Shown here: positions 1 through 64,000 of the stretch, in pieces
How the letters are laid out: every line of letters begins with the position of its first letter
Position numbering within the stretch: position 1 is the stretch's first letter
Source of the DNA: Ruania zhangjianzhongii
Lineage (GTDB): Bacteria > Actinomycetota > Actinomycetes > Actinomycetales > Beutenbergiaceae
Length of the DNA stretch: 64,000 nt
Assembly: GCF_008000995.1 (NCBI RefSeq)
Contig: NZ_CP042828.1
Location: 1,488,001 to 1,552,000, forward strand
Direction of reading: 5' to 3'
Position numbers and translations under genes: made by a program
Notes under the pieces: generated by a model
What the model saw: the letters and a program-made list of their open reading frames with translations, nothing else
What the model was told of the DNA's origin: nothing
Databases searched by the model: none

Positions 1-305
1 GGCACGAACTGCTTGATGTAGTCGAGCACCTGGGCCTGCGCATCGGCCAACGTGGTGCCGCCGGGGAGGTCCTCCAGCAGACCGGAGGTGGTGTGCATCG
101 TGGTCACCACCTCGCCCATGTTCGCCAGCGCCTCGGCCGGTGGTGCGATCACGATGTCGAATCCGGGGTGCAGCGCGTGCAGCTCGGAGTCGGTGACGAT
201 CACGGCGATCTCGATCAGTGCGTCGTCGACCAGGCTCAGCCCGGTCATCTCGCAGTCGATCCAGACGATCCGGTCGCCTTGTCCGGAAGAAGGTGCGGTA
301 TTCAC
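1..305 (-). CDS. orn: Oligoribonuclease, N-terminal part (runs off the left edge)
   Basis: About 101 residues are visible from a GTG start at 305 and the frame is open to the window edge, so the C-terminal half is missing. The N-terminus carries IVWIDCEMTGL, the first DEDDh exonuclease motif (Asp and Glu ligate the metals), followed by the ALIEIAVIVTD segment typical of Orn. The family degrades 2-5 nt RNAs left by other RNases (established knowledge). The later His-containing motif lies outside the window and cannot be checked. Confidence 0.9.
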   Translation of the reverse strand, partial: MNTAPSSGQGDRIVWIDCEMTGLSLVDDALIEIAVIVTDSELHALHPGFDIVIAPPAEALANMGEVVTTMHTTSGLLEDLPGGTTLADAQAQVLDYIKQFV

Positions 306-384
306 CGCCCCAGCCTAACGGCGCCCGGTGCTGCGGGCCTCGCCCCGTCGACCCGCGCCGCCACCCGCGCGGGCCGACGTGGCG

Positions 385-585
385 TCAGCTCGCGCGGGTG
401 AAGGTGCTCGGGTCAGACAGGGCCGGAGACGACGAAGGGCGGCCGGTTTCCCGACCGCCCCGCGCTGCCACCGTAGTGCTGCGCCTATTCCGGATCCGCT
501 CCAGGATGCTCCTGCGGGATGCGGCTTCGGCGCGAAGGTGTGCCTGCTCGAGGCGTTGTATGTCGTACACGATGAGGGGTTCCAT
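385..585 (-). CDS. Small Arg-rich hypothetical protein
   Basis: A 66-residue frame starts at ATG 585, preceded by AAAGG at a usable distance. The protein begins MEPLIVYDIQRLEQ and continues with an Arg-rich amphipathic helix. Small basic proteins of this style are scattered through actinobacterial genomes without known function. It lies convergent-free between orn and the DUF1697 gene. No domain is recognised; the call rests on start context and composition, so it could be a chance frame. Confidence 0.45.
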   Translation of the reverse strand: MEPLIVYDIQRLEQAHLRAEAASRRSILERIRNRRSTTVAARGGRETGRPSSSPALSDPSTFTRAS

Positions 586-713
586 AGGTGGGCCTTTCGG
601 TGGTGGCGTCCTCATGCCCAGTGGGGCACGGGAAGTTACTGTCGCACCGCCGACGGCGCACGGTCACGTCTTTTTCTTCCGCTCTTCTGGGTCGGTGGTT
701 ACGGTAAGTGCTC

Positions 714-1235
714 ATGACCAGCTATGCGGTGCTGCTGCGCGGCGTGAATGTCGGTGGGCGCACACTGAAGATGGCTGAGGTGCGCGAGGCACTGGCCGAG
801 GGCGGGTTCCCCGCGGCGCGTACGGTGCTGGCGAGTGGAAACGTGCTGCTGGACAGTGCAGCCGATGCTGCCCAGGTGGGCCCCGCCGTCGAAAGCATCC
901 TCACCGAACGGTTCGGCTACCGGGCCCGGGTGCTGGTGCGCAGCATCCAGGAGCTGGCCGAGATCGTCGCCGACTACCCGTTCGACACCGACGAGAGCAG
1001 CCACCATCCCTACGTCGTGTTCTGCCGGAGCGCGGCAGTGCTCGATGACCTCCGCGAGGTACTGACGGCGATAGACGAGACGGAACGGATCGCCCCCGGC
1101 GCCGACGTGCTCTACTGGGAGCTGCCGCGCGGGCGCAGCCTGGACACCGCCGTCGCGAAGGTGCTGGCACGAGCCAGGTACAAGGAGGACACCACCACCC
1201 GCAATCTGCGCACGCTGCGGCGCCTGCTGCCGTGA
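714..1235 (+). CDS. DUF1697 family protein
   Basis: This 173-residue protein starts at ATG 714; a GTG six bases upstream is the alternative. The N-terminus YAVLLRGVNVGGRTLKM and the later ASGNVLL segment are the hallmark of DUF1697, a family of unknown function in actinobacteria and firmicutes. The length is normal for the family. Its stop overlaps the GTG of the first crcB gene by 4 nt, so the genes are probably co-transcribed, though a functional link to fluoride export is not evident. Confidence 0.85.
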   Translation: MTSYAVLLRGVNVGGRTLKMAEVREALAEGGFPAARTVLASGNVLLDSAADAAQVGPAVESILTERFGYRARVLVRSIQELAEIVADYPFDTDESSHHPYVVFCRSAAVLDDLREVLTAIDETERIAPGADVLYWELPRGRSLDTAVAKVLARARYKEDTTTRNLRTLRRLLP

Positions 1236-1666
1236 CACGTTCGGCGCTTCCGCGCCCCGCTGTGCTGGGCTTGATCCTCGCCGGGGGAGCGGTAGGCACC
1301 ACGGGGCGCTACCTGCTCGAGACCGCGTTCGCACCGCCGGCGGGGCACTGGCCGTGGGTGACCTTCGTGATCAATGTGACCGGGGCGTTCCTGCTCGGCG
1401 GACTGCTGTTCGGACTGGGCCGCAGCGGCGAGGACACCGGCGCGCGGCGCGGCCTGCGGCTCGGCGCGGGCACCGGCCTGCTCGGCGGGTTCACCACCTA
1501 CAGCACGTTCACCCTCGAGGTCCATGGCCTGTTCGGCGGCGGTCAGCTCTGGACCGGGCTGGGCTACGCCGCGGGCAGCGTGCTCACCGGTGTGGCGGCC
1601 GCCGCCGGGGGAGCGCTGCTGGCTCGGTGGCTGGTGCCGGTGCAGCGCCCGGAGGCAGGCCGGTGA
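1232..1666 (+). CDS. crcB: Fluoride exporter CrcB/Fluc, subunit 1
   Basis: 144 residues with four predicted membrane helices. Family motifs are present: GGAVGTTGRY near residue 20, NVTGAFLLGG near 48 and GLLGGFTTYSTF near 84. Fluc proteins are small dual-topology F- channels; actinobacteria often carry two adjacent genes whose products form an antiparallel heterodimer (established knowledge). It overlaps both neighbours by 4 nt, which fits translational coupling with the second subunit. No fluoride riboswitch was recognised upstream of the operon. Confidence 0.93.
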   Translation: MTRSALPRPAVLGLILAGGAVGTTGRYLLETAFAPPAGHWPWVTFVINVTGAFLLGGLLFGLGRSGEDTGARRGLRLGAGTGLLGGFTTYSTFTLEVHGLFGGGQLWTGLGYAAGSVLTGVAAAAGGALLARWLVPVQRPEAGR

Positions 1667-2040
1667 TCGTCCTGGCGGTAGCACTGGCCGGGGGTGTGGG
1701 CGCGGTCCTGCGGTTCGTGGTGGACGCTCTGGTGGCCCGATGGCACGATCGCTCGGTGCCGCTGGGCACGATCGTGGTGAACGTGACCGGCTCGTTCCTG
1801 CTCGGCCTGCTGGTGGCACTGGTTCATGGCCACGCGGGCTTGGACGCGCTGGTCACCGTGCTCGGCACCGGCCTGCTCGGCGGCTACACCTCGTTCTCCA
1901 CCGCCAGCGTGGAGGCGGTGACCATCGCGCTGCGTGACGGCGCCCGTGCCGCCGTCACCGCCGTGGGGCACGCCGTAGTGATGCTGCTGGTGAGCCTGGC
2001 GGCGGCCGGGCTCGGGCTGTGGCTCGGCGCAGGGTTCTGA
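1663..2040 (+). CDS. crcB: Fluoride exporter CrcB/Fluc, subunit 2
   Basis: 125 residues from GTG 1663, whose start overlaps the stop of subunit 1 (GTGA). It has the same motif set: GGVGAVLRF, NVTGSFLLG and GLLGGYTSFSTAS, plus four hydrophobic segments. It is probably the heterodimer partner of the preceding gene. A longer in-frame reading upstream would overlap subunit 1 extensively, so it was not used. Confidence 0.93.
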   Translation: MIVLAVALAGGVGAVLRFVVDALVARWHDRSVPLGTIVVNVTGSFLLGLLVALVHGHAGLDALVTVLGTGLLGGYTSFSTASVEAVTIALRDGARAAVTAVGHAVVMLLVSLAAAGLGLWLGAGF

Positions 2041-2067
2041 CCCGGTCGGCGCCCTGGCCGGCCTCGC

Positions 2068-2829
2068 TCACGCGAACCGCTTGCGGTAGGTGACCCTTGC
2101 GAGCAGGTACGCGCCGACAAGGACGCCGGTGCACCAGGCGAGAGCGACCCACAGGTCGCCGCCCACCGGCTGGCCGGCGAGCAGGGCGCGCAGCGCGTCC
2201 ACGATCGCGGTGACCGGCTGGTGTTCGGCGAACCACCGCACCGGTCCGGGCATCGTGGCGGTGGGCACGAACGCGGAGCTGACGAACGGCAGGAAGATCA
2301 GCGGGTAGGCGAACGCACCCGCACCGTCCACAGTCTTCGCGGCCAGCCCAGCGACCACGGCGACCCAGGTCAGGCTGAGCGTGAACACGGTGAGAACACC
2401 GAGCACCGCAAGCCACGCCGTCGCGCTCGCAGGTGAGCGGAAGCCCATCAGCAGGGCCACGCCGACCACGATCGCCACCGAGGCCAGGTTGGCCACCAGC
2501 GAGGTGAGCACGTGCGCCCAGAGTGCGCTGGCGCGGGCGATCGGCATGGCCTGGAACCGCTCGAAGATGCCGGCCTTGATGTCGGTGAACAGCCGGAGCG
2601 AGGTGTAGGCGACGCCGGAGGCCACGGTGATCAGCAGGATCCCCGGCAGCATGTAGCTCACGTGCGAGGTGGCGCCGGTCTCGATCGCGCCGCCGAGCAC
2701 GTAGACGAACATCAGCATGATCGCGATCGGCATCACCGCGCCGGTGATGATCGTGTCCGGACTGCGGCCGATGTGGCGCAAGGAACGTCCGGTGAGGGCT
2801 GCGGTATCGCTGAGGACGTGGGTGGTCAT
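2068..2829 (-). CDS. ABC-2 type (DrrB-like) transporter permease
   Basis: 253 residues with about six membrane helices and the layout of the DrrB/ABC-2 family: a cytosolic N-terminus with SLRHIGRSPDTII, then a periplasmic-side loop before IKAGIFERFQAMPIAR. Two tandem ATGs exist; the second (2829) sits better behind GGAG. It is the last gene of the PadR-DUF1048-ATPase-permease operon and should form an exporter with the ATPase just upstream. The substrate is unknown; the family exports drugs and lipids. Confidence 0.88.
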   Translation of the reverse strand: MTTHVLSDTAALTGRSLRHIGRSPDTIITGAVMPIAIMLMFVYVLGGAIETGATSHVSYMLPGILLITVASGVAYTSLRLFTDIKAGIFERFQAMPIARASALWAHVLTSLVANLASVAIVVGVALLMGFRSPASATAWLAVLGVLTVFTLSLTWVAVVAGLAAKTVDGAGAFAYPLIFLPFVSSAFVPTATMPGPVRWFAEHQPVTAIVDALRALLAGQPVGGDLWVALAWCTGVLVGAYLLARVTYRKRFA

Positions 2830-2838
2830 CATGGCTCC

Positions 2839-3630
2839 TTAGGCGGCGGGTTTGTCGGCGCCGCTGGAGCCAGAGCCGGTGAGGTGGAGGAAGATCTCCT
2901 CGAGCGTCGGCTGTTTCGCCACGTACTCGACCGTGGTGGGCGGCAGTTGGGCCTTGAGCTCGGCCAGCGTGCCGTCGATGAGGATCCGGCCCTCGTGCAG
3001 GATGGCGATCCGGTCGGCAAGCTCCTCGGCCTCGTCCAGGTACTGGGTGGTGAGCAGGACTGTCGTACCGCGGGCGGCGAGCTCGGTGACGGAGGCCCAG
3101 ACCTCGCGTCGCGCCTGCGGGTCCAGGCCGGTGGTCGGTTCGTCCAGGAAGACCACGGCCGGGTCACCGGTCAGGCTCATCGCGAGATCCAGACGGCGGC
3201 GCATCCCGCCGGAGTAGGTCGACGCCTTCCGCGCGGCCGCCTCTGTCAACGAGAACCGGGCCAACAACGCATCGGCGACGCCACCCGGGTTGGGCAGGTG
3301 CCGGAGCCGGGCGATCAGCACCAGGTTCTCCCGGCCGGTGAGGACCTCGTCCACTGCCGCGAACTGCCCGGTGAGACTGATCGACTCCCGCACCTGAGCG
3401 GCCTGGGTGGCCACATCGAAGCCGTTCACCCGAACACTGCCGGTATCGGCGGTCAGCAGGGTGGACAAGATCCGCACCGTGGTGGTCTTGCCGGCACCGT
3501 TCGAGCCGAGCAGGGCGAAGATGCTGCCACGCGCGACGTCGAGGTCCACACCGCGCAGCACCTGGACGTCGGAGTAGGACTTGGTCAGGCCCCGGACCTG
3601 GATCGCCGGCGCGGTGGTCGCAGCGGTCAT
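2839..3630 (-). CDS. ABC transporter ATP-binding protein (DrrA-like)
   Basis: 263 residues. Walker A GSNGAGKTT is at about residues 42-50, signature STYSGGMRRRL near 140 and Walker B VVFLDEPTTGLD near 160; a short C-terminal DrrA-type extension follows. Start ATG 3630 overlaps the stop of the DUF1048 gene by 4 nt and the permease follows after a 9-nt gap. It powers the ABC-2 exporter encoded with it. Confidence 0.93.
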   Translation of the reverse strand: MTAATTAPAIQVRGLTKSYSDVQVLRGVDLDVARGSIFALLGSNGAGKTTTVRILSTLLTADTGSVRVNGFDVATQAAQVRESISLTGQFAAVDEVLTGRENLVLIARLRHLPNPGGVADALLARFSLTEAAARKASTYSGGMRRRLDLAMSLTGDPAVVFLDEPTTGLDPQARREVWASVTELAARGTTVLLTTQYLDEAEELADRIAILHEGRILIDGTLAELKAQLPPTTVEYVAKQPTLEEIFLHLTGSGSSGADKPAA

Positions 3631-3995
3631 GACGCAGACTCCTCGGACTCGGCGCGAGCAACGGCCTGGATCAGGCGCTGACGTTCCTTGTTGATCCACT
3701 GGCCCTCGGAATAGTTCGCCAGGAAGGTCTCGGCGAACTCCACCGGGTCCTCGCCGACGATCTCGCGCAGCGGCGTACCGGCCTGTGCGCTCTGTTCGAA
3801 GAACTCGACCAGGTCTTCCAGCATCGTGACCAGGACGTCCCCCTTGGCGATCGCGCCGAAGTAGAGCAGGTAGCGGTCCAGGGCCTCCACCGTGGTGCGG
3901 TACGGCGCGGGCAGCGCCTTGGCGCGGGTCTTGTAGTCCCGGTAGCGCTTCTTGTCCTCGAGTGGTCCGGTGACCTTCTCGATCCATCCGATCAT
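3627..3995 (-). CDS. DUF1048 family protein
   Basis: 122 residues, largely helical, beginning MIGWIEKVTGPLEDKKRYRDYK, a typical DUF1048 N-terminus. These small proteins are usually encoded between a PadR repressor and an ABC exporter, as here, with 4-nt overlaps on both sides. Their biochemical role is unknown; a part in modulating the regulator or the exporter is only inferred from this conserved context. Confidence 0.85.
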   Translation of the reverse strand: MIGWIEKVTGPLEDKKRYRDYKTRAKALPAPYRTTVEALDRYLLYFGAIAKGDVLVTMLEDLVEFFEQSAQAGTPLREIVGEDPVEFAETFLANYSEGQWINKERQRLIQAVARAESEESAS

Positions 3996-4324
3996 GACTG
4001 GTCTCCTTCGTGGAGCTCGTTCAGTCGTTCTGCGAGGAAGCTCCAGGTCCTCCAGAACTCATCGAGGTAGTCCTGCCCGACGGCGTTCAGCGAGTAGACC
4101 TTGCGCGGCGGGCCTTGGGTGGAGGGCACCTTCTGCACGTCCACCAGCCCTCGCTTCTCGATCCGGACCAGCAGGGCATACACGGTGCCCTCGGCGGTGT
4201 CGCTGAACCCCATCTCGCGCAGCCGGGCGGTGATCTCATAGCCGTAGGCGGGCTGGTCGCTCAGGATCGCCAGGACGATGCCGTCCAGCGTTCCTTTGAG
4301 CATCTCGGTCATCTGCCGACCCAT
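3992..4324 (-). CDS. PadR family transcriptional regulator
   Basis: 110 residues starting at ATG 4324 behind GGAAGGGGAT. The winged-helix signature KGTLDGIVLAIL, YGYEITARL and the YALLVRIEKRGLV recognition/wing region are characteristic of PadR. A C-terminal helix (YLDEFWRTWSFLAERL) should mediate dimerisation. It is the first gene of the operon and its own promoter carries an inverted repeat, so autorepression relieved by an exporter substrate is the likely mode (inference from the family). Confidence 0.93.
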   Translation of the reverse strand: MGRQMTEMLKGTLDGIVLAILSDQPAYGYEITARLREMGFSDTAEGTVYALLVRIEKRGLVDVQKVPSTQGPPRKVYSLNAVGQDYLDEFWRTWSFLAERLNELHEGDQS

Positions 4325-4358
4325 CGCTATCCCCTTCCGGCTACTTAGCGACAATGAC

Positions 4359-4396
4359 TACTGGTAGATAGTAACGCTGAGTACTGGAAGGGGCAA
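4359..4396 (-). promoter_or_regulatory. Promoter and candidate PadR operator
   Basis: On the minus strand TTGCCC (4391-4396) and TACTAT (4368-4373) are spaced by 17 bp, a convincing sigma70-type promoter about 45 bp from the padR start. A 15-bp inverted repeat, TACT-N7-AGTA (4359-4373), overlaps the -10 box, where a repressor would block transcription. Confidence 0.55.
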
Positions 4397-4708
4397 CACC
4401 GATAACGGGCATCGGCCCGGTCGGTTCGGGGTGTGGGTCATGGATGTGGTGATTGACTGTGTGCGCAGGTCGGCGCTCATCGTGGTGGTGCACTGCACCA
4501 TCAGATGCGAGGACACTCACTGGGGTCGTTCCGGAGGGGGTGGGGGCTCGCGCGTGCTGATTTCGCTCTGATCGGGATGGTCCTCGACTGTGGTGTGGTT
4601 GTGACGTACTGGGCACGTCAAAATCACTCCGTAGCGGCCCGTTCGGCGGGTGCCGGATCCGGTTCTCGGCTGAGGGGTGGTGTCGGTGGCCGCTGGTTCA
4701 CTGCGGAG
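4397..4708. other. Intergenic spacer without a recognisable gene
   Basis: This stretch between the divergent padR operon and the DUF2695 gene holds no reading frame with credible codon usage. The only structure noted is a small dyad, TGGTGC-act-GCACCA (4486-4500). It presumably contains the promoter of the downstream gene, but no clear -10/-35 pair was seen. Confidence 0.4.
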
Positions 4709-5128
4709 ATGACGAACCTCACCATCGACGAGACCGAGAACTACCTGCGCAGGCTGGCAGCCCAGCTGACCGACCCGCACCCGGGGGAGTGCCTGCTCTG
4801 CTACGTCTACCGGATGCTCGAGCACGGCTGTACCGGCCTGCGCTGGGCGAGCCGCTACCGCGACCTGCGCGCACCGAGGGCGACCGCACTGGAGCGGCGC
4901 CTGGGGGACAAGGGCGGCTTCTGCGACTGCGAGATCTTCATGAACGGCTTCGACCTGCGTTCCGAGTTCCTGGTGCCTGAACGGGAGGAGGTGGACGCCG
5001 AGGGCGTCGTGACGATCACCGATCCGATGTACCCGAACGTCATGCCGCACTGTCTCGGCGCGCGGCGAGGGTCGACCCGGCCGTGCGGGCTGTGGGCGGC
5101 TCGCCGCAGAGGGTGGGCGGCGTTCTGA
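4709..5128 (+). CDS. DUF2695 family protein
   Basis: 139 residues from ATG 4709. The conserved block HPGECLLCYVYRMLEHGC, followed by LRWASRYRDLRAPRATALERRL and GGFCDCEIFMNGFDLR, is the DUF2695 signature. The paired cysteines (CLLCY, CDCE) suggest metal binding, which is not demonstrated. The last ~30 residues are basic and unlike the conserved core. Function unknown; the gene stands alone. Confidence 0.8.
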   Translation: MTNLTIDETENYLRRLAAQLTDPHPGECLLCYVYRMLEHGCTGLRWASRYRDLRAPRATALERRLGDKGGFCDCEIFMNGFDLRSEFLVPEREEVDAEGVVTITDPMYPNVMPHCLGARRGSTRPCGLWAARRRGWAAF

Positions 5129-5202
5129 GCTCGGGCGGCGGTGCGGATCCGGGTGACGTACCGTGAACCGCACGCTGGTCAGTGTGAACAGGTGGAGGAT
5201 CT

Positions 5203-5772
5203 ATGACGCTTGATGATCTCCTTGACGTCTTGAATGCCGGCGGGACGATCACGGGCGACTCGCCGTTGCACGTGGTCATGCATGAGGTCAGCCAGGAGGC
5301 GCTGCAGATCACCGGTGAGCTTAACGACGGTTACCAGGAGCCCGCCCGGGTGCGCGAGCTGCTGGCCCAGCTGATCGGCACAGCTGTGGATGAGTCGGTG
5401 TCAGTCTTCCCGCCCCTGTATTCGGACTTCGGGAAGAACATCACGCTCGGAAAGCGAGTGTTCATCAACGCTGGCTGCAAGTTTCAGGATCAGGGTGGGA
5501 TCGTGATCGGGGACGACTGCTTGATCGGTCACAACACCGTCGTGGCCACGCTGAACCATGATCTCAGTCCTGACCGGCGTGCCGATATGCACCCGGCCCG
5601 CGTGGTCATCGGCCGGAATGTATGGATCGGCTCGAATGCCACCATCCTGCCGGGCGTGACGATCGGGCCTGATGCAGTCGTGGGTGCCGGCTCTCTGGTG
5701 ACGAAGGACGTCCCTGCGGCAACCGTCGTCGTGGGGTCCCCCGCGCGGGTGGTGCGCACGCTCGCTCCTTGA
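5203..5772 (+). CDS. Sugar O-acetyltransferase (LbetaH, maltose/galactoside acetyltransferase type)
   Basis: 189 residues behind TGGAGGATCT. The C-terminal two thirds is a left-handed beta-helix of hexapeptide repeats: GNVWIGSNATILPGV-type turns, VVGAGSLVTKDVPAATVV and VGSPARVVR. GHNTVVATLNHD supplies the catalytic histidine of the NodL/Maa/LacA group. These enzymes use acetyl-CoA to acetylate sugars. It is a single gene with no sugar operon around it, so the acceptor is unknown. Confidence 0.88.
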   Translation: MTLDDLLDVLNAGGTITGDSPLHVVMHEVSQEALQITGELNDGYQEPARVRELLAQLIGTAVDESVSVFPPLYSDFGKNITLGKRVFINAGCKFQDQGGIVIGDDCLIGHNTVVATLNHDLSPDRRADMHPARVVIGRNVWIGSNATILPGVTIGPDAVVGAGSLVTKDVPAATVVVGSPARVVRTLAP

Positions 5773-5860
5773 GGCCCAGCACCAGGTCGAAGAACTTGCC
5801 GGCCAGGATGAGTGCGACGAGCGCAACAGCGGAGACGACTAACTGGATGAAGAAGTCCAC
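5768..5860 (-). pseudogene. Possible 5' remnant of a small membrane protein gene
   Basis: From GTG 5860 the minus strand reads a strongly hydrophobic 30-residue segment (MDFFIQLVVSAVALVALILA followed by GKFFDLVLGLKE). It stops looking protein-like exactly where the acetyltransferase gene ends on the other strand. This could be a gene truncated by a rearrangement, or a chance frame; no convincing ribosome-binding site precedes it. Confidence 0.2.
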
Positions 5861-5931
5861 GTGAAGGATCGTCGCGTTGCGGCATCGCCACTACCAGTGG
5901 CCAAAATGTCGCTGTTCGATACATTGTCGCC

Positions 5932-6918
5932 ATGCATCGGGTAGCGGTATTGGCGGCGAATCATGTGAAAGGCCTGGAGCTCGCGATCCCAGGCCAGGTG
6001 TTCGGCACGGCTCACTCGGCGGAGAAGTCCGAGGGCGCGGTATTCGGTGCGCCGCTCTATGACGTGTTCATCTGCGGTGAACGGCCTGACCAGGTGGTAG
6101 TCGGGCGTTCTGGTAGCGAGATGTACCGGATGACAGCGCCGTACGAGGTGAGCGCGGCACTGTCCGCAGACACGGTGATCGTCCCTGGAATCCGCACGGA
6201 TCTGGAAGCGCCGGGGGAGGTGCTCGACGTGCTCCGGGAGGCGCACCGACGCGGTACGCGCATCGCCTCGATCTGCTGCGGTGCCTTCGTTCTCGCCGCT
6301 GCGGGTCTGTTGGACGGGCGACGGGCATCGACCCACTGGACGAACGCAGCCCTGCTCGCAGAGCGGTTCCCCCAGGTCGAGGTTGATCCGGACGTGCTCT
6401 TCGTCGACGGAGGAGATGTGCTCACCTCCGCTGGTGCGGCCACCGGACTCGACCTGTGCATCCACATGGTGCGCAACGACTTCGGCGCGGCAGTCGCCGC
6501 CGACACGGCCCGCCACATCGTCATTGCTCCGCAGCGTGCCGGGAGCCAAGCGCCATTCATCGTCCATCATGAGTCGCCTGGCTCGACAGGATCGCTGCAG
6601 CCGACCATGGAGTGGCTACAGCTCCGGCTCGGCGAGCCGTTGACCTTGTCAGACATCGCCCGGCATGCAGCGCTGAGTACCCGCACCTTAGGCAGAAAGT
6701 TCCACGAGCAGACCGGGACCTCGCCGCTGCAGTGGCTGCTGGTGCAGCGGGTGCGGTGGGCCCGCGAGCTTTTGGAGAGCTCCGACCTGTCCGTGGAGGA
6801 GATCGCGCGACAGTGTGGGTTCGGTACCGCCATCAACTTGCGGAAACACTTCACCCGGCGGATCGGGCTCGCGCCGCAGGCTTACCGCCGAGTCTTCCAG
6901 CCACCCGCGCAGCGCTGA
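5932..6918 (+). CDS. GlxA-type AraC family regulator (DJ-1/PfpI plus HTH)
   Basis: 328 residues. The N-terminal ~190 residues form a DJ-1/PfpI domain with the nucleophile-elbow-like ICCGAFVLAAAGLLDGR and the STHW motif; the C-terminal ~100 residues carry two AraC helix-turn-helix units (LSDIARHAALSTRTLGRKF; VEEIARQCGFGTAINLRKHF). Such proteins are transcription activators whose ligand is mostly unknown. The start is preceded by two copies of a TGTCGC-type motif (5907-5930), possibly involved in control. Confidence 0.9.
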   Translation: MHRVAVLAANHVKGLELAIPGQVFGTAHSAEKSEGAVFGAPLYDVFICGERPDQVVVGRSGSEMYRMTAPYEVSAALSADTVIVPGIRTDLEAPGEVLDVLREAHRRGTRIASICCGAFVLAAAGLLDGRRASTHWTNAALLAERFPQVEVDPDVLFVDGGDVLTSAGAATGLDLCIHMVRNDFGAAVAADTARHIVIAPQRAGSQAPFIVHHESPGSTGSLQPTMEWLQLRLGEPLTLSDIARHAALSTRTLGRKFHEQTGTSPLQWLLVQRVRWARELLESSDLSVEEIARQCGFGTAINLRKHFTRRIGLAPQAYRRVFQPPAQR

Positions 6919-6943
6919 GGGATCGCGACAACCCAGCCGCGGC

Positions 6944-7106
<163 letters not shown>

Positions 7107-7268
7107 GTGCTGTTCCGGTGACGGCAGAGCGCCGGGACGCACCACCGGACCGCTCACAGGATAGCGGCGTGCGGCGCGCGAAGTTGGTCACAGGGCACTC
7201 CACACGGCAGGCTAGGGAGGGTGACCCCCGAATCCTCCGACGTCCGGCCCGCGCCCGGGGAGGACTCC

Positions 7269-8876
7269 GTGGCTCACCCGGCGCCCTCCACCGGGGAAGA
7301 GCGGGTGCCGATGGTCGAGGTGATCGAGCATCTGCTGGCGAACCTGGACGCCGCCACGCTGCCGCTCGAGGTCCCGGGCGTGCCGGCGGCCCGAGAGGAC
7401 CGCGACCGGCTCGCCACCCAGGTGCGCCACCACCTGCTGCCCCGGCTGCGTCAGGTCGCAGCCCCGGTGATCGTGGTGGTCGGCGGCTCCACCGGAGCGG
7501 GCAAGTCCACGATCGTGAACTCCGTGGTGGAGAAGGAGATCACCACTGCCGGTGTGCTGCGGCCCACCACGCGCGAACCGATCCTCGTGGTCCATCCCAA
7601 GGACGCCGACCTCCTCGAGGGGCACCCGGTGGCCGATATCGCCCAGGTCAGCCCGGAGGAGGTCGTACCGCGCGGAATGGCCTTGCTCGACGCCCCCGAC
7701 CTGGACTCCGTGCACGCCGCCAACCGGGGGCTCGCCGATGAGCTGGTGGAGCTGGCGGACCTCTGGGTGTTCGTCACCACCGGCTCCCGCTACGGCGATG
7801 CCGTCCCGTGGGCGCGCCTGCATGCCGCCAGAGAGCGCGGGGTCTCCCTCGCGGTGATCCTCAACCGGGTGGACCCCGCCGCGCTGGCCACGGTGCGCCG
7901 GGACCTGTTCGAGCGGTTGGAGAGCCAGGGTTTCGGCTCGGTGCCGTTCTTCGTGATCGCGGACGTCGGACCACACGAGGGAGTGTTGCCCACCGAGCGG
8001 ATCCGCGAGTTCACCCAGTGGCTGACCGTGCTCGGTGCGAAGAGCCAGTCCCGCAGCATCATTGCCCGTACCGTCCGCGGCGCCTGGCCGGCGTTGCGTG
8101 AGGACGTGCAGCGGGTGGCCGTCGCCGTGGAGGACCAGCGGCGCCACCACCTCTCGTTGCGCAACCAGGTGCGGGCCGCCACCACCGGCGCTGCTGAGCA
8201 GGTCGAGGCCGATCTGGCAGCCGGCGGGGCAGCCGTCGGCGCACCCACGACCGCCTGGCTCGCCGGTGCCAGCTCCGGTGGAATCCTCTCGCCGCTGGTG
8301 GCACCGGCGGCGAACATGGTGGAGTCCTGGCGGCACCGCCGGGCGGTGCCCGCTCGCCGCGCCGCCGTCGCCTCCTTGCGCGAGGTGAGCATGAACTCCG
8401 CCCGCACGCTGATCGCCGAGGCCTGCGAACGAGCCGAACGCTCGATCCGGACGGGCGCCGCACAGTCCACCAGCGGTGCCCAGCTCGCCGCGTTGGTCAG
8501 TCCCGAGGACGCTGCCACCACCCGCACCGAACGGCTGGATGTCCTGTTCACCGAGTGGGACGAGGTGGTCGCCGAGCTGTGCGCCACGCTCACCTTCGAC
8601 TCCGACGACGCCGGTCTGGACGAGGCGGCCAAGGCCGCCCTCGTGGAGGTGGCCGCGACCGGCCTGGACGGAGCAGAACGCGCAGTGGCGAGACTCCTGT
8701 CCGACCGGGGGACCGCCGTCGTGCGGCGCCTGCGAGGCGACCTGTCCACCTGGGCGAGAGTGGCCACCGAAGGTGAGGCCGACGTCTTCCTCACCGCCCT
8801 GACCACGCTCGGGGTAGATGACGGTGCGGCCCGTAGCCTCCGGTTGCGTGCCAGTGAGCTGAAGGGATACCAGTGA
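7269..8876 (+). CDS. Dynamin-like GTPase, first of a tandem pair
   Basis: 535 residues from GTG 7269, which follows GGGGAGGA at a 5-nt spacing; an upstream GTG at 7221 would add 16 residues but has no usable spacing. P-loop GGSTGAGKST is at about residues 72-81, the switch region has RPTTRE, the G3-like LLDAPDLDS lies near 150 and G4 is NRVD. A long helical C-terminal part follows. It resembles actinobacterial bacterial-dynamin pairs (DynA/DynB in Streptomyces act in septation membranes); that role is inferred. It overlaps the second GTPase by 4 nt. Confidence 0.8.
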   Translation: MAHPAPSTGEERVPMVEVIEHLLANLDAATLPLEVPGVPAAREDRDRLATQVRHHLLPRLRQVAAPVIVVVGGSTGAGKSTIVNSVVEKEITTAGVLRPTTREPILVVHPKDADLLEGHPVADIAQVSPEEVVPRGMALLDAPDLDSVHAANRGLADELVELADLWVFVTTGSRYGDAVPWARLHAARERGVSLAVILNRVDPAALATVRRDLFERLESQGFGSVPFFVIADVGPHEGVLPTERIREFTQWLTVLGAKSQSRSIIARTVRGAWPALREDVQRVAVAVEDQRRHHLSLRNQVRAATTGAAEQVEADLAAGGAAVGAPTTAWLAGASSGGILSPLVAPAANMVESWRHRRAVPARRAAVASLREVSMNSARTLIAEACERAERSIRTGAAQSTSGAQLAALVSPEDAATTRTERLDVLFTEWDEVVAELCATLTFDSDDAGLDEAAKAALVEVAATGLDGAERAVARLLSDRGTAVVRRLRGDLSTWARVATEGEADVFLTALTTLGVDDGAARSLRLRASELKGYQ

Positions 8877-10384
8877 GCGCTTCCTCCCCGGCCGAGACCG
8901 CGGTGCCGACCGGTGGTGCTGGCCAGGAGCTGCACCACGAGGTCGAGCAGATCACCGAGGCTCTGGCCACCGCCGGTGCCCGCGTGCCCGGCGAAGCGAC
9001 CGCGGCCGCCCATACCGATCTGGCGCAGGTGACCGAGCGCCTAGCCCTGGGCGTGGACTACACCGTGGTCGCACTGGTCGGTGGCACCGGTTCGGGAAAA
9101 TCGTCCCTGTTCAACGCGATGTCCTCGTTGCAGTTCGCCGACGTCGGCGTGATCCGTCCGACCACCTCCCAGGCCGCCGCGTGCATCTGGGGGAGCAAGG
9201 CGACGGCGCTGCTCGACTTTCTCCAGGTCGCGCCCGACCGGCGGATCCAGCGGGAGTCGGCGCTGGACGGCGACGCTGAAGAAGGACTGGCCGGTCTCGT
9301 GCTCCTCGACCTGCCTGACCACGACTCGGTGGAGTCGGGGCACGCCGAGCAGGTGAACCGGCTGCTCCCACTGATCGATCTGCTCATCTGGGTGGTGGAC
9401 CCGCAGAAGTACGCCGACAACGTGCTGCACGAGGACTATCTGCGCGCACTGTCGGCACGGCACGAGGCGATGGTGGTGGTGATCAACCAGATCGACACGA
9501 TCCCGGACGCCACGCACGAGCAGGTGCGCGCTGACGTGGCCCGCCTCCTGGTGGAGGATGGCCTGACCGACGTGAAGATCGAGCTGGTCTCGGCACGCAC
9601 CGGGGACGGTATCGATGACCTGCGCTCGCTGCTCGCCGAGGTGATCGCCGGGGAGTCCGTGGCGGCACGGACCGCTCGGGACGAGGTGGCAGCGGTACGC
9701 CGACGGCTCTCCGGGCACGTGGGGGCCGCGGATCCGGCACCGCCGGAGGCTGCGCAGGTGGCCGAGGATCTGGCGACGGCGTCCGGGGTGCCGTCGGTGG
9801 CGGAGTCGATCCGCCGGGCGGTGGCCTCACCGCGCCCAGTGGCGCTGAGTGCTGTGCAACGTCCGGCAGGCAGCCGGACCGCGGCGATCCGGGACCGGTG
9901 GCTGGCAGCAGCGACTGCCGGTCTGCCTGCGCCGTGGTCCGACGCGGTCCAGGCCCAGGTAGCCACCGAGGAGTCGTTCGACGACCACGTGTGGACGGCA
10001 CTCGAAGGACAGCAGCTGCCCCGCAGCACCGACCGGGTGGCCAGCGGGCAGCGGTTGGTCGGCTTCGTAGCCGGCGGGCTCGGGCTGGCACTGCTGATCG
10101 CCGGCGCCGCGCTCTTCGCCGGGTCCGCCGTGGTTGGTGGCTCATTGGCCGGGGCGGGGGTGGCGCTGCTGCTCGCCTGCCTCGTGCTGATCGTCGTGGC
10201 CGGCAGGCGCAGGCGCCGCACCTCCGCCGAACGCGCTGAGGGCTATATGCAGAGCACGACGGCGGAGCTCGCCTCTGTGGTCTCAGCGGACCTGGTCCGG
10301 CCTGCTCAGGCACCTCTGGACCAGCACCGCACGGCGCGTGCCGGCATCCACGGCGATGCCACAGTTTCCACAGCCCGGGGGTGA
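8873..10384 (+). CDS. Dynamin-like GTPase with membrane hairpin, second of the pair
   Basis: 503 residues. G1 GGTGSGKSS at 70-78, RPTTSQA switch, G3 LLDLPDHDS near 144 and G4 NQID are present. Two hydrophobic segments at about 394-445 (GFVAGGLGLALLIAGAALFA and ALLLACLVLIVVAG) should anchor it in the membrane, while the first GTPase has none, so a membrane-bound/soluble heteromer is plausible. The GTG start overlaps the upstream stop, implying co-translation. YfjP-type annotation is an alternative. Confidence 0.8.
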   Translation: MSASSPAETAVPTGGAGQELHHEVEQITEALATAGARVPGEATAAAHTDLAQVTERLALGVDYTVVALVGGTGSGKSSLFNAMSSLQFADVGVIRPTTSQAAACIWGSKATALLDFLQVAPDRRIQRESALDGDAEEGLAGLVLLDLPDHDSVESGHAEQVNRLLPLIDLLIWVVDPQKYADNVLHEDYLRALSARHEAMVVVINQIDTIPDATHEQVRADVARLLVEDGLTDVKIELVSARTGDGIDDLRSLLAEVIAGESVAARTARDEVAAVRRRLSGHVGAADPAPPEAAQVAEDLATASGVPSVAESIRRAVASPRPVALSAVQRPAGSRTAAIRDRWLAAATAGLPAPWSDAVQAQVATEESFDDHVWTALEGQQLPRSTDRVASGQRLVGFVAGGLGLALLIAGAALFAGSAVVGGSLAGAGVALLLACLVLIVVAGRRRRRTSAERAEGYMQSTTAELASVVSADLVRPAQAPLDQHRTARAGIHGDATVSTARG

Positions 10385-10415
10385 GGCCCACCCGCGGTGT
10401 GCTCAGTTAGGTGAA

Positions 10416-10464
10416 GGTGACTCTATGCACCGGACAGGCCGGTGCCTGAGCAACTGGAGTCACC
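10416..10464 (+). promoter_or_regulatory. Nested hairpin sequestering the ssb ribosome-binding site
   Basis: GGTGACTC (10416-10423) pairs perfectly with GAGTCACC (10457-10464). Inside lies a second perfect stem, GCACCGG-acagg-CCGGTGC (10427-10445). The 3' outer arm contains the GGAG Shine-Dalgarno and ends directly before the ssb ATG, so folding would occlude initiation. Confidence 0.55.
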
Positions 10465-11061
10465 ATGGTCAACGAGATCGAGGTCACCCTTCGGGGCCAC
10501 GTGGGGCACGAGCCGAACCTGCTGGCGAGTCCGGGAAAGCAGACGTTCCTGCGGTTGAACGTCGCCAGTACGCCGCGGGTCCGCAGCCGCGAGGGGGAGT
10601 GGGGTGACGGCGCCACTCAATGGTTTGCGGTGAAGCTCTTCGGGGAGTTCGCCGAGCATGTGGCGCACAGTGTGCGCAAAGGAGATGCGGTGCTGGTCCG
10701 CGGCCGGTTGGAGCATGAGGAGTACCAGACCCGCGACGGTGAGCAGCGCTGGACTGCCGTGATCGTGGCCGACGCATTCGGCCCGGATCTGCGCACGGCC
10801 ACGGCGCACGTCACCCGCGCGGTTCGGCGCGCCGACGCCGAGACCGAGACCGGCTCGGCGGCTACCGAGGAGGCGAGCGAGCCCGCCGGAACTGCTGCCG
10901 ACTCTGCGTCGGAGGAGGAGGCGGATTCGGCCACGGAGGCGGGCGAGGCTACCGAGAGCAGCGAGGAGCAGGACGCCGGGGTGGACCTATCCGGATTCCA
11001 GGTGCTGCCCGATGACGACACCGAGACGGAGGAGTCGATGGCGGAGCGGATGAGCGCCTGA
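10465..11061 (+). CDS. ssb: Single-stranded DNA-binding protein (paralogue with acidic tail)
   Basis: 198 residues. Residues 1-110 form the OB fold (VTLRGHVGHEPNL, WFAVKLFGEFAEHVAHSV, GDAVLVRGRLEHEEYQTRDG). The C-terminal half is Glu/Ser/Ala-rich and disordered, and it ends ESMAERMSA rather than the DDDIPF-type tip that docks repair proteins. It is therefore probably the accessory SSB, not the replicative copy usually found with rpsF-rpsR-rplI. It follows the GTPase pair; the 5' leader can form an RBS-blocking hairpin. Confidence 0.9.
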   Translation: MVNEIEVTLRGHVGHEPNLLASPGKQTFLRLNVASTPRVRSREGEWGDGATQWFAVKLFGEFAEHVAHSVRKGDAVLVRGRLEHEEYQTRDGEQRWTAVIVADAFGPDLRTATAHVTRAVRRADAETETGSAATEEASEPAGTAADSASEEEADSATEAGEATESSEEQDAGVDLSGFQVLPDDDTETEESMAERMSA

Positions 11062-11156
11062 CCTGCGCCCGGGCTCCGATTGCCATGATCGGGGGGCGAC
11101 GGGCGTAGAGTGAGGGGTTGATCTAACCCTGAAACCTGCTCATCGCTGGGAGAAAA

Positions 11157-12839
11157 GTGGCCGAGTACATCTACTCGATGGTGAAGGCGCGCAAGGCGCA
11201 TGGCGACAAGGTCATCCTCGATGACGTGTCGATGTCGTTCCTGCCCGGAGCGAAGATCGGCATGGTCGGCCCGAACGGTGCCGGAAAGTCGACGATCCTG
11301 AAGATCATGGCTGGACTGGAACAACCCTCCAACGGTGACGCCCGGCTGGCCCCGGGCTACTCCGTGGGCATCCTCCTGCAGGAGCCGCCGCTGAACGAGG
11401 AGAAGACCGTTCTCGGCAACGTCGAAGAAGGCGTCAGCCAGATCAAGGGCAAGATCGACCGGTTCAACGAGATCGGCAACCAGATGGCCGAGCCGGACGC
11501 CGACTTCGATGCGCTGATGGCGGAGATGGGCAAGCTCCAGGGCGAGATCGACGCCGCCGACGCCTGGGACCTGGACTCCCAGCTCGAGCAGGCGATGGAT
11601 GCGCTGCAGCTGCCGCCGGGGGACGCGGAGGTCACCCACCTCTCCGGTGGTGAGCGCCGTCGAGTGGCGTTGGCCAAACTGCTCCTGGAGCAGCCCGATC
11701 TGCTCCTCCTCGACGAGCCGACGAACCACCTGGACGCGGAGAGCGTGCAGTGGCTCGAACAGCACCTGGCGAAGTACCCGGGCGCCGTCATCGCTGTCAC
11801 CCACGACCGGTACTTCCTCGACCATGTGGCCGGCTGGATCGCTGAGGTGGACCGGGGCCGGCTGTACCCCTACGAGGGCAACTACTCCACCTACCTGGAG
11901 AAGAAGTCCGCCCGGATGGAGATCCAGGGCAAGAAGGACGCCAAGCTGGCCAAGCGTCTTAAGGACGAGCTGGAGTGGGTGCGCTCCTCCGCGAAGGGTC
12001 GCCAGACCAAGTCCAGGGCGCGGTTGGCCCGGTACGAAGAGATGGCGGCCGAGGCGGAGCGCACCCGGAAGCTCGACTTCGAGGAGATCCAGATCCCGCC
12101 CGGCCCGCGCCTGGGCTCGCTGGTGATCGAGGCGGAGAACCTGAGGAAGGGCTTCGGCGACCGCCTGCTGATCGACGGGCTGAGCTTCACCTTGCCGCGG
12201 AACGGCATCGTCGGTGTGATCGGCCCGAACGGTGTGGGCAAGACCACCTTGTTCAAGTCGATCGTCGGGCTCGAAGAGCTGGACGGCGGCGAGCTGAAGG
12301 TCGGCGACAGCGTCAAGATCTCCTATGTGGACCAAGGTCGGGAGAACATCGACCCGAACAAGACCCTCTGGGAAGTGGTCTCCGACGGGCTGGACTTCAT
12401 CCAGGTGGGCAACGTGGAGATCCCCTCGCGGGCGTACGTCTCCCAGTTCGGGTTCAAGGGCCCGGACCAGCAGAAGCCGGCCGGAGTGCTCTCCGGCGGT
12501 GAGCGCAACCGGCTGAACCTGGCGCTGACCCTCAAGCAGGGCGGGAACCTGCTGCTGCTGGACGAGCCCACCAACGACCTGGACGTGGAGACCCTGGGCA
12601 GCCTGGAGAACGCACTGCTGAACTTCCCGGGTTCAGCCGTGGTGATCTCCCACGACCGGTGGTTCCTGGACCGTGTGGCCACGCACATCCTCGCCTATGA
12701 GGGCACCGAGGAGAACCCGGCGAACTGGTACTGGTTCGAGGGCAACTTCGCTGACTATGAGGAGAACAAGGTCGAGCGGATGGGGCCGGAGGCTGCCCGT
12801 CCGCACCGGGTCACCTACCGCAAGCTCACCCGCGACTGA
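11157..12839 (+). CDS. ettA: Energy-dependent translational throttle protein EttA (ABC-F)
   Basis: 560 residues with two ABC domains: Walker A GPNGAGKST and GPNGVGKTT; signatures LSGGERRRVALAKLL and LSGGERNRLNLALTL; Walker B LLLLDEPTNHLD and LLLLDEPTNDLD. The inter-domain linker (P-site tRNA-interaction motif) is rich in Lys/Arg. No membrane domain is present. EttA binds the ribosomal E site and gates the first peptide bond according to ADP/ATP ratio (established knowledge). GTG start 11157 follows GGGAGAAAA. Confidence 0.96.
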   Translation: MAEYIYSMVKARKAHGDKVILDDVSMSFLPGAKIGMVGPNGAGKSTILKIMAGLEQPSNGDARLAPGYSVGILLQEPPLNEEKTVLGNVEEGVSQIKGKIDRFNEIGNQMAEPDADFDALMAEMGKLQGEIDAADAWDLDSQLEQAMDALQLPPGDAEVTHLSGGERRRVALAKLLLEQPDLLLLDEPTNHLDAESVQWLEQHLAKYPGAVIAVTHDRYFLDHVAGWIAEVDRGRLYPYEGNYSTYLEKKSARMEIQGKKDAKLAKRLKDELEWVRSSAKGRQTKSRARLARYEEMAAEAERTRKLDFEEIQIPPGPRLGSLVIEAENLRKGFGDRLLIDGLSFTLPRNGIVGVIGPNGVGKTTLFKSIVGLEELDGGELKVGDSVKISYVDQGRENIDPNKTLWEVVSDGLDFIQVGNVEIPSRAYVSQFGFKGPDQQKPAGVLSGGERNRLNLALTLKQGGNLLLLDEPTNDLDVETLGSLENALLNFPGSAVVISHDRWFLDRVATHILAYEGTEENPANWYWFEGNFADYEENKVERMGPEAARPHRVTYRKLTRD

Positions 12840-12842
12840 GCT

Positions 12843-13304
12843 ATGGGCCGCATGCGGGTGCCGGTGCAGATGCGCTGGGCGGACCTGGACGCCTACGGGC
12901 ATGTGAACAATGCCGCGATGCTCACTCTTCTGGAGGAGGCGCGCATCGCGGTGTTCTGGACCAGTCAGGGCGAGGAGTCGATGGTCTCCGGCGCCAAGGT
13001 GCTCTCTGGCGGCCCGGGCAGCGATACGCACACCCTGGTGGCGCGTCAGGAGATCGAGTACCTGGCGCCGCTGTCCTACAGCCAGGACCCGGTGGGCGTG
13101 GAGCTCTGGATCGGGCAGATCGGCGGAGCAAGCCTGCTGGTCTGCTACGAGGTGCTCACTCCCACCGGTGAGGTCTGTGCCCGGGCCGCGAGCTCGATCG
13201 TGAAAGTCGACGCCGGTACCGGCCGCCCCGCCCGGTTCAGCGATGCCGAACGGGAGGCGCTGGCCCCACTGGTGGACGATCCGGTGGAGTTCCGGCGGCG
13301 GTAG
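12843..13304 (+). CDS. Acyl-CoA thioesterase, hotdog fold (4HBT/FadM type)
   Basis: 153 residues, beginning 3 nt after the ettA stop. VQMRWADLDAYGHVNNAAML holds the catalytic Asp of the 4HBT family within the D-x-x-G-H-V-N-N motif, followed by the hotdog helix LLEEARIAVFW. It hydrolyses acyl-CoA thioesters; chain length specificity cannot be read. The ettA-thioesterase pairing is common in actinobacteria, although no mechanistic link is known. Confidence 0.88.
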   Translation: MGRMRVPVQMRWADLDAYGHVNNAAMLTLLEEARIAVFWTSQGEESMVSGAKVLSGGPGSDTHTLVARQEIEYLAPLSYSQDPVGVELWIGQIGGASLLVCYEVLTPTGEVCARAASSIVKVDAGTGRPARFSDAEREALAPLVDDPVEFRRR

Positions 13305-13319
13305 CCTGACCGACCCCAC

Positions 13320-13410
13320 CGCGACCTCGCGCCGGGAGCGACCTGGCCCGGCAGCGACCCGGCCCGGCAGCGACCCGGCCTCGCAGCGACCTCGCGCGGG
13401 TAGCGACCTC
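13320..13410. repeat. Imperfect GCGACC-type short tandem repeats
   Basis: Units of about 12-18 bp built on AGCGACC(C/T)GGCCCGG recur six to seven times just downstream of the thioesterase gene. No reading frame or operator function is evident. Confidence 0.5.
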
Positions 13411-13416
13411 ACCCTC

Positions 13417-13479
13417 GGAATCCACTTGGTCCCTCGGAATCCGCTTCCTCCTGGATTCGGAGGGGGCAAGTGGATTTCC
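13417..13479. terminator. Long imperfect hairpin, possible terminator
   Basis: GGAATCCACTTG (13417-13428) pairs with CAAGTGGATTTCC (13467-13479). An inner arm pair, CTCGGAATCC/GGATTCGGAG (13433-13442 and 13453-13462), matches at 9 of 10 positions. It sits between convergent genes, so bidirectional termination is plausible, but there is no T-tract. Confidence 0.45.
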
Positions 13480-13506
13480 AGGGCCGGGCAGGTCCCGGGA
13501 CCGAAC

Positions 13507-13551
13507 GCTCCCTGGTGCGGCGACCTCGTACGGCCTGCCGCACGAGGGAGC
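13507..13551. terminator. 15-bp hairpin between thioesterase gene and ectD
   Basis: GCTCCCTGGTGCGGC (13507-13521) and GCCGCACGAGGGAGC (13537-13551) pair with one mismatch. It is the second of two large hairpins separating the convergent transcription units, probably the terminator of the ectoine cluster. Confidence 0.5.
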
Positions 13552-13589
13552 ATTCGCCCTCGCTAGCTCGGCTGGCTAGCTCGGGTCCG

Positions 13590-14483
13590 CTAGCGCAGCG
13601 GGGTGACGTCCCGGTTGCCGATGTAGCCGGGTCGCGGTGCCGGGGCGGCGTACGGCTCCTCCAGCGCGTTCTCCACGCTGTTGAACACCAGGAAGATGTT
13701 CGACCGGGGGAACGGAGTGATGTTGTTCCCGGACCCGTGCATGATGTTCGCATCGAACCACAGCGCCGAACCTGCCGGACCGGTGAACTGGTCGATCCCG
13801 TGCTCGGCGGCCATCCGGGTGATCGCGGCCTCGCTGGGCACCCCCACGGTCTGTTCCTTCAGCGAGGAGGCGTAGTTGTCCTCCGGGGTGACGCCCACAC
13901 CGGGGATGAACGTGCGGTGCGAGCCCGGGATGACCATCAGGCCGCCGTTGAACGGATAGTTCGGCGTCAGGGCGATCGAGCAGCTCACCGCCCGGGGCAG
14001 CGGCATACCGTCCTCGGCGTGCCAGGTCTCGAAGTCGGAGTGCCAGTAGAAGCCGGTCCCCTGGAAACCCGGCATGTAGTTCACCCGGGTCTGGTGCAGG
14101 TACACCTCGGACCCGAGCAACTGGCGCGCCCGGTCCAGCAGCCGAGGGTCGCGGCTGAGCGCATCGATCGGCGCGCTGAAGTCCTGGACCTCGAAGAGGG
14201 AGCGGACCTGGCCGGAGGCCTTCTCGGTGATCACGCGCTCGTCGCTGCGCAGTGTGGCGTCAGAGGTGAGCCGGGTCAGCTCGGCGCCGAACGTCTCCAC
14301 CTCCTCGGCGCTGAGGAAATCCTCACAGATGGTGAAGCCGCGTTCTTCGTGAGTCCTCAGTGTGTCAGCGTCGAACGGACCGTCCGAGGCCGAACCCCAC
14401 ACAGTGGGGTGCTCGCGGGCGATCGGATCCTCAGTGCTCACGCGCGTGGGGTAAGCGTCCGTCCGTGCGGTAGCGGCTGTCAT
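13590..14483 (-). CDS. ectD: Ectoine hydroxylase
   Basis: 297 residues from ATG 14483 behind AAAGGAG. This Fe(II)/2-oxoglutarate dioxygenase has the EctD signature FYWHSDFETWHAEDGMPLPR, where H-x-D supplies two iron ligands, and a later IMHGSGNN segment with the distal His. NIFLVFNSVEN near the C-terminus is also family-typical. It converts ectoine to 5-hydroxyectoine, giving extra heat/desiccation protection. Two strong hairpins separate it from ectC, so it may be expressed separately. Confidence 0.95.
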   Translation of the reverse strand: MTAATARTDAYPTRVSTEDPIAREHPTVWGSASDGPFDADTLRTHEERGFTICEDFLSAEEVETFGAELTRLTSDATLRSDERVITEKASGQVRSLFEVQDFSAPIDALSRDPRLLDRARQLLGSEVYLHQTRVNYMPGFQGTGFYWHSDFETWHAEDGMPLPRAVSCSIALTPNYPFNGGLMVIPGSHRTFIPGVGVTPEDNYASSLKEQTVGVPSEAAITRMAAEHGIDQFTGPAGSALWFDANIMHGSGNNITPFPRSNIFLVFNSVENALEEPYAAPAPRPGYIGNRDVTPLR

Positions 14484-14511
14484 CGATTCTCCTTTCGTCG
14501 GCGAAAACGCC

Positions 14512-14544
14512 GCACCCGGTGCGGCAGTTGGCCGCACCGGGTGC
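14512..14544 (-). terminator. Perfect 14-bp hairpin upstream of ectD
   Basis: GCACCCGGTGCGGC and GCCGCACCGGGTGC are exact complements around a 5-nt loop, and TTTT follows shortly on the minus strand (around 14504). It lies ~29 nt before the ectD start and looks like a terminator or attenuator between ectC and ectD. Confidence 0.6.
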
Positions 14545-14585
14545 TAGATGACGACACCGTGGTGCCGCCAGGTCCTTCCAGCGCA

Positions 14586-14638
14586 AACGCCCTCCCGCGC
14601 GGTGCAGATCATCAGATCTGCTCGCGCGGAAGAGCGTT
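14586..14638 (-). terminator. Extended hairpin after ectC
   Basis: Stacked arms AACGC/GCGTT, CCGCGCG/CGCGCGG and GCAGATC/GATCTGC close around the loop ATCA. The structure begins ~30 nt downstream of the ectC stop and could terminate the ectABC message or protect its 3' end. Confidence 0.55.
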
Positions 14639-14670
14639 CGCGAGGTACTACTGAGGGGCCGCGTTGCGAA

Positions 14671-15063
14671 TCAGGCCTCTTCGACGATCAACGGGTACAC
14701 GCCATTCTCGTCGTGCACCTCCCGGCCGGTCACCGGCGGGTTGAACACGCACACACACCGGATCTCGGTGCGTGGGCGCACCCGGTGCTTGTCGTGGTTG
14801 TTCAGCAGGTACAGCGAGCCCGGCGCCAACTGGTGCACCTCACCGGTAGCCAGGTCCTCGATCTCGCCCTCACCATGGGTGATGAAGACGGCCTCGATGT
14901 GGTTGGCGTACCAGAAGTAGTTGTCGGTACCGGCGTACAGAGTCGTCTCGTGTACGGAGAAGCCCACACCCTCGCGGGCGAGGATGATGCGCTTGCTGCG
15001 CCAGTTCTCGGTCTTGATGTCATCCTCGGTGTCGGTGACGTCGTCGAGGGTGCGAACGAGCAT
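14671..15063 (-). CDS. ectC: L-ectoine synthase
   Basis: 130 residues, normal length. A cupin fold with MLVRTLDDV at the N-terminus and the metal/substrate block [35 protein letters not shown] and the [20 protein letters not shown] segment are diagnostic. It cyclises N-gamma-acetyl-diaminobutyrate to ectoine. It lies 39 nt downstream of ectB in the usual ectABC order. Confidence 0.97.
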
Positions 15064-15102
15064 GAACGGGTCCTTATCTCTGGTGACGGTTGTCGATGCT
15101 GC

Positions 15103-16365
15103 TCAGGCTACGGCGTCCGCCGTGGCCTGGCGCAGGATATCGAGACCGCGAGCCAGCTCCTCGTTCGTCAGCGTCAGCGGCGGCAGCAGCTTGATCACCT
15201 CGTCGCGCGGACCGGAGGTCTCCACCAGCAGACCGGCCTCGAAGGCGTTGCGGCAGGTGGCGGCAGCGTGGTCCGGGTTGGTGAACTCGAGCCCACGGGC
15301 CAGGCCGCGACCCTTGGCGGACAGGCCGTGCTCCGGGTGGTCGGCGACGATCGTGTTCAGCGCCGACTCCGCGAACGCACCCTTGGCGATCGTGGAGCGC
15401 TGCAGGTCGTCATCGGACCAGTAGGTGCGGATCGCCTCGGCTCCGGTGACGAAGGCCGGTGCGAACCCGCGGAAGGTGCCGTTGTGCTCACCCGGCTCCC
15501 ACACGTCCAGCTCGGGACGCAGCAGGGTCAGCGCGAGCGGCAGGCCGTAGCCGCTGATCGACTTGGACAGGCAGATGATGTCCGGGACGATCCCGGCCTC
15601 TTCGAAGCTGAAGAAGCCGCCGGTGCGGCCGCAGCCCATCTGGATGTCGTCGACGATCAGGATGATGCCCTGCTCCTTGCACAGCGAGGAGAGCTGACGC
15701 AGCCACTCCCGCCGGGCGGTGTTCACGCCGCCTTCGCCCTGCACGGTCTCCACGATCACGGCAGCCGGGGTGTTCAGGCCCGAGCCGGCATCGTTGAGCA
15801 ACCGCTCGAGGTACATGAAGTCCGGCACGTCACCGTCGAAGTAGTCGTCGTACGGCATCGGCGTGGCGTGCACCAGCGGGATACCGGCGCCGCCGCGCTT
15901 CATCGAGTTCCCGGTCACCGACAGGGCGCCCAGGGTCATCCCGTGGAAGGCGTTGGTGAACGTCACCACCGACTCCCGGCCGGTCACCTTGCGGGCGAGC
16001 TTCAGCGCGGCCTCGACGGCGTTGGCGCCACCCGGCCCGGGGAACATCACCGTGTGGTCCAGGCCGCGTGGGCGCAGAATCTGGTCGGTGAAGGTGGAGA
16101 GGAAGTCGGTGCGGGCCGTGGTGAGCATGTCCAGGGAGTGCACCACGTTGTCACCGGCGAGGTACTTGATCAGTACCTCCTTCAGGTGGCGGTTGTTGTG
16201 GCCGTAGTTCATCACGCCGGCACCGGCGAAGAAGTCCAGGTACTGGTCGCCTTCCTCGTTGTACATGAAGCTGCCCTGGGCCTTGGTGAACGTGGTCGGC
16301 CAGGTGCGGGAGTAGCTACGGACACCAGACTCAAGAGCAGTGGCATCGATACTGGTGAGTGTCAT
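15103..16365 (-). CDS. ectB: Diaminobutyrate-2-oxoglutarate aminotransferase
   Basis: 420 residues from ATG 16365. Class-III PLP transaminase: NAFHGMTLGALSVTGN, VQGEGGVNTA, and LIVDDIQMGCGRTGGFFSFE with the PLP-binding Asp; the Schiff-base Lys is in ICLSKSISGYGLPL. It makes L-2,4-diaminobutyrate from aspartate semialdehyde, the first ectoine-specific step. ATG 16365 was preferred over a longer frame because the family starts near LESGVRSYSRTWP. Confidence 0.96.
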   Translation of the reverse strand: MTLTSIDATALESGVRSYSRTWPTTFTKAQGSFMYNEEGDQYLDFFAGAGVMNYGHNNRHLKEVLIKYLAGDNVVHSLDMLTTARTDFLSTFTDQILRPRGLDHTVMFPGPGGANAVEAALKLARKVTGRESVVTFTNAFHGMTLGALSVTGNSMKRGGAGIPLVHATPMPYDDYFDGDVPDFMYLERLLNDAGSGLNTPAAVIVETVQGEGGVNTARREWLRQLSSLCKEQGIILIVDDIQMGCGRTGGFFSFEEAGIVPDIICLSKSISGYGLPLALTLLRPELDVWEPGEHNGTFRGFAPAFVTGAEAIRTYWSDDDLQRSTIAKGAFAESALNTIVADHPEHGLSAKGRGLARGLEFTNPDHAAATCRNAFEAGLLVETSGPRDEVIKLLPPLTLTNEELARGLDILRQATADAVA

Positions 16366-16482
16366 GTGAGGTCGCTTTCCTTCGTGAGGTTGCGGATCAG
16401 GTCGGGTCACGCGGTGCGAGCCGCGCGCAGCACGCCGAGGCCGGGAAGGCCGGCGCAGCCTGTGGCTATCAGGTGCGTGGAA

Positions 16483-17055
16483 TCAGCTCCTCGAGAGCGG
16501 ACTGATCAGGAGGCGGGGTTCCGCCTCGTGCCCATCGGGGAAGTCTTCGGCCCGCACACCCGCGGACCAGCTGAGCTCGGCGCCCCGGTTGCGAGCGAAG
16601 GCGGCGAACAATCGTCGGGAGGCGGTGTTGGACTCGGTCACGGTCGCTTCCATCGCCTCGACCTCGGGCAGGCCGTCGACGAGATCGTCGAGCATCCGGG
16701 CAGCGACCCGCCGACCGCGCTGGTCGCTGCGCACCGCCACCTGCCAGACGAACACGTGACTCGGGCGGGCCGGGGGACAGTAGCCGAGCACGAAGCCGAC
16801 CACCTCACCGCCGCTGACGGCGACGCGGCAGGTGGCCGCGAAGTCGTCGGCAAGGATCAAGTAGGCGTAGGAAGTGTTCAGGTCCAGTTCGCCGCCGTCG
16901 CGGGCGAGGCGCCACATCGCGGCGCCTTCGCCGGCCTCAGGCGGGCGGATCTGCAGCGGCTCGTCGGACGCCGTCGGGGTGGTGCTGAGGATGTCGGTGG
17001 TAGCTGAGGGTTCAGGAGTACCAGGGCGCGTATCGGACTCAGTCGGTAGTGGCAT
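16483..17055 (-). CDS. ectA: L-2,4-diaminobutyrate N-acetyltransferase
   Basis: 190 residues from ATG 17055; ATG 17079 (198 aa) is the alternative. GNAT fold: IRPPEAGEGAAMWRLARD, DLNTSYAYLILADDFAATC, FVWQVAVRSDQRGRRVAARML (acetyl-CoA loop) and TVTESNTASRRLF are all EctA-like. The product acetylates diaminobutyrate. A -10-like TACCGT lies 9 nt before ATG 17055 on the minus strand, with TTTCAA 17 bp upstream, so transcription may start at or near this codon. Confidence 0.93.
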   Translation of the reverse strand: MPLPTESDTRPGTPEPSATTDILSTTPTASDEPLQIRPPEAGEGAAMWRLARDGGELDLNTSYAYLILADDFAATCRVAVSGGEVVGFVLGYCPPARPSHVFVWQVAVRSDQRGRRVAARMLDDLVDGLPEVEAMEATVTESNTASRRLFAAFARNRGAELSWSAGVRAEDFPDGHEAEPRLLISPLSRS

Positions 17056-17212
17056 ACGGCTTCTACGGTAGGCAGTCATTGACGAGATTGAAACCGGTCC
17101 TTGACCGGAATCGGGCGATTCCCGCCGACAGCGGGCATGGAGATACTCGCTCGCTGCTGCGGGAAACCTGGGGGCACCGGACGGCCGGAAAACTCCCTCC
17201 AGATTGAGTCCA

Positions 17213-17260
17213 TATAGTGAGACGGCCCGGGAGGTCGGAACCCGATCCCTCGATATCGAG
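17213..17260 (+). promoter_or_regulatory. murQ promoter -10 and start-proximal palindrome
   Basis: TATAGT (17213-17218) is a near-consensus -10 box; no good -35 was found. CTCGATATCGAG (17249-17260), a perfect 12-bp palindrome, abuts the chosen murQ ATG and could be a repressor site, as MurR-type repressors control murQ elsewhere. No such regulator gene is in view. Confidence 0.4.
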
Positions 17261-18262
17261 ATGTCGGTCACACTCGGTGGCTACGCTGGTGAGGTGGAGC
17301 TCGAGGGTGCGGCGGAGGGTAAGCCCGTCCTGGCCGTCCAGGTCCGCTCACCCACCGAGGAGCGCAACCCGCGCACTACCGATATCGACACCCTGGACGC
17401 CAGCGGTGTGGTGGTGGCGATCCTCACCGAGGACGCGTCAGTGGCGGCTGCCGTGGCCGCCCGGTCCGCGGCGATCACTGTGCTGGTCGAGCGCGGGGTG
17501 GCCGCGCTGGCCGACGGTGGCCGAGTGGTCTACGTCGGTGCCGGTACCTCCGGTCGGCTGGCAGTGCTCGACGCCGCGGAGCTGCTGCCCACCTACCAGG
17601 TGAGCGAGGACCAGGTCCGGGCGCACATCGCCGGGGGAGCGCCGGCGATGCTGCACCCGGTGGAGGGTGCCGAGGATGATCCGGAGCTGGGCCGGGTGGC
17701 AGTAGCGGACGTGACCGCACGGGATCTGGTCCTCGGACTTGCCGCCAGTGGGCGCACCCCCTACGTGGCCGGCGCGCTGCGGCACGCCCGGTCTGTCGGT
17801 GCCAGCACCGGGCTGGTCTCCTGCAATCCGCACGCCCCGCTGGCCGAGCTGGCGGATGTGGCCGTTCTGGTGGACACCGGGCCAGAGGTGGTGACCGGGA
17901 GCACGCGGATGAAGGCCGGCACGGCCCAGAAAATGGTCCTGAACACCTTCTCCACCGCAGTGATGGTGCGGTTGGGCAAGACCTACTCGAACCTGATGAT
18001 CGATGTTCTGCCGACGAACGAGAAGCTGCACGGGCGGGTGCTGCGGATGCTCACCCAGGCCAGCGGTGCGGATCTGCACCGGTGCCAGGAGGCGCTCGAG
18101 GCGTCCGGCAGCCCGCGGGTAGCGCTGGTCAGTCTGCTGGCCGACGTTCCACCGCAGGCAGCGGCGCAGGTGCTGGCTGCCCACCCACCCGATGACCGGC
18201 GTGCGGGGGATCCCTCGGGGGTGCGATCCGCCGTCGAGCAGCTCCGCGTGTCGCGTCGCTGA
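17261..18262 (+). CDS. murQ: N-acetylmuramic acid 6-phosphate etherase
   Basis: 333 residues. The SIS-domain enzyme carries TEERNPRTTDIDTLD at the N-terminus, the phosphosugar loop VVYVGAGTSGRLAVLDAAELLPTY, and EVVTGSTRMKAGTAQKMVLN with the catalytic Glu region. It cleaves the lactyl ether of MurNAc-6-P to GlcNAc-6-P in cell-wall recycling. ATG 17261 was chosen; a downstream GTG in VELEG is possible. It is divergent from ectA, and its stop codon lies in the first unit of a tandem repeat. Confidence 0.95.
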   Translation: MSVTLGGYAGEVELEGAAEGKPVLAVQVRSPTEERNPRTTDIDTLDASGVVVAILTEDASVAAAVAARSAAITVLVERGVAALADGGRVVYVGAGTSGRLAVLDAAELLPTYQVSEDQVRAHIAGGAPAMLHPVEGAEDDPELGRVAVADVTARDLVLGLAASGRTPYVAGALRHARSVGASTGLVSCNPHAPLAELADVAVLVDTGPEVVTGSTRMKAGTAQKMVLNTFSTAVMVRLGKTYSNLMIDVLPTNEKLHGRVLRMLTQASGADLHRCQEALEASGSPRVALVSLLADVPPQAAAQVLAAHPPDDRRAGDPSGVRSAVEQLRVSRR

Positions 18263-18337
18263 GGTGCGTCGCTCCGCCTGTCCAGCCGCTGAGGTGCGTC
18301 GCTCCGCCTGTCCAGCCGCTGAGGTGCGTCGCTCCGC
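18258..18337. repeat. 30-bp tandem repeat, 2.7 copies, beginning on the murQ stop
   Basis: Unit GCTGAGGTGCGTCGCTCCGC followed by ten more bases is repeated exactly at 18258, 18288 and (partly) 18318. Each copy contains TGA, and the 30-bp period keeps all three in the murQ frame. Confidence 0.85.
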
Positions 18338-18354
18338 CCGGTGAGGCGTGCGGC

Positions 18355-19230
18355 TCAGCTGGGGATCTGCGGAATCCGGATCATGCCCTCCTGGGCGATC
18401 GTCGCTACCAGCTCACCGGAGCGGGCGTAGACCTTGGCCTCGCCCAGCCCGCGGCCGCCTCCAGCCGACGGGGAGGACTGGGCGTAGAGCAGCCAGTCGC
18501 CCACGTCCACGTTCCGATGCCACCACATCGCGTGGTCCAGGCTTGCCACTGAGGCGTCCTTGGTCATCCAGGACAGTCCGTGCCGGCGCATGATCGGCTC
18601 CAGCATCACCTGGTCGCAGGCGTAGGCGAGGATCGCGCGCTGCTCCAGCTGCCCAACCGGCAACGGTCCACGTGCGCGCATCCACAGGTACTGCCGGTCG
18701 GTGCGGACCTCGCCAGGGCTGGTGAACAGGGCGCCGTCGACGTGCCGCAGATCGAACGCGCCGTTGCGGTAGAAGAACTTCGCGATCGGGTGGTCCAGGG
18801 AATTGAAGAACTCCACCGAGCTGTCCAGCTCCTCCGGGGCCGGAACCTGCGGCATCGGCTCGGCGTGGTCCAGACCCTCCTGCTCCACCTGGAACGAGGT
18901 GATCATCGACAGGATCGGCTTGCCGGACTGGATCGCGTGCGTGCGCCTGGCGGAGAACGAGCGGCCGTCCCGGAGGCGTTCGACGGCGAAGGTGATCGGC
19001 TCGTCCAGGTCACCGGGGCGCAGGAAGTAGCCATGCACGGAGTGCGGCAACCTGTCCGTGGTCATCGTGCGCCCGGCGGCGAGCAGCGCCTGGGCGAGCA
19101 CCTGGCCGCCGTAGACCCTGCCGTGGATCTGCGGCAGCGACGTGCCCACGAACGTGTCCTCGCCGGCCTGCTCCAGCACCAGGGCGGCCAGCACCGCCTG
19201 CAGCGGGTCGACCTCCTGCCCGCCGGTCAT
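18355..19230 (-). CDS. tesB: Acyl-CoA thioesterase II
   Basis: 291 residues with a double hotdog fold. N-terminal half: [18 protein letters not shown] and [13 protein letters not shown]-terminal half: [20 protein letters not shown], holding the catalytic Asp-Thr/Ser-Gln region (DHAMWWH). TesB releases free fatty acids from medium/long-chain acyl-CoA. Its start overlaps the stop of the hemoglobin gene by 4 nt, so the two are one operon transcribed leftward. Confidence 0.94.
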
Positions 19231-19685
19231 GCGTCCTCCTCCAGGGTGTTCACCATCGAGTGCGCGGCCCGCTCCAGGTAGTCCAGCAGCCTCGCCTCGT
19301 GCATCGGGGCCAGCTCGGCCTCCTGGACCGCCACGGTCATGAACTGCAACCAGCGGTCCCGAGCGGTCGGGGTGACGCGGAACGGTACGTGCCGCATCCG
19401 CAGTCGCGGGTGGCCGCGGGTCTCGGAGTAGGTGGTCGGGCCACCCCAGTACTGCTCCAGGAACATCCGCAGCCGGTCCTCGGCCGGTCCGAGATCCTCC
19501 TCCGGGTACATCGGCCGGAGCAGGTCGTCAGTGGCTACCTGCTGGTAGAACCGATGCACGATGAAGCGGAACGTCGGCTCGCCACCGACAGCGGCGTAGA
19601 AGGAGTCCGGGCGTTCGGCCCGCGCGGGTGTCACACTCAGGCCGGGCCGAGCGGCTGGGCGGGGGCTGGGATCTGGCAGGCTCAC
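19227..19685 (-). CDS. glbO: Group II truncated hemoglobin
   Basis: 152 residues. [47 protein letters not shown] (split here across two helices) and [19 protein letters not shown] match TrHbO proteins; the proximal His is in MRHVPF and the Trp at G8 in RDRWLQFM. It binds O2/peroxide and is linked to oxidative-stress handling in mycobacteria. It precedes tesB with overlapping codons; the ~25-residue N-terminal Pro/Arg extension is unusual but short. Confidence 0.92.
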
Positions 19686-19755
19686 GGGTTCAGCCTAAGC
19701 GGTTCTCTCGGTGGGTTCGGCGTTGCTCGTCGGCCGGCTGGCCGCGGTCCGGACG

Positions 19756-21438
19756 TCACAGGGCAAGCTCGGCCAGGGCGGGGAGCGCGCCGCGGGCCGC
19801 GCGGCGGGCGTCCTCGGCGCTGTCGGCGGCGAGTGCCAGACTCGCTGCCGTGCGGCACTGCGCGAGCGTGGTGGCCGCCAGCAGGGCGCCGACGTCGCCG
19901 AGCGCCCGCGGCGTCATCGACAGACTGGACACCCCCATACCGACCAACACCGCTGCCAGGGCGGGATCGGCGGCCGCCTCCCCGCAGACCCCCACCGGAC
20001 GGGACTGGGCTGCTCCGCCGTCGCAGGTGCGCTGGAGCAGCTGCAGCACCGCGGGGTCCCACGGCGTGGACAGCGGTGCCAGCGACCCGAGCAGCCGGTC
20101 CGCGGCCAAGGTGTACTGGGTCAGATCGTTCGTGCCGACCGAGGCGAACGCCGCCCGGGCCAGGATCGGCCCAGCCAGCAGGGCGGCGCTGGGCACCTCC
20201 ACCATCACCCCGGCGGTCTCCAGCCCGTGCGCCGCGCACGCGGCCACGAAGTCCTCCGCCTCGGCCACCCGGGCGATCATCGGTGCCATCACCCACACCG
20301 GTCCGTCATGGTCGGCGGCCGCCCGCGCGATCGCGGTCAGCTGATGATCGAGCACGTCCGGGTTCTGCCAGCAGGTGCGGATCCCGCGAACCCCCAGTGC
20401 CGGGTTCACCTCGTCCGCGGCGGTGAGGAACGGCATCGGCTTGTCCGCACCGGCGTCCAGGGTGCGGATCACCACATGCCGTCCGGCGAACGCGGCGAAC
20501 ACCGCCGAGTACGCCTCCACCTGCTCCTCGACGCTCGGTTCGGCATCTCGGCCGAGGAAGGCGAACTCCGTGCGGAACAGGCCGATCCCCTCGGCGCCAG
20601 CGGCGGCTGCCGGTTCGGCGTCGGCCACCTCGCCCACGTTCGCCAGCAAGGCCACCCGGTATCCGTCCTGGGTGCGACCCGGCGGGTCGAAGGAGCGGGT
20701 ACGCACCCGCTCCCGGGCGGCCTCCACCTGCTCCGCGGTGGGATCCAGGAGCACCTCACCGGCACCGCCGTCGACCAGCACCACCTCCCGGGCAGCGACC
20801 TCCTCGATCCCGCTTCCCACCCCGACTACGGCCGGGATGCCCAGCGCGCGCGCCAGGATCGCCGTGTGCGAGGTGGGCCCACCCTCCTCGGTGACCAGCC
20901 CTCGCACCACCTCCGGATCCAGCTGGGCGGTATCGGCCGGGGCGAGGTCCAGAGCGAGCAGGATGTAGGGCTCCTCGCGCTGGGGGACCCCCGGGCTCGG
21001 GGCACCGAGCAGTCGGGCGATGATCCGGTCTCGGACGTCGGCCACGTCCCGGGCGCGCTCGGCGAAGTAGCCGCCGAGGGACTCGAACTGGCTGGCGACC
21101 GCTCCGGCAGCCTCCCAGACCGCACGCTCGGGGGTGATCTGCTCCTCGCGGACCCGGCGCTGGGCGTCTTTGACCAGTGTGGGGTCCTTCGCGATCTGTG
21201 CCGTGGTCTGCAGCACCTCCCGCGCGGTCCCCTCCGTGTGGCCGGCTCGTTCGGTCAGATCGTCGGCGACGGCGGTCGCGGCCGCGAGGATCGCGTCCGT
21301 CGCCTCCTCGGGGCCGACGGTGGCGCGCCGTCGGGCCGGTTCGCCGGCAGCCGTTGCCATCCGTACGGTGGGGCCAGCGGCGCGGCCGGGGGAGACCCCG
21401 GCACCGTGGATGATCCGAATCTGCGTCTCGCCTGACAT
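19756..21438 (-). CDS. ptsI: PTS enzyme I (phosphoenolpyruvate-protein phosphotransferase)
   Basis: 560 residues from ATG 21438 behind GGGAGG. The phosphohistidine is His191 in TEEGGPTSHTAILARALGIP; the PEP-binding barrel contains GLFRTEFAFLGRD, VIRTLDAGADKP and GVRGIRTC, and the distal VGTNDLTQYTLAADR motif is intact. EI passes phosphate from PEP to HPr. It is divergent from the EIIB gene, with 109 bp between starts. No HPr gene is present in the window. Confidence 0.96.
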   Translation of the reverse strand: MSGETQIRIIHGAGVSPGRAAGPTVRMATAAGEPARRRATVGPEEATDAILAAATAVADDLTERAGHTEGTAREVLQTTAQIAKDPTLVKDAQRRVREEQITPERAVWEAAGAVASQFESLGGYFAERARDVADVRDRIIARLLGAPSPGVPQREEPYILLALDLAPADTAQLDPEVVRGLVTEEGGPTSHTAILARALGIPAVVGVGSGIEEVAAREVVLVDGGAGEVLLDPTAEQVEAARERVRTRSFDPPGRTQDGYRVALLANVGEVADAEPAAAAGAEGIGLFRTEFAFLGRDAEPSVEEQVEAYSAVFAAFAGRHVVIRTLDAGADKPMPFLTAADEVNPALGVRGIRTCWQNPDVLDHQLTAIARAAADHDGPVWVMAPMIARVAEAEDFVAACAAHGLETAGVMVEVPSAALLAGPILARAAFASVGTNDLTQYTLAADRLLGSLAPLSTPWDPAVLQLLQRTCDGGAAQSRPVGVCGEAAADPALAAVLVGMGVSSLSMTPRALGDVGALLAATTLAQCRTAASLALAADSAEDARRAARGALPALAELAL

Positions 21439-21547
21439 GCTGCCTCCCGTCGCCGCTGGGTCGAGCCTCATTCTCGTCCGGTGGCGAGAGGGCGGCCATG
21501 CGGTTGTAGAGTGGGATGTATCACAAGGAAAGTGTGGAGGAGTGGAC

Positions 21548-21787
21548 GTGATCAAGGCCGAGGATATCCTCGCGGCACTGGGTGGAGACACCAACGTGGT
21601 CGACCTGGAGCCGTGCATCACGCGCCTGCGGGTCGAGGTGACCGATCCGGCGCTCGTGGATGAGGAGAGCCTGCGGGCCCACGGTGCGTACGGCGTAGTG
21701 CGCTCGGGCCGGGTGGTGCAGGTGGTGGTCGGCCCGGTGGCCGACGATCTCGCGGCCGACATCGACCAGCTCCGCCCCGCCCCCTGA
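21548..21787 (+). CDS. Free-standing PTS EIIB domain, glucose/GlcNAc family
   Basis: 79 residues from GTG 21548 after GGAGGAG. Phospho-accepting Cys23 lies in DLEPCITRLRVEV, the invariant EIIB motif; the later AYGVVRSGRVVQVVVG strand is typical. Usually this domain is fused to an EIIC permease; here it is alone, so it must act on a permease encoded elsewhere. It is close to malQ and a free EIIA on the same strand. Confidence 0.9.
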   Translation: MIKAEDILAALGGDTNVVDLEPCITRLRVEVTDPALVDEESLRAHGAYGVVRSGRVVQVVVGPVADDLAADIDQLRPAP

Positions 21788-22032
21788 GTTGCTGGTGCCC
21801 TGGGCTGCCGGAGTTCGGCGGTGGGCCGGAGGGCGTGAGTCGATGGGTGGGCCGCACCGGCCGGATGCGATCGATCTCTGTCGGAATGCCGGTGGTCGGC
21901 GGCTTCGGGTGTGGGCGACTGAGCAGCGACCGGCGCCAACGCGGCAGAACCCGGGCTGACTCTGGCAAGATCTAGGCAGCGGGCACAGAAGGACCGCCAC
22001 CGATCGATGGGGAGCACTGGTTACACGCCGTG

Positions 22033-24213
22033 ATGGAGGACAACATCGACGTCGGCAGCGACGCCCTGCGTGCTCTCGCCACCGCGTATGGGGTGGCCAC
22101 CGAGTTCTGGGACTACCACGGCACCCATCGGCACGTGCCCGCAGCGACGTTGCGAGCGGTCCTGGCCGCGATGGATGTCCTCGCCGAGACCGACCACCAG
22201 GTGCAGGCCGCACTGACAGCTGCCGAGGCGGCGCCCTGGCGGCGCACGCTGCCGCCGTCCGTGGTGGTCCGGCAGGGCACCCGGGCCCAGGTGCCTGTAC
22301 ACGTGCCCGACGGCGCGATGGTGCGGCTGCGGGTGGTCCTCGAGGACGGGTCCGAGCGAGCGCTGCGGCAGGCGGACGTGTGGGTGGAGCCACGCGAGGT
22401 GGACGGCGCGACGGTCGGCCGGGCCACGTTCGACCTGCCGAGGGACCTGCCGCTGGGCTGGCACGAGCTGGTCGCGGACGTCGACCAGCGCAGGACCGCC
22501 AGCCGGGCGCCGTTGGCCATCACCCCGGCGCGGTTGCCGCTGCCGGAGCTGCGCACCGAGCAGGGCGAGCGCGCCTGGGGGCTGATGGCGCAGCTGTACT
22601 CGGTCCGCTCGGCGAACTCCTGGGGGATCGGCGATCTGGCCGACCTGACCGAGCTGACCAGCCTGTCCGGTGAGTTGGGCGCGGACTTCCTGCTGATCAA
22701 CCCGCTGCACGCCGCCGAGCCGAGCCCGCCGATGACGCCCTCGCCGTACCTGCCGACCACCCGCCGGTTCCTCAATCCGCTCTACATCCGGCCCGAAGAC
22801 ATCCGGGAGGCCGCGTACCTGCCGAACAGCCAGCGCACGCTGCTGGAGTGGGCCCTGGACGCACTGAAACCGATGAACACCGACTCCGGCCCGATCGACC
22901 GGGACGTCGTCTGGGCGGAGAAGAAGTCGGCGCTGGAGACGATCTTCACGGCTGGCCGCAGCCGTGCGCGCGCGGGCGCACTGCGCAGGTTCCGCACCGA
23001 GCAGGGCCGCGGACTGGAGGATTTCGCCCTCTGGTGCGCTGTCGCCGAGCAGCACACCGACGGGGAGCCCTGGCCGCTGGACGACCCGGCCCCCGGCGCA
23101 CTCGCCGCGGTGCGCCGCGAGCTCGCCGAGCGGATCGACTTCCACTGCTGGCTGCAGTGGATCGCCGACGAGCAGCTGGAACGGGCCCAGCACACGGCGC
23201 TCGCTTCCGGGATGCGGATCGGGGTGATGCACGACCTCGCCGTCGGGGTACACCCCCGGGGCGCGGACTCCTGGTCGATGCGCGATGTCCTCGCCCGGGG
23301 GATCACCGTGGGTGCACCGCCGGATATGTACAACCAGCAGGGTCAGGACTGGTCCCAGCCACCCTGGCGGCCGGATGCCCTCGCCCGCTCCGGCTACCGG
23401 CAGCTGCGGGACATGGTGCGCACCATCGTGCGGCACGCCGGTGCGCTGCGGGTGGACCACATCATGGGGTTGTTTCGGCTCTGGTGGATCCCGGACGGGG
23501 CGGCGGCCGACCAGGGCACCTACGTGCGCTACGACCACGACGCGATGGTCGGGGTACTGGCCCTGGAGGCGCACCGGGCCGGTGCGACGGTGATCGGCGA
23601 GGACCTCGGCACCGTGGAGCCGTGGGTGCGCGACTACCTGGCTGATCTGGGCGTGCTCGGCACCTCGGTGCTCTGGTTCGAGCAGACCGACGACCGGCCC
23701 CGGCCACCGGAGGACTACCGGGAGCTGGCGCTGGCTACGGTCACTACGCACGATCTGCCACCGACGGCCGGGTATCTCGCCGAGGAGCACGTGGACCTGC
23801 GCCGCCGGCTGGGACTGCTGGTGGAGCCAGTAGCCCAGGTGCGGCTGGCCGCACAGATCGAGCGGGAACGGATGCTGCAGGCGCTGCGGGAGCGTTTCCT
23901 GCTGCCCCCTGACCCGACCGAACGGCAGGTGGTGGAGGCGTTGCACCGGTTCGTGGTGCACAGCCCGTCCGTACTCGTCGGCGTGGCGCTGACCGATGCG
24001 GTCGGGGAGCGGCGGGCGCAGAACCAGCCCGGCACCGACACCGAGTACCCGAACTGGAAGATCCCGTTGGCCGACGGTGGCGAGACCGCGGTGCTGGTGG
24101 AGGACCTGGCCGGTAACGCACGGTTCTCCTCGCTGGTGACCGCGGTGCGCCGCGAGCTGGTCGAGCGAGCCGCCACCCGAGAGTCGCCGACCCGCCGGTC
24201 CGCGCGGCCGTGA
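22033..24213 (+). CDS. malQ: 4-alpha-glucanotransferase (amylomaltase)
   Basis: 726 residues; GTG 22030 immediately upstream is an alternative start. It has an actinobacterial-type N-terminal extension (~170 aa) followed by the GH77 barrel: RSANSWGIGDLADL, SPYLPTTRRFLNPLYI, MRIGVMHDLAVGVHP (nucleophile Asp region), VDHIMGLFRLWWIP and VIGEDLGTVEPWVRDYL with the acid/base Glu. It disproportionates maltodextrins. It is flanked by PTS EIIB and EIIA genes and overlaps the latter by 4 nt. Confidence 0.95.
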   Translation: MEDNIDVGSDALRALATAYGVATEFWDYHGTHRHVPAATLRAVLAAMDVLAETDHQVQAALTAAEAAPWRRTLPPSVVVRQGTRAQVPVHVPDGAMVRLRVVLEDGSERALRQADVWVEPREVDGATVGRATFDLPRDLPLGWHELVADVDQRRTASRAPLAITPARLPLPELRTEQGERAWGLMAQLYSVRSANSWGIGDLADLTELTSLSGELGADFLLINPLHAAEPSPPMTPSPYLPTTRRFLNPLYIRPEDIREAAYLPNSQRTLLEWALDALKPMNTDSGPIDRDVVWAEKKSALETIFTAGRSRARAGALRRFRTEQGRGLEDFALWCAVAEQHTDGEPWPLDDPAPGALAAVRRELAERIDFHCWLQWIADEQLERAQHTALASGMRIGVMHDLAVGVHPRGADSWSMRDVLARGITVGAPPDMYNQQGQDWSQPPWRPDALARSGYRQLRDMVRTIVRHAGALRVDHIMGLFRLWWIPDGAAADQGTYVRYDHDAMVGVLALEAHRAGATVIGEDLGTVEPWVRDYLADLGVLGTSVLWFEQTDDRPRPPEDYRELALATVTTHDLPPTAGYLAEEHVDLRRRLGLLVEPVAQVRLAAQIERERMLQALRERFLLPPDPTERQVVEALHRFVVHSPSVLVGVALTDAVGERRAQNQPGTDTEYPNWKIPLADGGETAVLVEDLAGNARFSSLVTAVRRELVERAATRESPTRRSARP

Positions 24214-24656
24214 GGGTGCACGCTCCGCTGGCCGGGCGGGTGCTCGCGCTCGCGGACGTACCCGACGAGGTCTTCGCCCAAGGGCTGGTCGGCCCGGGTC
24301 TGGCGATCGAACCCAGCGGGGCCGGAGCGGTGACGGTGGTGGCACCGGTGGACGGGCAGGTGGTCAAGGTGCACCCGCACGCCTTCGTGCTGCTCGCCGC
24401 CGAGGGGCGGGGTGTGCTGGTGCACCTGGGTATCGACACGGTCGAGCTGGGTGGGTCCGGTTTCACCGTGCAGATCGCCGAGGGGCAGGCTGTGGTGGCG
24501 GGTGAGCCGATGATCACCTTCGATCCGGCAGCCGTGGCCGCGGGCGGGCGTAGTCCGGTGTGCCCGGTGGTAGCTCTCGACGGCGCAGCCGAGCAGGTGC
24601 ACCCGCTCGCCCGGGAGCAGGTCGCCTCGGGCGCTCCGCTCTTCGACTGGCGCTGA
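24210..24656 (+). CDS. crr: PTS EIIA component, glucose type (Crr-like)
   Basis: 148 residues; the GTG start overlaps the malQ stop. VHAPLAGRVLALADVPDEVF and VVAPVDGQVVKVHPHAFVL give the EIIA-Glc beta sandwich; His57 and the phosphorylated His72 (LVHLGIDTVELGG) form the active pair. It would receive phosphate from HPr and pass it to EIIB. Coupling with malQ suggests use in glucose/maltodextrin metabolism, perhaps also signalling (inference). Confidence 0.93.
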   Translation: MRVHAPLAGRVLALADVPDEVFAQGLVGPGLAIEPSGAGAVTVVAPVDGQVVKVHPHAFVLLAAEGRGVLVHLGIDTVELGGSGFTVQIAEGQAVVAGEPMITFDPAAVAAGGRSPVCPVVALDGAAEQVHPLAREQVASGAPLFDWR

Positions 24657-24739
24657 GGCCGCTCGTCGTGGAACCGCGAACCTGAGGCGATCAGATCAGG
24701 GGGAGGTTCAGGGTGTCGATGTGCACCGTTCTTCCGGGG

Positions 24740-27313
24740 TCAGCCGGGGTTGCGGTCCCGGGCCTGGGCGGCCAGGGCCCGGCGCACAGTGTCCCGGGAC
24801 TCGACCACGAGCCGGCGCAGTGCGGGCAACCGGTCACCGAGCGTGGTGAGGAACTCGTCGGTGCGGGCCAGCACGTCGACCCCCAGCGAGTCGTCCAGAT
24901 CGGCCAGCTTCGCCGGGTACAGGCCGATCACGATGTTTTGCGCCATCTCGTTGGTCCGCTCGGCCCAGACCCGTTCGATCGAGTCGAAGTAGCGCTCGGT
25001 GAACGGGACAAGCAGGGATCGGTTCCGGGCCCGGCTGAACCCGCCGATCACCGCGGCCTGCACAGCGTTCGGCAGATCGTCGCTCTCCACCACCGAGGCC
25101 CACACCGCCTCCTTGGCCTCTGCGGTGGGCAGAGACGCGCGGGCTCCGGCGGCCGCGCGCTGCCCGGTCGCGGTCGCGTCCTGCCTCAGCTCTGCGGCGA
25201 TCTGCTCCTCACCCGCGGCACCGGCGGCCACCAGCGCCGTGAGCAGCTCCCAGCGCAGATCGGTGTCCACGGTCAGCCCGGTCAGCGTCGTGCTGCCAGC
25301 GAGCAGGCCCTCCAGCACCTCGGCGTGCGCGTCAGTGCTCGCGCGCGCGGCGAACGCCTTCACCAGCTGGAACTGGCTGTCCGAACCGGCTTCGGCAGCA
25401 CCGGCCAGCGCCCAGAGCCGGTCCGCCACCTCGACGGCGACCTGCTCACGCCGCGCGGGGTCGGTGTAGAAGTCCACCGCCGTGGCCAGCTGGCGCAGCA
25501 GCACCAGCGTCGTGGTGGAGTCGGTCTCGGCGCCCAGGTTCGCCAGCAGCAGGTCGAGGTAGCGGCTGGCCGGCCATTCGCCGTCCCGGGTCATGTCCCA
25601 GGCCGCGCCCCAGACCAGCGACCGCGGCAGTGAGCTGGTGAAGTCGGACAGGTGCTCGGTGGCCACCGCGAGCGACTTCTCGTCCAGGCGGATCTTGGCG
25701 TAGGCGAGGTCATCGTCGTTGACCAGGATCAGCTGCGGCCGGGTCAGCCCGACCAGCTCCGGCACCGAGGTGGCCGGGCCATCGATGTCCAGCTCGACCC
25801 GGTGGGTGCGCACCAGCGCGCCCTGGGCGTCCACGTCGTAGCCGCCCACCGCGATCCGGTGCGGGCGCAGCACCGGATGACTCTGTGGTGCGTCTTGGGT
25901 GATGGTGAAGGAGGTGATCCGGCCGGTCGCGTCCGTCTCCACCTGGGGTCGCAGCACCGTGACACCGGCCTCCTGCAGCCACACCCGGGACCACGCGCTC
26001 AGGTCCCGGCCGCTGGTGGCCTCTAGCTCGGTCAGCAGGTCGGTCAGCTCGGTGTTGGCGTAGGCGTGCTTGCGGAAGTAGGCACGGACTCCGGCAAGAA
26101 ACTTCTCCTGCCCCACCCAGGCGACCAGCTGCTTGAGCACGGAGGCACCCTTGGCGTAGGTGATGCCGTCGAAGTTGACCTCCACGTCCTCCAGGTCGTT
26201 GATCTCCGCGACGATCGGGTGGGTCGAGGGCAGCTGGTCCTGCCGGTACGCCCAGGACTTCTCCAGTGCGGCGAACGTGGTCCAGGCCTCCTGCCACCGG
26301 GTGGCTTCGGCGGTGGCGAGGGTGGAGGCGTACTCGGCGAACGACTCGTTCAGCCAGAGGTCGTTCCACCAGCGCATCGTGACCAGGTCCCCGAACCACA
26401 TGTGCGCCAGCTCGTGCAGGATGGTCACCGCGCGCCGCTCCACTGTGGCCTCGGGCGCCTTGGACCGGAAGACGTAGTGCTCCACAAAGGTCACGCAGCC
26501 GGCGTTCTCCATCGCACCGGCGTTGAACTCCGGCACGAACAGCTGGTCGTACTTCTCGTACGGGTAGGCCAGGTCGAACGCGTCCTCGTAGAAGGCGAAC
26601 CCGGCCCGGGTGATGTCCATGATGTTCTCGGCGTCCAGGTGCTCGGCGAGTGAGCTGCGGCAGAACACGCCGAGCGGAACCCGGCGGCCATCGCGAGAGG
26701 TGAGCTCGCCGTCGACGCGGTGATAGGGCCCGGCCACGAGCGCGGTGACGTAGCAGGGCAGCACCGGGGTGGGTGCGAAGGTCCAGGTGGCACTGCCTGC
26801 ACCGGCTGGCGCCGGCTCTGGGGTGGGGGAGTTGGAGACCACCTGCCAGTGCTCCGGCGCGGTCACGGTGAACGCGAACGTTGCTTTCAGGTCCGGCTGC
26901 TCGAAGACTGCGAACATCCGGCGGGTGTCGGCCACCTCGAACTGGGAGTACAGGTAGACCTCGTCGTCAACGGGATCGACGAACCGGTGCAGTCCCTCGC
27001 CGGTGTTCATGTAGGCGCAGTCGGCCACCACGGTCAGCTCGTTCTCCGCCGCCAGATCCTCGAGCTGGATGCGGGAGTCGGCGAACACCTCCGCCACCGG
27101 CAGCCCGCGCCCGTTCAGCACCACCTCGTGCACGGTCGAGGCGATCAGGTCGATGAAGCTGCTCGCGCCCGGGGTGGCGGTGAAGCGCACAGTGGTGCGA
27201 GAGGCGAAAATCGTCGGCCCCCGGGTCAGGTCCAGCTCCACGTGGTATTCGCTGACCGAGAGCACCTCGGCGCGCTCGCGGGCTTCGATCCGGGTGAGGT
27301 TCTCTCCGGGCAT
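24740..27313 (-). CDS. pepN: Aminopeptidase N (M1 family)
   Basis: 857 residues from ATG 27313 behind AAGGAG. The exopeptidase motif GAMENAGCV and the zinc site HELAHMWFGDLV with the distal Glu in WLNESFAEYAST are intact; the C-terminal ERAP1-like helical domain covers ~350 residues. It removes N-terminal residues from peptides in the cytosol, recycling products of Clp and other proteases. It is a single gene, divergent from the cupin gene. Confidence 0.96.
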   Translation of the reverse strand: MPGENLTRIEARERAEVLSVSEYHVELDLTRGPTIFASRTTVRFTATPGASSFIDLIASTVHEVVLNGRGLPVAEVFADSRIQLEDLAAENELTVVADCAYMNTGEGLHRFVDPVDDEVYLYSQFEVADTRRMFAVFEQPDLKATFAFTVTAPEHWQVVSNSPTPEPAPAGAGSATWTFAPTPVLPCYVTALVAGPYHRVDGELTSRDGRRVPLGVFCRSSLAEHLDAENIMDITRAGFAFYEDAFDLAYPYEKYDQLFVPEFNAGAMENAGCVTFVEHYVFRSKAPEATVERRAVTILHELAHMWFGDLVTMRWWNDLWLNESFAEYASTLATAEATRWQEAWTTFAALEKSWAYRQDQLPSTHPIVAEINDLEDVEVNFDGITYAKGASVLKQLVAWVGQEKFLAGVRAYFRKHAYANTELTDLLTELEATSGRDLSAWSRVWLQEAGVTVLRPQVETDATGRITSFTITQDAPQSHPVLRPHRIAVGGYDVDAQGALVRTHRVELDIDGPATSVPELVGLTRPQLILVNDDDLAYAKIRLDEKSLAVATEHLSDFTSSLPRSLVWGAAWDMTRDGEWPASRYLDLLLANLGAETDSTTTLVLLRQLATAVDFYTDPARREQVAVEVADRLWALAGAAEAGSDSQFQLVKAFAARASTDAHAEVLEGLLAGSTTLTGLTVDTDLRWELLTALVAAGAAGEEQIAAELRQDATATGQRAAAGARASLPTAEAKEAVWASVVESDDLPNAVQAAVIGGFSRARNRSLLVPFTERYFDSIERVWAERTNEMAQNIVIGLYPAKLADLDDSLGVDVLARTDEFLTTLGDRLPALRRLVVESRDTVRRALAAQARDRNPG

Positions 27314-27451
27314 CTGCACTGCTCCTTGGGGTGACGGGCGATGGTGCGTCATCGACTCTGACCGGTGGGCCGGAATCGATCCTGCCACGTTGCCGGCCAC
27401 CTGCCGAGATGATTGAGCGGGCGCGCGGCCGCCGGCCGTAGGGTGAGGAAC

Positions 27452-27784
27452 ATGCTCGATCAGCGATGGATCTTCCACGACGACGTTCCGACGACCGCGG
27501 CTGGGGAGGGCGTCACCCGCCGGGTGCTGGCCTACGACAGCGAGGTGATGTGCGTGGAGAACACCTTCGCGGCGGACGCTGTCGGCCCGCTGCACCACCA
27601 CCCGCACACCCAGATCACCTATGTGGTCAGCGGAGTGTTCGAGTTCGAGATCGACGGAGTGGTCAAGACGGTCCGCGCCGGGGACTCGATGCTGAAGTCC
27701 AGCAACGTCCCGCACGGCTGTGTGTGCCGTGAGGCCGGTGTGCTGCTGGATCTGTTCACGCCGATGCGCGAGGACTTCGTCTGA
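27452..27784 (+). CDS. Small cupin-domain protein
   Basis: 110 residues behind GGGTGAGGA. One cupin barrel: PLHHHPHTQITYVVSGVFEFEIDG (first motif, several His ligands) and SNVPHGCVCREAGVLLDLF (second motif with His). Such single-domain cupins include dioxygenases, isomerases and KdgF-like sugar enzymes; nothing here decides between them. The next gene follows on the same strand after about 90 bp. Confidence 0.85.
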   Translation: MLDQRWIFHDDVPTTAAGEGVTRRVLAYDSEVMCVENTFAADAVGPLHHHPHTQITYVVSGVFEFEIDGVVKTVRAGDSMLKSSNVPHGCVCREAGVLLDLFTPMREDFV

Positions 27785-27875
27785 GCCGACGGCCCTCCGG
27801 CGGGAATGTCTACTGTCACGGCGCGGTTGTGCCGGACGAGAAGAGCACCGAGCTGAAAGCCGAGGAGCCACAAGA

Positions 27876-28529
27876 GTGAGCACGCAGACCGAGATCCCCG
27901 ACACCGGTACCGAAGAGCAGTCCACGGATGTGGCGGACTTCTGGTTTGACCCCGCCTGCCCGTGGGCTTGGATGACCTCCCGCTGGATCACCGAGGTGGA
28001 GAAGGTCCGCGATATCACCGTGCGTTGGCACATCATGAGCCTGTCCGTGCTGAACGAGGGGCGCGAGGAGCTCGATGCCGGCTACCGGGAGATGCTCGGC
28101 AAGGCGATCGGCCCGGTCCGGGTGATCAACGCCGCCCGCCAGCTGCACGGCGAGCAGTGGGTCAAGCCGCTCTACGACGCGATCGGCACCCGGTTCCACC
28201 CCGGTGGTCGGGGCGAGGACCGGCACGCCGTGCTGGTGGAGGCGCTCGACGAGGTCGGTCTGCCGGCAGAGCTGATCCGGTATGCCGAGACCGACGAGCT
28301 GGACGAGTCGCTGCGCGCCTCGCACGCGAAGGGCATCTCGCTGGTCGGCGAGGATGTCGGTACGCCGGTGGTGGCGTTCAATGGCACGGCGTTCTTCGGC
28401 CCGGTGATCACCCCCGCACCGAAGGGTGAGGAAGCCGGTCGGCTCTGGGACGGGGTGGTGGCGGTGGCGGCCTATCCGGGCTTCTACGAGCTCAAGCGCA
28501 CCCGGTCTCAGGGACCGATCTTCGACTGA
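27876..28529 (+). CDS. DsbA-family protein, mycothiol-dependent nitroreductase (Rv2466c) type
   Basis: 217 residues from GTG 27876. ADFWFDPACPWAWMTSRWI at ~18-36 is the thioredoxin-fold active-site region of the Rv2466c group, but the second Cys of CPxC is Ala (CPWA), so only a monothiol mechanism is possible. The C-terminal GTPVVAFNGTAFFGPVI strand carries the cis-Pro. Rv2466c uses mycothiol to reduce mycoredoxin-type substrates and nitro-drugs; that activity is inferred here. Confidence 0.85.
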   Translation: MSTQTEIPDTGTEEQSTDVADFWFDPACPWAWMTSRWITEVEKVRDITVRWHIMSLSVLNEGREELDAGYREMLGKAIGPVRVINAARQLHGEQWVKPLYDAIGTRFHPGGRGEDRHAVLVEALDEVGLPAELIRYAETDELDESLRASHAKGISLVGEDVGTPVVAFNGTAFFGPVITPAPKGEEAGRLWDGVVAVAAYPGFYELKRTRSQGPIFD

Positions 28530-28547
28530 GCCGAGACGCTCGAGCGT

Positions 28548-29510
28548 TCACCGCCCCGCCAGCGCCTTGGCCACGGTCACCAGCCGGGTGACCTGCATCC
28601 GGTCGACCTCGGCTGCCTCGAGCTCCCAGAGTGCGTCTCGGACCAGGCGTAGGTGGGCGAGCGCCCGCGCGCGGTCGAGATCCACCCCGGTCACGTCCGC
28701 GAGGGTCTCCAGACGCCGTCGCACCGCCTGGCGCAGGTTGGTGGCGCGCTCCAGGGCAGGCCAGGTGTTCAGCAGCACGGGCTGGAACGCCCAGCCGGGC
28801 TCAGCGGCGAGCACCGAGGCGTCGATGGCCACCCACTCGCCAGGGTCCGGGCGCCAGAGCACATTGCCGTGGTGCAGGTCGGTGTGCGTCAGCCGGGCAT
28901 CAAGGCCGTTGTCGGTGAGCAGGTCGGAGGCCAGCGCCCGCGCCTCCTCGAGCATCCGCCTGGGGAAGGCGACGGCGTTGCTTGCCGGGGCGAGCGCGAC
29001 GTCCAGGTCTGTGCGGAGCTCGCGCAGGTGGTCACTGAGCGTGTCCGCCCAGGGCGGTGCGGACCGGTCCAGCGCGGTGATCAGGACCCCGAGGTCCTCG
29101 GTGGCGGTGAGCTCACCGAGTGCGGAGCCGGCTGCCTCCTGCTCCAGGGTGCGGTCGGCATCCAGGCGCTCCAGCAGCATCGCCCAGCGGGCCGGGTCGG
29201 CGGCGAGCAGCCGCACAGCGCTGCGCCCGTTCCACAGTTGCAGCGCCCGGTGCTCATCCCGGCCCTCGGTGTGCGGCCAGACGATCTTGGCCACGGCCCG
29301 CCCGCGCGGGGAGCGCACCGGCAGCACCAGGGCGGAGTAGCCGTGCCGCGGGGGCCCGTCGAGCTCCAGGTCCCACTCCTGCAGCACAGCAGAGGCGAGT
29401 GCCGGCAGCCGGTCCAGCCAGTCCGCGCCGGTGGGCATCCCCGGGTCCGGTACATGCCTGGACACCAGGCGGACCAGTTCGTCCGGGATGATCACGTCGG
29501 CGGAGGGCAC
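28548..29510 (-). CDS. Aminoglycoside/hydroxyurea phosphotransferase family protein
   Basis: 320 residues from GTG 29510. ALVLPVRSPRGRAVAKIVWPH holds the nucleotide-binding Lys, LTHTDLHHGNVLW is the catalytic H-x-D-x5-N loop and AIDASVLAAEPGWAFQPVLL replaces the DxD metal-binding strand. It matches the APH(6)/hydroxyurea-kinase family, which includes streptomycin 6-kinase. Resistance cannot be concluded: many chromosomal members are small-molecule kinases of unknown substrate. Confidence 0.85.
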   Translation of the reverse strand: MPSADVIIPDELVRLVSRHVPDPGMPTGADWLDRLPALASAVLQEWDLELDGPPRHGYSALVLPVRSPRGRAVAKIVWPHTEGRDEHRALQLWNGRSAVRLLAADPARWAMLLERLDADRTLEQEAAGSALGELTATEDLGVLITALDRSAPPWADTLSDHLRELRTDLDVALAPASNAVAFPRRMLEEARALASDLLTDNGLDARLTHTDLHHGNVLWRPDPGEWVAIDASVLAAEPGWAFQPVLLNTWPALERATNLRQAVRRRLETLADVTGVDLDRARALAHLRLVRDALWELEAAEVDRMQVTRLVTVAKALAGR

Positions 29511-29600
29511 CCGTCTTGCCTATCACCTCCGTCCCGGTTGGGAGCGCAGCGGCCGCTACCGTTAGAGTGACATGCTGATCGGCGCACGAACGGAGGAGAC

Positions 29601-30176
29601 ATGGCCAAGCGCGGCGCAGTGGGTCCCGCAGCGATCACCCTCATCGTGATCGACGTGCTGCTCATCGCCGCACTCGTGGTGATCATGGTCACTTGGCCAG
29701 ATACCTCCGGCGCCGAGGAGGAACCCACCTCCTCCGCCAGTGCCTCGTCAGACGCGTCCGGTGCCGGCGGCAGCGGAGACGGGGAGGAGACCACCCAGGC
29801 CGATGCGGTCGAGGTGCCCGAGGGTGCCCGGGATGTGGCTGGGTTCGTGATGCCCAGCGGAAACATCTGGTGCGAGCTCGCCGAGCAGGACACCCAGTGC
29901 GTGATCGAGAACTTCAACTATTCCCCTCCCTCGATCGAGGACTGCGGCGACGACGTTGCCGGACACGTCTGGCAGGTCACCGCCGAGGAGGCCGGACCTG
30001 CCTGCCCCGGTGATGAGGTCCCCGAACCTTCTCAGGAGCTCACCGAGCTCGACTATGGCGAGGCCACCACTGTCGGTGACTTCCTCTGCGAAAGCACCGA
30101 GGAAGGCGTCACCTGCCGCTCGGTCTCCACCGGGCATGGCTTCGAGATCGCCCGGGAGGGCACCCGCAGCTTCTGA
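29601..30176 (+). CDS. Membrane-anchored protein with extracytoplasmic Cys-rich domain (DUF6636-like)
   Basis: 191 residues behind GGAGGAG. One membrane helix (about residues 9-31, ITLIVIDVLLIAALVVIMV) is followed by a low-complexity Ser/Glu/Gly linker to ~75 and a secreted domain beginning FVMPSGNIWCELAE. The PSGNIxC motif and four further Cys suggest disulfides, as in actinobacterial DUF6636 proteins. Function unknown; it is divergent from the kinase-like gene. Confidence 0.7.
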   Translation: MAKRGAVGPAAITLIVIDVLLIAALVVIMVTWPDTSGAEEEPTSSASASSDASGAGGSGDGEETTQADAVEVPEGARDVAGFVMPSGNIWCELAEQDTQCVIENFNYSPPSIEDCGDDVAGHVWQVTAEEAGPACPGDEVPEPSQELTELDYGEATTVGDFLCESTEEGVTCRSVSTGHGFEIAREGTRSF

Positions 30177-30290
30177 CCAACGTCCAGAATCCGAGACGAT
30201 CCGCTGCTCGTCCCGGCCGGATCGCCGGCGCTGTTGTGATGGTGCTACTCACCCGCACCAGGCGGGTACCAGCACCCGAGCGAGCAGACC

Positions 30291-30689
30291 ATGACTCTTA
30301 CCACCGGAACCACCTGGGACCTCGTCCTCAGTGCGCCCACCCGGCGCAGCACTCGGGCCGGTGGGTGTGGGATGAGCCCGCGGGCGCTGTACCAGGAGCT
30401 GCTCTACGACCGGGTGCGGGTGGTGGACCTGCGCACCAGCGCTGAGCGATCGGCGGGCGTGCTGCACCCGGACTTTCCCCTGGACGTGGTGCACCCGGCC
30501 GAGCTGGTCGCACACCTGGTGAACACTCCTGCTCTGCAGCCGGTGGTGCTGCTCAGCCAGGACGGCACCGCCGCCGCTGCTGCGGCGGACCAGCTCCGCA
30601 CGCTCGGTCTTGCCCAGGTGGGCTACGCCGACGGCGGTTACCGGGCGTGGGCCGAGGCCGGTCTCCCAGTTCTCGGCCACACCGGCTGA
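30291..30689 (+). CDS. Rhodanese-like domain protein lacking the active-site cysteine
   Basis: 132 residues. VRVVDLRTSAERSAGVL and the final GYADGGYRAWAEAGLPV match rhodanese domains. The active-site loop reads VVLLSQDGTAAA, so the sulfur-carrying Cys is replaced by Ser and sulfurtransferase activity is unlikely. A binding or regulatory role is possible. Its stop lies in a short repeated segment followed by a terminator hairpin. Confidence 0.75.
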   Translation: MTLTTGTTWDLVLSAPTRRSTRAGGCGMSPRALYQELLYDRVRVVDLRTSAERSAGVLHPDFPLDVVHPAELVAHLVNTPALQPVVLLSQDGTAAAAAADQLRTLGLAQVGYADGGYRAWAEAGLPVLGHTG

Positions 30690-30731
30690 GCGAATCGACC
30701 TCGACACCGGCTGAGCGGGTCCAGACCCGTA

Positions 30732-30765
30732 CCGGCTGAGCGCAGCACCGGCCGTGCTCAGCCGG
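30732..30765. terminator. Bidirectional terminator hairpin
   Basis: CCGGCTGAGC (30732-30741) and GCTCAGCCGG (30756-30765) are perfect complements in the short gap between the convergent rhodanese-like and M13 peptidase genes. The 5' arm is one of three ACCGGCTGAGCG copies spaced 25 bp apart. Confidence 0.6.
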
Positions 30766-30777
30766 GCCGGCAGGTGC

Positions 30778-32829
30778 TCACCAGATCTGCACCCGCTCCT
30801 CGGGCGGGAGGTAGAGCCCGTCTCCGGGCTGGACGTCGAAAGCGGTGTAGAACTCGTCCAGGTTCCGCACCACCGCATTGCACCGGATCTCGTCCGGGGC
30901 GTGCGGGTCGATCGCCAGCAGGCGGAGCATCTCCTTGTCCCGGACCTTGGTGCGCCAGGCGCGGGCCCAGCCCACGAACAGCCGCTGCATGTCGGTGAGT
31001 CCGTCGATCACCTCGGCCTCGCGGCCGGAGCGGGCCAGCGCGATCCGATAGGCCTTGATCGCGATTCCCAGGCCGCCGATGTCGCCGATGTTCTCCCCGA
31101 CCGTCAGCGCGCCGTTCACCTGCTGGGCATCGTCGAGCTGTGCTGGGGAGATCTGGTCGAACTGGGCGATCAACGCCTGGGTGCGCTGGTCGAACTCGGC
31201 CCGGTCGGACTCGGTCCACCAGTCGTGCAGCCGGCCCGCGCCGTCGTAACGGCTGCCCTGATCGTCGAACCCGTGCCCGATCTCGTGTCCGATCACGGCC
31301 CCGATCGCCCCGTAGTTGGTGGCGTCATCAGCCTCGACGTCGAAGAACGGCGGCTGCAGGATCGCCGCGGGAAAGACGATCTCGTTCATCGTCGGGTTGT
31401 AGTACGCGTTCACCGTCTGCGGTGTCATGAACCACTCGTCGCGGTCGATCGGTCCGCCGAGCTTGCCCAGCTCGTAGTCCGTGTCGAACGCGTGCGCGGC
31501 GCGGACGTTCCCGAGCAGGTCGTCAGCGCGCACCCGCAGTGCGGAGTAGTCCCGCCACTTCACCGGGTAGCCGATCTTCGGCGTGAAGGCCTCGAGCTTG
31601 GTCAGGGCCAGCTCCTGAGTGGCCGGGCTCATCCAGTCCAGGTCCGTGATGGATTGCCGGTAGGCCTCGATCAGGTCGGCGACCAACACATCCATCGCGT
31701 CCTTGTGCGACGGCGGGAAGTGCCGGGAGACATACAGCTTGCCGACCGCTTCGCCGAGCACCCCCTGCACCAGGGAGACGGCACGCTTCCACCGCTCGCG
31801 GATCTGCTGCGCTCCGGTCATCGTGCGGCCGACGAAGTCGAAGTTCTCCGCCACCACGGATTCGGTCAGGTACGGCGCACGGGCGCGGACCACTCGCCAG
31901 CTGAGCCACAGCTTCCAGTCCGCCAGGTCACCGTCGGCCCACAGCGTGCCGAAGCCGGTGAGGAACTCCGGCTGCCGCACCACCACCTCGGCCAGGGCGC
32001 CGGCGTCACCGAGTGCGGTGGTCCACGCGTCCCAGTCGAAGCCGGGAGCGTGTGCGCGCAACGCCTCCGCGGTCATCGGGTTGTGGGTGGCCTGGGCGTC
32101 GCGGCTGCGCACGTTGTCCCAGTGGTGGCCGGCGAGCCGGGTCTCCAGGGTCATGATCCGCTCGGCCGCGTCGGCGGCCTCGGCGCCGGTGACCACACCG
32201 GCCAGGGTGAGCATCCGGGCGAGGTGCGGGGGATAGGCCTCGCGCACTCCCGCGTGTGCCTCATCGGTGTAGTAGGCCTCGTCCGGCAGGCCGAGCCCGG
32301 ACTGCTCCAGGTACACCCGGTACCGGGTCGGGTCGGCGGCGTCGACGTCCACGAACGGGGCGATCACCCCACCCACTCCACTGCGCTGCAGTGCTCCCAG
32401 CACTGCCGCGAGCTCGCTGTGGTCGGCCGCGGCCCGCACCAGGCTGAGCTCCAGATCGAGCGGTTCGGTGCCGAGCGCCTCAACCTTCTCGGTGTCCATG
32501 AACGAGGCGTACACGGCGGCGATCTTCGCGGCCTCGGCGCCGGCCGGGTCGTCAGCGGGTACCGCGGCTGCTTCGGTGATCAGGTCGCGCACGTCCTTCT
32601 CCGCCTGGTCGTGGAGCTGGTGGAGGGTGCCGTCCCGGCCGCGGTCGGCCGGGATCTCGTGAGTCGCCAGCCAGGTGCCGTTGACGTGCCGGAACAGGTC
32701 GTCCTGCGCCCGTACGGTGGGATCCATCGCGGCGCGGTCGGCCGCGGCTCGGTCGGCCGCTGTCAGCCGGTCGGTGGGCTCGCTCGGCACATGCGGGGTG
32801 GGATCGGCAGCGGAGGTCTCGGTGCTCAT
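30778..32829 (-). CDS. pepO: M13 family zinc metallopeptidase (neprilysin/PepO type)
   Basis: 683 residues from ATG 32829. Zinc site VIGHEIGHGFDDQG and the third ligand in LTVGENIGDIGG are intact, with NAYYNPTMNEIVFPAAIL (substrate-binding) preceding. No signal peptide or N-terminal helix is visible, so unlike eukaryotic neprilysins it is probably cytosolic, as in many actinobacteria. It degrades oligopeptides. It is divergent from rpiB. Confidence 0.94.
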   Translation of the reverse strand: MSTETSAADPTPHVPSEPTDRLTAADRAAADRAAMDPTVRAQDDLFRHVNGTWLATHEIPADRGRDGTLHQLHDQAEKDVRDLITEAAAVPADDPAGAEAAKIAAVYASFMDTEKVEALGTEPLDLELSLVRAAADHSELAAVLGALQRSGVGGVIAPFVDVDAADPTRYRVYLEQSGLGLPDEAYYTDEAHAGVREAYPPHLARMLTLAGVVTGAEAADAAERIMTLETRLAGHHWDNVRSRDAQATHNPMTAEALRAHAPGFDWDAWTTALGDAGALAEVVVRQPEFLTGFGTLWADGDLADWKLWLSWRVVRARAPYLTESVVAENFDFVGRTMTGAQQIRERWKRAVSLVQGVLGEAVGKLYVSRHFPPSHKDAMDVLVADLIEAYRQSITDLDWMSPATQELALTKLEAFTPKIGYPVKWRDYSALRVRADDLLGNVRAAHAFDTDYELGKLGGPIDRDEWFMTPQTVNAYYNPTMNEIVFPAAILQPPFFDVEADDATNYGAIGAVIGHEIGHGFDDQGSRYDGAGRLHDWWTESDRAEFDQRTQALIAQFDQISPAQLDDAQQVNGALTVGENIGDIGGLGIAIKAYRIALARSGREAEVIDGLTDMQRLFVGWARAWRTKVRDKEMLRLLAIDPHAPDEIRCNAVVRNLDEFYTAFDVQPGDGLYLPPEERVQIW

Positions 32830-32909
32830 CCCTCGAACATACCTGCGCACCGCTGCCCGATCGCCCACGCGGGGCCGCGCCTCACCGGCCGGTGCGGCAG
32901 AATGTCGCT

Positions 32910-33359
32910 ATGCGCATCCACATCGCCGCCGACCACGCCGGGTACGAGCTCAAGGCCATCCTGATCGAGCACCTGCGCAGCGAGGGGCACGACGTGCACG
33001 ATCACGGCGCCCTGGTCTACGACGCCCAGGACGACTATCCGCCGGTGTGCTTCGCCGCCGGGGAGGCGGTGGTCGCCGATCCGGGCTCGCTCGGTGTGGT
33101 GATCGGCGGCAGCGGAAACGGTGAGCAGATCGCGGCGAACAAGGTGCGCGGGGTACGCGCGGCGCTGGCCTGGAACACCGAGACCGCGCAGCTGGGACGC
33201 CAGCACAACGATGCCAACGTGGTGGCGATCGGTGCCCGCCAGCACACCACCGAGGAGTCGGTGCAGATCGTCTCGGCGTTCGTGGCCGAAGCGTTCTCCG
33301 GTGATCCCCGCCACCAGCGGCGGATCGACCTGGTCAGCGAGTACGAGTCCGGTCGCTGA
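32910..33359 (+). CDS. rpiB: Ribose-5-phosphate isomerase B
   Basis: 149 residues from ATG 32910. IHIAADHAGYELKAIL, VVIGGSGNGEQIAANKVRGVRA (Ser where many RpiB enzymes carry the catalytic Cys/Thr region) and LGRQHNDANVVAIGARQ identify it. It interconverts ribose-5-P and ribulose-5-P. Its 3' end overlaps the convergent membrane-protein gene by 26 bp. Confidence 0.94.
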   Translation: MRIHIAADHAGYELKAILIEHLRSEGHDVHDHGALVYDAQDDYPPVCFAAGEAVVADPGSLGVVIGGSGNGEQIAANKVRGVRAALAWNTETAQLGRQHNDANVVAIGARQHTTEESVQIVSAFVAEAFSGDPRHQRRIDLVSEYESGR

Positions 33360-34068
33360 GCAATCGCCGGGTGCCCGCCACCAGCGCCAGGTGCAGCGGC
33401 ACCAGTACCACCGCGACCGCGGGCAGTAGCCAGCACAGCGCCACCCAGAGTCCCATGATCAGCGCCGTGGCCACCACGGTGACCAGCTGACGCCATTCGT
33501 CGCTGTGCTCGCGTTCCCGCACGGCCGAGGCCCGGGACACCTCGCCGGCCCTGCTGTCGGCTGCGAGCAGCCCACGCAGCCGTAGCGCTCGGACCACATC
33601 GGCAGCAGCGGAGCCGGCCAGCCACCCGGTGGCTGCCGCCACCGCCACCGCCACGATGGACCCATCGGCCCAGGCGCGGCCGGCCAGGGCGACCAGCAGG
33701 GCCAGCACCGGGGTCAGCGCCGCCCCGGTGAGCACCGAGACGGTCACCAGACGACGTTCGGTGGCAGTGCGGGGGGCGTTGCCGTCGCGCCGAGCCAGGT
33801 CCGCGGAGGCGACCAGCAGGCCCACCGCGGTGGCGATCAGCCATGCCAGCAGACCCGCCCCGACCCAGGTGAGACCCGCCGTCGCCGGCAGCAGGAGTCC
33901 CACGGTGACGACTGCGAGCAGGACCAGCGCCGCCCGCAGTCCGGAGACCACGGCGAGCCGGGACCGGTAGCCACGCACCACGGCGCGTTCGTCCACATGG
34001 TCGTGCTCGTGGGTGGCCTCGCAGTGTGGGCAGATGTACGGCTCTGCGGGCGCGGGTGTCTCGCTCAT
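33334..34068 (-). CDS. Polytopic membrane protein with N-terminal CxxC/His motif
   Basis: 244 residues from ATG 34068 (ATG 34083 possible). YICPHCEATHEHDHVDE near the N-terminus could hold a metal; then six hydrophobic segments follow in three pairs, with a charged cytosolic loop (DSRAGEVSRASAVREREHSDEW shortened) before the last pair. No family recognised. It is divergent from the alkyltransferase-like gene, with only ~20 bp between starts. Confidence 0.65.
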   Translation of the reverse strand: MSETPAPAEPYICPHCEATHEHDHVDERAVVRGYRSRLAVVSGLRAALVLLAVVTVGLLLPATAGLTWVGAGLLAWLIATAVGLLVASADLARRDGNAPRTATERRLVTVSVLTGAALTPVLALLVALAGRAWADGSIVAVAVAAATGWLAGSAAADVVRALRLRGLLAADSRAGEVSRASAVREREHSDEWRQLVTVVATALIMGLWVALCWLLPAVAVVLVPLHLALVAGTRRLLSDRTRTR

Positions 34069-34089
34069 CTCATAGGCGATCATAGGCAG

Positions 34090-34458
34090 GTGCGCGAGGT
34101 GGCTGAGGACTATGTGGAGGCGGTGCTGGACCTGGTGTGTGCCATCCCACCCGGGCGGGCGAGCACCTACGGCGTGATCGCCGAGACCATTCGGGAGGCG
34201 ACTGGACGTGGTGGGCCCCGGGTGGTCGGGATGGTGATGTCTCGCTACGGCGGCGAGACTCCCTGGTGGCGGCTGGTCAATGCGCGCGGCGACCTGCCGG
34301 ACGACAAGCGCGACCGGGCACTGCCCCGGTGGCGCGAGGAGGGGATCCCCCTCATCCGGACCGACCCGCCGCGGGTGGACCTGCGGCGAGCCGGTTGGGA
34401 ACCGGGGGAGGAGCCGGAGGACGGTGGCGCTACCGCCACCGTCGACCGAGCCACCTGA
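34090..34458 (+). CDS. Alkyltransferase-like (ATL) DNA-binding protein
   Basis: 122 residues; GTG 34090 chosen, GTG 34099 possible. It has the MGMT DNA-binding fold: VLDLVCAIPPGRASTYGVIA (wing/arginine finger) and VVGMVMSRYGGETPWWRLVN. The PCHR alkyl-acceptor motif is PWWR, so Cys is replaced by Trp: the hallmark of ATL proteins, which bind O6-alkylguanine and hand it to nucleotide excision repair instead of reversing it. The stop lies in a tandem repeat. Confidence 0.88.
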   Translation: MREVAEDYVEAVLDLVCAIPPGRASTYGVIAETIREATGRGGPRVVGMVMSRYGGETPWWRLVNARGDLPDDKRDRALPRWREEGIPLIRTDPPRVDLRRAGWEPGEEPEDGGATATVDRAT

Positions 34459-34547
34459 CCCGGGCGAGCGCAACTCACCTGACCCAGGCGAGCGCAACTC
34501 ACCTGACCCAGGCGAGCGCAACTCACCCGACCCAGGCGAGCGCAACC
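34452..34547. repeat. 24-bp tandem repeat, four copies, beginning at the ATL stop
   Basis: Unit CACCTGACCCAGGCGAGCGC+AACT is repeated at 34452, 34476, 34500 and 34524 with one or two substitutions per copy. The first unit includes the ATL stop TGA; units 2 and 3 repeat it in frame, unit 4 reads CCGACC and has lost it. Confidence 0.9.
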
Positions 34548-34571
34548 GGGGCGCACCCGCCTGGACCGACG

Positions 34572-34928
34572 TCAGGTGGCGGTGAGCGGCCGCGGGTCGA
34601 ACGTCACCCGGATGCGGGTGATCAGACCATCCTCGACGCGGCTCCAGTTCACCGTCGGGATCGGCGGAGTGTGATCGGTGATCAGGTCGAACCAGGTCAT
34701 CGCGTCGACGCCCTCGACCACCCGGGCATGCAGCACCAGGTCGGTCATGATCGAGGTGGCCATACCGCGAAGCCCGGCCACGCACTCCTCCACCCCGGAC
34801 GCGGTGCCCATCACCCCGGCGAACTCGACACCGGGGGCGAGCACCGTGCGTAGTCGCTCGAAGTCGCGGCCGCGCCAGGCGTCGAAGTAGGTGGCGACGG
34901 TGGCCCGGGTGGTCTCAGTCCGGTTCAC
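34572..34928 (-). CDS. SnoaL/NTF2-like protein
   Basis: 118 residues with a single NTF2-like alpha+beta barrel (TVATYFDAWRGRDFERLRTVL; VNWSRVEDGLITRIRVTFD). GTG start overlaps the stop of the upstream AhpD-like gene (GTGA), so they are co-translated. The family includes ketosteroid isomerase-like enzymes and binding proteins; no catalytic residues are assigned. Confidence 0.8.
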   Translation of the reverse strand: MNRTETTRATVATYFDAWRGRDFERLRTVLAPGVEFAGVMGTASGVEECVAGLRGMATSIMTDLVLHARVVEGVDAMTWFDLITDHTPPIPTVNWSRVEDGLITRIRVTFDPRPLTAT

Positions 34929-35401
34929 AGCGCCGGCGTCCAGGCTCGGGTGGAGACACCGACGGCGTTCCAGGCGTTGATCGCGACGTTCAGGCTGACC
35001 AGGGCGCTGAGCTCGGCCGGTGTGAGGTGCGTGGCAGCGTCCTGCCAGACCGCCTGGGGGACGTGGGTCTCGCTGAGCCGGGTGATGCTGTCCGTGAGCG
35101 CGAGCGCCGCCCGCTCCCGGGCGGTGAAGAATGGCGACTCCCGCCAGAGGCTGACTGCAGCGATGCGTCCGGCCGGCTCGCCGGCAGCGGCCGCGTCGCG
35201 GGTGTGCTCGTCGACGCAGTACGCGCAGCCGTTGAGCTGTGACGCTCGGATCCGGACGAGCTCTCGAAGGCCAGGTTCGATCCCGGCTTCGTCGAGCTCG
35301 TGAGTGGCTGCGGCGTCGAGAGTCGTCAATGCACGAGAGAACGTGGGTGCTGTGGTGTCGATGTCCAGCCGGGTGAGGATGTCGACGGTCGTCGTGGTCA
35401 T
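34925..35401 (-). CDS. Carboxymuconolactone decarboxylase/AhpD-family protein
   Basis: 158 residues. The AhpD motif RIRASQLNGCAYCVDEHTRDA supplies the CxxC and nearby His/Glu used in alkylhydroperoxidase-type reduction. It heads a two-gene operon with the NTF2-like gene and is divergent from a LysR regulator, which probably controls it (inference from arrangement). Confidence 0.9.
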   Translation of the reverse strand: MTTTTVDILTRLDIDTTAPTFSRALTTLDAAATHELDEAGIEPGLRELVRIRASQLNGCAYCVDEHTRDAAAAGEPAGRIAAVSLWRESPFFTARERAALALTDSITRLSETHVPQAVWQDAATHLTPAELSALVSLNVAINAWNAVGVSTRAWTPAL

Positions 35402-35496
35402 CAGCAGTTCCTTTTCTGTGGGGATGCCACCAGCCTCACGCGCATCGGACCTATCTGTCCAACATCAGAAACCGATCAGAAGTATCATTGGTAGAT

Positions 35497-36378
35497 ATGG
35501 AACTGCACCAGTTGCGCTACTTCCTCGCGGTCGCCGACACTGGATCGTTCACCGCTGCGGCAGGGGCGGTGCGGGTCAGCCAGTCCGGTATCAGCACCCA
35601 GGTGCAGAAGCTGGAACGCGAGCTCGGGCTCTCGCTGATCGACCGCTCGGCGCGCCGCATCTCGTTGACTCCTGCCGGGGAGCGGCTGGTGCCATTCGCG
35701 CGCGGGGCGGTCTCCGCCGTCGAGGACGTGTCCGGGGCCGCGGCCGACATCCGGGGACTGGTGACCGGATCACTCAGTGTCGCGACGGTGACCGGCCTGG
35801 CGTGGCCCGGACTGTTCGACGCCCTGGCGACGCTGCACGCACAACACCCCGGTATCGACATCCGCCTCCGCGAGGGGACTTCCCAGGACCTGATCGAGCA
35901 GGTGCGCGAAGGTTCGGCCGATGTCGCGATCGCCGCATGGTCCGACGTCGAACCGGCCGGCCTCCGGTCCTGCGTGGTCTTCGATGACGCGCTGGTCGCG
36001 GTGGTCGCCCGCGGCCACCCCTGGGCTGCGCGCAGTGGCCTGAGAGCCATCGATCTCGCCCACGCCGACCTCATCACCCTCCCGCGCGGAACCGGGGCCC
36101 GTGCAGCGCTAGAGACGCTGATGACCGGTGTGGGTAGCACTGTCGAGCCGCGCTGGGAGGTCACCACGCCCACGTTCGTGCAGATGCTCACCACTCGCGG
36201 GCTCGGCGTGGGCATCGTGAGCGCGACGACCGCCGAGCAGTGGGACGGAGTGGTCGCCGTGCAGGTCTGCGATGGACGCGCGCGCTCGCGGCTCGGCATC
36301 GTCTGGCGGGACCGGCCGAGTCACGCAGCCCGCGCGCTGGTGGACGAGCTTGAGCAGCGCGGCACCGCTCAGATGTAG
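35497..36378 (+). CDS. LysR family transcriptional regulator
   Basis: 293 residues from ATG 35497. N-terminal winged [41 protein letters not shown], then the C-terminal substrate-binding domain with the usual [27 protein letters not shown] ends 8 nt before ATG, suggesting a leaderless mRNA. ATCGG-N23-CCGAT in the 95-bp divergent region is a candidate operator shared with the AhpD-like operon. The gene overlaps cysE at their 3' ends by 10 bp. Confidence 0.92.
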
Positions 36379-36947
36379 ATCGCCGGGTCGATCAGGTCGT
36401 CCTCGGCGCGGGCGGGAACGTGCCGGGGCCGCCCCGGTACGCCCACCACCACGGCGCCGTCGGGCACATCCTTGACCACCACCGCGTTCGCCCCGACCTG
36501 CACGTCGGACCCGAGGGTGACCGGGCCGAGGACTTTGGCTCCGGCACCGATCACCACCCGGTCGCCGACCGTCGGGTGCCGCTTGCCCTTGCTCATCGAG
36601 CGTCCACCCAGGGTGGAACCGTGGAACATCAGCACGTCGTCGCCGACCACCGAGGTCTCCCCGATCACTACCCCCATACCGTGGTCGATGAAGAACCGCC
36701 GACCGAGTACTGCCCCAGGGTGGATCTCCACTCCGGTGAGAGCGCGCGCCAGCTGGGACAGCAGGCGTGCCGGGAGTCGCAGGATCTGGGTGCGCCACAT
36801 CTGGTGTGCCAGCCGGTACAGCCACAGGGCGTGCACGCCGGGGTAGGTCAGCGCCACCTCGACGGCGGAGCGTGCGGCCGGGTCACGGCGTCGCGCCGTG
36901 GCCAGGTCCTCGGCGATCAGATCGCGCAGGGGCAGGTGGGGTGACAC
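36369..36947 (-). CDS. cysE: Serine O-acetyltransferase
   Basis: 192 residues from GTG 36947 (GAGGAG upstream). Hexapeptide acyltransferase: [40 protein letters not shown] and [20 protein letters not shown] are CysE-typical. It is the short actinobacterial/plant-like form. It makes O-acetylserine for CysK and lies 13 bp downstream of cysK, the whole unit following a cysteine-rich leader. Confidence 0.95.
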
Positions 36948-36960
36948 GTGCTCCTCGGTC

Positions 36961-37896
36961 TCACTCGGCCAGGTCGGCGAACAGCAGGGTGGACAGGTAG
37001 CGCTCACCGAAGTCCGGGATCACGGCCACGATCGTCTTCCCGGCGTTCTCCGGGCGCTTCGCGACGTCGACGGCGGCCTTCAGCGCAGCGCCGGAGGAGA
37101 TGCCCACGAGCAGGCCCTCTTCCCGGGCGGAGCGGCGGGAGTAGTCGAGCGCGTCGTCAGTGGCGACGGGGATCACCTCGTCGTAGATGCTGGTGTCCAG
37201 CACCTCCGGGACGAAGTTCGCGCCCAAGCCCTGGATCTTGTGCGGTCCGGCCTGGCCACCGGAGAGGATGGGGGAGTCCGCGGGCTCCACCGCGATGATC
37301 TGCACCTCGGGCTTGCGCTCCTTCAGCACCTGGCCGACCCCGGTGATGGTGCCGCCGGTACCGACACCGGACACGACGATGTCGACGTTGCCGTCGGTGT
37401 CGTTCCAGATCTCCTCGGCAGTGGTCCGGCGGTGGATCTCTGCGTTCGCCTCGTTCGCGAACTGGCGGGCGAGCACCGCCCCGGGCCGCTCGGCGGCGAT
37501 CTGCTCCGCCTTCTCCACGGCACCCTTCATCCCGCCGGAGCCGGGGGTGAGGACGAGCTCGGCACCGTAGGCGCGAAGGAGCATCTTGCGCTCGTTCGAC
37601 ATCGTCTCCGGCATCGCCAGCACCACGTGGTACCCGCGGGCGGCGCCGACGAACGCCAGCGCGATCCCGGTGTTCCCGCTGGTGGCCTCGACGATGGTGC
37701 CGCCGGCGGGCAAGTCCCCGGAGGCTTCGGCGGCGTCGATGATCGACACCCCAATCCGGTCCTTGACGCTGTTGGCGGGGTTGTAGAACTCGAGCTTGGC
37801 GAGCACTGTGGCGCTCGCGCCCTCGGTGAGCGAGTTGATCCGCACCAGCGGGGTGTTGCCGATGAGCGCGGTGGCGTCGTCGTAGATACGTGCCAT
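36961..37896 (-). CDS. cysK: Cysteine synthase A (O-acetylserine sulfhydrylase)
   Basis: 311 residues. PLP lysine in [11 protein letters not shown]; substrate loop [23 protein letters not shown]-phosphate loop [14 protein letters not shown]-terminal [10 protein letters not shown]. It condenses O-acetylserine with sulfide. It is first in the cysK-cysE operon, 138 nt downstream of a short ORF ending in Cys-Cys-Cys-Pro-stop and two alternative hairpins, so cysteine-responsive control is likely. Confidence 0.97.
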
Positions 37897-37994
37897 GAGA
37901 GGAAGTCCTTTGCTGCTAGTGGTCGGTAGATGCTGCTGAGCTGGTAGTGCCCGTCCGGTGTGGCGGGCTCAGGCAGGTGCTGCAATGCGTCCTA

Positions 37995-38035
37995 GCCTGC
38001 GGGGCGAGCGCGGGGGCTCGCAGGCGCCCGCGCTC
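37995..38035 (-). promoter_or_regulatory. Mutually exclusive hairpins in the cysK leader
   Basis: On the minus strand GAGCGCGGG (38027-38035), whose first base is the last base of the leader stop codon, pairs with CCCGCGCTC (38006-38014). Alternatively GCCTGCG (38019-38025), in the loop of the first stem, pairs with CGCAGGC (37995-38001). Both stems are perfect and cannot coexist, as expected of a ribosome-controlled attenuator. Confidence 0.6.
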
Positions 38036-38088
38036 TACGGACAGCAGCAGCCAGACGGCACGATCACGGTCAGCCGCGAGGGCGACAT
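38035..38088 (-). CDS. Poly-cysteine leader peptide of the cysK-cysE operon
   Basis: A 17-residue ORF, MSPSRLTVIVPSGCCCP, runs from ATG 38088 to TAG 38035. GGAG lies 6 nt before the ATG, and TAGGAT (about 38126-38131) is a plausible -10 with TTCCGG 16 bp further upstream. Three consecutive Cys codons (TGC TGC TGT) one codon before the last make translation sensitive to Cys-tRNA. Poly-Cys short ORFs attenuate sulfur operons in mycobacteria (established knowledge); use here is inferred. Confidence 0.7.
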   Translation of the reverse strand: MSPSRLTVIVPSGCCCP

Positions 38089-38171
38089 CCGAGCTCCAAT
38101 TGGTTGAAGGTGCGAGTGAATCGCATCCTATCCTCTCACTTGTCGCCCGGAACTGGAACAGCACGGCCCCG

Positions 38172-39179
38172 TCAGTGACCACCGGCGGCGGAGGCCTCCC
38201 GGCTGCGCTCGGCGATCGTGTTCAGCAGGGCCGCAACCTCTGCCGCGCCATCGATGGTCACCACGAACACCCGGTCCCCGGACCGCTGCACCTGGATCGC
38301 CTCGCCGGCCCGAGTGACGACCCCGGTGCGACCGTCTCCAGCCGCGCGCAGCCCCCAGCCGCCGAACTCCTGGAAGGGGGATACCTGGACGACGTCAGCG
38401 CGCACCACCTCGTTCGCCGGGATCTGCTCGCGCGGCCAGCCCGCCTGCGCGGCGACGGTCAGGCCGCGATGATCGATGCGTACCCGCCAGCGGAGCAGAC
38501 TTAGCGGCAGGGTGCCCACCACGACCACGAACGCCACCGGCCACCAGTGTCCGGTGGCGCTAGCGAACCACACGCCGAGGCCGAGGAGCACCGCTGTGGC
38601 GAGCCAGATCGGCCAGACCCGCGTGGTGCGTGCTTCCCCGGCCCAGAACGCCGAGGTGGGCAGAGCGGATCGCGGTGCGTCTGCGGGCACCGGGGCGGTG
38701 CTCGGCTGCGGAGGGTCATCGCCGGCGAGAGCTCCGGCGCCGAAGCCGATGACCAGTGCCGCCACGACCGTCACCGCCATGCCGATCGCGGGATCGGCGG
38801 CAGCCGCCGGGTCGATGACGTCCAGTTGGACTGCCGCACTGCTGAGGACGATCCCGGCGAACAGTGCACCCATCCCGGCCGAGACCCCCACCAGCAGCCG
38901 CCTGGTGAGCGCGATTCGGGCGGCGGTGAGGCAGAGAATGCTGACGATCAGCCAGCTCACCCCGCCGAGCACCAGCGGCACGGCGATCAGCTCGGACAGG
39001 CTGCCGGTGCGATCGACCCCGTTCGGCCCCCAGTGCACAGCGACCTCCGGTGGCATCCGGTCCCGCCAGCTCAACACCACCAGCACTGCGGTGACCAGAA
39101 GCACGGCCGGCAACGCGATGCCGAGCAGCACCGTGCGGGTACGGTGAGGGGGTGGAGCTTGAGCCACAGCGGAGTACAC
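38172..39179 (-). CDS. DUF1648-containing multi-pass membrane protein
   Basis: 335 residues from GTG 39179; a GTG at 39230 is possible but overlaps a -10-like TAGGGT. Helices near 15-35, 65-90, 100-125, 135-155, then two more after a Pro/Ala linker. PPEVAVHWGPNGVDRTGS is the DUF1648 signature (periplasmic loop). A C-terminal ~100-residue soluble domain with PH-like strands follows (RWRVRIDHRGLTVAA). Function unknown; related proteins include SdpI-like immunity factors. Confidence 0.75.
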   Translation of the reverse strand: MYSAVAQAPPPHRTRTVLLGIALPAVLLVTAVLVVLSWRDRMPPEVAVHWGPNGVDRTGSLSELIAVPLVLGGVSWLIVSILCLTAARIALTRRLLVGVSAGMGALFAGIVLSSAAVQLDVIDPAAAADPAIGMAVTVVAALVIGFGAGALAGDDPPQPSTAPVPADAPRSALPTSAFWAGEARTTRVWPIWLATAVLLGLGVWFASATGHWWPVAFVVVVGTLPLSLLRWRVRIDHRGLTVAAQAGWPREQIPANEVVRADVVQVSPFQEFGGWGLRAAGDGRTGVVTRAGEAIQVQRSGDRVFVVTIDGAAEVAALLNTIAERSREASAAGGH

Positions 39180-39448
39180 CTCGCGAAGTTCGTCACGGCC
39201 GTCGTCACGGATTTCGATCCACAGCAGCACCCTACTGTGAGTGATGCGTCACATCTGCTGCGAACCAGGGCGGATGTGCTGCTGCGCGGCTAGGTGTTCC
39301 CGCCAACTTGTGGGTATCATCGTCCGGGCGCTTCGTGACTGCAGTCTCGCGCGCCCAGCGTGTGCTGCCAGGGTGCGGACCGTGTTCCGGCGCCGCCAGC
39401 CACACTCCTGACGCCGCAACCGCGCAGCCGAACTAGAGGGAAGCAGAC

Positions 39449-39706
39449 ATGAAGAAGGACATTCACCCGGACTACAAGCCGGTCGTGTTCCGGGACATCT
39501 CCGCGAACTTCGCCATCCTCACCCGGTCCACCCTCACCTCGGAGACCACGGTGGAGTGGGAGGACGGGAACACCTACCCGGTCGTGGACGTGGACATCTC
39601 CTCGGCCTCGCACCCGTTCTACACCGGTAAGCAGAAGATCCTGGACACCGCCGGCCGCGTGGAGAAGTTCCGCCAGCGGTACGCCAAGGCGGGCTCCAAG
39701 GCCTGA
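39449..39706 (+). CDS. rpmE2: 50S ribosomal protein L31, type B (zinc-independent)
   Basis: 85 residues. [18 protein letters not shown] and [24 protein letters not shown] are type-B L31; the CxxC of zinc-binding L31 is absent. In actinobacteria the zinc-free paralogues are induced by zinc starvation through Zur; no confident Zur box was found upstream. It is followed by L32 in the same orientation. Confidence 0.96.
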
Positions 39707-39804
39707 GGCCGATCCGCCGGGCCAGGTCCCGGTGATCACCATTTCCACACCGCGCACGCCCGCGTGCCGGTCGACACACCACGACAGAAGGGGAGGTAGG
39801 GCCC

Positions 39805-39975
39805 ATGGCAGTTCCCAAGCGCAAGATGTCGCGCAGCAACACCCGCTCGCGCCGTTCGCAGTGGAAGACGCAGCCCACAGACCTCGTCCCGGTCCGCTCC
39901 GGTGGGCGCGAGGTCAAGGTGCCGCGGCGCCTGGCCCGGGCCGTCGAGCGCGGCCTGGTCGACGTCGAGGACTGA
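39805..39975 (+). CDS. rpmF: 50S ribosomal protein L32
   Basis: 56 residues behind [27 protein letters not shown] then a basic C-terminus ending RGLVDVED. The cysteines of zinc-ribbon L32 are absent, so this is the zinc-independent form. It lies 98 bp after rpmE2 and is closed by a strong terminator. Confidence 0.95.
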
Positions 39976-39992
39976 GCGCCGACACAGACCAC

Positions 39993-40030
39993 ACACCGGC
40001 CGTCTCCGCAGCAGCGGGGGCGGCCGGTGT
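39993..40030 (+). terminator. Intrinsic terminator after rpmF
   Basis: ACACCGGCCG (39993-40002) pairs perfectly with CGGCCGGTGT (40021-40030), followed by TTCTTTCT. Confidence 0.75.
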
Positions 40031-40121
40031 TCTTTCTGCCCAGGACGTCCGGGGCGAGGCGACCTCTCTGCTCTGAGCGGAAGACCGCCGTCGGGAAGCG
40101 CCTGCGGCCATAGCATCAAGC

Positions 40122-40490
40122 ATGCGCAACCGACGACTGCATGCCGTGCCCACCTCACCGCCGAGCGCAGCGCCGCGACCGGGACGCACGGCGCGCGAAC
40201 CGCTGTGGCGACACCTGCTCGGGCAGCGGCTGCGGCGCGAGCGCACCGACCGCGGCCAGACTCTGACCGAGACTTCCGACCGCGCCGGTATCTCCCCGCA
40301 GTACCTGTCCGAGATCGAGCGCGGTATCAAAGAGCCATCCAGCGAGATGATCGCCGCCGTGGCCGGGGCGCTCGAAGTCACTTTGTTGGACCTGACCGTT
40401 GCCGTGGCGCGCGAGCTGAACGGGCAGCGGGCGACGGCGCAGCACCAGGCGACGACGAACTCCGGTCAGGGCTTCGCGCTAGCCGCCTAA
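40122..40490 (+). CDS. ClgR/PopR-like XRE-family regulator with -ALAA C-terminus
   Basis: 122 residues. A Pro/Arg-rich N-terminus precedes a Cro/C1 HTH: GQRLRRERTDRGQTLTETSD, AGISPQYLSEIERGIKEPSS, AVAGALEVTLLDL, which matches ClgR/PopR, activators of clp genes in actinobacteria. The protein ends GQGFALAA, closely resembling the ssrA degron terminus; in Streptomyces PopR terminal alanines are needed for ClpP-dependent turnover. TAGCAT ends 5 nt before ATG, suggesting a leaderless mRNA. It faces a clpP pair across a terminator. Confidence 0.85.
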   Translation: MRNRRLHAVPTSPPSAAPRPGRTAREPLWRHLLGQRLRRERTDRGQTLTETSDRAGISPQYLSEIERGIKEPSSEMIAAVAGALEVTLLDLTVAVARELNGQRATAQHQATTNSGQGFALAA

Positions 40491-40509
40491 CATCCGCACC
40501 CGCCGCCTA

Positions 40510-40557
40510 GGTCGTCCTGTCAGGCGTGCGCTATAGCGCACGGGTGACAGGACGACC
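40510..40557. terminator. Large bidirectional hairpin between regulator and clpP pair
   Basis: GGTCGTCCTGTCA (40510-40522) and TGACAGGACGACC (40545-40557) pair perfectly and enclose the 16-bp palindrome GTGCGCTATAGCGCAC (40526-40541). It sits between convergent genes and should stop transcription from both sides. Confidence 0.65.
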
Positions 40558-40569
40558 CGGAATGCGGGC

Positions 40570-41187
40570 TCAGCCAGCCAGTGCGGCGCGAGCCGCGGTC
40601 TCCCGCTCGGCGAGTACTGCGTCGATCAAGCCGTACTCCACAGCCGCTGCAGCGGTGAGTACCCGGTCCCGGTCGGTGTCCGCACGTAGGGTCGCGCTCG
40701 GGTGCCCGGTGGCGCCGGCGAGGATCTCTTCGATGTCGGCGCGCACCCGGACCAGTTCGTCCGCCTGCACGATCAGGTCCGGGATGGCGCCCTGACTCCG
40801 GCCGACCGGCTGGTGCAGCACCATCCGGGCGTGCGGGAGCGCGGCCCGCTTGCCCGGGGTGCCGGCGGCGAGCAGCACGGCACCCACCGCGACCGCCTGG
40901 CCCACGCAGATGGTGGCCACGTCCGGGCGGACGTAGCGCATGGTGTCCACCACGGCGAGCATCGCGCTCGGGTCGCCGCCCTCGCAGTTGATGTAGAGCT
41001 GGATGTCCGCATCGGGGTTGTCCGACTCCAGGTGCAGCAGCTGGGCGATCAGCACGTTGGCCACTCCGGCGTCGATCGGGGTGCCCAGGTAGACGATCCG
41101 CTCGGTGAGCAGGTGGGAGTAGACGTCCATGATCCGTTCGCCCCGCGGGTGGGCGGCGATTACGTTCGGTACGGCGTAGGTGCTCAT
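40570..41187 (-). CDS. clpP: ClpP-like subunit lacking the catalytic serine
   Basis: 205 residues behind AGGAGG. ClpP fold clear: DIQLYINCEGGDPSAMLAVVDTM, ARMVLHQPVG (His of the triad) and LRADTDRDRVLTAAAAVEYGLID (Asp region). The nucleophile motif reads GQAVAVGAVLLAAG where active ClpP has GQAASMGA: Ser is Ala (codon GCG). It is therefore predicted to be a non-proteolytic partner. Start overlaps the stop of the active paralogue (ATGA), so the two are co-translated. Confidence 0.92.
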   Translation of the reverse strand: MSTYAVPNVIAAHPRGERIMDVYSHLLTERIVYLGTPIDAGVANVLIAQLLHLESDNPDADIQLYINCEGGDPSAMLAVVDTMRYVRPDVATICVGQAVAVGAVLLAAGTPGKRAALPHARMVLHQPVGRSQGAIPDLIVQADELVRVRADIEEILAGATGHPSATLRADTDRDRVLTAAAAVEYGLIDAVLAERETAARAALAG

Positions 41188-41825
41188 CGCATGCCTCCTG
41201 TGCTCTCGTGCAGCCGCGGGCCGATCCCGACCGGGCGCTGGCGGGTTGGGGCGATCGTGTGGAAGGAGTCGACGATCTCGTCGATGAAGCCGTAGGTCAG
41301 CGCCTGTTCGGCAGTGAACCAGCGGTCGTGCAGGGAGTCGGCGAAGATCTTGGCGGGGTCCTGGCCGGTGTCCTCGGCGATCAGTCCGAGCACGGTGTCC
41401 CGGGTGTGCCGGAGCTCGTCGGCCTGGGTCTCCACGTCCACTGCGGTGCCGGCGAACCCTGCCGAGCCCTGGTGCATGAGAATGCTCGCGTGCGGCAGGG
41501 CGCGGCGTTTGCCCGGAGTGCCCGCGGACAGCAGGAACTGGCCGGCACTGTAGGCGGTACCTAGGGCGAGGGTGGCCACATCGGGACCGATGGTGCGGAT
41601 CACGTCCCGGATCGCCAGCATCGAAGGCACGGAGCCGCCGGGGGAGTGGATCCACAGGGAGATGTCGGCGTGCGCGTCCTCGGTCGCCAGCGAGATCAGC
41701 TGGCTGAGCAGCAGCATGCCGTTGTCGTCATCCAGCGGGCCGTCCAGGACGAGTACGCGCTGGTGGTACAGCTCGGCCCGGGCGCGTTCGCCGAACCGTG
41801 GTGGGCTGGGGTTCTCTTCGCTCAT
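41184..41825 (-). CDS. clpP: ClpP protease subunit of the second pair (active site intact)
   Basis: 213 residues from ATG 41825. LWIHSPGGSVPSMLAIRDVI, LGTAYSAGQFLLSAGTPGKR (Ser nucleophile), ASILMHQGSAGFAG (His) and FADSLHDRWFTAEQALTYGFID (Asp) complete the triad. With the overlapping Ser-less paralogue it probably forms a mixed tetradecamer analogous to Streptomyces ClpP3P4. The upstream 355-bp region is full of dyads and may bind the PopR-like regulator. Confidence 0.94.
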   Translation of the reverse strand: MSEENPSPPRFGERARAELYHQRVLVLDGPLDDDNGMLLLSQLISLATEDAHADISLWIHSPGGSVPSMLAIRDVIRTIGPDVATLALGTAYSAGQFLLSAGTPGKRRALPHASILMHQGSAGFAGTAVDVETQADELRHTRDTVLGLIAEDTGQDPAKIFADSLHDRWFTAEQALTYGFIDEIVDSFHTIAPTRQRPVGIGPRLHESTGGMR

Positions 41826-42180
41826 GTCCCCACGATGGGCCGATGGGCGCAGGGCGTCATGGCGGTGCTGCCCAGAGCAGCGTGCTGCTGCTGTGAGCAG
41901 AGTGCGCGGCGCTGGCGGCGGCCGGACCGGCACTTCGGCGCTGGCGGCCGCTCGTTCCGCTCCGCCGCCGGCCGGTTCGACGTCGGCCGGTTCGATACTT
42001 CCTGCACTGAGGCGATACCCGCGAGCACTACTCAGTGCCGGGAGTATCGCGTGAATGGATTCACGCCGGGGAGGAAGTCTCGGGATGACAGGAGCCGTCG
42101 CTGGCGCTCCTCCCAAATCCTGGCAGTGCGCGATGTGCGCGCCCGGCCACCCTCGTTCCTCGGGCGGCCAGTCGCACACA
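41826..42180 (-). promoter_or_regulatory. Upstream region of the second clpP operon with repeats and dyads
   Basis: No gene is seen. It contains direct repeats GGCCGGTTCGA at 41970-41980 and 41985-41995 (15-bp period), an interlocked set of dyads GCACTGAG/CTCAGTGC (42005-42012, 42032-42039) and GCGATAC/GTATCGC (42013-42019, 42045-42051), and GCGTGAA-tgga-TTCACGC (42050-42067). No Streptomyces-type PopR box was recognised. Confidence 0.4.
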
Positions 42181-42257
42181 TGGTCGGGATGACAGGATTT
42201 GAACCTGCGACCTTCCGCTCCCAAAGCGGACGCGCTACCAACCTGCGCCACATCCCG
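42181..42257 (-). tRNA. tRNA-Pro (anticodon TGG)
   Basis: 77 nt including an encoded CCA. Acceptor stem CGGGATG/CATCCCG, anticodon stem TCCGC/GCGGA around TTTGGGA (TGG), T arm GCAGG-TTCAAAT-CCTGT with a terminal G-T pair. Confidence 0.95.
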
Positions 42258-42395
42258 TGGACCGGGCCGCACCGGATCGAGGCGGCCGGGACCGAGACCG
42301 AGTCTAGAGCGTGCCGGCGGGCTCCGGTGACCAGGTCGCTGTGGTGGCCCGGCGGTGCACCCACCCCTGCGGACCCGGTAGGCTTGTTCCCGCCC

Positions 42396-42469
42396 GCGGG
42401 TGTAGCTCAATGGTAGAGCCTCTGCCTTCCAAGCAGATGGTGCGAGTTCGATTCTCGTCACCCGCTCCA
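42396..42469 (+). tRNA. tRNA-Gly (anticodon TCC)
   Basis: 74 nt including encoded CCA. Acceptor GCGGGTG/CACCCGC, D arm AGCTCAATGGTAGAGC, anticodon loop CTTCCAA (TCC), T arm GCGAG-TTCGATT-CTCGT. TAGGCT about 18 bp upstream is a plausible -10. Confidence 0.95.
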
Positions 42470-42515
42470 CAGTCCCTGGCCCAGCCAGGGCACTACCGGG
42501 CTCCGCCAGGCCCCG

Positions 42516-43406
42516 TCAGCGTCCGAGCGCGCCGCCGATGAACGCCGGTGCGTCCGTGACGATCCCGGCCACCCCCAGCTCCACCAGATCCGGCAGGTCG
42601 TTGGTGTAGTTCACCGTCCAGGCGAAGACTGGCAGGTCCGCAGCCTCGGCATAGGCGTACGTCTCCGGGGTGAGGGACTGGTGGTCGGCCGCGATGCCGG
42701 TGGCGTAGTCGGCCACGCCGTCCACCCAGGCCTGGTCGGGAATCTCGCCGATGATCGGCCACACCGGGACGTCCGGTAGCGCCTCGTGAAACGCGCGGGT
42801 GGCCTCGGTGTCGAACGAGGAGACGACCACCAGGTCGTCAGCAACGAGCTCAGCCCATACCTCGGTGCCGAGTGCCTCGGCGACAGCCTCGGCCAGCCCC
42901 GGTGAGTTCTCTGGGGACTTCATCTCGATGTCCACCCCGAGGTCCGGGCCGACCGTCTCTGCGACCTCGTCGAGGGCTGGGATCGAGGTCCCCTCGAACT
43001 CTGGCGAGAACCAGGCGCCCGCGTCCAGCTGCTGCAGTTCCTCCCAGGTAAAGGAGGTGATCGGATCGTCGATGCGGTCGGGGAACACACCGGCGACGTC
43101 GGTGGTGCGCTCGGGGGTGTCGTCATGGAACAGGAACGGCACACCGTCGGCAGAGAGCTGGACATCCACCTCGACCAGATCGGCCCCTGCCTCAACTGCC
43201 GCATCAAAAGCGGGCACCGTGTTCTCCGGCGCATCCTGCGATGCCCCGCGGTGCGCGATGATCGTCGTCTCCGGTGCCTCGGCCACCGGACTGGACTCCG
43301 GCTCCGGAGCGTCGGACGAAGGATCCTGCGTACCGGTGCCGCTACAACCCACGGCAGCAGCGAGCAGGAGGGCGGTCGGTACAACGTGACGGAACTGGAA
43401 CTGCAT
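42516..43406 (-). CDS. Secreted glycerophosphodiester phosphodiesterase lipoprotein
   Basis: 296 residues from ATG 43406 behind GGGGAGA. N-terminal signal FRHVVPTALLLAAAVGC ends in a lipobox-like AVGC, then a Ser/Pro/Glu linker. The GDPD barrel shows IIAHRGASQDAPENTVPAFDAA, LVEVDVQLSADGVPFLFHDDTPERTT (metal Glu/Asp and catalytic His) and a C-terminal PVFAWTVNYTNDLPDLVELG. It hydrolyses phospholipid-derived glycerophosphodiesters at the cell surface. Confidence 0.92.
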   Translation of the reverse strand: MQFQFRHVVPTALLLAAAVGCSGTGTQDPSSDAPEPESSPVAEAPETTIIAHRGASQDAPENTVPAFDAAVEAGADLVEVDVQLSADGVPFLFHDDTPERTTDVAGVFPDRIDDPITSFTWEELQQLDAGAWFSPEFEGTSIPALDEVAETVGPDLGVDIEMKSPENSPGLAEAVAEALGTEVWAELVADDLVVVSSFDTEATRAFHEALPDVPVWPIIGEIPDQAWVDGVADYATGIAADHQSLTPETYAYAEAADLPVFAWTVNYTNDLPDLVELGVAGIVTDAPAFIGGALGR

Positions 43407-43669
43407 CGTTCTCCCCGGTCGGGAACCCCGCAGCGCCGCCTCCGGCGACCACGGCTGGACCGGAGTGAGGATAGCGGAGTCGATGCTCCAGGCTCGATCG
43501 CCTCGCCCCCGGGCAGAGGCTGCACGCCGTGTCAAGGTCGGGCGAGCGCGGCAGGTACGATAGAAGCCGCTGTTCGCTGCCGCATGCCCTCATGCGTGCC
43601 CGCGGACACATCCAAACGATCTGGGCCTCGCCCCCGCCGGCCCATCAACCCACGAGTGGAGAGCACGTA

Positions 43670-45157
43670 GTGAAGAGCGCCGTCGAGAACCTCGAGCCCA
43701 CCCGGGCAAAACTGACCGTTGAGGTGCCTCTGGACGAACTGCAGCCGAGCGTGGACCACGCGTACTCCCACATCGCTGAGCAGGTCAACGTCCCAGGCTT
43801 CCGCAAGGGCAAGGTGCCGCCCCGGATCATCGACCAGCGCGTCGGTAAAGGTGCAGTGATGGAGCACGCCGTGAACGACGCGCTGCCCGAGCTGTACCGC
43901 CAGGCGATCAGCGAGACCGAGCTCCGCCCGCTGGGCCAGCCGAACATCGAGGTCACCGCGGTCCCCGGGCTCAGCGAGGATGCCCCGGACCTGGTGTTCA
44001 CCGCTGAGATGGACGTGCGCCCGGACTTCACCCTGCCCGCCCTCGAAGAGATCACCCTCACCCTGGACGATGTGGACGTCACCGACGAGGACGTCCAGGA
44101 GCGGCTCACCTCGCTACGCGAGCGCTACGCCACGCTCGTGGGCGTGGAGCGAGCCGCTGCCGACGGCGACTTCGTCACCCTGGACCTGAGGGCCACCATC
44201 GGCGAGGAGGAGATCGACTCGGTCTCCGGCGTCTCCTACCAGATCGGCTCCGGGGACATGCTGGACGGCTTGGACGAGGCACTGACCGGGTTGGAGGCGA
44301 ACGAGACCACGACCTTCACTGCGCCACTGGCAGGTGGGGACCGGGCCGGTCAAGAGGCCGAGGTCACGGTCACTCCGACCGCGATCAAGGAGCAGGAACT
44401 GCCCGAGGTGGACGACGAGTTCGCCCAGACCGCTTCCGAGTTCGACACCGTGGCCGAGCTGGACGAGGACCTGCGCAAGCAGGTCTCCGACGCCAAGGAG
44501 AACAACCGCGCCGTCGCCGCCCGGGACCAGCTGCTCGAGCACCTGCTGGAGTCGACGGACTTCCCGCTGCCCACCGGTGTGATCGAGAACGAGGTGCACC
44601 AGCACCTGGAGAACGAAGGACGGCTCGAGGACGACGAGCACCGGGCCGAGGTCACCGAGGAGACCACCAAGGCGTTGCAGCGTCAGCTGCTGCTCGACAC
44701 GCTCGCCGAGCAGGTCACCGTCAACATCGAGCAGAACGAGCTGCTGGAGTTCCTGATGCGCACCGCGCAGCAGTACAACCAGGAGCCCAGCGAGTTCATC
44801 CAGCAGGTCAGCCAGAGCGGCCAGATCTCGCTGTTCGTTGCCGAGCTGACCCGGAACAAGGCACTGGCCGTCGCCCTGCGCCAGGTCAAGGTGGTCGACT
44901 CGACCGGCACCGAGGTTGACCTCAGCGCCTACATCGGCTCCGACGAGGAGGACGCTGCTGCCGCTGCCGCCCAGGAAGCCGCGGCAGCGGGCACCGGCGC
45001 CGGGACCGAGCAGGTCCTCGTCGAGGACGTCAGCGCCGCGAGCGCGGAGTCCGGTGAGTCGGGCGACAGCGCCGACTCTGCTGACAGCGCCGAGTCAGCC
45101 GAGAGCGCCGAGTCCGCGCCGAGCGCTGACAGTGCCGAGGATGCCGCCAAGGCCTGA
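43670..45157 (+). CDS. tig: Trigger factor (ribosome-associated chaperone/PPIase)
   Basis: 495 residues from GTG 43670. Ribosome-docking signature VPGFRKGKVPPRIIDQRVGK in the N-domain, a central PPIase domain around ADGDFVTLDLRATIG to PLAGGDRAGQEAEV, and a long helical C-domain. The final ~60 residues are a disordered Ala/Glu/Ser/Asp tail with repeated DSA/ESA units, longer than usual. It is upstream of clpP1P2 and clpX, the standard order. Confidence 0.96.
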   Translation: MKSAVENLEPTRAKLTVEVPLDELQPSVDHAYSHIAEQVNVPGFRKGKVPPRIIDQRVGKGAVMEHAVNDALPELYRQAISETELRPLGQPNIEVTAVPGLSEDAPDLVFTAEMDVRPDFTLPALEEITLTLDDVDVTDEDVQERLTSLRERYATLVGVERAAADGDFVTLDLRATIGEEEIDSVSGVSYQIGSGDMLDGLDEALTGLEANETTTFTAPLAGGDRAGQEAEVTVTPTAIKEQELPEVDDEFAQTASEFDTVAELDEDLRKQVSDAKENNRAVAARDQLLEHLLESTDFPLPTGVIENEVHQHLENEGRLEDDEHRAEVTEETTKALQRQLLLDTLAEQVTVNIEQNELLEFLMRTAQQYNQEPSEFIQQVSQSGQISLFVAELTRNKALAVALRQVKVVDSTGTEVDLSAYIGSDEEDAAAAAAQEAAAAGTGAGTEQVLVEDVSAASAESGESGDSADSADSAESAESAESAPSADSAEDAAKA

Positions 45158-45207
45158 GCCGTACCTGCTGATGCCTCCCGAGGGAGTGCGACGGCGTCCC
45201 GTGGCCC

Positions 45208-45245
45208 GAACGCCCCTGCCTCACCACATCGAGGCGGGGGCGTTC
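45208..45245 (+). terminator. Terminator after tig
   Basis: GAACGCCCC-t-GCCTC pairs with GAGGC-g-GGGGCGTTC (45208-45222 with 45231-45245) around an 8-nt loop. It separates tig from the clpP1P2 unit. Confidence 0.65.
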
Positions 45246-45312
45246 GCCCCTCCCCGGTGCACTAGTGCTGCCCCGGCGAGTCCCGCCGTCGCCAGGCGCT
45301 GGAACGACTCCG

Positions 45313-45331
45313 GCTGCGCCGTCAGCGAAAC
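45313..45331 (+). promoter_or_regulatory. Candidate ClgR box upstream of clpP1P2
   Basis: CTGCGCCGTCAGCGAAAC contains CGC-N5-GCG with a flanking AA, close to the ClgR consensus CGCYNANRGCGWW except at the central A. It lies about 90 bp before the clpP1 start. Assignment is by eye. Confidence 0.4.
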
Positions 45332-45422
45332 CAGCGGGAGCCGGGCAGATCTGGCCCGGCGGCGGCGTTAGTGTCAAGCACAGGACCCACCAAGTCATTA
45401 CCCGACGATCAGGAGCACACAC

Positions 45423-46043
45423 GTGAGTGAGTTTCCGCAGTCCGCCGCCGGCGACACCCCAGGGCTTGCCCTGGGTGACCACATCTACAGCCGGCTGCTC
45501 AAGGAACGCATCATCTGGCTGGGCTCGGAGGTCCGCGACGAGAACGCGAACCAGATCTGCGCGCAGATGCTGCTGCTCGCCGCCGAAGATCCCGACCGGG
45601 ACATCTGGCTGTACATCAACTCCCCGGGCGGTTCGGTGACCGCGGGCATGGCGATCTACGACACCATGCAGTACGTCGCGCCGGATGTGGCCACCGTGGG
45701 CATGGGGATGGCCGCCTCGATGGGGCAGTTCTTGCTCGCCTCCGGCGCAAAGGGCAAGCGCTACGCCACCCCGCACGCACGAGTGATGATGCACCAGCCC
45801 TCCGGCGGCATCGGCGGCACCGCCTCCGACATCAAGATCAACGCCGAGCTGATCCTGCACATGAAGAAGCAGATGGCCGAGCTGACCGCCGAGCAGACCG
45901 GCCGCAGCGTGGAAGAGATCAACCGGGACGCCGACCGGGACCGGTGGTTCACCGCCGCCCAGGCCCTGGAGTACGGGTTCATCGACCACGTGGTGACCGA
46001 AGCGACCGCTGTTGCCGGCGGTGGCGGCACCAAGAAGTCCTGA
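45423..46043 (+). CDS. clpP1: ATP-dependent Clp protease proteolytic subunit 1
   Basis: 206 residues. [39 protein letters not shown] (Ser), [11 protein letters not shown] (His) and [22 protein letters not shown] (Asp) are complete. In actinobacteria ClpP1 and ClpP2 form a hetero-tetradecamer driven by ClpX or ClpC1. The clpP2 gene follows after 29 nt. Confidence 0.97.
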
Positions 46044-46072
46044 CCGCCGAGCACCGAAGAGGAGCAACAAAC

Positions 46073-46741
46073 GTGAACTTTTCCCCCCAGGCTTTCGGCG
46101 GCCGGGCCGGTAGCGCCCCCTCGGCCCGGTACGTGTTGCCGCAGTTCGAGGAGCGCACCCCCTACGGCTTCAAGCGCCAGGACCCGTACACCAAGCTGTT
46201 CGAGGATCGGATCATCTTCCTCGGTGTGCAGGTGGACGACGCCTCGGCCGACGACATCATGGCCCAGCTGCTGGTGCTGGAGAGCCAAGACCCGGACCAG
46301 GACATCACCCTCTACATCAACTCCCCGGGTGGGTCCTTCACGGCGATGACCGCGATCTACGACACCATGCAGTACATCCGACCGCAGATCCAGACCGTCT
46401 GCCTCGGCCAGGCCGCCTCCGCTGCGGCCGTGCTGCTGGCTGCCGGTACCCCCGGGAAGCGGCTCGCGCTGCCCAACGCCCGCGTGCTGATCCACCAGCC
46501 GGCCCTCGAAGGCGGCTACGCGCAGGCTTCGGACATCGAGATCCACGCTAACGAGGTGATGCGGATGCGGGAGTGGTTGGAGACCACGATCGCCCGGCAC
46601 AGCTCGACCAAGCTCGAGCAGGTCCGCCAGGACATCGAGCGGGACAAGATCCTCTCCGCCGAGCAGGCCAAGTCCTACGGCCTGGTCGACCAGGTGCTGG
46701 AGAGCCGCAAGGCGCCCGCGGAGCTACCGAAGGGCTCCTGA
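46073..46741 (+). CDS. clpP2: ATP-dependent Clp protease proteolytic subunit 2
   Basis: 222 residues from GTG 46073 behind GAGGAG. An N-terminal extension (~25 aa, [16 protein letters not shown]) typical of ClpP2 precedes the fold. Triad: [20 protein letters not shown] (Ser), [10 protein letters not shown] (His), [22 protein letters not shown] (Asp). It pairs with ClpP1 encoded just upstream. Confidence 0.97.
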
Positions 46742-46753
46742 ACCCGCTGTACC

Positions 46754-46785
46754 CAGGGGTGGTCCGCAACTGCGGGCCACCCCTG
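46754..46785 (+). terminator. Terminator after clpP2
   Basis: CAGGGGTGG (46754-46762) pairs with CCACCCCTG (46777-46785); inner CGCA/TGCG extends the stem. It separates clpP2 from clpX, which should have its own promoter in the following 200 bp. Confidence 0.65.
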
Positions 46786-46982
46786 CGTGCATCGTCGACG
46801 GAAGGACGACACGCCCCCGCTAGGTCGATATCCCCCTCGTCGGCGACGTATCGTTGATGGTGGTGCGTCCGCCGCACCGGCAGGAGAACCCGTAGGAATT
46901 CCAGTGGTCGCCACCGCCCGGATGACGCAGAATGACCAGACGGCCACGTTGTCCCAGCATGACGGCAGAGAGGTGAGACGAG

Positions 46983-48266
46983 ATGGCCCGAGTGGGTGAA
47001 GGCGCCGATCTGCTTAAGTGCTCGTTCTGTGGCAAGAGCCAGAAGCAGGTCGTCAAGCTCATCGCAGGACCCGGTGTGTACATCTGCGACGAGTGCATCG
47101 ACCTGTGCAACGAGATCATCGAAGAGGAGCTCGCGGAGGCGAATGAGCTCGGGCTGGTGGACCTGCCCAAGCCGCGCGAGATCTTTGACTTCCTTGAGGA
47201 GTACATCATCGGCCAGGACCCGGCGAAGAAGTCGCTGGCGGTCGCCGTCTATAACCACTACAAGCGAGTCCAGGCCGGTCCGGCCGCTGCTTCCACCACC
47301 GGCGAGGACGCCGATGTCGAACTCGCCAAGTCAAACATCCTGCTGATCGGTCCCACCGGCTGCGGGAAGACGTACCTGGCACAGACCCTCGCCAGGATGT
47401 TGAACGTCCCGTTCGCCATCGCCGACGCCACGGCGCTCACCGAGGCCGGCTATGTGGGTGAGGATGTGGAGAACATCCTGCTCAAGCTCATCCAGGCCGC
47501 GGACTTCGACGTGAAGAAGGCCGAGACCGGGATCATCTACATCGACGAGATCGACAAGATCGCCCGGAAGAGTGAGAACCCGTCGATCACCCGGGATGTC
47601 TCCGGTGAAGGGGTGCAGCAGGCGCTGCTGAAGATCCTCGAGGGCACTCAGGCTTCCGTGCCGCCGCAGGGCGGGCGCAAGCACCCGCATCAGGAGTTCA
47701 TCACGATCGACACCACGAACGTGCTGTTCATCGTGGCCGGTGCGTTCGCCGGGCTGGACGAGATCATCTCCTCGCGTGCGGGGCGCCGTGGCATCGGCTT
47801 CGGTGCACCGCTCAAGGAGGCTGAGCAGGCCGATGTGATCGAGGACGTGATGCCGGAGGATCTGCTGAAGTTCGGGCTGATCCCGGAGTTCATCGGACGA
47901 CTGCCCGTGCTCACCACTGTCTCCCCGTTGGACGCACCCGCGCTGGTGCGGATCCTCACGGAGCCGAAGAACGCGCTGATCAAGCAGTACGAGCGGATGT
48001 TCGAGATCGACGGCGTCGAGCTGGAGTTCACTGACGATGCCGTGGAGGCCGTGGCCGACCAGGCGATCCTGCGCGGTACCGGGGCTCGTGGCCTGCGGGC
48101 GATCATGGAGGAAGTCCTCCAGCCGGTGATGTTCGATGTGCCTAGCCGCGAGGACATCGCGCGGGTGGTCATCACCCGTGAGGTAGTGCTGGAGAACGTG
48201 AACCCGACACTGGTTCCGCGCGAGGCTCCCCGGAACAAGCGGACGCCTCGGGAGAAGAGCGCCTGA
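46983..48266 (+). CDS. clpX: ATP-dependent Clp protease ATP-binding subunit ClpX
   Basis: 427 residues. N-terminal zinc-binding domain [11 protein letters not shown]...CDECIDLC, Walker [12 protein letters not shown], pore loop GYVGEDVEN, Walker [12 protein letters not shown], the IGF-type ClpP-docking loop in RRGIGFGAP and sensor-2 [13 protein letters not shown]. ClpX unfolds substrates, including ssrA-tagged proteins, and feeds ClpP1P2. Confidence 0.98.
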
Positions 48267-48340
48267 CCAGGTAGCGGATGCCCGCCCGCTGTAGCAGGGT
48301 GGGAGAGACCAAGCACCCGAACAGGAAGCGATGGTCTGCC

Positions 48341-49531
48341 GTGCACGTTCCCGTACCTGATCTGCCGGCGGATGCGCCGGTGCTGACCGTGATCCTCGAC
48401 GCGACCTCAGGCGCCGACTCCCGCGACACGACGGTGCTGCACCGGTGGTCGGACCTGCGCCGTGCGCTCACCCCGGAAGGGGTCGACGCCGTCCCGTCAG
48501 TGGATTGCGACGCCGTCACCGAGGCTCTGGGCGTCCCGGTCCACGTGCGTGGTGAGTTCGGCCGCGTCCTCGTCGCCGCCGGTGGTGAGGTGGTCCTGGA
48601 CCGCCTCCTCCCGGAGCCGCCCCGGGCGGATCGCGCTGTGGTCAGCGACCGTCCGCATGCCTTCGCGCTCGCGAGGGCCGCCGATGCCACGGTGCGGTAC
48701 CTGCTGGTCACCGTGGACCGAGCCGGTGCGGACTTCGCTCTCTACGACGCGCCGGCCGGGCTGACCGGTGAGGTGGAGGAGTCCCGGACGGTGGAGGGTG
48801 GGCACGACGCTCTGACCAAGCCGAACCTGGGTCCGCTCGGTCACAAGCGCATCGACAACCGCGCCGAGGACTCGTGGGAGCGCAACGCCGAGGCGGTGGC
48901 CACCGAACTGGAACGGATCTACACCGCACGCGGCCCGGAGCTGGTGCTGCTGACCGGCGACCTGCGCGCAGTGGCGTTGGTGCGGGAAGAGCTCGGCCGG
49001 CCGGTACGCGAGAAGGTGGTGGAGATCTCCGGTGGCGGGCGAGCCGAGGGGGTGAACGCTCGGGCTCTGCGGGACCAGGTCGCGGCGGCGCAGACCGAGC
49101 TGCGCAGCCGCCGCCGCACGTCGACCGTGGAGAAGTTCCGCCAGGAAGCCGGCCGGGACGGGGCTGCAGTATCCGGTGCCGAGGCAGTGCTGGACGTGCT
49201 GCGCAAGGGGCAGGTGGCGGAGTTGATGCTGGCACCGGACGTTGCCGGGCCGCCGAGCCGGCTCGCGAAGCGGTCGTTGTGGATCGGTCCCGGGTCGTTG
49301 GAGCTGGCACGCGATGCCGAGGACCTGCACAGCCTCGGTGTGCAGAACCCTCGCGAGGTCCGAGCCGACCTTGCCATCGGCCGAGCGGTGCTGGAACAGG
49401 GCGCCGGGATCACCATTGCCGAGGAGATGGACGCCGTACCGGACGGCGTCGGCGCGCTGCTCCGGTGGCACGACTCCGGCACGCCCGGAGAGCACGCTCT
49501 CGCTGGGAGTGCAGACAGCCGGCGGGTCTAG
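48341..49531 (+). CDS. Vms1/ANKZF1-like (Rv2629-type) peptidyl-tRNA hydrolase/release-factor-fold protein
   Basis: 396 residues from GTG 48341 (AGGAAG 13 nt upstream). It resembles Mycobacterium Rv2629 in layout: an N-terminal region with VVSDRPHAF, a central release-factor-like domain (ELVLLTGDLRAVALVREEL) and the terminal DGVGALLRWHDS. The eRF1/Vms1 superfamily releases nascent chains from tRNA on stalled ribosomes; here this is inferred. No GGQ is present, as in other Rv2629-like proteins. Placed right after clpX. Confidence 0.72.
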   Translation: MHVPVPDLPADAPVLTVILDATSGADSRDTTVLHRWSDLRRALTPEGVDAVPSVDCDAVTEALGVPVHVRGEFGRVLVAAGGEVVLDRLLPEPPRADRAVVSDRPHAFALARAADATVRYLLVTVDRAGADFALYDAPAGLTGEVEESRTVEGGHDALTKPNLGPLGHKRIDNRAEDSWERNAEAVATELERIYTARGPELVLLTGDLRAVALVREELGRPVREKVVEISGGGRAEGVNARALRDQVAAAQTELRSRRRTSTVEKFRQEAGRDGAAVSGAEAVLDVLRKGQVAELMLAPDVAGPPSRLAKRSLWIGPGSLELARDAEDLHSLGVQNPREVRADLAIGRAVLEQGAGITIAEEMDAVPDGVGALLRWHDSGTPGEHALAGSADSRRV

Positions 49532-50865
49532 ACCACCCGCACGATGGTCGCGGCTTCGGCGGCCAGCAGACGATGCAGGTCGGTCAGGAACATCTCTGCG
49601 ACAGCCCGCTGTGGTTCGGTGGGCGTCTGCCGGAACTCATAGCGGGCAGCGACGACTCCACAGGCAGCCCAGAGGTTCGGTGCGGTGAGAGCACGGACAG
49701 AGACCTCCGCCGTCAGCGGAGAGAGAGCACGGTCGAGTTGCCCCGGCCACTGGATCGACTCCCCGCGCGGGACGTCGGTGCTGGTGCCACGGAGCCGTAG
49801 GTGAGAGCGCAGACGGTGCCGGTGGCAGAACGTGGCAGCCTCCTCGGTGGTCAGCCGCACGCGGGCGAGCAGGCCGGCCCGCAGCAGGGAGGCGATCCAT
49901 GGCTCCGGTTCGGCCACCTGCAGCGCCCGGGCTGCCGTGGTGGTCTCCTCCGGACCCCAGGGCCGCGCCCCGGCCGTCGCAGTGTCCGCACGAGTACTGT
50001 GCGCCGCCTGCCAGACCCGGTACTCCTGCTCGCCGACGTGGTGCTGGTCGATGCCATCATCGATCCGGGCGGTTGCCCACTCCGGCATCTTCCCTCCCCC
50101 CTGGACCACCGAGCCGATGGGCAGCAGCAGCTCGGGCCTCGGCTCCCAGCCCGGGAACGTCGTCTCGGCGTGATTGTCCTCATGGGTGTCCGTCGGGGCA
50201 GTGGAGGCAGGCGTGAGATGGCGGAGCACCACGCTCAGATCCCGGATCTCGGGGTCGTCGCCGAGCGTCGCGATGGCGCCGTCGTGGAAGTTGACCGCGT
50301 TGGCGTCGAGCTGGTGCATCTGCTCGGCGGGACCGTAGTTCAGGAAGCCCAGGGTTCGCCCATCGGCGGTGACGTGCTCAGCGTTGCTCAACGTGTGGTT
50401 CGTCCACACGGCCCACGCCGGGTCGAATGCTCCGACGAGCACGCGCAGCAGCGCCTGGGCGGTGGCAGCGCTGCGTAGCGTGTTACTGCGACGGGGTGGA
50501 TAGACGGCGCAGGTGCTGATCGCCCGGTCGTTGACCTGACCGGCGGAGACCTTGACTTGCAGCCCTGGCACCCCGACCGCGTTGAGGTACAGCAGATAGC
50601 CAGCCGCCTCGATGTGCACGGGCGGCTTCTGGGAGTCCTTGATCGCACCCGCGGTCACGAACTTGGCTAAGCCGGCGACATCGTCGCCAGCGACCACAGT
50701 CTTCGGCCGCTGCCGCTTCCAGCCGTTGATCGCCGGCTCGTGTTCGCTGATCGCGCTGAGCAGCACGGAGAGGCGCGTCGCGATCTCCTCCGGCGTCCAA
50801 GGCCGGGCCGGCCAGGCACCGGCCAGGGCCAGACCGTGCGGATCGAGGAGCAGGACTGCGGACAT
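49528..50865 (-). CDS. Hypothetical protein, no recognised domain
   Basis: 445 residues from ATG 50865 behind AAGGG. The N-terminal ~200 residues (RPWTPEEIATRLSVLLSAI, GYLLYLNAVGVPGLQVKVSA) loosely recall Imm52-type immunity proteins; the remainder includes a conserved-looking Trp/His-rich middle and a helical C-terminus. No signal peptide or membrane segment. It shares a CTAG tetranucleotide (49528-49531) with the convergent gene, so both stop codons overlap. No toxin gene is adjacent. Confidence 0.6.
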   Translation of the reverse strand: MSAVLLLDPHGLALAGAWPARPWTPEEIATRLSVLLSAISEHEPAINGWKRQRPKTVVAGDDVAGLAKFVTAGAIKDSQKPPVHIEAAGYLLYLNAVGVPGLQVKVSAGQVNDRAISTCAVYPPRRSNTLRSAATAQALLRVLVGAFDPAWAVWTNHTLSNAEHVTADGRTLGFLNYGPAEQMHQLDANAVNFHDGAIATLGDDPEIRDLSVVLRHLTPASTAPTDTHEDNHAETTFPGWEPRPELLLPIGSVVQGGGKMPEWATARIDDGIDQHHVGEQEYRVWQAAHSTRADTATAGARPWGPEETTTAARALQVAEPEPWIASLLRAGLLARVRLTTEEAATFCHRHRLRSHLRLRGTSTDVPRGESIQWPGQLDRALSPLTAEVSVRALTAPNLWAACGVVAARYEFRQTPTEPQRAVAEMFLTDLHRLLAAEAATIVRVV

Positions 50866-50958
50866 GTGCACCCTTCATCAGACCTGTGTCAGCCTATTGG
50901 GCGTCCACCGGATGATCGCCGGCGGCGCGGCCCGATCGGTGTCACCTAGGATCTCCCC

Positions 50959-51324
50959 ATGACTGAGGGAACCGACCGCGGTGTACCTGCCGAGCTGCTT
51001 CGGATGCGGGGCAGCATCGACAACATCGACGCCGCGCTCATCCATCTGCTCGCCGAGCGGTTCAAGTGCACCCAGCTGGTGGGGCGGCTGAAGGCGGAGG
51101 AGGGGCTCCCGCCGTCGGACCCGGCGCGGGAGGAACGCCAGATCGCGCGCCTGCGCGTGCTGGCCGAGGAGTCGGGGCTCGACCCGGTGTTCGCGGAGAA
51201 GTTCCTCGCGTTCATCGTCGCTGAGGTGATCCGCCACCACGAGGACATCGCGACGACCAGGAACGCTCAGTCGGGGCGTATCGACGGCGAGCAGCGGGGC
51301 GCTCAGCGGGTCGATGGCGAGTAG
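50959..51324 (+). CDS. Chorismate mutase, AroQ type
   Basis: 121 residues. LRMRGSIDNIDAALIHLLAERF (first helix with the catalytic Arg), VGRLKAEEGLPPSDPAREERQIARL (Lys/Arg) and FAEKFLAFIVAEVIRHH are the AroQ helices. It converts chorismate to prephenate. The last ~20 residues (GRIDGEQRGAQRVDGE) are encoded by a 30-bp tandem repeat that also provides the stop codon, so the C-terminus was created by repeat expansion. Confidence 0.92.
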   Translation: MTEGTDRGVPAELLRMRGSIDNIDAALIHLLAERFKCTQLVGRLKAEEGLPPSDPAREERQIARLRVLAEESGLDPVFAEKFLAFIVAEVIRHHEDIATTRNAQSGRIDGEQRGAQRVDGE

Positions 51325-51410
51325 CGACGCGCTCAGCGGGTCGACGGCGAGCAGCGACGCGCGCGGCGGGTCGATGGCGAGTAGCGACGCGCGCGGCGGG
51401 TCGACGGTAC
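51271..51410. repeat. 30-bp tandem repeat over the chorismate mutase 3' end
   Basis: About 4.6 copies with starts at 51271, 51301, 51331, 51361 and 51391, of the type GCGGGTCGAYGGCGAGYAGC plus ten variable bases. Copies alternate GAGCAG and GAGTAG; the first TAG is the gene's stop. Confidence 0.85.
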
Positions 51411-51415
51411 CGTCA

Positions 51416-51471
51416 GCCTGCGGGCCTGCGGGCCTGCGGGCCTGCGGGCCTGCGGGCCTGCGCGCCTGCGG
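51416..51471. repeat. 8-bp microsatellite GCCTGCGG, seven copies
   Basis: Seven contiguous units with one substitution (unit 6 ends GC). It lies directly after the 30-bp array in the gap between chorismate mutase and the HNH gene. Confidence 0.9.
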
Positions 51472-51585
51472 GTCCAGGTGCGATGACGGTCACTGGTGCC
51501 GGCACCGCGGTGAGTCCTACCAGCCCGCCACCCAGACACGCCGAATGCCCCGCACGTGGCACGCGCGGGGTCCGGGGCGGGAGGG

Positions 51586-53295
51586 TCAGAACGGGGGCGG
51601 GTCGCCCGGTGACTCCGGTGTCACCCGTTCGGTGCTGGCCGTCTCCAGATCTCTCGGAGCAGCGCCGGCGACAGACGGCACTGCCCACGGTGGCGGCTCG
51701 ACGAGCTCCTTCGCGGCGGCATGCGCACAGACTTCCCCGACGGCTGGGACACGGAACGTTCCGCGGCCGTCCACCAGGTAGCGGTCACCGGCCGATGAGT
51801 ACCAAAGGTAGGTGCCCGGCGTGACCATCACGTATGACCAGCCAGCATGGGTCTTCGCCCGGTGATGCCGCCGACACAACGGCGCCAGGTTGCACCCGCA
51901 GGTGGGCCCGCCCTCGTCGAACGGCACGATGTGGTCCAGATCGGCCCGTCGCGAGCTCCGCGTGCAGGACGGGAACACGCACTGCGCGTCCCGGACAGTC
52001 ACCTGGGTACGCATCGAGGCGGGAACCTCGTACTTCTCGACCGGGTGGTGCCCGGCCAGATCGATCACTGGGAGCACAGTCACGCGGGCCCCGGGGCTTG
52101 CGCACCAGCGGCGAATCTGTTCCGCCGACACTGGTGTTCGGGTGTTCGCACAGCGACCGAGGCCGCCGAGCCCGCCGAGCCCGCCGAGCCCGCCGAGCCC
52201 GCCGAGCCCGCCGAGCCCGCCGAGCGGGGTCAGTTCCTCCGCATTCAGGTGCAGGATGAGCTGCATCCGACGGCCGGCAGGCTCCACCGGCGGGCTCGGC
52301 AGCACCGTCTCGCCACCTGGCCCACCCGAGGCATCCGGGTCATCGGCGAGCGCGCTAGGGATATCCGGCGCACCGCTTGCCGCGTGCTGGGAAGCGGGGT
52401 CGCCTGCGGGGGCGACGCCGCTGCCGGTCGCCTCACCGGCCGGGATCGGCAGTGACTGATCTTGCCGAGCGATCTCGCCCAGTGCCCGGGCCCGCCGCAC
52501 GTCGAGGCCCTCCTCGGAGCCGCAGGTGCGCAACTGGGCAGCTCTGGCAGCCACTGCCGCATCCAGATCCAGGGCATCGGCAGTGTCGAGCAGCCCATCG
52601 ACAGGCACGACACCGTCGGAACCGGGCCGTTGCGGATCTGCCAGGTCGCCGAAGTGGAACGTGAAGTGCTGCCCATCCGCGGCCAGGCGGCGCTCGGCCT
52701 CAGCCGCCTCGGGGTCGAACCGGTGCAGCGCCGCGGAGACCGCCCGCCGCACCTGCGCGCCAGAGCACGACCCGATCACCGGTGCGAGCTGGGCATCCAC
52801 CCACGCTGCGCCGTCGGCGGGAAGGCGCATGGTGCTCCGGGCGACCTCCCGTGCCCGCCACAACCGCACCTCGCCACACCGGACCCGCTCCCACAGACAC
52901 GGCAGCCGGAAGCCGAGTTCGGTCACCTCGCCCACGTACCCGCGCGCCGCGTCCAGAGACATGGACAGGGTGGTCGCGAGCTCACAGAAAGCCAGGTCCC
53001 ACACCATCGGTGCTCCCGGGCCGGCGAGACGCATCGGCGCCTGGAGCCCGGGCAGGGCGGGCCGGACCACCCCCTCGTCGAGCTCGATCACCTGCTCGGC
53101 CAGGGTGCTGTCGGATGCGGTGAGGCGCTCAGCGATGCGATGCCCGCGTACCCAGTCGGTCACCAGGCTCGCCGCTTCGACCTCCCAAGCGGTCGTCGCC
53201 TCACGTGCGGCAACCAGCGAGCGCAGCACACCCTCCTTGGGCCCGCGGCGCAGCGGCGGCTGCGGGGCGGGTGCCGGGAGTGCTGTGGTCGTCAT
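51586..53295 (-). CDS. DUF222/HNH endonuclease-domain protein
   Basis: 569 residues from ATG 53295. The long N-terminal DUF222 domain ([33 protein letters not shown]) is followed by a Pro/Gly linker, seven tandem Gly-Gly-Leu triplets encoded by a 9-bp repeat (52165-52226), and a C-terminal HNH module with [38 protein letters not shown]. Such proteins are multicopy in actinobacteria, sometimes linked to 13E12 repeat elements; function unknown. Confidence 0.9.
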
Positions 53296-53533
53296 GAGTC
53301 CACTCAACCATCGACCACTGACACGCGAGATCGTGCCGGGGAGGGCTGTGGACAACCTGGCAACAGTGATCGGAGCACCTGCCTACGGTGCGTACCGGTG
53401 GGTGCCCCCGTGGTCTCAGTGGGTACTCGTGGTCGCCGCCTGCGGCCTCGATAGAACCCGTGGTCGCCTCGGGGCGGTCTGGGGCCGTAGATTGAGCGGA
53501 AGTCCAACGATCGACGACCTGGAGAGTGCCCGC

Positions 53534-54556
53534 ATGCTTCCACTGACCCTCGGCTACAAGGCCTCTGCTGAACAGTTCGGCCCGCGTGAGCTCGTCGAGC
53601 TCGGCGTGGCAGCGGAGGCGCACGGGATGGAGTCAGCGGCTATCTCGGATCACTTCCAGCCGTGGCGGCACACCGGCGGGCACGCGCCGTTCTCGCTGGC
53701 GTGGCTGGCGGCCGTGGGGGAGCGGACCTCGACGATCCGTCTCGGCACCTCGGTGATGACCCCCACGTTCCGGTACAACCCGGCCGTGCTGGCGCAGGCC
53801 TTCGCCACTCTCGGTGTGCTCTACCCGGGCCGGATGATGCTCGGCGTCGGCTCCGGAGAAGCACTGAACGAGATCGCCACCGGGTACGCCGGTGCCGGTG
53901 AGCAGACCTGGCCGGAGTTCAAGGAGCGGTTCGCGCGGCTGCGTGAGGCAGTCCGGCTGATGCGGGAACTATGGGCCGGTGAGCGGGTCAGCTTCGAGGG
54001 CGAGTACTACTCCACCCACGAGGCGAGTATCTACGACCGGCCCGACGGCGGTGTGCCCGTCTACATCGCCGCCGGCGGCCCGATGGTCGCCCGGTATGCG
54101 GGCCGTGCCGGAGACGGGTTCATCTGCACCTCCGGGAAGGGGATGGACCTCTACACCGAGAAGCTGCTGCCCGCAGTGGCCGAGGGTGCGGCCAAGGCCG
54201 AGCGGGACGCCGAGAACATCGACCGGATGATCGAGATCAAGATCTCCTACGACACCGACCCGGACCTGGCGCGGGAGAACTGCCGGTTCTGGTCGCCGCT
54301 GTCCCTGTCCGCGGAGCAGAAGCACTCCATCAACGACCCGGTGGAGATGGAGCGGGCCGCGGACGCCCTGCCGATCGAGGAGATCGCGCAGCGGTGGATC
54401 GTCGCTTCCGACCCCGACGATGCCGTGGAGCAGGTGCTCGCCTACCGGCGCGCCGGCTTCAACCACCTGGTCTTCCATTCCCCCGGGCACGATCAGCGCC
54501 GGTTCCTGGAGCTGTTCCAGCGCGACCTTGCGCCGCGGCTGCGCGACGCCGGCTGA
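53534..54556 (+). CDS. fgd: F420-dependent glucose-6-phosphate dehydrogenase
   Basis: 340 residues from ATG 53534 behind [47 protein letters not shown] and the [15 protein letters not shown] to [18 protein letters not shown] stretch match mycobacterial Fgd1 almost throughout; the catalytic His lies in SDHFQPW. It reduces F420 with glucose-6-phosphate. A second LLM enzyme of the same subgroup is encoded at 62,983, implying an F420 economy. Confidence 0.96.
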
Positions 54557-54570
54557 GCGGGGATCATCCG

Positions 54571-54589
54571 CACTGGCACCCCGCCAGTG
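54571..54589. terminator. Small terminator hairpin between convergent genes
   Basis: CACTGGC-acccc-GCCAGTG, perfect 7-bp stem in the 40-bp gap between fgd and the oxidoreductase gene. Confidence 0.5.
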
Positions 54590-54596
54590 GAGGGCC

Positions 54597-55502
54597 TTAG
54601 CCGGCCGCCCCCACGGTCAGCACGATCTTCCCGGTTGCCTGCCCGCTCTCACAGCGGCGGTGCGCCTCTGCGGCCTCGGACCAGTCCAGCTCACCGTCGA
54701 TCAACAGCTCCAGCTCACCAGCGGCAACGAGGTCGGCCACCTCGGCCATCGTGTCCCAGGACCGACCCTCGGACCCGCTGGTGACCACCGCCTCGGTGCT
54801 GCCGGAGAAGTCCGCGATGGTGACCACCTTGCCCGCATCCCCGACCAGCTCGACCAACTCGCCCGCGGAACCGTGACCAGCCAGGTCCGCTGCGCCGTCG
54901 ACGTGGGAAGCCAGTGCGCGCACCCGCTCGACCAGCCCCGGGCCGTACGGGACCGGGGTAGCACCCAGCCGGCGGACCAGCTCCTGCTTACCGGCCGAGG
55001 CGGTGCCGATCACTGCGAGCCCGCGGCGTAGCGCCAGCTGCACCAGGATCGTGCCGACCCCGCCGGAGGCGCCGTCGACCACCAGCACCGACCCGGGCTG
55101 ATCAGGGAGCAGGCCGAGCACCCGGCCGGCCGTCTCGGCCACTGTCGGCAACGCGGCTGCCTGGGTCAGGCTCAGACCGTCGGGAACCGGGGCCCAGGAA
55201 CTGAGCACGGCGCGCTCGGCGAGCACGGCGGACCCGGCACCGAACACCCGGTCGCCGACCTGCACCCCGGTCACCTCCGGTCCCACCTGGTCCACCACGC
55301 CAGCGGCGTCCAGCCCGGTGCCCCGGGGCTTCCGTAGCGGCCCGGAGGCCATCGCCCCGGAACGCAGCTTGACGTCCATCCGGTTCACCGAGGCCGCGCC
55401 GACGGCGATCCGCACCTGCCCAGGTCCGGCCTCCGGGGTCGGGGCGTCGGTGATCCGGAGCACGTCCGGGTTGCCGTATTCGTGGTATCGCACTGCACGC
55501 AT
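54597..55502 (-). CDS. NADPH:quinone reductase-type zinc-independent MDR oxidoreductase
   Basis: 301 residues. N-terminal GroES-like part (VRYHEYGNPDVLRITDAPTP; ASVNRMDVKLRSG; GLDAAGVVDQVGPEV) and Rossmann domain with VDGASGGVGTILVQLALRRG. No zinc-binding Cys/His cluster is seen, as in quinone reductase subfamilies. Substrate unknown; divergent from a small leaderless gene. Confidence 0.9.
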   Translation of the reverse strand: MRAVRYHEYGNPDVLRITDAPTPEAGPGQVRIAVGAASVNRMDVKLRSGAMASGPLRKPRGTGLDAAGVVDQVGPEVTGVQVGDRVFGAGSAVLAERAVLSSWAPVPDGLSLTQAAALPTVAETAGRVLGLLPDQPGSVLVVDGASGGVGTILVQLALRRGLAVIGTASAGKQELVRRLGATPVPYGPGLVERVRALASHVDGAADLAGHGSAGELVELVGDAGKVVTIADFSGSTEAVVTSGSEGRSWDTMAEVADLVAAGELELLIDGELDWSEAAEAHRRCESGQATGKIVLTVGAAG

Positions 55503-55554
55503 GCGGCCAGTATGCCGGGTGCATCGAGCCGGGGCAGCGGCCTATACTGACACG

Positions 55555-55824
55555 GTGCGGACAAGTGCGAGCCCAGAAGCAGCGCGGACCGGGTGGACCG
55601 ACCGGGAGTTCATGCCGAAGCTGATGCACGTGTTCCTGCGCGTCGGCCGCCTGATGCTGTTGGCCGGAGCCGGCATGCTCGCCCTGGGCGGGATCCTGAC
55701 GATGCTGTGGCCCGGCGTGATCGCGAACTCCCTGCTGGTCTGGATCGGCCCGCAGATCACGATCGTCGGGGCCTTGAGCTATGGCTACGCCCGATCAGAG
55801 GTGGCCAAGCACCACCGCAGCTGA
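55555..55824 (+). CDS. Small two-helix membrane protein, probably leaderless
   Basis: 89 residues from GTG 55555; ATG 55612 is the alternative. Hydrophobic segments LMLLAGAGMLALGGILTMLW and ANSLLVWIGPQITIVGALSY follow a charged N-terminus. TATACT (55543-55548) ends 6 nt before the GTG, so the transcript probably begins at the start codon. No family recognised. Confidence 0.6.
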   Translation: MRTSASPEAARTGWTDREFMPKLMHVFLRVGRLMLLAGAGMLALGGILTMLWPGVIANSLLVWIGPQITIVGALSYGYARSEVAKHHRS

Positions 55825-55847
55825 GACCGAGCCGCCCGCCAGCGGCC

Positions 55848-58505
55848 CTACTTCTTCTTCGGCGGCGGGGGGAGCAGCTCGCCGGCCACCTGCACACCGT
55901 CGGCGCCATCGGCCGCAGCACTCAGCGTCAGCTCGCCGGCCACCCGGCCGGCGGCCCGGAGGTCGCCCAACACCGACTGCACCGCAGCATGGTTGGCCTC
56001 CGCGAGCGCGAGCTCGGCCGAAGCAAACTCGGTCCGTTGGGACACCTTCGCCTCCGACTTCACCTTCCGCAACGCAGCCAGCGCGGAGCCGGCCGTCGAG
56101 ACCAAGGAGGGATCGCCGTCGCCGGCAGCGGTGCGCAGCACCTGCGGGGTGGGCCAGGCGGCGCGGTGCACCGAACCTTCCCGCCACCAGGTCCAGACCT
56201 CCTCAGTGGCGAACGGCAGCACCGGGGCGAGTAGCCGCAGCAGCACGTCCAGCGCCAGCCAGAGCGCCGCTCGCGCGGACTCGGTGGCCGCCAGGGAGAA
56301 CATCTCGTTGCCGTATGCGCGGTCCTTGACCAGCTCCAGGTAGTCGTCGCAGAAGGTCCAGAAGAAGGACTCGGTGATCTCCAGCGCACGGGCGTGGTCG
56401 TAGCTCTCGTAGCCGGCGGTCGCAGTGTCCACCACAGTGGCGAGCTGGGCGAGGATGGCCCGGTCGATCGGCTCGGTGACCGCCTCGGGGCGCAACGTGA
56501 CCTGCTCGTCGCCGGCGAAGGAGAGCGCGAACTTGCTCGCGTTCAGCAGCTTGATCGCCAGCCGGCGGCCGATCTTCATCTGCCCCTCGTCGAAGGCGGT
56601 ATCCCCACCGAGGCGCGCCGAGGCTGCCCAGTAGCGCACCGAGTCCGAGCCGTGCTGCTGCAACAGACCGAGCGGGGTGACCACATTGCCCTTGGACTTG
56701 GACATCTTCTTCCGGTCCGGGTCCAGGATCCAGCCGGAGATCGCGGCATGGCGCCACGGCAGCGAGTCGTGTTCGGCGTTCGCCCGCACCACAGTGGAGA
56801 ACAGCCAGGTGCGGATGATGTCGTGACCCTGGGGCCGCACGTCGTAGGGGAAGACCCGGGAGAAGAAGTCCTCGTCGCGCTCCCACCGCCCGGCCAGCTG
56901 CGGGGTGAGCGAGGACGTCGCCCAGGTGTCCAGGACGTCCGGGTCGCCGATGAAGCCGCCGGGCTCGCCGCGCTGAGACTCGGTGTACCCCGCGGGCACA
57001 TCGGTGGCCGGATCCACCGGCAGCAGGTCCCCGGTGGGCACCAGCGGCTCGTCGTAGATCACTTCGCCCGTCTGGTCCAGGCGGTACCAGAGCGGGAACG
57101 GCACGCCGAAGAACCGCTGCCGGGAGAGCAGCCAGTCGCCGGTGAGGCCGTCCACCCAGTTCTCGTACCGGGACTGCATGTACTCCGGGTGCCAGGACAG
57201 CTCGCGGCCCCGCTCCACGAGCTTCGTCCGCAGCTCCGCGTCCCGGCCACCGTTGCGGGCATACCACTGCCGGGAGGAGACGATCTCCAGCGGCTTCTCA
57301 CCGCGCTCGTAGAACTTCACCGGGTGGCTGATCTTCCGGGGCTCGCCGTGCAGGTCACCGGAGGCGGTGAGCAGCTCGACCATCTTCTTCTGCGCGGAGA
57401 ACACGGTCAGCCCGACCAGCTGCTCGTAGGCGGCCAGTCCCTGAGCAGAGGTGATCGCCGCCGGTGGCTCGGCGAGGATGCGGCCGTCGCGGCCGAGGAT
57501 CGTCCGGGTGGGCAGGTTGAGCTCGCGCCACCAGGTGACGTCGGTGGTGTCGCCGAAGGTGCAGATCATCGCGATCCCGGCACCTTTCTCCGGGTCGGCC
57601 AGCGGATGCGCCAGCACCGGCACCTGCACTCCGAACACCGGGGAGGTGACCTCACGGCCGAACATCGGCTGGTAGCGCTCGTCGTCCGGGTGCGCCACCA
57701 GCGCCACACACGCGGCGAGCAGCTCCGGGCGGGTGGTCTCGATGTACACCGGTGTGGTGCCGTCGTGGAAGGAGATCCGGTGGTAGGAGCCGTCCCGCTC
57801 CCGGTCCTCCAGCTCGGCCTGTGCCACGGCGGTCTGGAACGTCACGTCCCAGAGGGTGGGGGCCTCGATCTGGTAGGCCTCACCCCGGGCGAGCTGACGC
57901 AGGAACGCCCGCTGGGAGGTCTGCTGGGAGGTGGGGCTGATCGTCTGGTAGGTCTGTGCCCAGTCCACGCTCAAGCCCAGGTAACGGAACACCTGCTCGA
58001 AGCTCTTCTCGTCCTCGGCGGCGAGGGTGAGGCACAGTTCGACGAAGTTCTGCCGGGAGACCGGGGTGGGCCGGTGGTTCTTCGGCACGTCCCCGGCGAA
58101 CGGCGGGGCGAAGTCCACCTGGTAGGGCAGCGAGGTATCCACCTGCACGCCGTAGTAGTTCTGCACTCGGCGTTCGGTGGGCAGGCCGTTGTCGTCCCAG
58201 CCCATCGGGTAGAACACCTCCGCCCCGCGCATCCGCTGGTAGCGGGCCAGGCAGTCGGTGTGCGTGTAGGAGAACACGTGGCCGATGTGCAGCGACCCGG
58301 ACGCGGTGGGCGGGGGAGTGTCGATGGAGAACACGTCTGCCCGCTCGGCGCTGCGGTCGAAGGCGTAGGTGCCCTGCTCGCCCCAGGCGGTGGCCCAGCG
58401 GTCCTCGAGCCCGTCCAGCGACGGCCGGTCCGGTACCTGGGCGACCGGGCGGATCGGCTCGGTCGGCAGGTGCGGGTTCGGCGGTGTGGTCGCTGCATCA
58501 GTCAT
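55848..58505 (-). CDS. valS: Valyl-tRNA synthetase
   Basis: 885 residues from ATG 58505. Class I signatures ASGSLHIGHVFSYTHTD (HIGH) and DPDRKKMSKSKGNVVTP (KMSKS) are intact; the CP1 editing domain includes ETTRPELLAACVALV. The anticodon-binding helical domain and a short C-terminal part follow; the typical coiled-coil tail is shortened and ends PPPPKKK. No T-box leader was recognised upstream. Confidence 0.96.
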   Translation of the reverse strand: MTDAATTPPNPHLPTEPIRPVAQVPDRPSLDGLEDRWATAWGEQGTYAFDRSAERADVFSIDTPPPTASGSLHIGHVFSYTHTDCLARYQRMRGAEVFYPMGWDDNGLPTERRVQNYYGVQVDTSLPYQVDFAPPFAGDVPKNHRPTPVSRQNFVELCLTLAAEDEKSFEQVFRYLGLSVDWAQTYQTISPTSQQTSQRAFLRQLARGEAYQIEAPTLWDVTFQTAVAQAELEDRERDGSYHRISFHDGTTPVYIETTRPELLAACVALVAHPDDERYQPMFGREVTSPVFGVQVPVLAHPLADPEKGAGIAMICTFGDTTDVTWWRELNLPTRTILGRDGRILAEPPAAITSAQGLAAYEQLVGLTVFSAQKKMVELLTASGDLHGEPRKISHPVKFYERGEKPLEIVSSRQWYARNGGRDAELRTKLVERGRELSWHPEYMQSRYENWVDGLTGDWLLSRQRFFGVPFPLWYRLDQTGEVIYDEPLVPTGDLLPVDPATDVPAGYTESQRGEPGGFIGDPDVLDTWATSSLTPQLAGRWERDEDFFSRVFPYDVRPQGHDIIRTWLFSTVVRANAEHDSLPWRHAAISGWILDPDRKKMSKSKGNVVTPLGLLQQHGSDSVRYWAASARLGGDTAFDEGQMKIGRRLAIKLLNASKFALSFAGDEQVTLRPEAVTEPIDRAILAQLATVVDTATAGYESYDHARALEITESFFWTFCDDYLELVKDRAYGNEMFSLAATESARAALWLALDVLLRLLAPVLPFATEEVWTWWREGSVHRAAWPTPQVLRTAAGDGDPSLVSTAGSALAALRKVKSEAKVSQRTEFASAELALAEANHAAVQSVLGDLRAAGRVAGELTLSAAADGADGVQVAGELLPPPPKKK

Positions 58506-58690
58506 GAGCCTGATCATCCCAGAAACCCGGGCCTGGCCAGAAATCCGATCATGGTCAGTGCGGGCTCAGCACCGGAATGCCCGCATCGGTGACGGCGTCG
58601 CGCACACGCAAGCGGAGAGCAGTTGCTTCGCGTCGGGCAGCAGGGCCGGGCGTGCTCTGGTCACGACGCGGATGGTCTCGATCCTTAGCA

Positions 58691-59494
58691 CTACTCCCGC
58701 ACCGCCCCTTCAAGCATGCCGCGGATGAAGTGTCGTTGCAGGAACAGGTAGACGATCACCACCGGCAGCGCCACCAGCACCGCGGCCGCGGCGAGCAGCG
58801 AGGTGGCCTGCACGTGCTGCCCCTGGAACAGCGCGAGTGCCAGTGGTGCGGTGCGGTAGGCGCCGTTCGGGCTCATCACCAGCGGGATGAGGAACTCGTT
58901 CCAGGTCCACATGAACACCAGCACGGTCATCGTGATGATCGCCGGCCGGCCCAGCGGCACCAGGATGGACCAGAGCACCCGGCGTTCGCTGGCACCGTCC
59001 AGCTGGGCCGCCTCCATCAGCGATCGTGGTGCGGTGCGGAAGTACGCGCGCATCCAGTACGTGCCGAAGGCGATGGACTGCGCCATCTGCGGGAACGCCA
59101 CCGCCCAGAGCGTGTTCGTCATTCCGAGGGTGCGCAGGTCGTAGAACAACGGCACCACGATCGCCTCGGTGGGCACCATGATTCCCACCAGGATCAGGGG
59201 GAAGGCTACGCCCGAGCCACGGAAGTTCATCGTGCCGAACGCGTACCCGGCCAGGATCGACGCCACCAGCGCGACAGCGAGCACTGTGCCGGAGACCAGC
59301 AGGGAGGTGCGCAGGTAGCGGGCGAAGTTGCCCTCGCTCCACGCCTGCGCATAGTTGCCCAGCGCCACGCCGGACTCGCCGAGCGGCGGCTGCACCGAGG
59401 TGAACAGCACCACCGCGATCGGGGCGAGGGCGAACGCGGCCACCACGATCAGCAGCAGATAGTTCATCGCAGTCTCGAACCGGGAGACGATCAT
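58691..59494 (-). CDS. Sugar ABC transporter permease (MalG-like)
   Basis: 267 residues, six predicted helices. The cytosolic EAA loop EAAQLDGASERRVLWSILVP contacts the ATPase; the N-terminus and PFQ-like NEFLIPLV segment fit the carbohydrate uptake transporter-1 family. Last gene of a pfkB-SBP-permease-permease operon; its ATG overlaps the upstream permease stop. Confidence 0.93.
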   Translation of the reverse strand: MIVSRFETAMNYLLLIVVAAFALAPIAVVLFTSVQPPLGESGVALGNYAQAWSEGNFARYLRTSLLVSGTVLAVALVASILAGYAFGTMNFRGSGVAFPLILVGIMVPTEAIVVPLFYDLRTLGMTNTLWAVAFPQMAQSIAFGTYWMRAYFRTAPRSLMEAAQLDGASERRVLWSILVPLGRPAIITMTVLVFMWTWNEFLIPLVMSPNGAYRTAPLALALFQGQHVQATSLLAAAAVLVALPVVIVYLFLQRHFIRGMLEGAVRE

Positions 59495-60402
59495 CGCGAC
59501 TCCTTCGGCTCGACGATCCGGTTGATCACCAGGTTGATCGCGAAGATCAGCACGGTCAGCGTGATCGCCACCGCTGCCGCCGAACCCACCTGCCCGGTGC
59601 GGAACGCGCGCTGGAACACCTCGTAGGCGGGCACAGTGGTGGAGTTGCCCGGTCCGCCGGCGGTGGTCACGTAGACCAGATCGAACGTCTTCAGTGCGGC
59701 CACCACGGTCAGCGTCAGCGCCACGGCGATCTCCCCGCGGATGCTCGGCAGGGTGAGTGCGAAGAACTCCCGCACCGCACCGGCACCGTCCAGCCGGACC
59801 GCCTCGTACTGTTCGGTCGGCACCCTGGACATCCCGGCGAGCATCAGCACGGTGACCAGCCCGGTCTGCACCCAGGTGCCGACCAGGCCCACTGCCGGCA
59901 AGGTCCAGGTGTAGTCGCCCAGCCAGGCGCGGGTCAGCTGGTCCAGCCCGACGGCGGTCAGTGCGGCGTTCAGGGGACCGTCCGGTGCGTAGATGGCCCG
60001 CCAGGCCACTGCCACCACGACCATCGCCAGCACCTGCGGCACGAACACCACGGTCCGGAACAGGCCGAGGCCACGCACGCGGGCCCGGTTCAGTACCGCG
60101 GCCACCGCCAGGCCGATCACCAGCGGCAGCAGCGCGAAGAACGCGATCAGCACCAGCGCATGCCCGAACGCTGCCCGCAGGCCGGGGTCGGAGACCAGGT
60201 CGGCGTAGTTGGCCAGACCCACGAACGTGGACGTGCCCAGCCCGTCCCACTCGAACAGGGAGAACTGGGCCGAGCGCACGAGCGGGTAGAGCAGGAACGC
60301 CCCGTAGACCACGAGCGCGGGCGCCAGGTACAACCACGGCCGCCACCACCGCGCGCGCCTCCGGCCCGGGCGTTCACGCGTGCTGGGCTGGGCCGCGGTC
60401 AT
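59491..60402 (-). CDS. Sugar ABC transporter permease (MalF-like)
   Basis: 303 residues, six helices with an Arg-rich cytosolic N-terminus (TRERPGRRRARWW). EAA loop EAVRLDGAGAVREFFALTLP. It pairs with the MalG-like subunit encoded next. No ATP-binding protein is in the operon; CUT1 systems in actinobacteria often share one MsiK-type ATPase encoded elsewhere. Confidence 0.93.
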   Translation of the reverse strand: MTAAQPSTRERPGRRRARWWRPWLYLAPALVVYGAFLLYPLVRSAQFSLFEWDGLGTSTFVGLANYADLVSDPGLRAAFGHALVLIAFFALLPLVIGLAVAAVLNRARVRGLGLFRTVVFVPQVLAMVVVAVAWRAIYAPDGPLNAALTAVGLDQLTRAWLGDYTWTLPAVGLVGTWVQTGLVTVLMLAGMSRVPTEQYEAVRLDGAGAVREFFALTLPSIRGEIAVALTLTVVAALKTFDLVYVTTAGGPGNSTTVPAYEVFQRAFRTGQVGSAAAVAITLTVLIFAINLVINRIVEPKESR

Positions 60403-60403
60403 C

Positions 60404-61771
60404 TCAGCCGCCCGAGGTGAACGCGCTGTAGTCGTCCTCCAGCATCTGCATCGCCTCCTCGGGCGTGGACTCCGCCGCGATCAGGTTCTGCAGGGCAGCT
60501 CCCAGGGTGTCGCCCATCGTGGGGGTCGCCCAGTCCAGGTAGGGCAGCAGGTTGCCGTTCTCGGTGACCTCGCCGAAGGCGGCGTAGATGTCGGCGTTCA
60601 CCCCGGAGGCGGGAGCCAGGTCGGCGGTGCGGTTGACCGGCATGTTCCCGGTGTCGGCGAGCACCTCCATCGCCTCGTCGCTGGTGATGAAGTCCACGTA
60701 GCCGGCGGCGGCGTCCGCGTTCGGGCTCTGCTCGGTGACGGCGAACGGCAACCCGGTGCCTCCGGTGGTGGACAGTGTGCCGTCGGCCGCCGCGGGCACG
60801 TAGAAGCCGAGGTCGTCACCCATCGCCTCCTGCAGGTCCGCGGCCAGCCAGGACCCGCCGATCAGGAACACGCCGTCCCCGGAGGCGAAGTTGGACCAGG
60901 CGGCGTCGTAGTCGGTGCCGTTCGGCCCGTCGTTGAAGTAGCCGCTGGCGGACCAGTCGGCCAGCTCGGTGGCGGCGGCGATGTTCTCCTCGCTGGTCCA
61001 GGACGCACCGGCGTTGCCCATACCGAGGGCGCGGATCGCCTCGGCCGGGGTGTGCTGGGCCTGGATCGGGCCGAACACGTGCCCGGCCGGCCAGCCTTCG
61101 ATGTTGCCAAGCTGGATCGGGGTCAGGCCCTCCTCGGCCGCCCGGCCGAGGACATCCCGGAAGGTGTCGAAGTCGCCCTCGAGCAGCTCGTCCTCTCCTC
61201 CCACCTGTTCGAGCGCGGAGCGGGAGTAGAACACCCCGACCACCTCGCCGACCTGCGGCAGGCCGTACAGGTTGCCCTCGCCGAACGTGACACCATCCTC
61301 GGAGTAGCGGGAGACGGCGAGCACATCGGCGGAGAATCGGTCGGCCCAGCTGTACGCCTCGGCGTAGGGCTCGAGGTTGAGCAGCAGCCCGGCGGAGACG
61401 AACGCGCCCATCGTGCCGCGGCCGTTGTTCGCCTGCACCACGTCCGGTGCCTCGTTGCCGGTCAGTGCCCCGCGCAGCGTGGTCTCCAGATCGTCGAAGG
61501 ACTGGGAGTTCCGTTCGATGGTGATGTTCGGGTACTCCTCCATGAACGCCTCGTTCAAGCGCTGCATCTGCTCGTCCTGCCCGCCGCGGACCTCCTGGTC
61601 CCAGACCGTCAGAGTGACCTCACCGAGGGAGGCCAGGTCGGTGCTCACCTCGCTGGCTTCGGCCGGAGTGGTCTCCTCCTCACCGGTACCGCTGCCGGGG
61701 GCGCAGGCGGCGAGCAGGCCGGCAGCGGTGGCCAGTGCTGCGGCCGCGGCCAGAGAGCGTCGTGAGATCAT
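60404..61771 (-). CDS. Sugar ABC transporter substrate-binding lipoprotein
   Basis: 455 residues from ATG 61771. Signal peptide with Arg-Arg (ISRRSLAAAAALATAAGLLAAC), lipobox LAAC at ~22, then an acidic linker and a type-I CUT1 binding protein (LTVWDQEVRGGQDEQMQRLNEAF; LPFAVTEQSPNADAAAGYVDF). Binds an unknown carbohydrate; the co-encoded PfkB kinase suggests a monosaccharide that is phosphorylated after uptake. Confidence 0.93.
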   Translation of the reverse strand: MISRRSLAAAAALATAAGLLAACAPGSGTGEEETTPAEASEVSTDLASLGEVTLTVWDQEVRGGQDEQMQRLNEAFMEEYPNITIERNSQSFDDLETTLRGALTGNEAPDVVQANNGRGTMGAFVSAGLLLNLEPYAEAYSWADRFSADVLAVSRYSEDGVTFGEGNLYGLPQVGEVVGVFYSRSALEQVGGEDELLEGDFDTFRDVLGRAAEEGLTPIQLGNIEGWPAGHVFGPIQAQHTPAEAIRALGMGNAGASWTSEENIAAATELADWSASGYFNDGPNGTDYDAAWSNFASGDGVFLIGGSWLAADLQEAMGDDLGFYVPAAADGTLSTTGGTGLPFAVTEQSPNADAAAGYVDFITSDEAMEVLADTGNMPVNRTADLAPASGVNADIYAAFGEVTENGNLLPYLDWATPTMGDTLGAALQNLIAAESTPEEAMQMLEDDYSAFTSGG

Positions 61772-62913
61772 GGCTGTCCTTCTTCCTGGGTGGGTGCCTC
61801 CGGCGGAGTGGCCGCGGCGAGTCCGGCGTCGGAGATCCGGGCGATGGTGGCCTCGGCGCGGCGCACCCGGCGGGTGGCCATACCGGTGAGCAGGTCGTCG
61901 ACGAATGCGTAGTCGCGCGCGGTGATCGCGGCCTCCGGGTCGGTGGCTGCGCTGCGGAGCACCTGGCGGCGCCAGTCGGCGATGTCGCCCCAGCCCGGGG
62001 CAGCCAGCGAGCCGCCGAATTGTTGGACCGCGAGGCTGGAGCACAGTACGGCGAACCGGAGCCGTTGCTCCAACGGCCAGCCGCGCAGCGTGCCGAGCAC
62101 CAGGGCGGCGGCGAACACGTCCCCGGCACCGGTCGCATCCACCAGGTCGGTGCGCAGCGAGGGCACCCGGGCGCGCTGCCCGGTGCTGCGCTCGACCGCC
62201 AGCGCCCCTCCGCTGCCGCAGGTGACGACCGCGAGCGGGACGTGCTCGGCGAGGGTTTCTACTGCCTCTTCGGGGGAGGAGGTGCGGGTGTAGCCCATCG
62301 CTTCGTCGGCGTTCGGGGTGAACGCGTCGCAGTGCCTCAGGTCGTCGAGGATCTGCCGGTCCCACGCCTGCTCCGGGTCCCAGCCGGCGTCGGCGAAGAT
62401 CAGCGCACCCGCCTCACGCGCTCGGCGCCACCAGGGGGCTGCGCGCAGCTCCGGATCGCCGAGGTCCACCAGCACGGCCCCGGTCCGCGGCGGATCAGCG
62501 ATCAGATCGGCGACCGGCTCGGGGGTGCGGTGCCCGTGGGTGACCATGCTCCGGTCATCCTCCAGGGCCAGCGAGACGGTGACCGGCGTGTGCCAGGCAT
62601 GGAACTGGCGGGAGTAGCTCAGGTCGACGTGCTCCTGGTCGGCGAGCACCTGCCACATCCAGTCCCCGTACAGGTCGTCGGCGAACCCCGCTGCCAGCCC
62701 GGTGCGCAGCCCCAGACGAGAGCAGGCGACGGCTAGATTGGCGATACCACCGGGGGAGGAGCCCATCCCCGTGGTCCACACTTCGGTGCCCGGAGCAGGG
62801 GGATGGGCGAAGCCGGTGAAGATCAGGTCGAAGAACACGGTCCCGGTCAGCAGGACGTCCATCGACGGCGCGGACGCAGGCGGCGGTACGGGCGGGTGAG
62901 CGGAGGCGGTCAT
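61768..62913 (-). CDS. PfkB/ribokinase-family sugar kinase
   Basis: 381 residues from ATG 62913; a start at MDVLLTG would remove 18 residues. TGMGSSPGGIANLAVACSRLG (first signature) and LVDATGAGDVFAAALVLG (second, with catalytic Asp) are intact. A ~70-residue C-terminal extension after AAPGWGDIADW is unusual. Its stop overlaps the SBP start. First gene of the sugar uptake operon; substrate unknown. Confidence 0.88.
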   Translation of the reverse strand: MTASAHPPVPPPASAPSMDVLLTGTVFFDLIFTGFAHPPAPGTEVWTTGMGSSPGGIANLAVACSRLGLRTGLAAGFADDLYGDWMWQVLADQEHVDLSYSRQFHAWHTPVTVSLALEDDRSMVTHGHRTPEPVADLIADPPRTGAVLVDLGDPELRAAPWWRRAREAGALIFADAGWDPEQAWDRQILDDLRHCDAFTPNADEAMGYTRTSSPEEAVETLAEHVPLAVVTCGSGGALAVERSTGQRARVPSLRTDLVDATGAGDVFAAALVLGTLRGWPLEQRLRFAVLCSSLAVQQFGGSLAAPGWGDIADWRRQVLRSAATDPEAAITARDYAFVDDLLTGMATRRVRRAEATIARISDAGLAAATPPEAPTQEEGQP

Positions 62914-62982
62914 AGTGATTCCTGAGTGTGCCACGCGGCCGGTGTCGGAGCCATGAGCCCTGCCGCTAGTAGGCTGCCCGGC

Positions 62983-63978
62983 ATGGTGCAGATCGGCTTC
63001 GCAGCGGCGTTGGAGCATCTGCACCCCCGGCAGGCGGTCGAGCTTGCCGAGCGCGCCGAAGCCCACGGCTTCTCCGGAGTCGCGGCCTCGGACGTGATGG
63101 CGCCCTGGGTGCCCGCCCAGGGGCAGGCCTCGTTCGTGTGGAACGTGCTCACCGCGATCGCCGAGCGCACCACCGGAGACGTCGGTCCCGCTGTGGCAGT
63201 ACCGACCTTCCGCTGGCATCCGGCGGTCCTCGCGCAGGCCAGTGCCACGCTGGCAGCGATGTACCCGGGCCGGCACTGGTTGGGTATCGGTGCCGGAGAG
63301 GCGATCAACGAGCACTCGGTGGCACCGTACTGGCCGGAGGCCCCGGAGCGGATCAACCGGATGTTCGAGGCGATCGAGATCATCACCAAGCTGCTGGCCA
63401 ACTCCGCTGCCGGGAAGGACACCAAGCACTCCGGGAAGTATTTCAAGATGGAGTCCACCCGGCTCTGGACCATGCCGGCGGCGCCGCCGCCGATCCTGGT
63501 CGGCACCGCCGGACCGGTCACCGCCCGCCGCGCGGGTCGGCATACCGACGGCATCCTCTCCCTCGGCGGGCCGAGCGAGAAGGTGGCCGCCCTGTTCGAT
63601 CGGGTCCGCCAGGGTGCGCGGGAGGGCGGCAAGGATCCCGACGCCACCCATCGGGTGGTCCAGCTGCACTCCTCCTGGGCGCCGACCGACGCCCAGGCAC
63701 TGGAGAACACGCTGCGCACCTGGCCCAACGGCGCGCTCCGGTTCGCCAAGGCGGACCTGCGCTCCCCGTTCGAGGTGGCCCAGATCGCCCGGATGATCCG
63801 CCCCGCGGACGCCCGCGCCGCGATGGTGATCTCCGCAGATCCGGCCGACCACCTGGCCGAGATCCAGCGCTACGTGGACCTCGGCGCCACCGCCATCTAC
63901 CTGCACAACACCGGCCCGAACCAGGCCGAGTGGATCGAGAAATTCGGAACCGACGTCCTTCCCCAGGTGGTGCACTGA
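62983..63978 (+). CDS. LLM-class F420-dependent oxidoreductase (G6PDH-related subgroup)
   Basis: 331 residues from ATG 62983. Luciferase-like barrel: GFSGVAASDVMAPWVPAQGQ, AMYPGRHWLGIGAGEAINEHS and PPPILVGTAGPVTARRAGRHTDG. It shares the subgroup pattern of Fgd but lacks the SDHFQPW substrate motif, so the substrate differs. TAGGCT ends 7 nt before ATG, indicating a leaderless transcript. Divergent from the PfkB operon. Confidence 0.9.
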   Translation: MVQIGFAAALEHLHPRQAVELAERAEAHGFSGVAASDVMAPWVPAQGQASFVWNVLTAIAERTTGDVGPAVAVPTFRWHPAVLAQASATLAAMYPGRHWLGIGAGEAINEHSVAPYWPEAPERINRMFEAIEIITKLLANSAAGKDTKHSGKYFKMESTRLWTMPAAPPPILVGTAGPVTARRAGRHTDGILSLGGPSEKVAALFDRVRQGAREGGKDPDATHRVVQLHSSWAPTDAQALENTLRTWPNGALRFAKADLRSPFEVAQIARMIRPADARAAMVISADPADHLAEIQRYVDLGATAIYLHNTGPNQAEWIEKFGTDVLPQVVH

Positions 63979-64000
63979 TGTTGCTTGCCCAAGCTCCCGA
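63978..64000 (+). CDS. Start of a gene running off the right edge
   Basis: ATG 63978 overlaps the stop of the preceding gene (TGATG) and reads MLLAQAP to the window edge. Too little is visible to assign a product; the coupling suggests a partner of the F420-dependent enzyme. Confidence 0.35.

Follow-up and report, generated by a model that had tools for sequence, protein, structure and literature searches.

Upstream of cysK and cysE in the window (the whole 64,000-nucleotide stretch of DNA that was analysed), a short leader ORF with a run of Cys codons ends in a stop codon that provides the first base of a conserved RNA hairpin. On comparative sequence grounds we put the chance that this element is a cysteine-responsive, ribosome-mediated attenuator of cysK–cysE, working through one hairpin and with Rho-assisted termination as its likeliest output, at slightly better than even (about 0.55). 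If this is true it would be a minimal attenuator, comprising one hairpin and one stop codon, and the fixed UGU-C ahead of the stop might show how stall sites depend on the choice of codon or how termination is read. With the comparison, control by cysteine leaders would reach 16 genera of the window's order, Cellulomonas and Demequina (Micrococcales) among them. The comparison also yields a conserved RNA structure, whereas the 2005 survey of Actinobacteria (PMC1262725), in its available text, reported none.

The leader ORF and the cysK operon

The leader ORF (MSPSRLTVIVPSGCCCP, 17 codons) occupies 38035–38088 on the minus strand and starts with the ATG at 38088. Its Shine–Dalgarno (SD) sequence, GGAG at 38094–38097, is spaced 5 nt from the ATG, and the 3' end of the ORF carries the run TGC-TGC-TGT (38049–38041), reading Cys-Cys-Cys-Pro-stop up to the TAG at 38035–38037, all on the same strand. 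The leader precedes cysK, encoding cysteine synthase A (36961–37896, minus strand; TIGR01139, 449.7 bits against a cut-off of 350.95), and the next gene on the strand, cysE, encoding serine O-acetyltransferase (36369–36953; TIGR01172, 237.3 bits against 210.65, the family search having used 36372–36953 and the cysE start codon being provisional). This is the arrangement of an amino-acid attenuator: a leader ORF with Cys codons upstream of a cysteine biosynthetic operon. When the window was re-read, the ORF, stop, Cys codons, SD sequence and both stems of the sequence-only reading were all present at the coordinates it had given. An 88-residue ORF overlapping the leader in another frame was rejected; TGA interrupts that frame in locus L006.

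A −10-like hexamer, TAGGAT (38125–38130, minus strand), lies 42 nt upstream of the leader ATG and is the predicted promoter. Among the leaders compared below, TANNNT hexamers occur upstream of the ORF in 51 of 71 (17% in shuffles), most often 35–36 nt ahead of the ORF start, and within the spacer in 1 of 71 (18% in shuffles); L219, which lacks an SD start by the set used, was excluded from this count. Since such hexamers lie upstream of the ORF and are rare in the spacer, the cysK transcript is predicted to start upstream of the ORF and so should include it. The promoter signal thus points away from a transcript beginning past 38035, the outcome that the sequence-only reading had named as speaking against its proposal. 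An in-frame start with an SD-like stretch was found in 71 of 72 leaders with a loose set of tetramers, for which the rate of 0.136 counts positions and not leaders, and in 58 of 72 with a stricter set.

Several features of the surroundings were recorded. The upstream neighbour (38172–39230, minus strand) is a 352-residue ORF with no NCBIfam hit, and a gene that looks similar by eye stands before cysK in L008, L012 and L015, which have no element; the element therefore seems to appear and disappear within an unchanged gene neighbourhood. A stretch of the 5' leader, TTCAACCAAT(T/C)GG, seen at about 38096–38109 of the window (TTCAACCAATTGG) and in L009, L016, L017 and L019, is kept in Occultella-type cysK upstream regions that have neither ORF nor hairpin, and is perhaps an operator near the promoter. 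Beyond the operon, a LysR-family regulator gene (35488–36378, plus strand) lies tail to tail with cysE; its 25 best models include CysB-like ones, and all 25 score under their own cut-offs. The window's own genome and that of Cellulomonas hominis (L040) gave no match to PAPS/APS reductase (PF01507), which was found in all 14 control genomes; judging by its genome sequence, the organism of the window may be without sulfate reduction.

Conservation of the hairpin and of UGU-C

In the window the hairpin pairs a 5' arm, GAGCGCGGG (38027–38035), with a 3' arm, CCCGCGCTC (38006–38014), both conserved and on the minus strand. The stem has 9 bp, with 38035–38027 paired with 38014–38006 and the G of TAG as its first base, and folds alone at −18.1 kcal/mol. 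The entire stretch in the window folds at −26.0 (z of −1.15), and 28 of 200 shuffles were equally good. Because this fold alone does not stand above shuffles, relatives were needed to judge the hairpin, and its significance, as far as sequence can tell, rests on comparison with them.

CysK was searched for in 99 relative genomes, of which 82 were positive at an E value of 1e-80 or better, and the sequence upstream of cysK was read at 84 loci from relatives (450 or 700 nt) and at 80 named loci, sets that partly overlap. The motif TGTCNNTAGAGC stands upstream of cysK in 22 of the 84 and 17 of the 80, 38 elements being distinct; the conservation among relatives of a leader ORF with Cys codons, for which the sequence-only reading had proposed to look, was thereby confirmed. 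Named carriers include Cellulomonas, Demequina, Isoptericola, Promicromonospora, Myceligenerans, Antribacter, Georgenia and one Gordonia, G. zhenghanii (L043), which we take to lie outside the Micrococcales. The NCBI taxonomy places Demequina and Cellulomonas in the Micrococcales.

A covariance model, R1, was built from relatives and run on 297 genomes of the order. It matched 57 of them, once per genome, and 55 of the 57 matches lie upstream of cysK. Fifty matches were read as loci L171–L220, the other seven being cysK loci already read; 48 of the 50 have CysK downstream, with the motif 98 to 244 nt upstream of it in 47 and, as a TAGGGC variant, about 256 nt upstream in L218. The weak matches L216 and L220 have no CysK downstream and were scored as misses. 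With two weak R1 matches removed, the spread across the order is 16 of 95 genera. In a sample of the class searched under stricter filters, 2 of 394 genomes matched, both in the window's order. A wider scan of 164 cysK upstream regions admitted any Cys codon two before any stop, provided that the ORF had an SD-led start in frame and that at least 7 bp of stem lay close to the stop, and returned 39 hits against 1.2 per pass in shuffled regions: 33 canonical, four variants of the same element (L053, L145, L160 and L166, all with TGTC) and two probable chance hits. L161 was removed as a chance hit from 73 leaders, and the 72 that form the comparison include L027, a near-duplicate of L025.

Relatives carry the element, but its distribution is narrower than had been hoped. 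In the window's genus it is present in 3 of 8 genomes sampled and absent from 5, and its canonical form is missing from 62 of the 84 relative cysK loci, 3 of those 62 having variants. Rfam 15 gave one weak, unrelated hit for the window's leader at E values up to 5, and tRNAs only for five relatives' loci at the gathering threshold. Candidates for further copies in the window's own genome were rejected: TGTCNNTAGAGC had one extra match, inside a long ORF on the opposite strand, and TGYTGYTGYNNNTRR had 54 matches besides cysK, of which the four examined (L251–L254) look like other frames of genes.

That the first arm begins inside the stop codon is true in the window, and the stem is rooted at the stop across the 72 distinct leaders. 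In 67 of 72 the stem that extends from the G of the stop codon is 7 bp or longer, the shuffles giving a mean of 4.2 and a maximum of 10. The longest stem averages 8.5 bp from this G and 2.9 bp when started one base earlier, where 1 of 72 leaders reaches 7 bp. The motif-only set was picked regardless of pairing, and in 35 of its 38 distinct elements the stem that begins at the stop codon reaches 7 bp or more. Alignment A1 comprises 35 of the 38 distinct elements, L037, L049 and L052 being excluded for their long loops. In its 9-pair stem 93.2% of cells are paired, compared with 85.0% after column shuffling (none of 500 shuffles reaches the value) and 31–48% when the stem is slid, the real stem being favoured over slid versions as its structure was derived from the same sequences. 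There are 25 double-change cells in the stem against 7.2 in shuffles. Because four pairs never vary, two other measures do not exceed the shuffles: three pairs show double changes, a number that 328 of 500 shuffles reach, and there are nine further pair types, which 134 of 500 reach; covariation is confined to three pairs, one of which appears in all four Watson–Crick types. In ensemble folding the stem forms with a probability that averages 0.84; the value exceeds 0.5 in 61 of 72 leaders and is about 0.50 in the window's own. Against shuffles the stem has a mean z of −3.13, with 90% of leaders below −2, in a comparison for which the 3' arm was chosen by complementarity.

The loop ranges from 12 to 77 nt among the leaders. 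Since the arms covary at such different loop lengths, it was judged unlikely that they form a DNA operator. No leader of the 72 has a U-tract (at least 4 T in the 8 nt following the stem), and an intrinsic terminator was rejected, none having been found in the leaders examined. A chance ORF and hairpin of GC-rich intergenic DNA, a reading which the unremarkable fold in the window would favour, is refuted by the conservation and covariation over 16 genera, and we give it practically no weight.

The second stem of the sequence-only reading fared differently. Its arms, GCCTGCG (38019–38025) and CGCAGGC (37995–38001), both on the minus strand, join the loop of the first stem to its 3' flank in a helix of 7 bp (−11.4 kcal/mol alone in the window sequence), and neither is conserved over the 72 leaders. 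The two stems were said to be perfect and mutually exclusive; both are present, but they have no bases in common, and they are incompatible only if pseudoknots are disallowed. Blocking of the first arm was expected to favour the second stem, and without the 5' arm the rest of the window's stretch is indeed predicted to fold into that stem and a short inner helix (−15.3; z of −1.04, 34 of 200 shuffles as good), but conservation is wanting. Within the genus the second stem has one compensatory change (L006) and one mismatch (L007), and over the 72 leaders the loop/3' flank pairing is at chance level, with a mean z of 0.1 and none below −2. Covariation, which was to be sought in both stems, was thus found in the first, the second being at chance.

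Seven alternative pairings in all were compared with shuffles: loop with 3' flank, 3' arm with downstream sequence, motif with upstream and with downstream sequence, ORF end with 3' arm, and the cysK ribosome site with the motif and with the end of the 3' arm. Their mean z values range from −0.07 to 0.31, and no pairing has more than 7% of the 72 leaders below −2. The terminator-type pairing of the 3' arm with a downstream partner has a mean z of −0.07; the cysK ribosome site (last 25 nt) is at chance level both with the motif (0.31) and with the 3' arm end and tail (0.20). Among the pairings tested we therefore find a single conserved stem, rather than a terminator and an antiterminator that are both conserved and exclude each other.

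The sequence UGUC, formed by the last Cys codon and the next base (38040–38043, minus strand, in the window), is invariant. In all 72 leaders the last Cys codon is TGT, the base after it is C and the codon lies two codons upstream of the stop; the pattern used for the codon rule left the TGC/TGT choice and the following codon free. A covariance model containing the UGUC motif was the only source of 33 of the 72, and TGT is also found in 39 of 39 leaders taken from cysK upstream regions. The preceding 14 codons hold 226 other Cys codons in the 72 leaders, 187 of them TGC and 39 TGT. Within the final 15 codons the last Cys is the sole one in 5 leaders, and 67 have two or more. The residue that follows it varies (Leu, Arg, Pro, Gln). 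TGTC occurs in 37 of the 39 hits of the wider scan, the exceptions L066 and L134 looking like chance, and UGUC is kept with a TGA stop (L145) or a stem reading GGGC (L053, L160 and L166). We attach no probability to the codon rule because the leaders are kin. The attenuator model leaves the choice of UGU over UGC, and the following C, unaccounted for. The idea that the rule is common to mycobacteria was dropped, as the matches examined look like ordinary Leu-Leu-Ser coding.

Proposed attenuation model and rival explanations

In toeprints the front edge of a ribosome lies about 12–13 nt beyond the A-site codon. With the first arm starting in the stop codon, a ribosome on the last Cys codon would, on this geometry, cover the foot of the hairpin. 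We propose that when Cys-tRNA is short the ribosome would wait with UGU in the A site. The front edge would then cover the stop codon and the GAGCG foot, so that the hairpin would stay open and the operon be expressed; of these first five stem bases, four never vary in A1. When cysteine is plentiful the ribosome would terminate and depart, the hairpin would close and expression would fall, through premature, factor-dependent (Rho-assisted) termination within the C-rich spacer. The polarity in which a stall opens the hairpin is preferred because a ribosome stalled at UGU would cover the stop and the first five stem bases, and stalls two or more codons upstream would fall short of them. This polarity also fits the account given of the mycobacterial polycysteine ORFs.

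The output step is the least certain part of the model. Rho-type termination of transcription is the likeliest output since the leaders show no U-tract, conserved alternative helix or ribosome-site pairing. The spacer from the hairpin to the cysK SD sequence (37911–38005, minus strand) is about 95 nt long in the window; across the leaders, measured to a point 15 nt short of cysK, it spans 23 to 182 nt. It is richer in C than in G in all 72 leaders, with means of 47% C and 25% G. Among controls, which are cysK upstream regions and not matched 5' UTRs, C exceeds G in 70 of 124 mixed regions that include other phyla, in 33 of 61 from relatives without the canonical motif (35% C, 32% G) and in 24 of 36 of the latter when limited to at least 65% G+C. 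Because the C-richness extends to the ORF end and loop, and GC-rich controls also lean to C, it is weak evidence for Rho.

The patchy presence of the element counts against the model. So does the prospect that a ribosome held at one of the earlier Cys codons would not keep the hairpin from forming, which suits the opposite, trp-like polarity: stalls on upstream Cys codons would let the hairpin form, and the hairpin would permit expression as an antiterminator or as a mask over a Rho site, whereas termination at the stop would place a ribosome over the 5' arm and expose the 3' arm and the C-rich tail. The length of the 5' arm is about what a ribosome at the stop would cover, and many of the Cys codons in the 67 leaders that have at least two in their last 15 codons are too distant to touch the hairpin. 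We nevertheless consider this polarity unlikely, for it is the Cys codon nearest the hairpin that is invariant, and sometimes the only one, and the 3' arm is without a conserved downstream partner (mean z of −0.07).

Two further readings were weighed. Leader structure might mask the cysK ribosome site until a stalled ribosome frees it, as in translational attenuation of the mycobacterial style, the mechanism class reported for polycysteine ORFs (PMC13236596, in its available text; reportedly also Canestrari 2020). The chance-level pairing with the last 25 nt before cysK, the distance of about 95 nt between hairpin end and SD sequence in the window and the wide range of spacer lengths make this distinctly improbable here. 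Alternatively CUGUCNNUAGAGC and the hairpin might be the binding site of a protein or small RNA, with the Cys codons partly a by-product. UGUC is indeed invariant as nucleotides, even beside a TGA stop or a GGGC stem, but Cys codons in frame are common far ahead of the motif and both loop and stem differ in sequence between leaders, and we see only a slim prospect for such a site. A ribosome-mediated attenuator with one hairpin remains our preferred reading.

Relation to known cysteine leaders

Mycobacterial polycysteine ORFs, which are said to work by translational attenuation, are leaderless, whereas the element described here, with its SD sequence and predicted 5' UTR, is probably not. Further differences here are a TAG stop within a conserved hairpin, the UGUC rule and no conserved hiding of a ribosome site. 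Common to both, as far as the available texts go, are a short ORF that carries a run of Cys codons close to its 3' end, a position ahead of sulfur or cysteine genes and, as proposed here, ribosome pausing as the sensor; such ORFs control cysteine genes in M. smegmatis (Canestrari 2020 as cited in PMC13236596 and PMC9031893) and have been described by Shell 2015 (PMC4633059) and in PMC9094748, citing Canestrari 2020. Six polycysteine candidates from Mycolicibacter and Gordonia were fetched, and a convincing gene directly follows two, L300 (MEHVGFQGCCCRS) and L301 (MRASLCPLARCCCH), both from the Mycolicibacter genome of L112. These two (n = 2) have a TGA stop and no stem longer than 5 bp that starts between positions −3 and +6 relative to the stop's final base. 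They lie 55 and 49 nt upstream of the next gene, named by eye as cysteine-dioxygenase-like and O-acetylhomoserine-sulfhydrylase-like, respectively.

Cysteine leader peptides of Actinobacteria were already proposed by Seliverstov 2005 (PMC1262725) for Mycobacterium, Propionibacterium acnes (cys) and Bifidobacterium longum (cbs), with Rho suggested, which narrows what is new here. Those leaders share with ours the runs of Cys codons close to the stop. The available text of that survey reports no conserved hairpin able to terminate and does not mention cysK, whereas a hairpin is the core of the present element. In the Rhodobacterales the uORFC-8-2 motif of cysS has tandem Cys codons in a uORF with stems, and ribosome-mediated attenuation has been proposed (PMC8632094); the text available describes a terminator-like stem with a U run, a first stem that holds the Cys codons and cysS downstream. 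Unlike uORFC-8-2, the element here has a stem that starts at the stop, no U-tract in any of the 72 leaders and cysK downstream.

In E. coli tnaC a ribosome at the leader stop controls the access of Rho to the adjacent RNA, arrest depending on the TnaC peptide and free tryptophan. Compared with tnaC, the residue after the last Cys varies here and the hairpin abuts the stop. Eight leader peptides are listed for S. lividans, none of them for cysteine in the available text (PMC8079986). In a literature search that covered mainly freely available papers, no description of the present element appeared among the matches listed. It is a variant, with a stop-rooted hairpin, of the polycysteine leaders known from mycobacteria, and the variant is new. 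More tentatively, and at clearly less than even odds, the element may form a separate class of cysteine attenuator whose single, stop-rooted hairpin reads ribosome position directly, without terminator/antiterminator exchange or hiding of a ribosome site, with the strict UGU-C at the penultimate codon acting as a signal of its own at the RNA or decoding level (for example a wobble stall codon or a protein contact).

Short ORFs of another kind were seen in Chloroflexi/Chloroflexota MAGs (L084, L100, L104 and L108), about 100–230 nt before cysK. They contain C-x-C (MTHCICTRRGH, MFTCICRRRGS, MFTCSCLRRGS and a related one), are followed by hairpins with U runs, as judged by eye, and look like classical cysteine attenuators of cysK.
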